Source: a virus
Virus record (IMG/VR): IMGVR_UViG_3300044568_003044
Location: 1-33,561 of that record
Length of the DNA: 33,561 nucleotides
Direction: 5' to 3' (one strand)
Position numbers and translations under genes: made by a program. Shown here in pieces: positions 1-33,561 of the stretch (position 1 is its first letter; each line of letters begins with the position of its first letter). Under the pieces are notes generated by a model. The model searched no databases. It was not told the origin of the DNA and saw nothing but the letters and a program-made list of their open reading frames with translations.

Positions 1-503
1 GATGACAAATAGTCTGTCCAGTTAAATGTGGTTCCTGAACCATCTGCACGATGTACAATAGTAATTAATGTATCTGGTAACTTCTTGCCTGGATTGAGTG
101 CCACCAGTTTTGGATCATTCCATTTGGAGATTTCACCCAAGAACACTTCTGCCATTACAGGACCTGTAATACGCAACTCTCCAGGTTTAAATCCATCCAA
201 GTTCACAATAGGAACTGTGCCGCCGATGATGGCAGGGAATTGTACTTGACCGTTCTTGTCTAGTTTGTCGCCTGGCACAGGTGCATCAGTTGCACCAAAG
301 GTCACTGTACGGGCATCAATTTGACGAATGCCGCCACTGGAGCCAATTGATTGATAGTTGAGCGCCACGCCAGTTTCTCGGTTGTAAAGTTCTGACCACT
401 TGGAATAGATAGGGTATGGGAATGTTGCACCAGCACCTGTTATGGTCTGTGCTGATGCTGAGATTGATATTGCTGTTAGTAAGATTGCAAATAATTGTTT
501 CAC
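1..503 (-). CDS. pstS: PstS, periplasmic phosphate-binding protein (C-terminus outside window)
   Basis: The minus-strand frame from a GTG at 503 to the window edge gives about 167 residues of a phosphate ABC transporter binding protein. Residues 1-18 form a signal peptide with a hydrophobic core ending SASA before Q19. Phosphate-binding loops typical of PstS follow: GAGATFPYP (about 23-31), QSIGSSGGI (about 51-59), FGATDAP (about 69-75) and a later ADGSGTT. The start is GTG: AAGGAG sits 7 nt upstream and no in-frame ATG precedes the signal peptide. In the periplasm the protein would capture phosphate for the host PstCAB transporter; pstS is a known auxiliary gene of cyanophages and other marine phages. 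It follows a small membrane-protein gene and has a Pho-box-like repeat upstream. The assignment is secure; only the missing C-terminus is unknown. Confidence 0.95.
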   Translation of the reverse strand, partial: MKQLFAILLTAISISASAQTITGAGATFPYPIYSKWSELYNRETGVALNYQSIGSSGGIRQIDARTVTFGATDAPVPGDKLDKNGQVQFPAIIGGTVPIVNLDGFKPGELRITGPVMAEVFLGEISKWNDPKLVALNPGKKLPDTLITIVHRADGSGTTFNWTDYLS

Positions 504-524
504 TCGAAGTCTCCTTGTTAGACA

Positions 525-561
525 ATTATTTAGGCCAATTTGTGTTACAATTTTGTTACAA
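525..561 (-). promoter_or_regulatory. Putative Pho box and -10 of pstS, overlapping a CTAAATA late-promoter-like motif
   Basis: On the minus strand two identical 7-mers TTGTAAC are separated by AAAA (561-555 and 550-544). This 7-4-7 direct-repeat layout is that of a PhoB-binding site. After 11 bp comes TAAATAAT (532-525), where the -10 of a Pho promoter is expected, and then AAGGAG and the GTG start. The same stretch reads CTAAATA (533-527), which resembles late promoters of T4-like phages, so either reading is possible. The repeat overlaps the stop codon of the gene before pstS. Seen: repeat and spacing. Inferred: PhoB control. Confidence 0.55.
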
Positions 562-843
562 AATCATACGTAGTAAACCCACAGTATCAATGGTGACTAA
601 CAAGATGTAGTTGGCCAACATACCAAACGATTTACGAGTCCAACTAGCCCAAGCATACATAGCACAACCACTAATCCATATAGGGTAAAGTACCACGAGA
701 GGGGGATTAGGTACAGTGGCAGCCATCGTAATACTGCACCCAATAGACACAGCCCAAGCCAGTACTTCCACGAAAAACCTAAGCGGGTTAGTTTTGTAAT
801 CACTATGAATCCAATCAAAGATGTTGAGAAATATATTGTTCAT
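556..843 (-). CDS. Small conserved phage-type membrane protein
   Basis: About 95 residues from the ATG at 843; a GTG at 855 is an alternative start, and neither has a clear Shine-Dalgarno. Two or three hydrophobic segments are visible: one around LRFFVEVLAWAVSIGCSITMA, one around PPLVVLYPIWISGCAMYAW, and one near the C-terminus (MLANYILLVTIDTVGLL). No catalytic motif is visible. The pattern, with an HSDY motif near the N-terminus and a PNPP turn between segments, resembles small inner-membrane proteins that recur in environmental T4-like phages; this is recollection, not a search. The gene overlaps the end of the UV endonuclease gene by about 29 bp and precedes pstS. Function unknown. Confidence 0.75.
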   Translation of the reverse strand: MNNIFLNIFDWIHSDYKTNPLRFFVEVLAWAVSIGCSITMAATVPNPPLVVLYPIWISGCAMYAWASWTRKSFGMLANYILLVTIDTVGLLRMIL

Positions 844-1846
844 AAAGTTGTTCACTGGCCAAATTTTTGCCCTTGGCTTCTACTTGTATATCAAACTGAT
901 CACGAAAGCCCAGTGCCCATGCGTTCACAGCGTGATTCCAACAGAAGTCACTGTGTGCCCGGAGCTTCTGCTTTTTATAACCTCTAGCAAGAAGTTCAGC
1001 AAGGTCTGGTCGAACTCCTGGATCATGGTCGACCAGAATATCTTCGCGACTAGTACTAAAATGCATTGCAGGGCGAACGCCGCGCCAGCTGTCAACAACC
1101 CGACTTGTACGAACGTCCTGCGGTTCGATGTATTCGCCCGTGTTGATCCAGTGGTGGTGTACATCCAACACAAGAGCCACATGCTGAGCCACAGCCAAAG
1201 TAGTGTCCAATCCATTTGTCATCTCATCATTCTCGATGGTTATCAGATTCCTGGCCTCTGGAGTGAGGCGACCCAAGGTCTTCAGGAATTTAGCGGGACC
1301 ACCTCGACCCGATAAATGCACATTAATTTTAAATCCCGAATCGTGCCATGTGGCACCATAGCCCATCCAACGAGCCATGTCTGCATGATATTCAAACTCT
1401 AACACACTGCGTTCTACAATCTCGTCGCTCTCACTGGCCAGCACACAAAACTGTCCAGGATGAAAACTCAGTCGCACACCAAGACGTCTTGCTGTTTCAC
1501 CTACAGGAGCAAATATCTTCTCACAGTGATCTTGGATCTCTGTTCGTTGCCACCAATCAATCCAATCTTTCTCAGTGTAGCCTTGTAGCATTTCACTGCC
1601 CAGGCGTACCATGCGTCTGCCTTTGGGTAATGTGGCCACACGCTCAATCATCTTGACTGCGGCTGTGGTATTGTGATTCATGATGTCCCACTGACGTTGT
1701 TCCGCTTCGTCTTTGTGTTCGCGAAGCCACCTCATGGTAGTTGATCTGCCGTTTAATTCACGGTCCTTTGCATTGACTTTCATACCCCCTGTTTCTGAGG
1801 GATCATTAAGCCATTTGCAACAAAAGCCAATTCGAGGTGTAGTCAT
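815..1846 (-). CDS. uvsE: UV damage endonuclease (UvdE/UvsE family)
   Basis: 343 residues. The N-terminus MTTPRIGFCCKW matches the first beta strand of the UvdE TIM barrel, and the body carries the expected metal-site segments: RLSFHPGQFCVL, EFEYHADMARWMG, NLITIENDEM, VALVLDVHHHWIN and MHFSTSRE, then a late HSDFCW. The enzyme nicks DNA 5' to UV photoproducts and starts excision repair independently of UvrABC; such genes occur in several aquatic phages. The ATG at 1846 is preferred because it begins the conserved strand. It has no Shine-Dalgarno and lies only 6 nt after a TATAAT box, so the mRNA is probably leaderless. The upstream amidinotransferase gene ends inside the promoter. Confidence 0.92.
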   Translation of the reverse strand: MTTPRIGFCCKWLNDPSETGGMKVNAKDRELNGRSTTMRWLREHKDEAEQRQWDIMNHNTTAAVKMIERVATLPKGRRMVRLGSEMLQGYTEKDWIDWWQRTEIQDHCEKIFAPVGETARRLGVRLSFHPGQFCVLASESDEIVERSVLEFEYHADMARWMGYGATWHDSGFKINVHLSGRGGPAKFLKTLGRLTPEARNLITIENDEMTNGLDTTLAVAQHVALVLDVHHHWINTGEYIEPQDVRTSRVVDSWRGVRPAMHFSTSREDILVDHDPGVRPDLAELLARGYKKQKLRAHSDFCWNHAVNAWALGFRDQFDIQVEAKGKNLASEQLYEQYISQHL

Positions 1847-1852
1847 GCTGTA

Positions 1853-1881
1853 ATTATACAGCATTTGAAATTAATGGTCAA
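1853..1881 (-). promoter_or_regulatory. Sigma70-type promoter of the UV endonuclease gene (leaderless)
   Basis: TTGACC (1881-1876), a 17-bp spacer and TATAAT (1858-1853) on the minus strand. Only 6 nt separate the -10 from the ATG at 1846, so transcription starting 7 nt downstream would begin at the A of ATG. The -35 extends to GGTTGACC and contains the TGA stop of the upstream gene. The same arrangement recurs at 17854-17882. Confidence 0.8.
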
Positions 1882-2795
1882 CCGCGTTCTAGGTCCAATG
1901 TCACACAATGAAACCCACCACCCAACGTGCGACTATGGCGCAGTTCCAAAGGTATCACTTCGAATCGATAACTCTTGAGTGTTTTGATCAATTCGGTTTG
2001 ATTTCGGTCGCATATGACTGTGTGTGGATCCACCACCAACATATTCATTGCTATCCATTTTGATGCATAAGGATATTCGTGGAATCCTTGTACTACTACA
2101 TCGTTTACCCAAATTTTGTGCCAACCATCAAATGCTTGCGGTACCTTGTCAAAGTTTACTCGGCTGGCATTGAGCATGACCAGGCCTTCACGTAATGGCA
2201 TGATGGTAGAATCAATGTGTACGCCAGCATAAAAATTACATAGTTCAATGCTGGTGTGGGCTGGCAAGTTGGCCAACAACCAATGATAAGCGGCTTTGTT
2301 ACCGCTGGCGCTTTCTAAATACAACAGTTTGTCGGGGCCAAGTCGTAGTATGTTGGCAGCATCCAACACCAAGCCTTCATTTCGAGGCATGAACAAATAA
2401 TGGTCGGCTTCGTCCACGATGTCATGATAACATTGTAGTTCCATGTCTCTACAGGGATACAGCATGGCTGGATCAATTATGGTGGATCCCAACACCAACA
2501 GCCGATCACGTGGACAGTAACAACTCATTCCATCGTGGACCTGGAAGTTGAGTGGATCCGGACGCACTACTTCTACGCCTAGGCCGATCAGTGTGGTTGT
2601 TAGAACATCTAAATCTTCATTAGTTTCTTCAATTATGCGCTGTGGTACAGGTCCACGCGGCACCGATGTTTCTTTCCAGGTTGTCTTTTCACTCTCCTGA
2701 GAGAATACAGGATCGTTTACAGGCCAGTTAGCATCGGTGGCCGAACCTACTATTATGCGTTTTAGTGGACTCCACTCGTCGTAACTTGATATCAT
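1878..2795 (-). CDS. Amidinotransferase-like protein (arginine deiminase/glycine amidinotransferase fold)
   Basis: 305 residues. The N-terminal strand SYDEWSPLKRIIVGSA is typical of glycine and inosamine-phosphate amidinotransferases. Later catalytic elements are LVLDAANIL (Asp145), FYAGVHIDSTIM (His193, Asp195) and GGGFHCVTLDL with the nucleophilic Cys297 near the C-terminus. Family members move an amidino group from arginine to an amine through a Cys-bound intermediate; the acceptor cannot be read from sequence. Related genes occur in cyanophages and other marine phages. It shares an ATGA overlap with the oxygenase-like gene before it (start 2795, upstream stop 2792), so the two are probably co-translated. 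A dihydrolase of the same fold is the main alternative. Confidence 0.82.
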   Translation of the reverse strand: MISSYDEWSPLKRIIVGSATDANWPVNDPVFSQESEKTTWKETSVPRGPVPQRIIEETNEDLDVLTTTLIGLGVEVVRPDPLNFQVHDGMSCYCPRDRLLVLGSTIIDPAMLYPCRDMELQCYHDIVDEADHYLFMPRNEGLVLDAANILRLGPDKLLYLESASGNKAAYHWLLANLPAHTSIELCNFYAGVHIDSTIMPLREGLVMLNASRVNFDKVPQAFDGWHKIWVNDVVVQGFHEYPYASKWIAMNMLVVDPHTVICDRNQTELIKTLKSYRFEVIPLELRHSRTLGGGFHCVTLDLERG

Positions 2796-3310
2796 AAATG
2801 TCCTGTTATTTGCAAGGTATATCTTGGTTCAATTCCCATGTTGGCGGCCATGTGTGGCGCATCGTAACACCACTCGACTACATCTCCTGCTCGCCAATCA
2901 ACCTTGGCCGTGCTGTTGTATTCTGCATAATGACCAGGTTTCCAATCTTCCAAGAACACAATGGCTCTGCGTATGCGTTGCTCTTGGTTTTGAAGGTTGA
3001 ACAAGTCAACATAACGAAGATACAAGTCACCATGTGTGGGAAGAATGGTACCTGTGTCCATTCTATAGTAACTGGTGCCAATGTCTTTCCAGCCCAGTTC
3101 ACGATAAATGTTCACAAACTGCTGATTCCATGTGGGCTGGGGACTGCGCATGTCGCACATGTCTCCGGTAAACCGGTTGGCGTAACCTAAAGCCGTCCAT
3201 CGCCGCAGGCTTTCCGCATCATTGAATTGTTCGTTGATGTAGTTGAGTTGCTTAAACTCATCATCCCAAAATTTGGGAATATGATATTTAAGAATTTCGT
3301 GTGTTGCCAT
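2792..3310 (-). CDS. Putative Fe(II)/2-oxoglutarate-dependent oxygenase
   Basis: 172 residues. A possible HxD...H facial triad is visible: His93 and Asp95 in PTHGDLYLRY, and His153 in YDAPHMAANMG. Arg163 in EPRYTLQITG stands where the 2-oxoglutarate carboxylate is usually bound. Between them RAIVFLEDWKPGHYAEY and WRAGDVVEW match double-stranded beta-helix strands. Small proteins of this type are common in T4-like phages with unknown substrates. The gene overlaps the preceding dehydrogenase gene by about 23 bp and the following amidinotransferase gene by 4 bp, which places it in a small-molecule or sugar modification cluster. A non-catalytic cupin is possible. Confidence 0.65.
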   Translation of the reverse strand: MATHEILKYHIPKFWDDEFKQLNYINEQFNDAESLRRWTALGYANRFTGDMCDMRSPQPTWNQQFVNIYRELGWKDIGTSYYRMDTGTILPTHGDLYLRYVDLFNLQNQEQRIRRAIVFLEDWKPGHYAEYNSTAKVDWRAGDVVEWCYDAPHMAANMGIEPRYTLQITGHL

Positions 3311-4526
3311 AATGTACCACAGTCAAGTTCTCAATCTGTGGGAGTTTACGCCATGGATCAACCACCACACTACCATGTGGAATTGGGTAATACGGCAATG
3401 TGTCCGGTTGATCACCGGTGTACTCATAAGTGATCTTGCGATTGTGTGCCCAAAGGATGACCGCAGGACCGGTTAGTTCTGTAATAACTTCAGCAGGATC
3501 ATCTGCCAAGGGATCAAGATATCTCACATCATGTCCTGCTTGTTTGACATAATGTCCCACCAGCGTAGAGTATGATCCAATACAATATTCAACATCAGGT
3601 TTGTAGGCCTTGCCGTGAATCACAATACTCATGCCGTGTTGTTTGGCTTGGTCAACCAGGAACATGGCAAGATTTCGGGCTTGCATTTCTCTAGCATGCA
3701 TCACTGTGTCAAAAAAGTCGTAGCCAATGTCGTATTCTTTGGCCAACCAACGCAGTGCAATGTTGTCACGTGGATGGCATGCACCTGCATCGCCCATGCC
3801 CGCAGTCATGTACTTGGGGCCCATGATACGCATGGTGCTTCGTGCCAGGGCATCTGTTACAACGTCAACATTGATATTGCCAATCTTCAGCGCAAAGTCT
3901 TGAATCATGTTCACAAGGCCTACCTTGGCTGAAATAAATGTGTTGTAGAATATCTTCATTGCTTCACATTCGTCCCAGGTACCAATCTCATACCTGGGAT
4001 CGTTTACCATCATGGTCTTGTACAAATCAATCAGTTCGGCTGCTAAAGCATTGGGATTGCCATCTTCGGTACCAATCATGACCATTTCAGGATTGACCAT
4101 GTCCCACTTGACCGAGCCCATGGCAATCAAATAAGGATTGTACAAAAACTGATGTTGTTTATCTAATAGTGGGAAAAACTTGCGGCGTGTGGTTCCCGGC
4201 AATACTGTGGAAATTAACACAACCTTCTTTGATGATTTTGCGTACCGGTTGACATTGGCGATAGCACTAATCACAGCGTCATGTCCAAAGTCTCTGGGCT
4301 CCATGTGTGAGCTAGGTACCGAGCCATCATAGCCCTCAGCATGTGGAGTAGGCACAGCAATAAAAATCCATTCGCTTTCATTGACCAATTCATCAATATC
4401 ACAAACTTTTACTGAGTTGCTGACACGTGGGTAAATATCGTAACCGCGCACTTCGTGCTTTTCTGCCATAACTTCGGCACATTCAAGCCCCAGTTTGCCG
4501 ATACCAATAAATCCAATTTTCTTCAT
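3288..4526 (-). CDS. UDP-glucose/GDP-mannose 6-dehydrogenase family protein
   Basis: 412 residues. The Rossmann motif GIGKLG (8-13) opens the NAD domain, EAMKIFYNTF (188-197) supplies the central-helix Lys and Asn, and GMGDAGACHPRDN holds the catalytic Cys250. A C-terminal domain carries HGKAYKPDVE and a nucleotide-binding PLADDP region. The family oxidises the C6 alcohol of a nucleotide sugar to a uronic acid with two NAD+; the sugar here is unknown. The CfPKD motif is changed to CHPRD and the C-terminal domain is divergent, so this is a distant member. The start has AAAGGA 8-9 nt upstream. Its ATG abuts that of a divergent glycosyltransferase-like gene with no bases between (CATATG at 4524-4529). 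Confidence 0.85.
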   Translation of the reverse strand: MKKIGFIGIGKLGLECAEVMAEKHEVRGYDIYPRVSNSVKVCDIDELVNESEWIFIAVPTPHAEGYDGSVPSSHMEPRDFGHDAVISAIANVNRYAKSSKKVVLISTVLPGTTRRKFFPLLDKQHQFLYNPYLIAMGSVKWDMVNPEMVMIGTEDGNPNALAAELIDLYKTMMVNDPRYEIGTWDECEAMKIFYNTFISAKVGLVNMIQDFALKIGNINVDVVTDALARSTMRIMGPKYMTAGMGDAGACHPRDNIALRWLAKEYDIGYDFFDTVMHAREMQARNLAMFLVDQAKQHGMSIVIHGKAYKPDVEYCIGSYSTLVGHYVKQAGHDVRYLDPLADDPAEVITELTGPAVILWAHNRKITYEYTGDQPDTLPYYPIPHGSVVVDPWRKLPQIENLTVVHYGNTRNS

Positions 4527-5861
4527 ATGAGTGTTCCTTTAGATAGATTATACAACTTTTTAAGCAATATTTGCAATCGTAATGACTTAATAATTTATGT
4601 CTTTTTTCCACATGGCTCAAGAAAACTAGAGGACATTAGAATTTTACAAGATATTCAAAATAAAGATTGGATAGCTAAAGATTGGCTAGCACGTATGACC
4701 GTGCCTTCATTGATATTTCATGATCAAGAACCATTGCACTACAACTTGTATACTAAAGAAAAAATTAAAGATTATGTTGACACACACCATGAAACTGTAA
4801 ACTGTAAATCACAAAATGAGAAAAACCTTATTGCCAGCATGCATCTACGAGCATGTATAACAAGGCCTCTCAGTGTATATGACCAAGTGTTATTATGCCA
4901 TTCTGAGCAACATAGTAAAGATCTAGAGCTATATCAACGTAATGGATTCATTGGAGTGTACTATTGGAGTCATGCACTTATAGCTCGAGACTGGTTTAGA
5001 TTTGCCAAACTTGATCCTATGTTGCAACCAAATTTTGATGAAATTGTACATGATTTTTTAATCTACAATCGTGCCTGGTCCGGCACTAGAGAATATCGCT
5101 TGACCTTGGCAGAAATGCTGGCAAATAACAATTTGATATCATGTTGCAACACATCATTTTCAGAATTCGATCAGCAGTCTCATTACACCAAGCACATGTT
5201 TGCCAATTCTGATCTTGGTATCAATCGCAACGACCTACACAAAATATACAAGGCAAACACACATGATTCCTCTTCCAGTGCCGACTACAATTCACAAGAC
5301 TATGGTTCAAGTGCAATAGAAGTTGTACTGGAGACAATGTTTGACGATTCACGTCACCATCTGACTGAAAAAATACTTCGTCCAATTGCATGTGGCCGCC
5401 CGTTTATGTTGGCCTCAACTGCTGGCAGTTTACAATACCTGAAGCAATATGGATTTGGTACATTCCACGGATTAATAGATGAATCTTATGATCTTGTCAC
5501 TGACCCACGCATGCGGTTGACAGCAATAGTTCAAGAGATGAAACGAATACACAACCTTGATCGCAAAACAAAAAAATCATTATGGACTGAATTATATAAA
5601 ATTGCTGAACACAACAAAAAATTATTTTTTTCCGTTGACTGGCAGAATAATATTATAAAAGAATTCAAACAAAATTTTGACTCTGCAATGTCTCAAATGA
5701 CAGCCACAGGAAAATATCAAAAAGAGATGGAGAGATTGGCGCTCTCGGACCCAATAATTGCACACAACAGATCCACCGATAGTGCTGTGCCCGGAAGCCC
5801 AACAATGGAATGCAGGAAAAAACTTGCGCAATGGCTCAAAGCCAAAAACTCTCTCACTTGA
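4527..5861 (+). CDS. Glycosyltransferase-like protein with C-terminal TEK...DESYD signature
   Basis: 444 residues, one of only two plus-strand genes. The C-terminal half holds HLTEKILRPIACGRPFML, then SLQYLKQYGFGTFHGLIDESYD, a pattern like the acceptor or nucleotide-sugar region of exostosin/fucosyltransferase-type enzymes. The same signature recurs in the gene at 29784-30827, so they are distant paralogues. The N-terminal half (FFPHGSRKLEDIRIL, IFHDQEPLHYN) gives no clear catalytic motif. The ATG at 4527 is preferred over an in-frame ATG at 4455, which would lie inside the divergent dehydrogenase gene. No Shine-Dalgarno is present. The gene is visibly richer in A+T than its neighbours, suggesting recent acquisition. 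It converges with the next gene with an 8-bp tail overlap. Confidence 0.6.
   Translation: MSVPLDRLYNFLSNICNRNDLIIYVFFPHGSRKLEDIRILQDIQNKDWIAKDWLARMTVPSLIFHDQEPLHYNLYTKEKIKDYVDTHHETVNCKSQNEKNLIASMHLRACITRPLSVYDQVLLCHSEQHSKDLELYQRNGFIGVYYWSHALIARDWFRFAKLDPMLQPNFDEIVHDFLIYNRAWSGTREYRLTLAEMLANNNLISCCNTSFSEFDQQSHYTKHMFANSDLGINRNDLHKIYKANTHDSSSSADYNSQDYGSSAIEVVLETMFDDSRHHLTEKILRPIACGRPFMLASTAGSLQYLKQYGFGTFHGLIDESYDLVTDPRMRLTAIVQEMKRIHNLDRKTKKSLWTELYKIAEHNKKLFFSVDWQNNIIKEFKQNFDSAMSQMTATGKYQKEMERLALSDPIIAHNRSTDSAVPGSPTMECRKKLAQWLKAKNSLT
4547..4576 (-). promoter_or_regulatory. Possible promoter of the dehydrogenase gene inside the divergent gene
   Basis: On the minus strand TTGCAA (4576-4571), 18 bp, TATAAT (4552-4547), followed by AAAGGA and the ATG at 4526. 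The promoter lies wholly within the first codons of the divergent plus-strand gene, so the two transcription units overlap. The -35 is only a partial match. Confidence 0.4.
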
Positions 5862-6204
5862 TCAGTGTTGGTTCCCAATCATCTGACACCCCGATCTCTT
5901 TGTATTTCTTCACACGATCAAGCAAATCTGTATAAAATGTATCTAATTCTTTGTTCCATCTTCCCATGAGAGCATTTAGAGCAGTTTCACAGTAGTGAAA
6001 TTCGCGTTGTTTATAATATTTTATAACATCAGCATGAATTTTCTTATAAGCATCCAGAGTGGCAAGCTCTGTAGCGGGAATTTTTTCTACAACACAATAC
6101 ACTGTGGTCGTGTTGTGGTTGTCAATTGTGCGAAATGTATCCAACTCCAACACAGTAAAACTATCTGGAATCTCCTTGACAGCGTCGCCAAATATTATGT
6201 TCAT
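5854..6204 (-). CDS. Conserved phage protein of unknown function
   Basis: 116 residues beginning MNIIFGDAVKEIPDSFTVLELDTFR, followed by a charged helical part (HADVIKYYKQREFHYCETALNALMGRWNKELDTFYTD). AAAAGG lies about 7 nt before the ATG at 6204. No catalytic motif, signal peptide or membrane segment is visible. Its opening resembles small cytoplasmic proteins recalled from other T4-like phages of aquatic bacteria, but no function is known. It sits between the two plus-strand genes, converging with one and diverging from the other, with only 24 bp between its start and the ATG at 6229. Confidence 0.7.
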   Translation of the reverse strand: MNIIFGDAVKEIPDSFTVLELDTFRTIDNHNTTTVYCVVEKIPATELATLDAYKKIHADVIKYYKQREFHYCETALNALMGRWNKELDTFYTDLLDRVKKYKEIGVSDDWEPTLIK

Positions 6205-6228
6205 GTCGTTTCCTTTTAAATATGTATC

Positions 6229-7017
6229 ATGAGTTTTGCATTTGATTTAATTTCTGACCTACACGTAGAAACCTGGGATCAATTTGACTGGCATTACCAA
6301 GCCACCAGTCCGGTGTGTGTGGTAGCCGGGGATATTGCTCGAGATCGTGACACTGTCACACGTACTCTTAGACATCTTGGAAAATGCTACCAGGCTGTGT
6401 TCTATATTGACGGAAATGATGAGCATTTCAATTATTTTGATGATCTTGGTGCCAGTTACAGTGATCTTGTGCGGCGTATCAAGCGCATACCCAATATAGT
6501 GTATTTACAAGACAACGTGGTAATTGTTGATGGGGTGGCTATTTTGGGCACAAACGGTTGGTGGGGATTTGATTTTGATCTGGGAATAAATCCTGAACAA
6601 GTTGATCAATGGTTGCAGGAAAAATACAATCTTAGCGCGGCAGTCACCAAAAACATAGCGAGACTCAGCAACAACGATGCCAGTTACATGATCAGTAGTG
6701 TACAAAAACTTCAAAGGCACAAAGATGTGCAAAAGATTGTGATGGTTACTCATACTGTGCCCGATCCTGCCTTGATTGCTCATGATATTGAACTGGATGG
6801 TAGTCTGAGATTCAACACCATGGGCAACAGACTCATGATGCAGGCCATGGCCGCAGATACTGAAAACAAAATTCATACCTGGTGTTTTGGTCACTATCAT
6901 GGATCAGTGGATCAAACACGGTCGGGCATACGTTTTGTCAACCATTGTCGTGGACGACAACACACCAAATATTCACGGCATGTGTACTATCCACAACGCA
7001 TTGTGATTGACTTTTAG
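6229..7017 (+). CDS. Calcineurin-like metallophosphoesterase
   Basis: 262 residues with the ordered metallophosphoesterase motifs: SDLH (Asp10, His12), AGDI (Asp35), GNDEH (Asn63, His66), VTHTVP, and a C-terminal GHYHG. The order and spacing fit a two-metal phosphoesterase of the calcineurin superfamily. The substrate (nucleotide, nucleic acid end or phosphoprotein) cannot be told. There is no Shine-Dalgarno. TAAATA lies exactly 6 nt before the ATG, as seen for leaderless genes elsewhere in the window, although no convincing -35 is found. It is the second plus-strand gene and converges with ClpS, whose stop codon lies close to its own. Confidence 0.88.
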   Translation: MSFAFDLISDLHVETWDQFDWHYQATSPVCVVAGDIARDRDTVTRTLRHLGKCYQAVFYIDGNDEHFNYFDDLGASYSDLVRRIKRIPNIVYLQDNVVIVDGVAILGTNGWWGFDFDLGINPEQVDQWLQEKYNLSAAVTKNIARLSNNDASYMISSVQKLQRHKDVQKIVMVTHTVPDPALIAHDIELDGSLRFNTMGNRLMMQAMAADTENKIHTWCFGHYHGSVDQTRSGIRFVNHCRGRQHTKYSRHVYYPQRIVIDF

Positions 7018-7325
7018 TCGACAGTTTCTGGCTCTAGTTTGATCTGTAATGGATAACTTTGAGCTCGCGCCAGCATGGTCACTTCCACACCTTTTTGTTC
7101 GGCAATCTCATATGGCAACACTGCCACCACAGCTGAACCTGCATCGTGGATGTCTACTGTGATTTGTTCTGCGGTTTCTACTGTGTAGTTGAAGTACTCA
7201 ATTAAACTTTCAATCACAAATTCGTATGTGGTTTGATTGTCATTGAGATATACCACACGATACATAGGCGGCTCTTTTATGGCCTCTAGAGGTTTAATAC
7301 GTGTTTTTGTGTCACTTTGTGCCAT
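7014..7325 (-). CDS. clpS: ClpS, N-degron adaptor protein
   Basis: 103 residues. The ClpS core is clear: YRVVYLNDNQTTYEFVIESL, a VDIHDAG segment carrying the conserved His, and LPYEIAEQKG...ARAQSYPLQIKLEPE at the end. ClpS binds proteins with destabilising N-terminal residues and delivers them to ClpAP. The recognition loop NDDxT reads NDNQT, so the second Asp is Asn, a change that could alter specificity. A 20-residue N-terminal extension, the part that engages ClpA, is present. RBS AAGGAA lies about 5 nt from the ATG. The gene follows hsp20 and is close to clpX; window-internal ClpA is absent, so the host's would be needed. Confidence 0.93.
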   Translation of the reverse strand: MAQSDTKTRIKPLEAIKEPPMYRVVYLNDNQTTYEFVIESLIEYFNYTVETAEQITVDIHDAGSAVVAVLPYEIAEQKGVEVTMLARAQSYPLQIKLEPETVD

Positions 7326-7345
7326 TTTAGTTCCTTGTTAGCAGC

Positions 7346-7362
7346 AGGGACACTGTGTCCCT
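7346..7362. repeat. Palindrome AGGGACA-CTG-TGTCCCT upstream of clpS
   Basis: A 7-bp perfect inverted repeat around a 3-base centre, with further partial symmetry outside (CAG...CTG). It sits about 20 bp before the clpS start and downstream of a possible promoter (-10 at 7382-7377), so it would lie in the 5' leader. It has no adjoining T-run, so it is not an ordinary intrinsic terminator; an operator or a translation-controlling hairpin is more likely. Confidence 0.5.
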
Positions 7363-7376
7363 ACTGTATTTACACT

Positions 7377-7405
7377 ATTATATTACGAAGTGTATGTGAT
7401 AGCAA
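7377..7405 (-). promoter_or_regulatory. Possible promoter of clpS
   Basis: On the minus strand TTGCTA (7405-7400), 17 bp and TATAAT (7382-7377), lying across the 3' end of the hsp20 gene. The -10 is perfect and the -35 weak. It would give a leader of about 45 nt that contains the palindrome at 7346-7362. Confidence 0.45.
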
Positions 7406-7841
7406 TAGTCTTTGGCTTGGCGTCTTCAGGTACTTCACGTCGCAAGTGAACACTTAGAATACCAAGTTCAAGATGTGCATTGCTGATTTCCACATGATCC
7501 GCAAGTTGGAATTCTCTGCGGAAACTTCTTTCACTAATGCCTTTGTGCAAATAAATGGCAGTGGGATCTTCGACTTCTACATTCTCTGCGGCGTGTTTAC
7601 CTTCAATAATCAAGAACTTTTTGTCCTTGGTCACTGAAAGATTATCGTGGCCAAAACCGGCCACTGCCACAGCAATCATGTACTCGTCGTCATTGATTTG
7701 TACAATGTTGTAAGGTGGATAGTTTGAATTGGATTGTTGAGTACTCACACGCATGAGATCATCAAACATGTTATCGAAACCGATACCAAATTTGTGAAGT
7801 GCGGGAATGTCGAAAGAACGAAGGGTGAGAGTTTTTGTCAT
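7383..7841 (-). CDS. Hsp20/IbpA-type small heat-shock protein
   Basis: 152 residues. A short N-terminal region (FGIGFDNMFDDLMR, as in IbpA) precedes an alpha-crystallin domain running from YPPYNIVQI to GILSVHLRREVP. This ends in the GxLxVxL strand, and an IAI tripeptide near the C-terminus provides the oligomer-docking motif. Such proteins hold unfolding proteins in a refoldable state. Small heat-shock genes are frequent in T4-like aquatic phages, where a role in capsid or tail assembly has been suggested. AAAGGAG precedes the ATG. The gene lies between bS21 and ClpS, within a block of proteostasis genes, and has a roughly 90-bp leader region upstream. Confidence 0.93.
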   Translation of the reverse strand: MTKTLTLRSFDIPALHKFGIGFDNMFDDLMRVSTQQSNSNYPPYNIVQINDDEYMIAVAVAGFGHDNLSVTKDKKFLIIEGKHAAENVEVEDPTAIYLHKGISERSFRREFQLADHVEISNAHLELGILSVHLRREVPEDAKPKTIAITYTS

Positions 7842-7932
7842 TTGTTTTCTCCTTTATATAAGCAAGTATGACGTTTAGTGTAGCCCCACCATGGGCACTA
7901 CATGTTTATTTATTATACACGAAAATTTATTA
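7842..7932 (-). promoter_or_regulatory. Leader region of hsp20 with a -10 box and a hairpin
   Basis: The 91-bp gap holds TATAAT (about 7917-7912 on the minus strand) with no good -35, a GTAG...CTAC hairpin with a CCC/GGG inner stem (about 7879-7900), and then AAAGGAG before the start codon. Heat-shock genes often carry RNA thermometers, but the ribosome-binding site is not clearly paired here. Confidence 0.4.
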
Positions 7933-8157
7933 TCAATAAAGTTTCTTTGGCAAAGCCTGTTCGGCTAGTTTTTTGCGCCAACGATTAGCAGCCGCTGACT
8001 TTTTGCGTTTGCGTTCGGTTGTGGGTTTTTCGTAGAATTCTTTGGCTCGCACATCGTCTAAAATGCCTGACGTTTGAATTTTCTTTTTGAATTTGCGTAG
8101 TGCTTTGTCTATGTTGCCGTCTGTGACCAGTACTGATCTACCCCTTAGCTTTTCCAT
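7933..8157 (-). CDS. rpsU: Ribosomal protein bS21
   Basis: 74 residues, highly basic, of the bS21 type: an N-terminal [24 protein letters not shown] segment, then [24 protein letters not shown]. bS21 binds the 30S subunit near the anti-Shine-Dalgarno end of 16S rRNA and helps initiation. Phage-encoded bS21 is known from large environmental phages, where it is thought to replace host bS21 and bias translation. The start overlaps the end of clpX by 20 bp, so it is probably translated after ClpX from the same mRNA. In this window, where several phage genes seem leaderless or lack a Shine-Dalgarno, that role is of particular interest. Confidence 0.93.
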
Positions 8158-9352
8158 TTGCTTCCTTTAGTTCTGTAGGGGTATTTACCTGATCTGCGTC
8201 AATATATACACGGTTTATTCCTTGCTTGCGATAACTGGCCAAATAGAACATATGGGGCAATAACACACGTTCAAGTTCAGAATGTAGGCCTCTGGCACCA
8301 GTTTTGTTCAAAATAGTGCGATCTGCAATTGTTTCCAAAGCGTCAGGGCTAAATTCCAGCTCCACTTGATCTTGCTCAAACAACCATGAATACTGTGCAA
8401 TATAACTGTGTTTGACATCCAACAAAATACGTATTAGATCTTCTTTATCAAGTTCTTGCAATGCTACCCAGCTAGGAAAACGACCCACAAACTCAGGAAT
8501 CATACCAAACTTTATCAAGTCTTCAGGTGTGGTTTGATCAAGATGAGCGTTGGTATCTGAATTTACCTGAGCACCAAACCCAATTGAAGTTCCGCGCACA
8601 CGATTCTTCACTACGTTGTCTAGACCAACAAACGCACCACCAGCAATAAACAAGATGTTGGTGGTATCAATCTCAATCATCTCTCCTGTCGGGTGCTTGC
8701 GATTACCTGTGGGAGTGACTCTGCACTTGGTGCCTTCTACCAGTTTGAGCAAGGCCTGCTGTACACCTTCTCCTGATACATCTCTGGTGATACTGGCACT
8801 CTCACTGCGCCGGCTGATCTTGTCAATTTCATCAATGAACACAATACCACGCTGTGTTTTAGCAACATCGCCGCCAGCGGCAGCAAACAATCTGGATATC
8901 AAACTCTCAACATCATCACCAACATATCCTGCTTCGGTCAGACTGGTGGCATCTGCAATCACAAACGGTACATCCAAGTAACGTGCCACAGTTTTGGCCA
9001 GCAGTGTTTTGCCCGAGCCTGTGGGGCCAAGCATAAGAATATTACATTTCTCAACTTCTATGTCTGGGTTGGGGTTGGTAATACGTTTGTAGTGATTTAC
9101 AACTGCCACACTAAGCACTTGTTTGGCACGATCTTGACCAATCACATATTGATCTAAATGTTTTTTTATGTGTTCAGGATCCATCACAACAGGACTAACC
9201 TGGCTGGTGATGTTTTCATCTTTTAGCAAAGTTTCACACAATTCCACACACTCATTACAAATAGCAACATCTTCTCCTACTATTAATTTGGCCACGGCGT
9301 CTTTGTGTTTTGCGCAAAAACTGCAAGTTGTGATTTGTTCAGTTGATTTCAT
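8138..9352 (-). CDS. clpX: ClpX, AAA+ unfoldase of ClpXP
   Basis: 404 residues, near the length of bacterial ClpX. The zinc-binding domain has CSFC and CNEC pairs (about 10-13 and 32-35). The AAA+ module has Walker A GPTGSGKT (109-116), pore loop GYVG (142-145), Walker B IVFIDEID (170-177), RKH loop (218-220), Arg finger PEFVGRF and sensor-2 GARGL (352-356). The IGF loop (257-259) that docks on ClpP is intact, so it should work with host ClpP; no ClpP is encoded here. The start shares an ATGA overlap with the upstream membrane-protein gene. A full-length ClpX in a phage is unusual and would compete with host ClpX, perhaps with different substrate choice. Confidence 0.95.
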
Positions 9353-10854
9353 GTGTTTGTATTTGATTGTAAACGTTGGGCCACTTGCTCTTGTTCAGTT
9401 TCGCTCAATAGTTCAGCATCGTATTCACCAGATGCAATGCGTTCTATCAAGTGATCAATATAAGCAATATCGTAAGTATAACTGTCTGTTAGATTTTTGT
9501 CAACTTCCATCCAGTCTTTACCATTGTACTTATAGACCATGCTGGGTAGACGGTCAACTCTTACAAAGGTATCTCCTCGTTCAGCATGTGATGGAAACTG
9601 TGTGCCAAATCCGCTTTTTATTTCTTTTCTCGATTCATTATCAGCCAATAGACCCATCCAAGGCAACTGAGAGATTTCGCCGCGTATGAATTTATAACGT
9701 TGATTTTTTAAAGTATCGTTGGGATTTGCCGCTTTCCATTTTGTAATAGCAGTCTTGAGTGTGTCATCATCTTCGTCAAAATCTTCTTCCAAGTCCGCAG
9801 ACTCCAATGCCTCTAATTCTTCAGCTGTAAATGGACGTGTTTCTACCCCAGGCGGTTCTGCAACAATGTTCATGGCTGCTTGGTCGTTATCTGGCCGAGC
9901 CACCATTGGAGGTGTGTCTTTAAAAAACATTTCTTTGCCGGCAGTGAGGTACGGGAATTTTTCAAACATCCAACCTGACGGATGTGGGTCCGCCCGAAAT
10001 GCTTGTGCAGATTTGTCAAGTTGATCAACTTGGTCTTCAGTTAGTGGACCATCATCGGGTTCATACCGGGGCTCATCATGTATAAATCCGCCTGTGCCTT
10101 CTCTGGCCCATTGGAATTGTTTGTTTGCTGCCAGAATTAGTGTCAAGGCCAGTGGGTCAAACACCAGCACAATCATGATAATAACAAGACGCACAGCACG
10201 TTCTAGTACATTTGAGTCAGGGTTATCTCCATAGATCAAGGCCGCAATGTATTTGATTGGACCAACTTCCGACTCAACCTTGCGGAACTCGGCCGCTAGT
10301 GGTGCCCGCTCTTCATTAAGGCTAGTAATTTTTTTCTGTTCGGCTTCAATGTCAACAAGTATCCTAGCCCGTTCTTTTTGCTGGCCTCTTCGGATTGCAA
10401 CTGCTTTGTCGGCACCTTTTTCATCTTGGCTTCGGCCCATAACTTGATCCACTGCCTCATCCATCTGTTTAAGTGCTTTGCGGTTGGCATCAATATTGTC
10501 ACGAGATATTTTGATCTTTTCATCGTAGATTGCTACCTTTGCTATTGAGTCTCCAGATACTAGACTTTGATCTGAGTGGGCCTTGGAAAGGTAGCCAAAG
10601 ATGCCCATGCTTGTCAACAGCATCAAGAACATGACCGCAGGTACTAGATATGCCTTGAACAAGAACCCTGCACGTTTCCAGTTGTTGTGCAACCAAACCG
10701 TGGCAACGATTTTGCCAAGTTCAAGACTACCGCCCATGATGATCACAGGAATAGTTGCCGCGCTGAAGATGGCAGTTAACCCTGCTACAGAGTAATAAGC
10801 GGCCACGCAACTGAGTAAGATTGCTGTGGCCAGGATGCTGAAACCAAATATCAT
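9349..10854 (-). CDS. Membrane protein with periplasmic or cytoplasmic coiled coil
   Basis: 501 residues. Hydrophobic segments at about 2-25, 27-42 and 68-87 precede a long charged coiled-coil region (about 100-195, rich in E, K, Q and R). A further membrane segment lies near 220-242 (LVIIMIVLVFDPLALTLIL). The rest is acidic and soluble, ending in Q-rich sequence. No catalytic motif is visible. The layout of membrane segments bracketing a coiled coil suggests a scaffold or sensor in the inner membrane. Similar large membrane proteins recur in environmental T4-like phages but have no known role. The gene ends in an ATGA overlap with clpX and may be co-translated with it. Confidence 0.75.
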   Translation of the reverse strand: MIFGFSILATAILLSCVAAYYSVAGLTAIFSAATIPVIIMGGSLELGKIVATVWLHNNWKRAGFLFKAYLVPAVMFLMLLTSMGIFGYLSKAHSDQSLVSGDSIAKVAIYDEKIKISRDNIDANRKALKQMDEAVDQVMGRSQDEKGADKAVAIRRGQQKERARILVDIEAEQKKITSLNEERAPLAAEFRKVESEVGPIKYIAALIYGDNPDSNVLERAVRLVIIMIVLVFDPLALTLILAANKQFQWAREGTGGFIHDEPRYEPDDGPLTEDQVDQLDKSAQAFRADPHPSGWMFEKFPYLTAGKEMFFKDTPPMVARPDNDQAAMNIVAEPPGVETRPFTAEELEALESADLEEDFDEDDDTLKTAITKWKAANPNDTLKNQRYKFIRGEISQLPWMGLLADNESRKEIKSGFGTQFPSHAERGDTFVRVDRLPSMVYKYNGKDWMEVDKNLTDSYTYDIAYIDHLIERIASGEYDAELLSETEQEQVAQRLQSNTNT

Positions 10855-10860
10855 AGAGTA

Positions 10861-11178
10861 TTATTTACCGGTGGGTTCGACTTGTCTAACAGCATGTTTA
10901 ATTGCTATCCAGGTTCCGAACTTGGGATCTGGCACTTCAAACCACACACGTTCTGTGGAGCCTCCTAGTCGCCAAAGACCGGCATGTTCTAGTCGTCGTT
11001 TGACATGTGCCTGACTGCGCCAGTTTTTACCAAACTGTGCTCGTGCTTCTCGCATGATAGTGTACCATGTGTCCACACTGGACAGTTCGAAATATAATTT
11101 GTGCATGGGCAAAGCCGTTGTTCTAAGAGAGTCAAGGGACGGAAGCATGGAATCAGAGGCTTCTATTTTAACAGACAT
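10861..11178 (-). CDS. Hypothetical phage protein
   Basis: 105 residues with AAAGGAAG before the ATG. The sequence is mixed alpha/beta, with a Trp-rich central part (NWRSQAHVKRRLEHAGLWRLGG, then VWFEVPDP) and no signal peptide or membrane segment. No family is recognised with confidence. It is followed after 6 bp by the large coiled-coil membrane-protein gene and preceded by a short leaderless open frame, with which it may share the promoter at 11379-11408. Confidence 0.65.
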   Translation of the reverse strand: MSVKIEASDSMLPSLDSLRTTALPMHKLYFELSSVDTWYTIMREARAQFGKNWRSQAHVKRRLEHAGLWRLGGSTERVWFEVPDPKFGTWIAIKHAVRQVEPTGK

Positions 11179-11246
11179 TTAAACTTCCTTTCACTGTGAT
11201 TTCCAACTTGAGCATACACCGGGTACCAGCCGGTTTTGACCTATTG

Positions 11247-11372
11247 CTAGATCTTGGACAGTGTCTCAACCTTGTGGGCATTATATCTACCTGCCACGGT
11301 TATGTCGGGCCCGGGCGAATCGATCACCCCGCTCATACCATTAGATCGCCACCAATCTCCTTGCTCATGCAC
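11247..11372 (-). CDS. Possible 41-residue leaderless gene with GTG start
   Basis: An open frame from GTG at 11372 to TAG at 11247 encodes a 41-residue peptide containing GDWWRSNGMSGVIDSPGPD and ending NAHKVETLSKI. It begins exactly 6 nt after a TATAAT box with a perfect TTGACA -35, as in the other leaderless genes here. The composition looks protein-like. No homologue is recognised. The 68 bp between its stop and the next gene hold a small ACCGG...CCGGT hairpin without a T-run. It could instead be the untranslated leader of the next gene. Confidence 0.45.
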   Translation of the reverse strand: MHEQGDWWRSNGMSGVIDSPGPDITVAGRYNAHKVETLSKI

Positions 11373-11378
11373 ATGTAC

Positions 11379-11408
11379 ATTATACAAAGAAAGTGGTGGC
11401 GGTGTCAA
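11379..11408 (-). promoter_or_regulatory. Strong sigma70-type promoter
   Basis: TTGACA (11408-11403), 18 bp and TATAAT (11384-11379) on the minus strand. The -35 begins just after the TAA stop of the upstream acidic-protein gene. A GTG start codon lies 6 nt beyond the -10. Confidence 0.75.
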
Positions 11409-11409
11409 T

Positions 11410-11793
11410 TTATTGTTGTTCTAAACCCAGTGGACCATTGAACCAAGTTTCTGTGTCACTGTTGGCCCAACCTTCGGCTTCCCAGGCATCGTAACCTTCT
11501 TCTTCCCACAGTTCGTCCATGCGTTCTTGTTCTTCTTGAGTCATGTCTTCAGGATACTCAACCTCTGCCCAGCAACCATCATCTAGATTGTCTAGTTCAA
11601 AGTCGTAGTCAGTGGCAAACACTTCAAGTCCATCAGGATTTTCTAAGTCAATGTCGGGCCGTTCATCGCTTTCACAATAGACTGTGCCCCATCTGAAGCC
11701 GGTACTTCGTTTGATAGTGTTTCCATCCTTGGTCCAGAACTCAGTTTCTACAACGTTTTTCTTTTCCAGTGTGGTCAATACCCAAGTTGACAT
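11410..11793 (-). CDS. Acidic conserved phage protein
   Basis: 127 residues, strongly acidic in its second half (LDDGCWAEVEYPEDMTQEE, then ELWEEEGYDAWEAEGW) and rich in Trp. No signal peptide, membrane segment or cysteine cluster is present. Proteins with a similar acidic Trp-rich C-terminus are recalled from T4-like phages of aquatic bacteria without assigned function. DNA-mimic behaviour is conceivable from the charge but is not shown. It starts directly after the end of the Bax-inhibitor-like gene (stop at 11796) and ends just before a strong promoter. Confidence 0.7.
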   Translation of the reverse strand: MSTWVLTTLEKKNVVETEFWTKDGNTIKRSTGFRWGTVYCESDERPDIDLENPDGLEVFATDYDFELDNLDDGCWAEVEYPEDMTQEEQERMDELWEEEGYDAWEAEGWANSDTETWFNGPLGLEQQ

Positions 11794-11795
11794 GA

Positions 11796-12485
11796 TTATT
11801 TCCTATCGCCAAACAATTGCAACAAGTTCAAGAACAAGTTGATAAAGTCCATGTACAAGGTCAACGCACCCGACACCTCAACTGCATCGCTAGTTTCAAC
11901 ACTGACCATTTCACGGATCCGTTGTGTGTCATAGGCAGTGAGACCCAAGAAGATAATGATAGCCAGTGCAGAGATCACCATCTGCATCACGGTGCTGCCA
12001 ATAAAGATGTTCACAATACTGGCAATACAGATGGCGATCAATCCCACAAACATAAACTTGCCAACACTGTCTAGGCTACGTTTGGTAAAGTATCCATAAA
12101 AACTCATGACACCAAACAGCACACCCGCACCCATAAATGCGGATACTATACTGCCCATGGTGAATATGGCAAAGATGGTGGCAAAACTTAGACCCATCAG
12201 AGCGGCAAAGCCATGCAAGCATAACTGTGCCACGCCCTTGCTGGGATTGTTAGCCAGTACCGCAGAAATGCCAAAGATTGCCACAAGCGGGGCAAAAATC
12301 ACAATCCATTTTGTTATGCCTGTGAAAAACAATTGTAGCAACTCTGGTGTGGTTCCCACCCAGTAACTGACCAGCATACTCACAATCACTGCTAGACTCA
12401 TGTGTCCGTAAACACGGCCCATGGCCGAGTTGATTTGTTCTGCTGAACGGTATTGTTCATCATTAAAAATAAGTGTATCATTCAT
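11796..12485 (-). CDS. Bax inhibitor-1/YccA-family membrane protein
   Basis: 229 residues from the ATG at 12485, chosen because AAAGGAG lies 6 nt upstream; an in-frame upstream start would lie in the previous gene. About seven hydrophobic segments follow a short polar N-terminus. The family pattern is clear: INSAMGRVYGHMSLAVIVSM at the start, YDTQRIREM after the sixth segment, and ALTLYMDFINLFLNLLQLFG at the C-terminus. In E. coli the relative YccA binds and inhibits the FtsH protease; others carry calcium or protons. A phage copy could tune FtsH turnover of membrane or phage regulatory proteins, which fits with the nearby Clp genes. The role is inferred. Confidence 0.9.
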   Translation of the reverse strand: MNDTLIFNDEQYRSAEQINSAMGRVYGHMSLAVIVSMLVSYWVGTTPELLQLFFTGITKWIVIFAPLVAIFGISAVLANNPSKGVAQLCLHGFAALMGLSFATIFAIFTMGSIVSAFMGAGVLFGVMSFYGYFTKRSLDSVGKFMFVGLIAICIASIVNIFIGSTVMQMVISALAIIIFLGLTAYDTQRIREMVSVETSDAVEVSGALTLYMDFINLFLNLLQLFGDRK

Positions 12486-12496
12486 AGTTTTCTCCT

Positions 12497-13702
12497 TTAA
12501 GGTCTGTTGGTTGGCCACCTGGCCCGTACATTGTTTGCAGGCACTACAATGTGTTCTAGTGCCACTGCTGGATCCCACTCCAAACAATACTTAGCACGAT
12601 TCTTGCGTCCCAGTGCTGTATTGGGATCATAATCAATCCAGGTAAACTCTGTGCCATTACATTCGGGGCAATAATCGTTGTACTCATCATCACGTCTGCG
12701 CTGTTCACCGTGTCCGACCCAACCGCATTTTTTATTATCACAACTGACATCTACAGGTTCTGGAGGTTGGTTGGCCCAGTCACTTGTGTCCCAGCTATAG
12801 CCACTCCAGCACTTGACACCTTCTTGACGCACAGGATTGAACTTGCCATATTCCCAGTCACCAAATGCAGTGCCGTTCCAGTACAAACTGCCAAAGGAAC
12901 TACCGCCACCCCAGTTCACACTATAGTAACCTGGAATAGTAGGTTTTAGTTTCTTAAACTTAAATGTTTCTGTCTGTTCCCATCTACTGGGACTGGTTCC
13001 ATGTGGAGGATGTCCCCAGTCTTTTTCTTTGGGTTCATAGCGTTCCCAATCACCACCCTTTTTGATCCTGCACATGGTAAAGTCCGAACTCTTGCCGTCT
13101 GTGCTACCGCCCCAGTTGTCAATGTCTTCACCATCGTATTGTACGCCATTGACAATTTCTTCACTGTCAATGTCATCGTAGCACAGAGTTAGTTTGGTAA
13201 TGTCGAATGGTTGCGTAAGTTCAATATGTCCTTCAAAGAACGTGCCTTTTTCATTTGAATTTCCAACAAACACTACCTTGCCAGGTTTGATCTGACCAAC
13301 CCATACTGTTTCTCCACATGCCCATTTGGGGTTGTCTTCCTCGTCATTGTCACATTCCTCTAGGCTTTTTGCAAAAACTGTATTGAGATTTTCATCTTCA
13401 ATCTGTAGCGTACCTGCATCGCGACTTGTACCATTAACGTGTGCTAGGTCATCACATTCATACCACGACCCTGCAGAGAACGGCAACATGTCAGGATCAA
13501 GTCCCATGCTGGCCACAGTATCCTCATCGCCCCAGGCAATGTCCGACAAGTCAACTTGGTTGGCCATGCAATAGTCCCAGACTTTCCGATCTACGGTGCC
13601 CATGACCTTTTCACCGCCATAACCCCATAGGCTGACTTTGTAGGTTCTTGGCGTAAATTTCAGAACTTCAATGAGTTTTTTTTGTTCTTCAATGGTGGCC
13701 AT
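12497..13702 (-). CDS. Conserved phage protein with C-terminal zinc ribbon
   Basis: 401 residues. Most of the protein is Trp-, Gly- and Asp-rich with repeated WGG/WNG turns, suggesting beta structure. Near the C-terminus SCDNKKCGWVGHGEQ and YCPECNGTEF provide a CX4C/CX2C zinc ribbon. Function is not recognised; a carbohydrate- or nucleic-acid-binding role is possible. AGAGGAT precedes the ATG. The gene follows a 37-codon gene by 1 bp and ends just before the RBS of the Bax-inhibitor-like gene, so it is in the same operon. Confidence 0.75.
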   Translation of the reverse strand: MATIEEQKKLIEVLKFTPRTYKVSLWGYGGEKVMGTVDRKVWDYCMANQVDLSDIAWGDEDTVASMGLDPDMLPFSAGSWYECDDLAHVNGTSRDAGTLQIEDENLNTVFAKSLEECDNDEEDNPKWACGETVWVGQIKPGKVVFVGNSNEKGTFFEGHIELTQPFDITKLTLCYDDIDSEEIVNGVQYDGEDIDNWGGSTDGKSSDFTMCRIKKGGDWERYEPKEKDWGHPPHGTSPSRWEQTETFKFKKLKPTIPGYYSVNWGGGSSFGSLYWNGTAFGDWEYGKFNPVRQEGVKCWSGYSWDTSDWANQPPEPVDVSCDNKKCGWVGHGEQRRRDDEYNDYCPECNGTEFTWIDYDPNTALGRKNRAKYCLEWDPAVALEHIVVPANNVRARWPTNRP

Positions 13703-13703
13703 A

Positions 13704-13817
13704 TCAATCCTCTATTAAAAAATATCCCGAAGCCGGGTAATGTTGTTGCAACCATTCCAGCAGGCCTGGTTCCCATGGTAACTGTATTTCAAGATTCCTG
13801 GATGAGATACATATCAT
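13704..13817 (-). CDS. 37-residue conserved-looking small protein
   Basis: A small gene from ATG at 13817 to TGA at 13704. The product runs MICISSRNLEIQLPWEPG to GYFLIEDstop, with a Trp-Glu-Pro motif and no membrane segment. Its start overlaps the stop of the preceding gene (ATGA), and its stop lies 1 bp before the next ATG (TGATATG). This leaves no non-coding sequence and argues strongly that it is a real, translationally coupled gene. Function unknown. Confidence 0.7.
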   Translation of the reverse strand: MICISSRNLEIQLPWEPGLLEWLQQHYPASGYFLIED

Positions 13818-14272
13818 GCGTTCTCCTTCCGGGTCAGTTCACATACCAACAGGAATTGTTCGTATGCACGTTTTACGCTCTTGTGTTTCATTAATCGATC
13901 TGCTTCTGTTTGTAATGCTTTCAATCCTGCTTGAGCAATGTCGTGGGCACTGGCCCGAGATAGTGATCTAGCATCTTCACCAAACACTTCAATCAAGTGA
14001 TTCCAAGCCGCCCGTTGCTCTGGTGTAAGAGGAGTACGACTTGGCTGTACCTCGCTGGCCTTGCGCAGAGCATCACACATGGCAAACTCAGCCACACGAC
14101 TGGCCGCAAGCAAGGCCGCGTGATTGGGATTGATGTTGTAGCGTTTGCTTTGCCCGCCTGGGTAACACATCACAAGATGTGATCCTTTGGGAAAGGCATC
14201 AAACATGTCGTAGTCGTTTTCAGCCACGGGAATATACCTGCGACCACGTTTTTCATAGTAGATTTTTTTCAT
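13814..14272 (-). CDS. Hypothetical phage protein
   Basis: 152 residues beginning MKKIYYEKRGRRYIPVAENDYDMFDAFPKGSHLVM, a basic N-terminal beta part, followed by a helical region (EFAMCDALRKASEVQ, then SRASAHDIAQAGLKALQTEADRLMK). No catalytic motif or membrane segment is visible. The short N-terminal YYEKRGRRYxPV motif recurs in small proteins of T4-like phages from memory, but without known role. The gene overlaps the one before it (ATGA at 14269-14272) and the one after. Confidence 0.7.
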   Translation of the reverse strand: MKKIYYEKRGRRYIPVAENDYDMFDAFPKGSHLVMCYPGGQSKRYNINPNHAALLAASRVAEFAMCDALRKASEVQPSRTPLTPEQRAAWNHLIEVFGEDARSLSRASAHDIAQAGLKALQTEADRLMKHKSVKRAYEQFLLVCELTRKENA

Positions 14273-14709
14273 CGGTATTCTCGATTCAGTTTAGTGTTGG
14301 TCAAACCTGCAATGGTCTGGAACTGATCCCATGCATCTTTCACCGCGGGACGATTCATCATCTCTGAATCAGGTAGCACAGTTTCCAACCATATTTCAGG
14401 ACGACGACTAGGATGGAAACCAAACTTGCGTGGCTGGTGTAGTTTGCCAGTTTCCCAAAGTTCAATACTCACACTACGGAAACGATCTTCATCGTGATAG
14501 CCAGCCCATTCAGGATTACTTTGACTGAAGAAGCCACGACTGTATGCATTTTCTGTACCACCACCGTAGCCAATCCAAATACCCCGCCACTGTTCATCAT
14601 CGTGCGGATCAAAATCTGTGCGAGTAATGAGAATCAAAACATCGTTGATATCTACTACCCCATCCACAATGTCGCGAACGCATCGACTGTAGCTCAGTCC
14701 AATTTTCAT
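14269..14709 (-). CDS. Conserved phage protein of unknown function
   Basis: 146 residues starting MKIGLSYSRCVRDIVDGVVDINDVLILITRTDFDPHDDEQW, then a Gly/Tyr/Trp-rich region (WIGYGGGTENAYSRGFF) and a C-terminal helical segment. The opening CVRDIxxGxVxxxDVLxIxTRTxFDP is a pattern recalled from small proteins of T4-like phages of aquatic hosts. Function unknown. Its ATG overlaps the stop of a 39-codon membrane-protein gene, and it ends in an ATGA overlap with the next gene. Confidence 0.72.
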   Translation of the reverse strand: MKIGLSYSRCVRDIVDGVVDINDVLILITRTDFDPHDDEQWRGIWIGYGGGTENAYSRGFFSQSNPEWAGYHDEDRFRSVSIELWETGKLHQPRKFGFHPSRRPEIWLETVLPDSEMMNRPAVKDAWDQFQTIAGLTNTKLNREYR

Positions 14710-14825
14710 TTTTGTTCTGCTTTCTTTTCAATAGGCGGCGGAAAGTGTGGTTCAATCACATAGTGTGTAGCAGTCCACCAACCAAAGGCTGTGATAAAGC
14801 CGTATAAAAATATTTCAATTATCAT
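14706..14825 (-). CDS. 39-residue single-span membrane protein
   Basis: A small gene from ATG at 14825 to TGA at 14706. The product is MIIEIFLYGFITAFGWW followed by TATHYVIEPHFPPP and a charged EKKAEQK tail: one membrane span, a proline turn and a basic end. It overlaps the stop of the gene before it (14815) and the start of the gene after it (14709), so it fills what would otherwise be a gap. Similar tiny proteins occur in T4-like phages of aquatic bacteria, by recollection. Function unknown. Confidence 0.8.
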   Translation of the reverse strand: MIIEIFLYGFITAFGWWTATHYVIEPHFPPPIEKKAEQK

Positions 14826-15042
14826 CTGTCATCCCCAATGTCATAGGTGCATGATCTAATATCTCTTGGCCATCTCGGTTATAAAAATATGCATCTGGAT
14901 CGTCAATTGTGACGCACAAGTCACTGTGATGTATGTTGTAGTCCACAAAGTTATGTTCAGCATCATACACACGAAACACCACAGTTCCGTCTATAAAATT
15001 TAACAAGTGTCCACGAACACCATTGGCTGATCGTGCTGTCAT
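14815..15042 (-). CDS. Small conserved phage protein
   Basis: 75 residues, MTARSANGVRGHLLNFIDGTVVFRVYD at the start, then acidic sequence with IDDPDAYFYNRDGQ. It is probably a small beta-rich cytoplasmic protein; no motif indicates activity. It begins directly after the stop of the gene before it and overlaps the start of the small membrane protein that follows. Confidence 0.7.
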   Translation of the reverse strand: MTARSANGVRGHLLNFIDGTVVFRVYDAEHNFVDYNIHHSDLCVTIDDPDAYFYNRDGQEILDHAPMTLGMTDDN

Positions 15043-15234
15043 TTATGATCTATCGACTTTCAAACAAATGTATGCTGTTCTTTTATCTTGTTTTTGACTC
15101 AATCGCTTTTGTTCCTGGCGGCACGTTGACCAAGAATTATAGTACTCAACTGATTGGTACTCTAATTGTGCAGGGCCAAAAGCACTATGTGCTACCATGA
15201 CCGCTACTAATACAATGTCATGTAAAGGTGTCAT
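15043..15234 (-). CDS. Small probably exported or membrane-anchored protein
   Basis: 63 residues from the ATG at 15234, which overlaps the ligase stop by one base (TGATG). Residues 1-20 are hydrophobic (MTPLHDIVLVAVMVAHSAFG) and resemble a signal peptide or anchor. The rest is polar with two cysteines (TCRQEQK and YICLKV) that could form a disulphide in the periplasm. No lipobox is present. Function unknown. Confidence 0.6.
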   Translation of the reverse strand: MTPLHDIVLVAVMVAHSAFGPAQLEYQSVEYYNSWSTCRQEQKRLSQKQDKRTAYICLKVDRS

Positions 15235-16607
15235 CAAACTTTTTCTCCTGCGGCAAAGTCTCGGAATCTCAAGAATCTCGGGAATCGGAGACTGTAGGTT
15301 CCGTCTTGATTTTGGGTGACTGCGTCCGCTTGGACTTCAACCAAGTGACCAAGTAGCTGATCCCTACTGGCCCAATACTCATCACGAACAGTATCGCTAA
15401 AGCCAGTACCAACATTAACACAAATTCTACGGTCATTGTCTTCTCCTTCACATATTATAGCACCCAACCGGCCTGCATTGCGACCAGTTCCTTCTTCAAA
15501 ACCCACTATATTGAGATCAACTGAGATAGTAGGTTTCCATTTCATCCAAAAATCACTGCGTTTGCACTCATAAGGTGCATCCAGGCTCTTGATCATGATG
15601 CCTTCAAAGCCTTCGGCTACCGATGCTTCGGCGAACCGTTGCATGATGTCGTGTCCCTCGGCTGTGTCCAAATCTACTTCTAGGCCATTCATGATACGTA
15701 GGCAAGGTGTTTCCAACAAACGATCTCGAGCACTTTCGAGCCACTCAATACGTTTGTACTGTTGTATGTTACAATGACCTTCTTGTAATGAATCTAATGG
15801 AAGGATATCAAAAATGTGATACACCATACCATCAGTTCGGGCATCACTCTTGCGATGTGCCTGCTTCATGAGTTTCTGGAAACTCTCGCCCACAATTTCG
15901 CCGTCTAATACAAAACGTCCACCTGTGCCGCGACCCCACTGAAAGTGCTTGCGGGCATCTTCAATGGCATCTGCAATCTGTGGAAAGTTTGCAAACTCTT
16001 TGCCATTGCGACTGAACAGGGTGACATTGGCACCGTCAACCACTGCTAGTACCCGCACACCGTCAAGTTTGACTTCCAGGCGTTTGATACCTTTCAGTTT
16101 CTTGGGCTGATCTGTGGAGTCTTGCGCCAGCTGACAAGTAAACACAGGAATCTTGTACTCAGTCTTGCCCAGTACTTTGTTCAGTGTTTTTTCCGAAATG
16201 CCACAACGCAGATCCTTGATCATCACACGTCGAGCCAAGTTGTTCCATTCGTCTGAATCAAACAGTTGACTCATCGATTCGATGGCTTCTCTAGCACGAT
16301 TACCTGTAGTAGACCTTGTACGCAGGGCTTCCAATAACCCCCAAAATTTTGTCCAAGGGTTGGGCCGACCAGTCAGCCCCTGTGTTTCGGGTACCTGACG
16401 GATGTTAAAAGTGTAGAAAGGATTGTAAGCCTGGTAGCAATTAAAGAGAAAACATTGTGCATCGGCACTGCCCAGTTTGGCGGCCATCAGGGCTTTTTCA
16501 ATTGTTTTTTCTTTGTGTATGCGACTGTCTGAACTTTCTAGATCACGGATCCATCCTGCCGCCACTATGCTGTCAAACCTTGTGTTGGAAAAGTCTGTTT
16601 CATTCAT
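15234..16607 (-). CDS. ATP-dependent DNA ligase
   Basis: 457 residues. Catalytic Lys180 lies in the adenylation motif EVKLDGVRV. Then come SRNGKEF (motif Ia region), LDGEIVGE, the FEGIMIKSLD motif IV, WMKWKP (motif V) and an OB-fold C-terminus ending YSLRFPRFLRFRDF. The layout is that of T4 gp30-type ligases, which seal nicks in repair, recombination and replication. The N-terminal region (about 1-170) is helical and matches the DNA-binding domain of this class. A good ribosome-binding site is lacking before the ATG at 16607. A second short frame inside the 3' part carries a strong Shine-Dalgarno and is listed separately. Confidence 0.95.
   Translation of the reverse strand: MNETDFSNTRFDSIVAAGWIRDLESSDSRIHKEKTIEKALMAAKLGSADAQCFLFNCYQAYNPFYTFNIRQVPETQGLTGRPNPWTKFWGLLEALRTRSTTGNRAREAIESMSQLFDSDEWNNLARRVMIKDLRCGISEKTLNKVLGKTEYKIPVFTCQLAQDSTDQPKKLKGIKRLEVKLDGVRVLAVVDGANVTLFSRNGKEFANFPQIADAIEDARKHFQWGRGTGGRFVLDGEIVGESFQKLMKQAHRKSDARTDGMVYHIFDILPLDSLQEGHCNIQQYKRIEWLESARDRLLETPCLRIMNGLEVDLDTAEGHDIMQRFAEASVAEGFEGIMIKSLDAPYECKRSDFWMKWKPTISVDLNIVGFEEGTGRNAGRLGAIICEGEDNDRRICVNVGTGFSDTVRDEYWASRDQLLGHLVEVQADAVTQNQDGTYSLRFPRFLRFRDFAAGEKV
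15269..15436 (-). CDS. Possible out-of-frame membrane-peptide gene nested in the ligase gene
   Basis: A 55-codon frame from ATG at 15436 overlaps the ligase gene in another frame on the same strand. AAGGAG lies 6 nt before the ATG and TATAAT lies just upstream of that. The product has one long hydrophobic segment (FVLMLVLALAILFVMSIG) and a basic Lys/Arg tail, like a small holin or membrane regulator. The ligase's acidic GEDND residues could create the Shine-Dalgarno by chance, and the ligase frame is clearly conserved, so this remains a candidate. Confidence 0.25.
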   Translation of the reverse strand: MTVEFVLMLVLALAILFVMSIGPVGISYLVTWLKSKRTQSPKIKTEPTVSDSRDS

Positions 16608-16619
16608 ATATTTAAGTGG

Positions 16620-16976
16620 TTACCATGAAGAGTTATAAAACACTTTAAGTCCCATGAACAATTCTGCTCGGGCTTTTTTGATGAATTCAAGATCTTGTTC
16701 TTTGTAAAAGTCATCTGACTCGTTACCAAAAAAGAATCCCTGCGTACTCGGCAGTTGGTCATGTGTTATTGCACGTTCCAGTTCATCCAGATCCTGCCAG
16801 GTGAGTTCTAGTTCAACACCGTTGAATGAGCCGTACTTGACATTTTTAGATTCGGCAAGCCGTTCCATCCAACCGTGCAGGTTAGGATGTTTACGCCAGT
16901 AGGCAAGTTCACGTTGACCAGTTTCGTAATCTGCCTGTTCTTTGGCGGCAGTGTATGCATACATGTCGAGACCCAT
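16620..16976 (-). CDS. Conserved phage protein (MGLDMYAY family)
   Basis: 118 residues starting MGLDMYAYTAAKEQ, followed by AYWRKHPNLHGWMERL and a helical acidic C-terminus ending in FYNSSW. The MGLDMY start and YWRKHPxLHGWM motif recur in phage and bacterial proteins of unknown function. No catalytic residue set is evident. It shares an AT boundary with the next gene upstream (its ATG overlaps that stop by one base) and precedes the ligase gene by 12 bp. Confidence 0.75.
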   Translation of the reverse strand: MGLDMYAYTAAKEQADYETGQRELAYWRKHPNLHGWMERLAESKNVKYGSFNGVELELTWQDLDELERAITHDQLPSTQGFFFGNESDDFYKEQDLEFIKKARAELFMGLKVFYNSSW

Positions 16977-17131
16977 TATTTCACTCCTTGTTGATGTCTA
17001 TATTCACGTTTGAGCCAAAATTTATATTGGTAAAAATATTCCTGTGCGGTTAACTGTGGTTTAAGGCCATAACTGATCAGTTCGTCCATATGCTCGTACC
17101 ACTTTTCTCTGCACCAAGAACGGAAGTTCAT
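16976..17131 (-). CDS. Small conserved phage protein
   Basis: 51 residues from the ATG at 17131, chosen over an in-frame ATG at 17161 because GGAG lies about 5 nt upstream and it forms an ATGA overlap with the preceding gene. The product is MNFRSWCREKWYEHMDELI followed by TAQEYFYQYKFWLKREYRHQ, basic and aromatic-rich, probably helical. Comparable short proteins with a YFxxYKxWLKREYRHQ end are recalled from T4-like phages. Function unknown. Confidence 0.7.
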   Translation of the reverse strand: MNFRSWCREKWYEHMDELISYGLKPQLTAQEYFYQYKFWLKREYRHQQGVK

Positions 17132-17358
17132 ACAATCTCCGTTACTGTATAACTCAAACAAGTATAACCAACATCATACGAACGCCCGTATCCGTAAAAT
17201 CCTTTGCCCTCACAGATCAACCGGGCCTTGCCAGCCTTGGCCATTTTCATAGCCAATCGCAACCATGGTCCGCCCTTGGAGGTTCTAGTGACACGGCCAT
17301 CGGCAGTTTCTCTAACTATGACATCGAATGTAAAACTTCGTGGTGTGTATAATTTCAT
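17128..17358 (-). CDS. Hypothetical small phage protein
   Basis: 76 residues, basic, with MKLYTPRSFTFDVIVRETADG and RSYDVGYTCLSYTVTEIV at the ends and a Lys/Gly-rich middle. Probably a small beta protein. It overlaps both neighbours by ATGA junctions (17355-17358 and 17128-17131), so it belongs to the same operon. No family recognised. Confidence 0.65.
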   Translation of the reverse strand: MKLYTPRSFTFDVIVRETADGRVTRTSKGGPWLRLAMKMAKAGKARLICEGKGFYGYGRSYDVGYTCLSYTVTEIV

Positions 17359-17666
17359 GCTGTCCTCATCTGTCCTTCAACTACCTCCAGCATGTTGGCC
17401 GGGATCTTCCATAAGCCGCCGTCTCGGTCATTGCGAACTGTGACATACTTGATGGCAATCTTTTTCACTGTGCCTGTGGCACCTGCGGGATTCTTGGAAC
17501 TGATCCAACGCACTCGAACGCCCACGTCCAGGCTACGTTTGACCTGCTTGCGAAGACTGATCTGATTGAAACGAATAGCATCAGCCATGCTACGAAGTTC
17601 CACGTCGGTCCACGTGCCAAACATGATAGCAGAGTTCACTTGCTGAATTGATGTAAGTTTTTCCAT
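17355..17666 (-). CDS. Small protein with KOW-like motif
   Basis: 103 residues. The N-terminal half is helical (VELRSMADAIRFNQISLRKQVKRSL). The C-terminal half, VGVRVRWISSKNPAGATGTVKK then KYVTVRNDRDGGLWKIPANMLE, has the spacing of a KOW/SH3-like barrel, which often binds nucleic acid or ribosomal protein. Function unknown. AAGGAGC lies about 6 nt before the ATG and its own promoter is at 17697-17725, so it leads the operon that continues to the ligase. Confidence 0.68.
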   Translation of the reverse strand: MEKLTSIQQVNSAIMFGTWTDVELRSMADAIRFNQISLRKQVKRSLDVGVRVRWISSKNPAGATGTVKKIAIKYVTVRNDRDGGLWKIPANMLEVVEGQMRTA

Positions 17667-17696
17667 TCTGGGCTCCTTTTTAGTGTCTATGTGTAT

Positions 17697-17725
17697 ATTA
17701 TAGCAAATTGGGAATTTCTAGTCAA
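17697..17725 (-). promoter_or_regulatory. Sigma70-type promoter of the 17666 operon
   Basis: TTGACT (17725-17720), 17 bp and TATAAT (17702-17697) on the minus strand. The -35 extends to GGTTGACT and contains the TGA stop of the small upstream gene. A leader of about 25 nt with AAGGAGC follows, so this promoter feeds an ordinary leadered mRNA. Confidence 0.8.
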
Positions 17726-17847
17726 CCATTCAAACGCTTCATCAGCAACTGATGCAAGGTTGGTTTGAGCCCTAGTTTCTTACGAAACAGTTCACCCAGG
17801 GTTGGCTTTTTGTTTTTTGTCATCTTCTTTTCCTTTTTTGTTTTCAT
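17722..17847 (-). CDS. Small basic protein, probably leaderless
   Basis: 41 codons from ATG at 17847 to TGA at 17722. The product begins MKTKKEKKMTKNKKPTLGE and ends LHQLLMKRLNG: very basic, with a likely C-terminal helix. The ATG lies exactly 6 nt after a TATAAT box, as in the UV endonuclease gene. A second in-frame ATG at 17823 has AAGGAAAAG upstream and would give 33 residues, so two starts may be used. Preceded by a terminator and followed at once by another promoter, it is a one-gene unit. Charge and size suggest nucleic-acid or host-protein binding, but no family is recognised. Confidence 0.6.
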   Translation of the reverse strand: MKTKKEKKMTKNKKPTLGELFRKKLGLKPTLHQLLMKRLNG

Positions 17848-17853
17848 GTTCTA

Positions 17854-17882
17854 ATTATAGCAAAAGGGCAATTATTGGTCAA
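17854..17882 (-). promoter_or_regulatory. Sigma70-type promoter of the small basic gene (leaderless)
   Basis: TTGACC (17882-17877), 17 bp and TATAAT (17859-17854) on the minus strand, with GG before the -35. Six nt separate the -10 from the ATG at 17847. It starts 2 bp after the T-run of the porin terminator. Confidence 0.82.
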
Positions 17883-17884
17883 CC

Positions 17885-17916
17885 AAAAAAAAGCCCCGCA
17901 AACTTGCAGGGCTTTT
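17885..17916 (-). terminator. Intrinsic terminator of the porin gene
   Basis: On the minus strand AAAAGCCC pairs with GGGCTTTT around GCAA/TTGC with one mismatch, followed by an unbroken T-run of about 8. It lies about 45 bp after the porin stop codon and is the only clear intrinsic terminator in the window. Confidence 0.9.
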
Positions 17917-17958
17917 GTAGTACTTGAGTATTACTTTTTGATCAGTAATACTTTGGTA

Positions 17959-19056
17959 TTAGAACGTGTGACGTAAGCCAACTGCGGTGCGCTTTGTTAC
18001 ACCAGCAGTGGAAGTAGCACCTGCTGTGTTGGTGTCAGCATCACGAGTGTCAAAACGTGCATACAAGTTGGTTCTCTTGCTGAGCGCATGATCCACACCG
18101 TAGCCAAGAATTTTCTTGTCTACATTGGCTGTGCTCTTTTCGTTGCTAGAACCAGTTGACCACATGATGCTTGTAGCACCAACGGTGTACTTGGCACCAA
18201 ACATTTGTCCAGTCTGGTCGATAGCGGTGGCTGTGTTTTGTTTTTCTGTCCAACGACCACCATACACAGTTGCGGCACCAATCTTGTAGTTGGCCGACAA
18301 CATGCTGAGAGTGTTGTTGGTACCATCAGTCAAGGCCTGTGAACCAGTGGCAATGAATGATGCAGTGGTAGTGGCCAAAGTGCCTGACTGTTCGATACGC
18401 TGAGAGGCATACTGCACACTCACGGGACCATTCACATATTTCACACCATAGTCAACCACACTCTGAGCATTGACGCTGGCACTTGGTGGCACATACAAAT
18501 AAGAACCACTTACACCTGCCACTGCTGGAGACTCATAACGAATGGCTCCATTGAAACGTGTTGGTGCTGTTTGTGCTGTGTGAGTTGCTGTGGCACTATA
18601 TCTTGTCAAGATGTTGCCGTTTGAACCATAACCTGATCCAATGGCTGTACCAAACACAGATCCGTTGCCCCAGGCATCCAGGATGTTGGAATTCACACGA
18701 CCAAGTTTCACAGTGCCCCAGTTGGCTTCTGTGCCGATAAAGGCTTCTTGACCTAGGCCCACAGTGCCTGCTGTGGTTGAGTTGTATGAGGTTCCTTCAA
18801 CTCCGGCACCATTGATAAAATCTGGTGTGAGTTGCAGTCGGAAATTGGCACGGAGTCCGCCGCCTAGATCCTCTGTGCCGCCAATGGTCAGCACTGTGGT
18901 GGCTGAATTACTGGCAGCAAGACCTTTGGTATTGACACCAGTGGCTGCATTGGTGAACAACAGGCCGGTATCAACCAAGCCAGTGATGTTGACAGCACTT
19001 TGAGCAAACACAGAGGTGGCCGCAAGTGCAATCATGATTGCGAAGATTTTCTTCAT
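17959..19056 (-). CDS. Trimeric outer-membrane porin, Burkholderiales type
   Basis: 365 residues. A signal peptide MKKIFAIMIALAATSVFA ends at Ala18-Gln19. The mature protein starts SAVNITGLVDTGL, like the first beta strand of betaproteobacterial porins. It carries TVKLGRVNS after about 110 residues, has alternating polar/aromatic strands throughout, and ends VGLRHTF with the C-terminal Phe needed for BAM-dependent insertion. The expected product is a 16-stranded general porin. RBS AAAAGGA precedes the ATG. It has its own sigma70 promoter and an intrinsic terminator, so it is independent of neighbouring virion genes. The closest source is probably the host. A phage porin could change nutrient uptake or replace a receptor to block superinfection; both are inferences. 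Confidence 0.93.
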   Translation of the reverse strand: MKKIFAIMIALAATSVFAQSAVNITGLVDTGLLFTNAATGVNTKGLAASNSATTVLTIGGTEDLGGGLRANFRLQLTPDFINGAGVEGTSYNSTTAGTVGLGQEAFIGTEANWGTVKLGRVNSNILDAWGNGSVFGTAIGSGYGSNGNILTRYSATATHTAQTAPTRFNGAIRYESPAVAGVSGSYLYVPPSASVNAQSVVDYGVKYVNGPVSVQYASQRIEQSGTLATTTASFIATGSQALTDGTNNTLSMLSANYKIGAATVYGGRWTEKQNTATAIDQTGQMFGAKYTVGATSIMWSTGSSNEKSTANVDKKILGYGVDHALSKRTNLYARFDTRDADTNTAGATSTAGVTKRTAVGLRHTF

Positions 19057-19080
19057 TTAGTTTATCCTTTTAAAAGTAGA

Positions 19081-19128
19081 ATGACGCGAGTCATTACATA
19101 TTATATATGCGTATTTGTACTAAGTCAA
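19081..19128 (-). promoter_or_regulatory. Sigma70 promoter of the porin gene with a small palindrome at the start site
   Basis: TTGACT (19128-19123), 17 bp and TATAAT (19105-19100) on the minus strand. The expected start site lies in or beside ATGAC-TCGC-GTCAT (19094-19081), a 5-bp inverted repeat that might be an operator. The leader continues for about 40 nt to AAAAGGA and the ATG. Confidence 0.85.
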
Positions 19129-19159
19129 TACAAAATCAACCTCAAAGTAGCCGATTTGA

Positions 19160-21199
19160 TCAAGTAACTGGATCGATCACCGGAATTGGTGCTATCTCTG
19201 GGTTGCTGGGTATTTGATTAGTATTGTACAGGCCAGCCGTGCTCAATCTTGCATTGTTGCGACCTTCACGCATCACACCCACAATGGCTTGTCCACCCAG
19301 GGTTGTGGTATCGGCGATGTTCTCTAAAAACTCAGCCGCATCGCCTTCTGCTGTGAGTAGTCCGTAATTGGGCAAGTTTTGTACAAACGAGTACACACTA
19401 TTCTTATCACCGGGTTGCAAGAGGAAATAGTCAATACCAGCCTCAGTAGTGTACTTGGCACTCAAGTTCATGAGATTGGCCATGTAGACCCAATCGGTAT
19501 TCAATGTGGTCACTTGAGCAGGATGTACCGAACTGATACTTGCTATTTCTGCATTAGCACTAGCAATGAGTGTGATCATGGCAGCATCGTTTGCTGAACT
19601 CAACATATCAATGTAGATTTGAGATAGATCATCTAGGCCGGTGCCAAGACCGTCAATAATATCAGCCACGTCAATAAGTCTAGTAGCAAAATCGTCTGTG
19701 TCTAATGCTAAACCAAGTACATCATACGTGGTAACAGTACCGTTGGGTCCTGTGCCTGTGGCCATAGTGGTTGAAATATAATCAGTAACTGAACTATCCA
19801 CTGGTGTGGTCTGTGCTTCAATCAATGGCAAGTCGGCCATGGTGCTAAGACCACCCAATGTTGTTGGTGTCCAGTAGGCAGTGTTGTTGATGTCTGTGCC
19901 AGCAGGTACATCATCTGTGGCACGATAGTAAGAGGGCACAGGATCACCATTGGCCACAACAGCATTGGCCAGATATGGTTGTGTCGCGTTCCAGGGATTA
20001 TCAATATTGCCTAATACTGCGTCGGCCAACCGTGGTAGAGTAGTGACAGGTATGTTGTTGATTTGTTGAAAGGCTACCTGTATGGCTTTATTGGCAGTGG
20101 CCTGTGCAGGTGGAATTATCTTGCCCAGTTCATCACAACCCGACGCTGTGGGCAAGTAACTGTTGACTATTGCGGTGATGCTGGAATTTACTGCACCAGT
20201 TGAATCAAAAATAGGCACAGCGCCGTCAGGACTGGGAGTTTGCAAAGAAGCATAACTCAATGGAAACATGATCACAGGATTCAACAAGTCATCAAGACTG
20301 TTGATGTTGGGAGTGGTCACTCCCAGTATGTCCAAGATCTGTGTTAACGCATCTCCTGAGATCATGGTAGTAGCACTATACGCCAGCAATTGTAGTTTAT
20401 CAAATTCGTTTTGTGTGAGGCCAGTGGGATTGTTCAAGCCCACACGATTGTCATTCACTAGGTCAGCAATGTTGGTAGCCGACAGCCCCATACTGATCAA
20501 GGCATTTTGTAAATCAGGCACTGTGCGTCCTCGGATGCCGGCCAATGCAGATATTTGTTGTAAGAGTCCAGCAGGAGTGCCATACAAATCCAACTTGCCC
20601 ATGTTCCACAAGTTGCCTTGGTTGGCCAGGTCAACTCCAAAATTAGGCAAGTCTGTAGTCATACTGGCTATGTTGGCTGTTACCAAATTGTCCATGTTAG
20701 TAAACAAGGGTCCAAGATACTGGTTGACATTTACTGAACTGTTGATATACTGATTGGTGCTGGCAATATAGCCTTGCACAGCCACAAAACCTTGACCGAA
20801 TTGACCAGCATCACCGTTGCCAAGATAGGCCGCACAAGTTTGTTCTATTAGATTTGAAAATCCTGATGGGTCAATGGTACTGCCATCTACAGCACCAAGA
20901 TAGTCGATGAGGTATTCGCTATCTAAGTAAGGATAGCTTCCCAAAGGTGTTTCAGGTATACTGTTGCCCAGGGCCGGGCACACACTAGACCCAATAGTCA
21001 ACAAACTGGTCAGCGTGGATTCGGTGGCAAACGACTGTGCTTTGTAAAAACTCACTGCCGCAAGAAAATTGCTGATCACTGTGGTGGCATTAAAAGACTG
21101 GATAGCAGTGGCCAAAGCGGCTGGAAAAGATTTTAGTCCTTGATTCTGCAACAAGGCAACAGACGCAGTCAATTGTAGTGGGCTGAGAATACTGGGCAT
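19160..21199 (-). CDS. Large phage structural protein, probably baseplate or tail
   Basis: 679 residues, rich in Ala, Asn, Thr and Leu, with no charged coiled coil. It starts MPSILSPLQLTASVALLQNQG. Residues about 401-448 form a compact module (PWNATQPYLANAVVANGDP, then YYRATDDVPAG and AYWTPTTL) resembling a chitin/carbohydrate-binding type 5/12 fold. The same module occurs in the tail fibre. The gene overlaps the PAAR tip gene before it (TAATG), which places it in a tail/baseplate block. An exact counterpart in T4 is not recognised. It ends about 100 bp before the porin start with no terminator visible. Confidence 0.7.
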   Translation of the reverse strand: MPSILSPLQLTASVALLQNQGLKSFPAALATAIQSFNATTVISNFLAAVSFYKAQSFATESTLTSLLTIGSSVCPALGNSIPETPLGSYPYLDSEYLIDYLGAVDGSTIDPSGFSNLIEQTCAAYLGNGDAGQFGQGFVAVQGYIASTNQYINSSVNVNQYLGPLFTNMDNLVTANIASMTTDLPNFGVDLANQGNLWNMGKLDLYGTPAGLLQQISALAGIRGRTVPDLQNALISMGLSATNIADLVNDNRVGLNNPTGLTQNEFDKLQLLAYSATTMISGDALTQILDILGVTTPNINSLDDLLNPVIMFPLSYASLQTPSPDGAVPIFDSTGAVNSSITAIVNSYLPTASGCDELGKIIPPAQATANKAIQVAFQQINNIPVTTLPRLADAVLGNIDNPWNATQPYLANAVVANGDPVPSYYRATDDVPAGTDINNTAYWTPTTLGGLSTMADLPLIEAQTTPVDSSVTDYISTTMATGTGPNGTVTTYDVLGLALDTDDFATRLIDVADIIDGLGTGLDDLSQIYIDMLSSANDAAMITLIASANAEIASISSVHPAQVTTLNTDWVYMANLMNLSAKYTTEAGIDYFLLQPGDKNSVYSFVQNLPNYGLLTAEGDAAEFLENIADTTTLGGQAIVGVMREGRNNARLSTAGLYNTNQIPSNPEIAPIPVIDPVT

Positions 21200-21483
21200 T
21201 ATCCTGCCCTTACATCAGCACTACCACCAGCACGAGCGTGTCCACAGGTGTCTGAACATCCAGTAGTAACAACAGGAACGCCGCCGGCTCTCACAGAGCC
21301 ATTGCCGCCTGTGGTGCTTGCAGCCGCATGTGGTGGATGTTGACGACGAGCCCAAGGTGCATGGGCACTCACAGGATTACCGTTCACAGTAACTGGACTG
21401 CCATTCACACGCACAGATGCAACACCGCCAGAGACCACTCCCCCTGCGCCATTTGCATCACCATCTCGTTGTACTGCTGGCAT
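21199..21483 (-). CDS. PAAR-domain spike tip protein
   Basis: 94 residues, Gly- and Val-rich, with repeated VNGxPV turns (VRVNGSPVTVNGNPVSAHAPW) and a second half SVRAGGVPVVTTGCSDTCGHARAGG. His residues around HAPWARRQHPPH and Cys/His in CSDTCGH could coordinate the metal of a PAAR cone. Such proteins cap the baseplate central spike and pierce the outer membrane. It is followed by the baseplate-like gene with a one-base overlap and preceded by the Sm-like gene. Confidence 0.85.
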   Translation of the reverse strand: MPAVQRDGDANGAGGVVSGGVASVRVNGSPVTVNGNPVSAHAPWARRQHPPHAAASTTGGNGSVRAGGVPVVTTGCSDTCGHARAGGSADVRAG

Positions 21484-21484
21484 T

Positions 21485-21790
21485 TTATCCCAATATAAGT
21501 TTTTTCTCTGGAACTTTGATGCCTGTGGTTGCTTCGATGTATTTCATTTTGACAGCGTCTTCAGCATAGGCATAAAGTGATATGCTGTTGATATTTAGTT
21601 GGATTTCTCGCTTGATATCTGCGGTGAACATTGAGGGCACAAGTCCCATGCCTTGTGGGCCCGGAGCCACGCTCACAGGGTCGCTGACGACCAGCCATCC
21701 TAAGTTGAACTCTTGTTTTTCAACACGGGCAATCAACTCTTCTCCGGAGTTGAGTTTGAAGGTGTACACTTGATTTGGTTCGAATTGCAT
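21485..21790 (-). CDS. Small Sm/SH3-like phage protein
   Basis: 101 residues. The start FEPNQVYTFKLNSGEELIARVEKQE has the pattern of an Sm/LSm-like beta barrel, and the central VSDPVSVAPGPQGMGLVPSMFTA resembles a block recalled from proteins of T4-like aquatic phages. An RNA-binding role cannot be assumed. It is 1 bp from the PAAR gene and directly follows a methyltransferase gene. Confidence 0.68.
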   Translation of the reverse strand: MQFEPNQVYTFKLNSGEELIARVEKQEFNLGWLVVSDPVSVAPGPQGMGLVPSMFTADIKREIQLNINSISLYAYAEDAVKMKYIEATTGIKVPEKKLILG

Positions 21791-21791
21791 T

Positions 21792-22457
21792 TTAAACTTT
21801 CTGTATAACGTATTGGTAGTTAATCATGCCAATAGCGATTTGCTTACGGAACATGTTAACAAAAGCATCAATGGACATTTTAGGATGGTCCAGCACATCC
21901 GGGGACTCGTTCCACAAGTAATCATCAAAGATCATGTAGCCTTCTTTTTTAAGCAAACCAAATGCCATAGTAGCATCTGCCAACACAGCGTCAGAACAAT
22001 GACTTCCGTCTACATATATCAAATCAAACTCGCGACGGTCCACAATTAATTGTGCCAGGCCATGATAACTCATGACAGGCATGACTTCAACCGACTGTGT
22101 GGGCAACTTTGTTAAATCTGTGTTGTGCTTGTGTATTTCTTGTATGATACGCTGTTCAGGCAATTGATCATTCTTGTATGCATTCAATGGCGTGTTCCCA
22201 AACGGATCAATGCAAGTGATAGTACCATCTTCAGCCAGTAAGTTTTCCAGCATCCAACAAGTGGCACGACCTTCGTGCGAACCAATCTCCAAGATACTAG
22301 ATAGCTTTTGTTCAGCGTGTTCTTTGACAAAGTTAAAATTTACCAAGCCGTTTGAAAACCAATCAGCAGTAAAAAATGGCTTGGTCTCAAAGTCCGGAAT
22401 ATTTTGTTGAAACCAGTCTATTGTGATACTGTCAAGCGAGACGTTGTCTAAGCTCAT
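21792..22457 (-). CDS. Class I SAM-dependent methyltransferase
   Basis: 221 residues. ILEIGSHEGRATCWMLENL is motif I for S-adenosylmethionine binding, TITCIDPFGN follows as the acidic loop, and FDLIYVDGSHCSDAVLAD with GYMIFDDYLW gives motifs IV and V. The overall pattern matches the Methyltransf_24/class of small O-methyltransferases. The substrate is unknown; it could be a sugar, a small molecule or a protein. The start at 22457 overlaps the glutaredoxin gene by 26 bp, which supports co-translation. Confidence 0.85.
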   Translation of the reverse strand: MSLDNVSLDSITIDWFQQNIPDFETKPFFTADWFSNGLVNFNFVKEHAEQKLSSILEIGSHEGRATCWMLENLLAEDGTITCIDPFGNTPLNAYKNDQLPEQRIIQEIHKHNTDLTKLPTQSVEVMPVMSYHGLAQLIVDRREFDLIYVDGSHCSDAVLADATMAFGLLKKEGYMIFDDYLWNESPDVLDHPKMSIDAFVNMFRKQIAIGMINYQYVIQKV

Positions 22458-22653
22458 TAAAGCCTCCCACTAGCTCTTCACCAAGAAATATTTGTGGCAC
22501 GGTGCGAGCATTTGGAACTGCTTCTAATAGGTCTTCTTTGGTGTATCCATCACCAATTTTCTTTTCTTCAAACGCAATACCTTTTTGTGTGAGCAAGGCC
22601 TTGGCCTGGTCGCAGTAAGGGCAGTGATATTTGCTCCATACAATGGCTTTCAT
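22432..22653 (-). CDS. Glutaredoxin
   Basis: 73 residues. Active-site CPYC (11-14), the cis-proline TVPQIF (about 51-56) and the GGFNEL end are those of dithiol glutaredoxins such as NrdC/NrdH-like phage proteins. It probably reduces the ribonucleotide reductase encoded just before it. RBS AAGGAG. It starts 12 bp after the nrdB stop. Confidence 0.95.
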   Translation of the reverse strand: MKAIVWSKYHCPYCDQAKALLTQKGIAFEEKKIGDGYTKEDLLEAVPNARTVPQIFLGEELVGGFNELRQRLA

Positions 22654-22665
22654 ATTTTCTCCTTG

Positions 22666-23766
22666 TTATAGTTCTGGTAACTCGTCGTAATCAATACTGT
22701 CACTCATGACACCAATAACATAGTTAGTTGATTCATTCTCCTGGAGTGCAGTTTGTTTCTTGCTGGTGTCCACGTGTTTGGTAAACCAAGGAATAGGTGT
22801 TGAACGTGGATGTTCTTCTGCGTACTTGATCCCAATTTCTTTGAGTGCGTTGAATGCTGTGAAATCCACAAAGTCTTTGAGAATGTTTGCGTTGAGTCCG
22901 ATCACTGGACCCTTGTTGAACAAATAGTCAGCCCAGGCCTTTTCTTCACGGATCACATCTAGGTACATTTGATATACTTCGCCTTCACATTCGGCCTTGA
23001 CCGCGGCAAAACGAGCATCTTCTTTGACCACTTGATTAATCAACCAACCGGTCCATTCTTTGTGCAACACCTCATCTTGCAGGATCAATTGAATAATATT
23101 GCCATTGCCAATGAAGATACGATTCTCTACCATGGCCAGGCTGGTGGCAAATGAAACCATGAATCGGAATGCTTCTAGAGCATAACTTGCATTGAGTGCT
23201 AGCCAGATGGCTCGGATGTGTTCATGTTCAGGAAACTCTTCCAGCAACTCTTTGCGACAGTTGATCATGTGCAGTCGATCATAGTAGTTACCCACACTGG
23301 ATGCCATGTCTACAATCTCTTGTGTGTCGTGAATTGTGTTGAACACATCCTTGGGCACATTGTAGATGTTGCGAATGATGTGACTGTAACTACGTGAGTG
23401 AATGTTAGTTTCAAAGAATGTCCAGTTGTAGACCAAGGCTTCTAGTTCTGGAATTGACACCACAGGTGTGAAGATTTGACTGGGACCACGTCCTTGCAAA
23501 CTATCCAGGGCGGTTTGACGTAGCAAGTTTGACGTAAAGATATGCTTGACGGTATCGCTGGCGTCTTTGAAATCTTGTGCGTCTTTGGTCAAACTGATCT
23601 CTTCTGGCACCCAAAAGAAACCACGTGCTTCTTGTTCATACTTGACCAGTTTGTTGTACTTGACTTCTTCGAATCGTTGTACTGTTACTGGACCTGCTGG
23701 GTCCAAGAACATCTTTCTATTGAGATAATCTGTTTTTGTTTTTAAATTGTATTGTGCTCGACTCAT
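22666..23766 (-). CDS. nrdB: Class Ia ribonucleotide reductase beta subunit NrdB
   Basis: 366 residues from the ATG at 23766, which overlaps the aldolase stop (ATGA). Metal ligands are Asp88, Glu119, His123, Glu in ALEAFRF and the DEVLH pair; the radical Tyr is Tyr127 in HSRSY. The acidic C-terminal tail YDELPEL should bind NrdA. The first metal motif is unusual: Glu119 and His123 are separated by three residues (ETNIH) where E. coli and T4 have two (ETIH), while the Asp-to-Glu and His-to-Tyr spacings are normal. The gene supplies the tyrosyl radical for dNTP synthesis. It is split from nrdA by a small membrane-protein gene and an aldolase gene. Confidence 0.95.
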   Translation of the reverse strand: MSRAQYNLKTKTDYLNRKMFLDPAGPVTVQRFEEVKYNKLVKYEQEARGFFWVPEEISLTKDAQDFKDASDTVKHIFTSNLLRQTALDSLQGRGPSQIFTPVVSIPELEALVYNWTFFETNIHSRSYSHIIRNIYNVPKDVFNTIHDTQEIVDMASSVGNYYDRLHMINCRKELLEEFPEHEHIRAIWLALNASYALEAFRFMVSFATSLAMVENRIFIGNGNIIQLILQDEVLHKEWTGWLINQVVKEDARFAAVKAECEGEVYQMYLDVIREEKAWADYLFNKGPVIGLNANILKDFVDFTAFNALKEIGIKYAEEHPRSTPIPWFTKHVDTSKKQTALQENESTNYVIGVMSDSIDYDELPEL

Positions 23767-24416
23767 TTGTGTTTTCCTGATGCAAGAACTATCTTGCAAA
23801 TATGTTCTAATCTTTCAATGTGCTCATAGGCACGCCATGGCGTGACATCAATGGCCACAACCCCATGTCCTTTAATGCCCACGATATCATAGGCAATGTT
23901 TCCATCTCTATCTAATTGTAAATTCTCGTGGCACTTGTCAGCAAGTTCTTGACTGATAGGTGCCACATCGCCTACATTGGGTGCAACCCTTGTATAACGA
24001 TTGAGTTCTGGAAAACTATCGCTGATGGTGCTTAAATCAATGCCAGCATGCATGGCCGCAATACAGTAAGTGGGATGAACATGTACAACTACTCGCACAT
24101 CATCCTTGTGTTGTCCCATTTCTTTTTGCAGTCCAAAGTGTAGTGGAAGTTCTCCACTGGGCCTTAGATTTTTACTAATGTCAGTATATACCAATTCTTT
24201 GCTTACATGATATGGCCGAGGTGGCTGATCATAATAACCTTTTTCAATGCCAATCTTTTTGAATTGATCCGGTTGCATTGTCTGCTTGCGCACACCCGAC
24301 GGCGTGATATAAAAGTGATCACGGTCGTGATGACGAATAGAGATGTTGCCATCTCTACTGGTAATCCAATTGCGTTTGTACGCATCTACTAATATATCAC
24401 AACAGGTTTCTAACAT
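23763..24416 (-). CDS. Class II aldolase/adducin-family protein
   Basis: 217 residues. The family motifs are visible: DGNISIR near the N-terminus, PSGELPLH with the catalytic Glu, HVHPTYC zinc ligands and a later GHGVVA with the third His. Members cleave or epimerise phosphorylated sugars such as fuculose- or ribulose-phosphate. The substrate here is unknown. The insertion between nrdA and nrdB is a recurring arrangement in some aquatic phages by recollection; it could feed sugar phosphates into nucleotide synthesis. It overlaps nrdB by 4 bp. Confidence 0.9.
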   Translation of the reverse strand: MLETCCDILVDAYKRNWITSRDGNISIRHHDRDHFYITPSGVRKQTMQPDQFKKIGIEKGYYDQPPRPYHVSKELVYTDISKNLRPSGELPLHFGLQKEMGQHKDDVRVVVHVHPTYCIAAMHAGIDLSTISDSFPELNRYTRVAPNVGDVAPISQELADKCHENLQLDRDGNIAYDIVGIKGHGVVAIDVTPWRAYEHIERLEHICKIVLASGKHK

Positions 24417-24417
24417 A

Positions 24418-24615
24418 CTAATTGTTCCAGTGTCTTATAACGCCAGCAATAATAAAGCCACAGGTCACCACATGTATTACGACCCAAAACGTTTTGAAAA
24501 ACAAGGCTATTCGGGCTTCTCGCAAGGTCAGTATAGGCACATCTGGACGATCATGATCTGATTCACCCATCAAGTGCCCGGTGGCCCGGGCCCAGATCTT
24601 TTCTATGCTGTTCAT
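24418..24615 (-). CDS. Small membrane protein next to nrdA
   Basis: 65 residues from ATG at 24615, which overlaps the nrdA stop (ATGA). A polar N-terminal half with a His/Asp-rich part (GESDHDRPDVPILTL) precedes one hydrophobic segment near the C-terminus (WVVIHVVTCGFIIAGVI). It ends 1 bp before the aldolase start. Function unknown; the tight coupling argues that it is real. Confidence 0.72.
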   Translation of the reverse strand: MNSIEKIWARATGHLMGESDHDRPDVPILTLREARIALFFKTFWVVIHVVTCGFIIAGVIRHWNN

Positions 24616-26930
24616 AGCTTGCAAGCGATGCAATCTTCTTCAAGATCAAAGTCAATCGCTTCAAGAGGTGCAGATTCGTTGTCCACTTGTTTGCTACCTT
24701 GTTTGTTCACCAAACTGTAATAGAAGGTCTTGATTCCCCAGTGATGTGCCTGCATTAGATTTTTTGCAATCAGGGTGGTTGGTATCTTGCGATCCGCAAA
24801 GTGTGCCGGGTTATAAAAAGTATTTGTGCTGATACTTTGATCCACATAGGCCGCCAACACAGCCGCTGTTTTCAAGTAACCATCACAGTCTTTCTGCGCC
24901 CACATCATTTGATATTTGTTTTTCAACTTGTGGTACTCGGGCACCACTTGTGTTAACGATCCTGCTTTGGATTCTTTTACAGAGATCAGGCTCATGGGCA
25001 TTTCAATGCCATTGGTAGAGTTGATTACTACACTACTAGACTCTACCGGTGCAATGGCCATCAGTGTGGCGTTACGCACACCGTATGCCCGCATGTCAGC
25101 ACGTAGACTTTCCCAGTTCAGTTCAGGAGAGAAGTCGGTGAGTTCGTTGACCCCTTTAGCACGTCGTTCCCAAGGAAAGATACCACGACCGTACCAGGTG
25201 CGGTCCGAATCTTTGCAACGGCCCCGCTCCTTAGCAAGCTCAACTGTGGCTTCGGTAAGGTAGAAAGCCTGATGTTCCATCCACGACTTGACTTCGGCCA
25301 AAGCGTCCTTGTTACCATATTGGAGTCCGCGCTTGGCATGCCAGTAAGCCAGGTTAGTAATACCGATACCAAGCGGCTGGATTTCGTCATTTGATAACTG
25401 GCTTTGGATTGACAGGAAGTCTTGGTAGTCAAGAATATTACACAAGGATCTCTGCAGAATTCTACAAGCTCTCCGCATGTCCTCAGGATTTCGGAATGCA
25501 CCCCAGTTAATACTTCCCAGCGTACAGAGGGCAATTCGCCCTGCAGGATCATCCAGGCGCTTAAACGGTTTCGTAGGCAAGAGAATTTCACAGCAAAGAT
25601 TACTCTGGTAAATGGTATGGTATTCAGTATCAAACGGTCCTTGATTCTGAACGTTGTCAATGAACACTAGATAGATACGTCCGGTGTCTGTTCGCTCTTT
25701 GAGTATGCCTGACTTGAACACTTCTTCTGCGCTCATGGTCTTGGTACGCAGGTCCCGACGCTTTTCATATTCAACATAAAGTTTTTCAAAGCGTTCAGTG
25801 TTGGCATAGAACGCTTCGTACAGTTCAGGTACTTCGTTGGGGTCAAAAAAAGTTATGTTTTCTTTGTTCTTGAATCGTCTCCAGAAAAATGCGGAAAGAA
25901 CAACCCCATAGTCCATGTGCCGGACACGGGTTTCTTCTGTTCCTTGATTGTTCTTAAGAACAATAAGATCATCAAACTGATGATGCCAAATAGGATAGAA
26001 TACAGTAGCACTTGCATTGCGAATACCTCCTTGTGAACATGATCGCAAATCTCCGAACCATTTTTTCAGGAATGGTATCATACCTGTGTGCATAATCTCA
26101 CCACCTCTGATGGGACTACCCAACGGACGTAAACGTCCTATCTCCAAGCCAATGCCAGCACGTTTGCTGGCATACTTGGCCATCATTTCACCACTAGCAA
26201 AAATACTATCCAGGTCATCATCACTCCTAATGAGTACGCACGAACTGAACTGCTTAGTAGGGGTACCGAGACCAGCAAGGACGGGAGTAGCAAGGGTAAA
26301 TAATCCATCACTTGCGGCATTGTAGTATTCCTTTATGTAACGCATACGGGCTGTGTTGGGTTCTTCCGTGTGGAACACCGTGGCAGCCGCAATCATGTAA
26401 CGAACTTGTGGCGTTTCATAAATCTCTTTTGTTGAGCGATTGCGGACAAGATATTTTTCAATCAGTTGTTCCACTGCCGCATACGAATATTGCTCGTCCT
26501 TCACATGGTCGATCATGTCTTCCATACGATTCCAATCGTCTTCCGAGTACCACTCCAACAATTCAGAGGTATACAAGCCAGTGGCCACATTCCGCTTCAC
26601 AATTTCATACAAGTGTGGAGGATCGTATGAACCGTATACATCTTTACGCAACATTGACAGTCGTTGTTTGCCTGCCACGTATTGATAGTTGGTATGGCCA
26701 ACATCAGGATTTGATTCTACGTCAATCAGATCCACTATGGCTCTGAGTGTGATACCGTCAATTTCTTTTGTTGTGATACCATCATAGAAATGCAACTGAG
26801 CTTTGATCTCGATCATGCTCTGACTTACATCTGCTATGCCTGCACAAACCTTGGCTATTTGTGCTTGCCATTTTTCCAATGCCAGTGGCTCGCGAGTTCC
26901 GTCACGTTTTTGTACTATAATTTGCTTCAT
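24612..26930 (-). CDS. nrdA: Class Ia ribonucleotide reductase alpha subunit NrdA
   Basis: 772 residues from the ATG at 26930, where the ATP-cone sequence VQKRDGTREPLALEKW begins; an upstream in-frame ATG would add 32 residues of non-conserved sequence inside the previous gene. Catalytic residues are Cys231 (SSCVL), the NLCCE loop with Asn444, Cys446 and Glu448, and Cys469 in IALCTLGSINW. The C-terminus CIACKL carries the redox pair that passes electrons from glutaredoxin. The enzyme reduces ribonucleotides for phage replication. The extra Cys447 next to the catalytic Cys differs from E. coli (NLCLE). It forms an operon with the genes that follow. Confidence 0.97.
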   Translation of the reverse strand: MKQIIVQKRDGTREPLALEKWQAQIAKVCAGIADVSQSMIEIKAQLHFYDGITTKEIDGITLRAIVDLIDVESNPDVGHTNYQYVAGKQRLSMLRKDVYGSYDPPHLYEIVKRNVATGLYTSELLEWYSEDDWNRMEDMIDHVKDEQYSYAAVEQLIEKYLVRNRSTKEIYETPQVRYMIAAATVFHTEEPNTARMRYIKEYYNAASDGLFTLATPVLAGLGTPTKQFSSCVLIRSDDDLDSIFASGEMMAKYASKRAGIGLEIGRLRPLGSPIRGGEIMHTGMIPFLKKWFGDLRSCSQGGIRNASATVFYPIWHHQFDDLIVLKNNQGTEETRVRHMDYGVVLSAFFWRRFKNKENITFFDPNEVPELYEAFYANTERFEKLYVEYEKRRDLRTKTMSAEEVFKSGILKERTDTGRIYLVFIDNVQNQGPFDTEYHTIYQSNLCCEILLPTKPFKRLDDPAGRIALCTLGSINWGAFRNPEDMRRACRILQRSLCNILDYQDFLSIQSQLSNDEIQPLGIGITNLAYWHAKRGLQYGNKDALAEVKSWMEHQAFYLTEATVELAKERGRCKDSDRTWYGRGIFPWERRAKGVNELTDFSPELNWESLRADMRAYGVRNATLMAIAPVESSSVVINSTNGIEMPMSLISVKESKAGSLTQVVPEYHKLKNKYQMMWAQKDCDGYLKTAAVLAAYVDQSISTNTFYNPAHFADRKIPTTLIAKNLMQAHHWGIKTFYYSLVNKQGSKQVDNESAPLEAIDFDLEEDCIACKL

Positions 26931-26932
26931 TG

Positions 26933-27358
26933 TTACCCGATTTGTTGTTGTATTTGCTCTTGCGTGATGCTGTGTCGACTTTGTGATCCCGTTGGATTGA
27001 TATTTACGACAGTAGTTGGATCCCAATTCAGTATATATTTCTTTTTGGTAACCAGGACTAAATTGTCGCTATCAAACTCAGCCAACACAGCATCCTGCAG
27101 ATCTGGTCGATCCAGCATAGTTATAGTATACATGATTCCCAGCCCGCGAGCAAGAGGACAATAGAGATCATCGCTCAATAATTGCCAAGGATCAGGCCAA
27201 ACAGCTTGATCGTCCCAGTGTAAATGATATGCTCGCCAGGGAGTTTGAAACCACCATGAATTGATGGCACTGAGTGCGGTTTCCGTATCAGCAGTGGAGG
27301 CTTGCTCACGGAGTCGTGCCCAACTCTCAAGCCGTTCGGCAAAAGTTCTGGGCCACAT
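26933..27358 (-). CDS. Conserved phage protein between tail fibre and nrdA
   Basis: 141 residues from the ATG at 27358, which overlaps the tail-fibre stop by one base (TAATG). It starts MWPRTFAERLESWARLREQ and contains INSWWFQTPWRAYHLHWDD, QAVWPDPWQLL and KYILNWDPTTVVNINP. The Trp-rich pattern recurs next to tail and nucleotide genes of T4-like aquatic phages by recollection. Its place directly after the tail fibre suggests a fibre-assembly or virion role, but this is inference. Confidence 0.72.
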   Translation of the reverse strand: MWPRTFAERLESWARLREQASTADTETALSAINSWWFQTPWRAYHLHWDDQAVWPDPWQLLSDDLYCPLARGLGIMYTITMLDRPDLQDAVLAEFDSDNLVLVTKKKYILNWDPTTVVNINPTGSQSRHSITQEQIQQQIG

Positions 27359-29160
27359 TAGGCTAGTTTTGTAACCGAATATGAAATAGTAGCGTTGGTA
27401 CCGGTGCTGGTTGTGACATACTGCCAACTGACCACACTGGCCGCTTCAGCAACGCTGAACGTCTGCCCTGGTGCAGAGTTTTGTACACCTGAGTCACTGC
27501 CTTGCAAATTGGTACCGGCCGCGTCTGTACCAGCTACTATGATGTAGCTGCCGGTTCTGATGGCTGTGCCCCGCGTGATTGTGTAGTCAATTCTGACTGC
27601 TTTGATATAAATGGCATCGAATGTGAACAAAGTCCGAGCCACAGCCACGTTGTCAGTGAGTGTGTCAGTAATGCCTGCCACACGTTGATATGTGCCCAGG
27701 CTCAACTGGTTGGCAAAGTTAAAGGGAGTGGCACCGGCACTGTTCAGTTGGTAAAACTCAATGTTGCTGACATTTTGGCCCAGGGCAATACCATTGAGAT
27801 TGTTCAATTTAATTCTCGGCAACAAGGCCGACGCATATTGAGTAGTGCGTTCAAACATGTCACCCACGCTGACATTGTTTAGTCCGTTTATGTCAATTAC
27901 CGCTGTTGCTGGATTGGCGGTGCCTAAAAAATGATTTCCCACGTCATAGAATGAATTGTAGCCTGAACAATTGTTGCCAACATTTTCAATCACAATACCT
28001 TCCCCATAGATGTTGTCAAAAATGTTTTGCACTGCCCTAAATCCAGTTGGCCCTACTGCCGGCGCAACTGCATCTCCAAGATACACTCCCTGAAACAGTG
28101 TGTCAAATGATCCATTGCTAAATGTCACACTTTCAATTTGTTCAGCAGTTTTTACTCCGTATACCATGCCCGAAAAACTACCATGATTCCAAACTATGTC
28201 CTGACAAACAATTGCGGCCGTGGTGTCAAATCTCACACAGGAAGTGTTGTCACCAGCTGTGGTCAATGTGGCGGCAGTTTTTGGGCCAGCAATATTGACA
28301 CTTTCAAACGCACAGTCTTGCGCAGCTTGAATCAAACATCCATCATGTGTTTGATTGGTCATAAACTTCATGCCAGACATGGTAAAAAATCCCGGTGGCA
28401 AAGCACCATTGGTACCTATATTGGCACCGGTTTGTTGGAGACTGTCCGCGGTTCTAAAAATGTATTCAGGCAAGGTGGTTGCGGTCCAATAGGTAGGATT
28501 GGAAACCACAACTTGGCCAGCAGGAACAGCAGATACACTTCTATAATAAGTGGTAGTCGCCGAGTCATATACCAGTACACCACTGGCATAGGCAATGGTA
28601 CTGGTCCAGGTCGGCACATAGAAATAAAAGATGGTGCTTTCTGGTCCGTCACCTTGCAAATCACAATAAGGTGGTATCTCCAAGGTATCGCTTATGATAT
28701 AAACTCCGGCAGGGAAGTACAAAGTTCGGCGAATTTGAGGATTCACTTGTCTACAATACAACTGAAACAAAGCATTGTTTATGTTGGCAGTGACGTCTGT
28801 GCCAGACCCGTCAAGTGATCCGTTGCCGGTGGCACCAAAGTCTGTGATTATTGCATCGCTGTCAAGCCGGCTTTGCAAACTTTGACTTATTGGGGTACTG
28901 GGTGTGAGGCCAGTTTGTACAACATAACTGGCAGATTGACCTTGATAAGTGTATGCTGTGGCAAAAGCCAGCACGTCTGAAAATTCAGTAAGAACTTCTG
29001 TGTTACCAATCACAGGAGCACCATCTGCCAAGGTGCCATTTCCTATGTAGAGTTTGCGCTCATCTGTTGCCCAGCCTAGTTCTGCGCCAGCCAGTGGCTG
29101 CGGTAGATCAACAGCAAGACCCTTGCGTTGTGTAATTCGTGATATTTGTACAATTGCCAC
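27358..29160 (-). CDS. Tail fibre/spike with pectate-lyase-type beta helix
   Basis: 600 residues with a GTG start at 29160 and AAAGGA upstream. Residues 1-60 (VQISRITQRKGLAVDLPQPL, then GWATDERKLYIGNG) are the short attachment domain typical of phage fibre and hyaluronidase-like proteins. Residues about 107-180 open a right-handed beta helix (DFGATGNG, LYFPAGVYIISDTLEI). A carbohydrate-binding-like module lies at about 184-230, and further helix coils continue to a beta-rich C-terminus. The protein should recognise or degrade surface polysaccharide. CTAAATA lies about 25 nt before the start, consistent with late expression. Confidence 0.9.
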   Translation of the reverse strand: MAIVQISRITQRKGLAVDLPQPLAGAELGWATDERKLYIGNGTLADGAPVIGNTEVLTEFSDVLAFATAYTYQGQSASYVVQTGLTPSTPISQSLQSRLDSDAIITDFGATGNGSLDGSGTDVTANINNALFQLYCRQVNPQIRRTLYFPAGVYIISDTLEIPPYCDLQGDGPESTIFYFYVPTWTSTIAYASGVLVYDSATTTYYRSVSAVPAGQVVVSNPTYWTATTLPEYIFRTADSLQQTGANIGTNGALPPGFFTMSGMKFMTNQTHDGCLIQAAQDCAFESVNIAGPKTAATLTTAGDNTSCVRFDTTAAIVCQDIVWNHGSFSGMVYGVKTAEQIESVTFSNGSFDTLFQGVYLGDAVAPAVGPTGFRAVQNIFDNIYGEGIVIENVGNNCSGYNSFYDVGNHFLGTANPATAVIDINGLNNVSVGDMFERTTQYASALLPRIKLNNLNGIALGQNVSNIEFYQLNSAGATPFNFANQLSLGTYQRVAGITDTLTDNVAVARTLFTFDAIYIKAVRIDYTITRGTAIRTGSYIIVAGTDAAGTNLQGSDSGVQNSAPGQTFSVAEAASVVSWQYVTTSTGTNATISYSVTKLA

Positions 29161-29179
29161 AGTGATTGTCCTTTGGATA

Positions 29180-29896
29180 TCACATATTTAGCATGTAGTA
29201 CTGTTCAACCTTTTTCCACCATAGGGTACGGTATTTCTCAAATTCTGCGCCTTCCAGCACAAATTCCTGATAAACTGGCTTACCAATGATATTGTGTTGC
29301 TCATCCAAGTCAGGTTTGACGCACATCAAAATCACACCTTTGCGTATTTTTGTACCATGCAGTTCGTTGTGTGCTTCTGCGTAGGCACAAAGTTGTACAA
29401 AGTAGTCGTCGATCCACTCACGTTTTTTGGGTTTGTTGGTCTGTTTGTAATCCAGGATAGATTCTTCATTTAGGTGCATGCCTGCGCCGTCTGTTGTGCC
29501 TGCGTACACCCCGGGGAAGTACAATGGAACTTCAATACCCCAAAATTCATTGACGTTTTTGAGTCCTTCTCGGATCACAGTTTCTGCCATGATATGACTG
29601 GGCCAAGAGAAAGGATTAGATCCACGCGGCGGAACAGCACCTTCTTTGATGTAACGTTCCAGGTACGTGTGCATACGTGTGCCACGATTGGCCGCTTCGG
29701 TTGTGATTTGCTGTGCTTTGACTTCACCTACTGCTCGTCGCCAGTTGTGCAAGGCCGCCTTGCTGGCTTCGCTTTTGGTCCGGTCAAGGATTGTGGTTAC
29801 TGACGGTAAGTTTTGCCCGTCTGGGGTAGCGTAGTAGCGTTTGCCCTGTATTGTAACTCTGGGAATGGGTTCGTAGTTGAATTTTACTTTGTACAT
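29180..29896 (-). CDS. RecB-like PD-(D/E)XK exonuclease
   Basis: 238 residues from the ATG at 29896, the start shared with the truncated copy at 31165. Motifs: RGTRMHTYLE (His76), WGIEVPLY (Glu122), GTTDG (Asp136), ILDYKQ (Asp149, Lys151) and QLCAYAEAH (Gln168, Tyr172), the set of RecB/Cas4-like nucleases. No Fe-S cysteine cluster is present. A role in recombination or DNA processing is likely. The first 112 bp overlap the end of the glycosyltransferase-like gene in another frame, an unusually long overlap for this genome. The first 97 residues are about 91% identical to the partial copy upstream. Confidence 0.88.
   Translation of the reverse strand: MYKVKFNYEPIPRVTIQGKRYYATPDGQNLPSVTTILDRTKSEASKAALHNWRRAVGEVKAQQITTEAANRGTRMHTYLERYIKEGAVPPRGSNPFSWPSHIMAETVIREGLKNVNEFWGIEVPLYFPGVYAGTTDGAGMHLNEESILDYKQTNKPKKREWIDDYFVQLCAYAEAHNELHGTKIRKGVILMCVKPDLDEQHNIIGKPVYQEFVLEGAEFEKYRTLWWKKVEQYYMLNM
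29185..29191 (-). promoter_or_regulatory. Possible late promoter CTAAATA of the tail fibre
   Basis: CTAAATA on the minus strand about 25 nt before the GTG of the tail fibre. The same heptamer lies at nearly the same distance from the GTG of pstS. T4-like phages of cyanobacteria use CTAAATA-type late promoters. The motif is short, so chance is possible. Confidence 0.35.
29611..29896 (-). repeat. Exonuclease N-terminus repeat, copy in the full gene
   Basis: 286 bp aligned without gaps to 30880-31165, roughly 85% identical by eye. Most differences are silent: about 9 of 97 codons change the residue. Confidence 0.9.
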
Positions 29897-30827
29897 AATT
29901 GTGATATATATCGATATTTTTTCTTGCTTTTTCTTGCATTTCAGCAATAATTTCTGTTTTGTTTGGGGCAAGATACAATGTTTGCAGACTATCAATTATA
30001 GCACGAATACGTTGTGCGGGCAATACACAATCATCATAACTTTCGTCAATGCTCTTGGCAAATGTAGTAAATCCCATGTGTCTGAGATTTTTCAAACTGT
30101 GTTGTCCGCTCAACAACACAAAAGGTTTTCCTGTGCTCAAACACTTGGCAGTTTTCTCTGTAAACCATTGATTTTGATATTCATCAGTTTCACATATGAT
30201 TTCAATTTGAAATTGGTTCCAAATTTTTGGGTACTCACGCACAGCGACGTTTAAGTCGATGACTTCAAATTCGCCTAATAACAAATCATTATTAAATTTT
30301 CGATTGTTGTACCATGTTGTTTCTTGTTGGTACCATTGTTGCAATCGAGATAAAAGAGATTTGGCCATTTTGTGTGTTATAAATGCATCTCCAGGAAATG
30401 CTTTATCTACTTCATAACACATTCGCATTCTTGCCACACTCCATCTGCTACCGGCCAGTACTCCAACAAATTTTGCTGCATCAAGATCTCGGTTGATGCT
30501 TGTAGATTCAAGCAGAGTTCCAACTTGTTCAAACGCTTCCAGTGGAAATGGAATCCAACACCACTGTGGTAGACTAGGACTTACACTTACAAAACAAATT
30601 TTGTCATTGGGAATATTGAGTGCGTGTTGCATCAATTTAATCCACTCCACCAATACCGGTAATAATACGTTGTCGCCGTCTGTCGAAAAAAAACAAAGTT
30701 CTTGCGCAGAATAATGCAATATCAATTGATCTTCTAAAATTTGTAAATGATTTGTGGTATAATCTTTTCGTATAACCTTTCCTAAATTTATCTCAATGCG
30801 CTCTGTACCGATTTCCAACAAATTCAT
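29784..30827 (-). CDS. Glycosyltransferase-like protein with TEK...DESYD signature
   Basis: 347 residues. The C-terminal part has FTEKTAKCLSTGKPFVL, SLKNLRHMGFTTF and KSIDESYDD, the signature shared with the plus-strand gene at 4527-5861. The N-terminal half includes LCFFSTDGDNVLLPVLVEW and VSVSPSLPQWCW and is not recognised. The ATG at 30827 overlaps the TGA of the chimeric gene, in exactly the way the SGNH-like gene overlaps iscA. About 37 C-terminal residues are read in another frame through the exonuclease start, so the original 3' end may have been replaced by recombination. The gene is AT-rich compared with its neighbours. Confidence 0.6.
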   Translation of the reverse strand: MNLLEIGTERIEINLGKVIRKDYTTNHLQILEDQLILHYSAQELCFFSTDGDNVLLPVLVEWIKLMQHALNIPNDKICFVSVSPSLPQWCWIPFPLEAFEQVGTLLESTSINRDLDAAKFVGVLAGSRWSVARMRMCYEVDKAFPGDAFITHKMAKSLLSRLQQWYQQETTWYNNRKFNNDLLLGEFEVIDLNVAVREYPKIWNQFQIEIICETDEYQNQWFTEKTAKCLSTGKPFVLLSGQHSLKNLRHMGFTTFAKSIDESYDDCVLPAQRIRAIIDSLQTLYLAPNKTEIIAEMQEKARKNIDIYHNYVQSKIQLRTHSQSYNTGQTLLRYPRRAKLTVSNHNP

Positions 30828-30879
30828 ACTCTAAAACTTTCTCCGCAACCGCAACGGTCACGTTCATTGGGATTGGAGA
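30825..30879 (-). repeat. IscA tail repeat, copy inside the chimeric gene
   Basis: 55 bp matching 31851-31905 with three differences. It covers the IscA C-terminal codons up to the ATG of the next gene. Confidence 0.9.
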
Positions 30880-31165
30880 AGGGATTGGATCCACGCGGTG
30901 GCACAGCACCTTCTTTGATGTAACGTTCCAGATACGTGTGCATGCGTGTGCCACGATTGGCCGCTTCTGTTGTGATTTGTTGTGCTTTGGCTTCGCCCAC
31001 TGATCGACGCCAGTTGTGCAAGGCGGCCTTGCTGGCTTCGCTTTTGGTTTTGTCAAGAATTGTAGTTACTGAGGGCAAGTTTTGCCCATCTGGAGTGGCA
31101 TAGTAACGCCGGCCCTCTATTGTGACCCGGGGAATTGGTTGATAATCAAATTTTGGATTGTACAA
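30880..31165 (-). repeat. Exonuclease N-terminus repeat, truncated copy
   Basis: Partner of 29611-29896. Homology ends abruptly at the joint with the IscA tail repeat. Confidence 0.9.
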
Positions 31166-31175
31166 TTTTTAAACT

Positions 31176-31853
31176 TTAATAAAATTCGGAATACATTGGA
31201 TACAAATAATCTCTGAGCTTTCGGTGAGAATACCTGTCAGGATGCATTGCTTGCCATCCGCCGATGTTCCATGTTTTAATTTTTGCATCAACTTGCGCAA
31301 CAATGTTTAGCCATTCTGACTTTTGGATAAAATTATTTGTTTTTGTTATTTTAAATTCATTCAAACTTGTGGGACCAAAAATAGATTTTGGGTAAGTTTC
31401 ATGCACTATACTTCCCCAACTTGAAACAGCAATTTCTAGATTTGAAAATTTATCAATCCAATTTGGTTCTATGTCGCACCAACCGCCAATTAATTTAATA
31501 TGAATATTGTGTTTTTTTGCCAATTGGTCAGCACCCGAAAATGCCTTTGTTAACGCATTCATTAGGTGTGCTTCTAGGCCAACAATACCTAATATATTTT
31601 CAACATCGGTATCCCGTGCAGGTTCAGTTACAATCCAGTAAAATTGGTCGTTGTCATCAGATTGATACTTAAATAAAAACTTGTCAAGAAGATCCAATCC
31701 TAATAGATTACTACCTCGAGGTTTAGAAAGATTTAGCACATTAAAATTGTAATTGAGAAGTTCTGTAATGCCCGGGCCAGTAACTACCATTGATTGATTT
31801 GATTCAACTCCCCATTCTCCTACTCCCCAACTATCACCTATTATAACAATCAT
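31176..31853 (-). CDS. SGNH/GDSL-like hydrolase family protein
   Basis: 225 residues. IIGDSWGVGEWG at the N-terminus gives the GDS nucleophile motif, and HPDRYSHRKL near the C-terminus gives the Asp...His pair of block V. The middle (YWIVTEPARD, KLIGGWCDIEPNW) is divergent, so hydrolase activity is likely but not certain. Family members remove acyl groups from sugars or lipids. The ATG overlaps the iscA stop (ATGA) and the stop lies 10 bp before the chimeric gene. The gene is visibly AT-rich, unlike iscU and iscA before it. Confidence 0.72.
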   Translation of the reverse strand: MIVIIGDSWGVGEWGVESNQSMVVTGPGITELLNYNFNVLNLSKPRGSNLLGLDLLDKFLFKYQSDDNDQFYWIVTEPARDTDVENILGIVGLEAHLMNALTKAFSGADQLAKKHNIHIKLIGGWCDIEPNWIDKFSNLEIAVSSWGSIVHETYPKSIFGPTSLNEFKITKTNNFIQKSEWLNIVAQVDAKIKTWNIGGWQAMHPDRYSHRKLRDYLYPMYSEFY

Positions 31854-32173
31854 ACCCTAAAACTTTCTCCGCAACCGCAACGGTCACGTTCATTGGGGTT
31901 GGAAAAGTCAAAGCCTTCGTTAAGACCCTGACGCACATAATCTACTGTCATGTTTTGAAGATACACGTTGTCTTTTTGATTTACCAACACAACAAACTCT
32001 GGCTGTGCATAATTGATAACATACTGTTCCGATGTGTATTCTTTAACATACTCTAACACATAAGCAAGCCCGGAGCAACCTGTGGTTTTAACCCCAAGGC
32101 GAATACCAGCATAGTTTTTGGTTGTAACTAACTTTTGTATTTTTGTTCGGGCTGTGTCAGTGAACGAGATCAT
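31850..32173 (-). CDS. IscA/ErpA-type iron-sulfur carrier
   Basis: 107 residues. The three conserved cysteines of A-type carriers are present: Cys33 in TTGCSGLAYVLEY and Cys99/Cys101 in CGCGESF. The VDYVRQGLNEGFDFSNPN segment before the last pair is also canonical. It carries Fe-S clusters or iron to target proteins. The start overlaps the end of iscU by 17 bp. Its last codons form a repeat found again at 30825-30879. Confidence 0.95.
   Translation of the reverse strand: MISFTDTARTKIQKLVTTKNYAGIRLGVKTTGCSGLAYVLEYVKEYTSEQYVINYAQPEFVVLVNQKDNVYLQNMTVDYVRQGLNEGFDFSNPNERDRCGCGESFRV
31851..31905 (-). repeat. IscA tail repeat, copy in iscA
   Basis: Partner of 30825-30879, ending exactly at the start codon of the following cargo gene in both places. 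Confidence 0.9.
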
Positions 32174-32540
32174 GCTTCTTGCGATAGTCTGCTACTGCGG
32201 CTTTGATGGCGTCTTCTGCAAGGATTGAGCAGTGGATTTTGACTGGTGGGAGAGCAAGTTCTTCAGCAATCTGGCTATTTCGAATGGATCCTGCTTCTTC
32301 AAGTGTTCGACCTTTAACCCATTCCGTAACGAGGCTAGAACTTGCGATTGCGCTTCCGCATCCGTATGTTTTGAATCGTGCATCTGTGATAATCCCATCT
32401 GTTACTTTTATCTGTAACTTCATGACATCTCCGCAAGCAGGCGCACCAACCATGCCGGTGCCGACTGAGTCGTCAATTTCAAATTTGCCCACGTTGCGTG
32501 GATTTTCGTAGTGATCTACGACTTTGTCTGAGTATGCCAT
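32157..32540 (-). CDS. iscU: IscU, iron-sulfur cluster scaffold
   Basis: 127 residues, full length for IscU. Cluster ligands are Cys36 with Asp38 (GAPACGDVM), Cys60 (TYGCGSAIAS) and Cys103 with His102 (KIHCSIL). The HscA-binding motif LPPVK (96-100) is present, so the host IscS and HscAB could use it. Cluster assembly may support phage Fe-S enzymes or repair host supply. No IscS is encoded nearby. It has its own promoter. Confidence 0.97.
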   Translation of the reverse strand: MAYSDKVVDHYENPRNVGKFEIDDSVGTGMVGAPACGDVMKLQIKVTDGIITDARFKTYGCGSAIASSSLVTEWVKGRTLEEAGSIRNSQIAEELALPPVKIHCSILAEDAIKAAVADYRKKHDLVH

Positions 32541-32558
32541 ATAAACTTTCTATAGTCG

Positions 32559-32587
32559 AGTATACTATATTTAACGTTTCGTGTCAA
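32559..32587 (-). promoter_or_regulatory. Sigma70-type promoter of iscU
   Basis: TTGACA (32587-32582), 17 bp and TATACT (32564-32559) on the minus strand, again with GG before the -35. A leader of about 16 nt with a weak GAAAG site precedes the ATG. Confidence 0.78.
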
Positions 32588-32602
32588 CCTTAGGTCGACT
32601 GA

Positions 32603-32965
32603 TTAGACGCCGCGGTCTTTGTTCATGGCCGATTTGGCTGCTGACGCCACAATGTCTTGCGCTTTGTTCACTGGCATGGCAACATCTGGTTGCCCGGCAC
32701 CTTTAAATGCAAGTATGCCTGTGTTTGGATCCATGGGTTCCAACAAGTTGCTGAGTGGCTCTTGACTCACAACATCAGCTAGATTTTGGGCAGTGATGTT
32801 GATATCCAAATCATTGGCCAGTTTGATAAATGCATCTTGACTAATCTCTTTTCGAGCGTTGGTATCATTGGCACGGCCATTAAGGAACTGTACCAGGCCC
32901 GACAGTTGCGCTGGATTAGGCAAAGGCGCCATTCCCATGCTACTGTCAACTTCGAATATTTTCAT
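32603..32965 (-). CDS. Hypothetical phage protein, probably virion-associated
   Basis: 120 residues, MKIFEVDSSMGMAPLPNPAQ at the start, then helical sequence (DAFIKLANDLDINITAQNLADVV) and a Pro/Gly-containing end with KDRGV. No enzyme motif or membrane segment. Its start overlaps the stop of the low-complexity protein before it (TAATG), suggesting a shared structural role, but this is inferred. Confidence 0.65.
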   Translation of the reverse strand: MKIFEVDSSMGMAPLPNPAQLSGLVQFLNGRANDTNARKEISQDAFIKLANDLDINITAQNLADVVSQEPLSNLLEPMDPNTGILAFKGAGQPDVAMPVNKAQDIVASAAKSAMNKDRGV

Positions 32966-33561
32966 TATCTCTTGGCGCGACCCAGCGCGGCGGCAGGAGG
33001 TTCAGCACCAGCGTCAGCGGCTGCGGCATCCAATTCTGCATCGGCACCCATTTCAGCACCCATGTCGCCTGCGGCAGCCATGTCAGCACCTGCAGCGGCC
33101 ATGTCGCCTGCGCCTGCGGCAATGTCAGCACCCATAGCACCAGCGGCCGCAGCACCAGCAGGAGCAGCACCAGTTACCACATTTAATGCGGCGTCAAGTT
33201 GTTGCTTGGCACCTTGAATATTTTGCAACAAACCTGTTAGAGCAGTTGTGGCATCTGCATTGAATTGTGCAGCCTGATCAATGCCAACTTGATTCTTGAT
33301 TGAGTCAACTAGAGCTGGCAGTTCTTTAAACTGCAATTCACTCACGTCTTCCAACATGCTTTGCATTTTGTCAACCATGTCTTGGGCAGCCAGGACCACT
33401 TGAGCTTGTTGAATTTCGCTTTCGTTCAGTCGGCGTGCCATTCTACGAAAGCGGCTTTCGGCCTGCATCATTGCAGCTGATGCCACCAGTTTTTGTTCTT
33501 CAGGATTTAATGTTTGTCCACCGGCTGACTTTTTCAGTGCGGCAGCCAGTTTAGGATCTTT
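32965..33561 (-). CDS. Ala/Gly-rich phage structural-type protein (N-terminus outside window)
   Basis: The frame is open to the window edge, so the true start lies beyond 33561; an internal GTG or ATG near 33486-33471 is not needed. About 198 residues are visible. The first part is helical and charged (ESRFRRMARRLNESEIQQAQ, MQSMLEDVSELQFKELP). The end is low-complexity, with AAGADMAAAGDMGAEMGAD repeats and a basic RAKR tail. Such composition is common in scaffold or head-core proteins of T4-like phages; the identity is not certain. Confidence 0.7.
   Translation of the reverse strand, partial: KDPKLAAALKKSAGGQTLNPEEQKLVASAAMMQAESRFRRMARRLNESEIQQAQVVLAAQDMVDKMQSMLEDVSELQFKELPALVDSIKNQVGIDQAAQFNADATTALTGLLQNIQGAKQQLDAALNVVTGAAPAGAAAAGAMGADIAAGAGDMAAAGADMAAAGDMGAEMGADAELDAAAADAGAEPPAAALGRAKR

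Follow-up and report, generated by a model that had tools for sequence, protein, structure and literature searches.

A minus-strand open reading frame (ORF) of 113 codons in the viral record IMGVR_UViG_3300044568_003044, whose entire 33,561 nucleotides (the window) were analysed, joins the first 97 codons of an exonuclease (exo) allele in frame with the last 16 codons of iscA. We regard this hybrid ORF, with a probability of roughly 0.8, as the recombination scar of two alleles of one gene slot and as the seam between two stacked cargo genes, X1 and X2. On the minus strand, the order of the genes is IscU-IscA-X1-hybrid ORF-X2-intact exonuclease.

Composition and occurrence of the hybrid ORF

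The hybrid ORF (30824..31165) starts with TTG at position 31165 and ends with TGA at position 30824. Its N-terminal part (residues 8-90) was assigned to phrog_298, a phage exonuclease family (E 3.7e-24), and its end (residues 96-113) to phrog_17776 (E 4.9e-5), the family that is also matched by the IscA protein of the window. At the DNA level, positions 30876-31164 repeat the start of the resident exo gene (29607-29895; 289 nt, 85% identity) and positions 30824-30881 repeat the end of iscA (31850-31907; 58 nt, 95% identity). According to these repeats and a comparison of alleles, the exo-derived part (30876..31165, minus strand) consists of codons 1-97 of a TTG-start exo allele that is not the resident one, while the IscA-derived tail (30824..30881, minus strand) ends with NPNERDRCGCGESFRV and the stop codon and retains the CGCGESF motif, including the CGCG cysteines. 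The tail also bears an ATGA stop-start overlap, by which the stop of the hybrid ORF overlaps the ATG of X2 by 4 nt (30827/30824); the stop of the intact iscA overlaps the start of X1 likewise (31853/31850). The in-frame exo-IscA chimera with a stop overlapping the next start, as described in the first-pass annotation, is thus confirmed by the ORF, the phrog matches, and the DNA repeats. A reading of the TTG as a degraded start codon was rejected, TTG being the usual exo start in close relatives in which exo directly follows iscA.

The intact resident exonuclease (29180..29896, minus strand) is assigned by family matches to phrog_298 and is PD-(D/E)XK-like. Its TDG (residue 135) and DYKQ (residue 149), which we take to be the PD-(D/E)XK motifs, lie beyond the 97 residues that are present in the scar, and the same holds for a PDDEXK_1 stretch at residues 146-224, which was found with Pfam below the cut-off of that family. 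The description of the fragment as a dead nuclease agrees with this early end.

A search of IMG/VR with a degenerate joint pattern revealed the same joint in four further contigs from four data sets, which align with the window over 7,609, 10,057, 3,593, and 4,255 nt with 1, 0, 0, and 2 mismatches, respectively (99.95-100% identity); this search returned one near-identical lineage only and no diverged relatives with the scar.

A variable cargo slot between iscA and exo

The region has conserved flanks and a content that varies among relatives, which makes it a variable cargo slot. A set of 253 loci was reduced to 152 in which iscA and exo lie near each other on one strand, and to 124 distinct loci after collapsing identical slot sequences. 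The spacing between iscA and exo is below 70 nt in 79 of these 124 loci and above 300 nt in the other 45, and the gap between iscU and iscA exceeds 300 nt in 35 of 112 loci. Clustering of the cargo ORFs, for which only plus-oriented ORFs of at least 100 amino acids were used, gave 28 sequence clusters including the scar itself, one iscA copy, and one iscU copy; 18 members belong to the X2 family and nine to the X1 family. Radical SAM matches were obtained for 8 of the 31 other cargo proteins sampled, and genes for Fe-S assembly and radical SAM proteins are described together in the T4-like marine viral genomes reported in PMC5332604. In the locus L210 (1865-2909), a 125-codon ORF separates two IscA-like genes, and an exo-like gene lies downstream.

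The end of iscA differs with the content of the slot. A TGA stop is present in 31 of the 45 loci with cargo vs 2 of the 79 loci without cargo (Fisher p 4e-16, a value that is overstated because the loci are related). Without cargo, iscA mostly ends with GTTTAA, which is followed in close relatives by the TTG of exo. Among the 124 slot loci, a TGA end of iscA with an overlapping start codon occurs almost only where cargo follows, and 21 cargo ORFs between iscA and exo, representing seven sequence clusters, have their predicted start at -4, exactly on the iscA stop.

In the window, the slot is preceded by IscU (NifU_N; 32157..32540) and by the intact IscA, an A-type Fe-S carrier (31850..32173), both on the minus strand and assigned by family matches. 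A promoter-like minus-strand site upstream of iscU (TTGACA-17-TATACT, 32559..32587) is a consensus match only, and a promoter scan of positions 29700-32700 gave 9 sites vs 7.6 expected, which is chance level. The X1 cargo (31176..31853, minus strand) is predicted from its structure model (pLDDT 88) to have an SGNH/GDSL-type hydrolase fold, the leading structure matches being esterases and thioesterases of this fold (best PDB match E 1.1e-4; TM-scores 0.4-0.5). For the X2 cargo (29784..30827, minus strand; pLDDT 85), the model predicts a GT-B-like glycosyltransferase fold, with matches to TreT and MurG at E about 2e-4 and TM-scores of 0.3-0.4. The end of the X2 ORF overlaps the start of exo by 113 nt in another frame (29784-29896), and relatives of the X2 family overlap exo too (L016, L012, L112, and L113). 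A plus-strand protein encoded at 4455-5861 has a C-terminal stretch in common with X2 (37% identity over 87 residues). Further minus-strand genes of host type were recognized with Pfam, namely those for a phosphate-binding-like solute-binding protein (3-503), UvdE (815-1864), a ClpX-like ATPase (8138-9352), a protein of the Bax-inhibitor family (11796-12587), a Gram-negative porin (17959-19056), and the large chain of ribonucleotide reductase (24612-26945).

Origin of the seam

Both one-cargo arrangements exist, the borders of the window match them, and the exo fragment differs from the resident exo allele. The locus L112 has the order IscA-X2-Exo (97, 94, and 95% amino acid identity to the window proteins, respectively) without X1 and without the scar; its DNA is 90.8% identical to the window over 3,500 nt from the IscA tail onward and 89-96% identical upstream. 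The order IscA-X1-Exo is found in L039 and L085-L089, of which L085, L039, and L087 have the same 10-nt spacer between X1 and exo as the window as well as a TTG start of exo. The borders between the IscA tail and X2 and between X2 and exo in the window match those of L112, and the iscA/X1 border resembles that of L085. The X1 proteins of the IscA-X1-Exo loci are only 56-58% identical to that of the window, and beyond the lineage that carries the scar the searches yielded no closer donor.

From this comparison, we infer two parents instead of a duplication within one genome, and the following order of events. A recipient with the arrangement IscA-X2-Exo would have acquired part of the DNA of an IscA-X1-Exo donor. 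The left join would probably go back to homologous recombination of the usual kind, within the strongly conserved iscA end, and the right join to microhomology linking the donor exo (Phe-Ser, up to codon 97) back to the recipient iscA. The return point, at the Phe-Ser codons of iscA 16 codons before its end, would lie slightly upstream of the exit point. The product would be IscA-X1-(exoN/IscA tail)-X2-Exo, with two cargos and one hybrid ORF between them. The IscA tail of the scar equals the resident iscA at 54 of 57 nt (the best of 123 others reaches 53) and could derive from a copying event in the lineage itself.

The joint itself (30876..30881, minus strand) is the overlap of the two repeats, which amounts to 6 nt, with a match of 5-6 nt; the TTCTC microhomology at the Phe-Ser codons is common to the exo and iscA variants of the collection. 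At this place, the encoded residues are Asn-Pro-Phe-Ser-Trp in exo and Phe-Ser-Asn-Pro in iscA, and the Phe-Ser codons have the same phase in both genes. The frame was therefore kept because the joint was made at a phase-matched microhomology, which explains the open frame by itself. The estimate in the first-pass annotation that a random joint would keep the frame in one case of three therefore has to be taken with caution, as the equal phase of the Phe-Ser codons makes the frame automatic. Of the three frames at the joint, one ends on the X2 start with the 4-nt overlap, the second enters X2 by 35 nt, and the third stops 36 nt short of it.

Translation across the seam

In L112, X2 likewise starts on the stop of iscA itself, so that the upstream context of X2 was preserved by the joint. 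The seam was likely tolerated since the IscA tail brought the stop-start overlap of X2, by which ribosomes leaving X1 would still reach X2. In the E. coli reporters described in PMC10666635, a foreign ORF to which no more than the terminal 15 nt of the upstream gene had been attached supported termination-reinitiation, and coupling was almost lost with a gap of about 20 nt. Because 3' ends of this length suffice in E. coli according to these reporter data, the proposed architecture could work, and coupling of X1 to X2 through the scar is plausible.

A stronger claim is that selection keeps the hybrid ORF open as a relay that carries ribosomes from X1 to X2 via the ATGA overlap, the peptide being irrelevant, and this we consider rather unlikely. 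The short 3' ends active in the reporters would be compatible with it, as are the identity of the ATGA overlap with that of the IscA-X2 pair in L112 and the position of the 21 cargo ORFs on the iscA stop, but 4-nt overlaps are common in the genome of the window, where they occur at 6 of 41 neighbouring pairs of a hand-made minus-strand gene list, two of the six at the hybrid locus. Moreover, two of the three frames reach the X2 start or go beyond it, the phase-matched microhomology accounts for the frame, and only near-identical carriers were retrieved in the searches. Neither the joint nor the two starts showed RNA structure in excess of shuffled sequences (z 0.23, -0.31, and 1.12). The earlier suggestion that the hybrid ORF is retained for translation alone is unsupported: the microhomology explains the frame, the low amino acid change (see below) fits a recent capture, and in a parallel fossil (L264/L266, below) the ORF kept its end on the X2-family start in spite of a frame change by 1 nt.

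Also in favour of such a relay, two further slot fossils leave short ORFs that reach the start of an X2-family gene. In L016 (3641-3736), 53 nt of exo debris, 96% identical to the exo gene of L016 itself, lie between iscA and an X2-family gene and form a 31-codon ORF that starts on the iscA stop and overlaps the start of the X2-family gene. This debris was absent from the 12 nearest relatives in a cargo search in which 13 iscA-bearing loci were inspected, including L016's own contig, and 20 weaker matches were left out. In L264 and L266 (2900-3010 in both), a cargo gene has been cut by a deletion at a short repeat to an ORF of 25-26 codons, whereas L263 and L265 have it complete. The two loci differ by 1 nt in frame, yet the short ORF terminates at the X2-family start in each of them; the fossil may represent one event common to both, and the 1-nt indel of L264 could be a sequencing error. 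A scan of 49 iscA-exo and 36 iscU-iscA segments longer than 60 nt from the 124 loci detected exo debris only in the lineage of the window and in L016. Matches in L152 and L210 were rejected as scars, both representing whole genes (iscU after iscA in L152, an extra IscA-like gene in L210).

Together, the hybrid ORF, the L016 debris, and the cut-down gene of L264/L266 would be three independent cases of a sorting process in which, upon rearrangement of the slot, only those joints survive whose leftover ORF ends at the next start, so that debris is sorted into relay ORFs. We regard this generalization as unlikely; the fossils make the relay idea worth testing without proving it.

Source and state of the exo fragment

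For a comparison of exo sequences, L001, which has the same joint as the window, was excluded, and sequences that are less than 62% identical to the resident exo or not open were dropped, leaving 83; the tree was calculated with 60 rows. The fragment is 89% identical to the exo of L004 vs about 85% (85.5%) to the resident one; over its first 47 nt, it equals the exo of L006 and has 72% identity to the resident exo. The tree places the resident exo together with that of L112 (support 95/98), to the exclusion of the fragment. That the fragment was simply copied from the resident exo is disfavoured by its closeness to L004 and its L006-class 5' end, although the AU test is compatible with it, a placement of the fragment and the resident exo as sisters not being rejected (p = 0.204).

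These data bear on the possibility that iscA-end, cargo, and exo-start were tandemly duplicated in place and that one cargo copy was then swapped by homologous exchange. Such a duplication would yield the same gene order, is allowed by the AU test, and fits the IscA tail of the scar being closest to the resident iscA. It requires two steps, however, and is at odds with the TTG-start class of the fragment's 5' end and with an X1/exo border that is that of IscA-X1-Exo phages, and we judge it quite improbable. The tree and the allele class favour two parents, and recombination of two slot alleles is retained as the preferred origin. The further slot fossils in L016 and L264/L266 and the TGA end of iscA in cargo-bearing loci also speak for it.

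Relative to the exo of L004, the fragment has accumulated 27.5 synonymous and 2.5 amino acid changes, and each of its residues is seen elsewhere among the 83 exo sequences, so that it has no private residue. No decay in the form of stops or excess amino acid change was observed, and the frame is open. The fragment would thus have been a working exo until recently or may still be under constraint, both being consistent with the data; few amino acid changes are also what one would expect if part of a functional exo gene had been captured not long ago. As an interpretation, purifying selection acting on the scar was set aside, its signal being inseparable from inheritance from a working exo and the four near-identical carriers giving the comparison no power.

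That the exo N-terminal piece and the IscA tail act together as a functional fusion protein is very improbable. The open frame, the few amino acid changes vs the L004 exo, and the preserved CGCGESF motif could be read in this way, but the nuclease motifs are gone, the IscA part comprises only 16-18 codons, the hybrid is confined to one lineage, and both intact genes are nearby. An assembly artefact, to which the repeats flanking the joint might point, is very unlikely because the identical joint is present in the four contigs from four data sets, and repeats of 85 and 95% identity should be different enough for reads to separate them.

Relation to known systems and significance

The seam is ordinary recombination of a known kind, unusually well resolved. 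In phage T4, duplications arise at homologies of 2-10 bp (PMC9391042, citing Kumagai 1993, Wu 1991, and Wu 2021), and the seam resembles the microhomology duplications and amplifications described there in its joint of a few bases, the duplicated stretch, and the gain of gene content. In the T4 cases of that report, however, one locus is tandemly copied in one genome, whereas in the window two slot alleles were apparently joined and a hybrid ORF was left behind. The slot as such is reminiscent of the hyperplastic regions of T4-like phages as outlined in PMC2984593, in which variable cargo lies between conserved neighbours; the slot of the window is located at iscU-iscA-exo in uncultured phages, and the likeness concerns the slot arrangement alone. 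With its ATGA overlap, the hybrid ORF resembles the -4-overlap termination-reinitiation pairs of PMC10666635 and PMC2174442, and its layout corresponds to the reporters of the former, in which a foreign ORF with a short upstream 3' end still couples. The fusion in the window, however, is natural and has a dead hybrid as the upstream ORF, and its coupling is putative. Like the composite (mosaic) viral genes treated in PMC4202312, the hybrid combines segments of unrelated families in one ORF, but unlike them it is without sign of protein function. Among the literature titles searched, no published account of the scar or the slot was found.

With both parental types in hand, a slot that often holds one cargo or none can be seen to have come to hold two while the seam is still fresh, and this slot sits among Fe-S assembly genes. 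From the strong link between cargo and a TGA stop of iscA, a rule that can be tested follows for the entry of new genes into a phage operon. Should the relay interpretation prove true, some of the gene debris that phages carry would serve translation.
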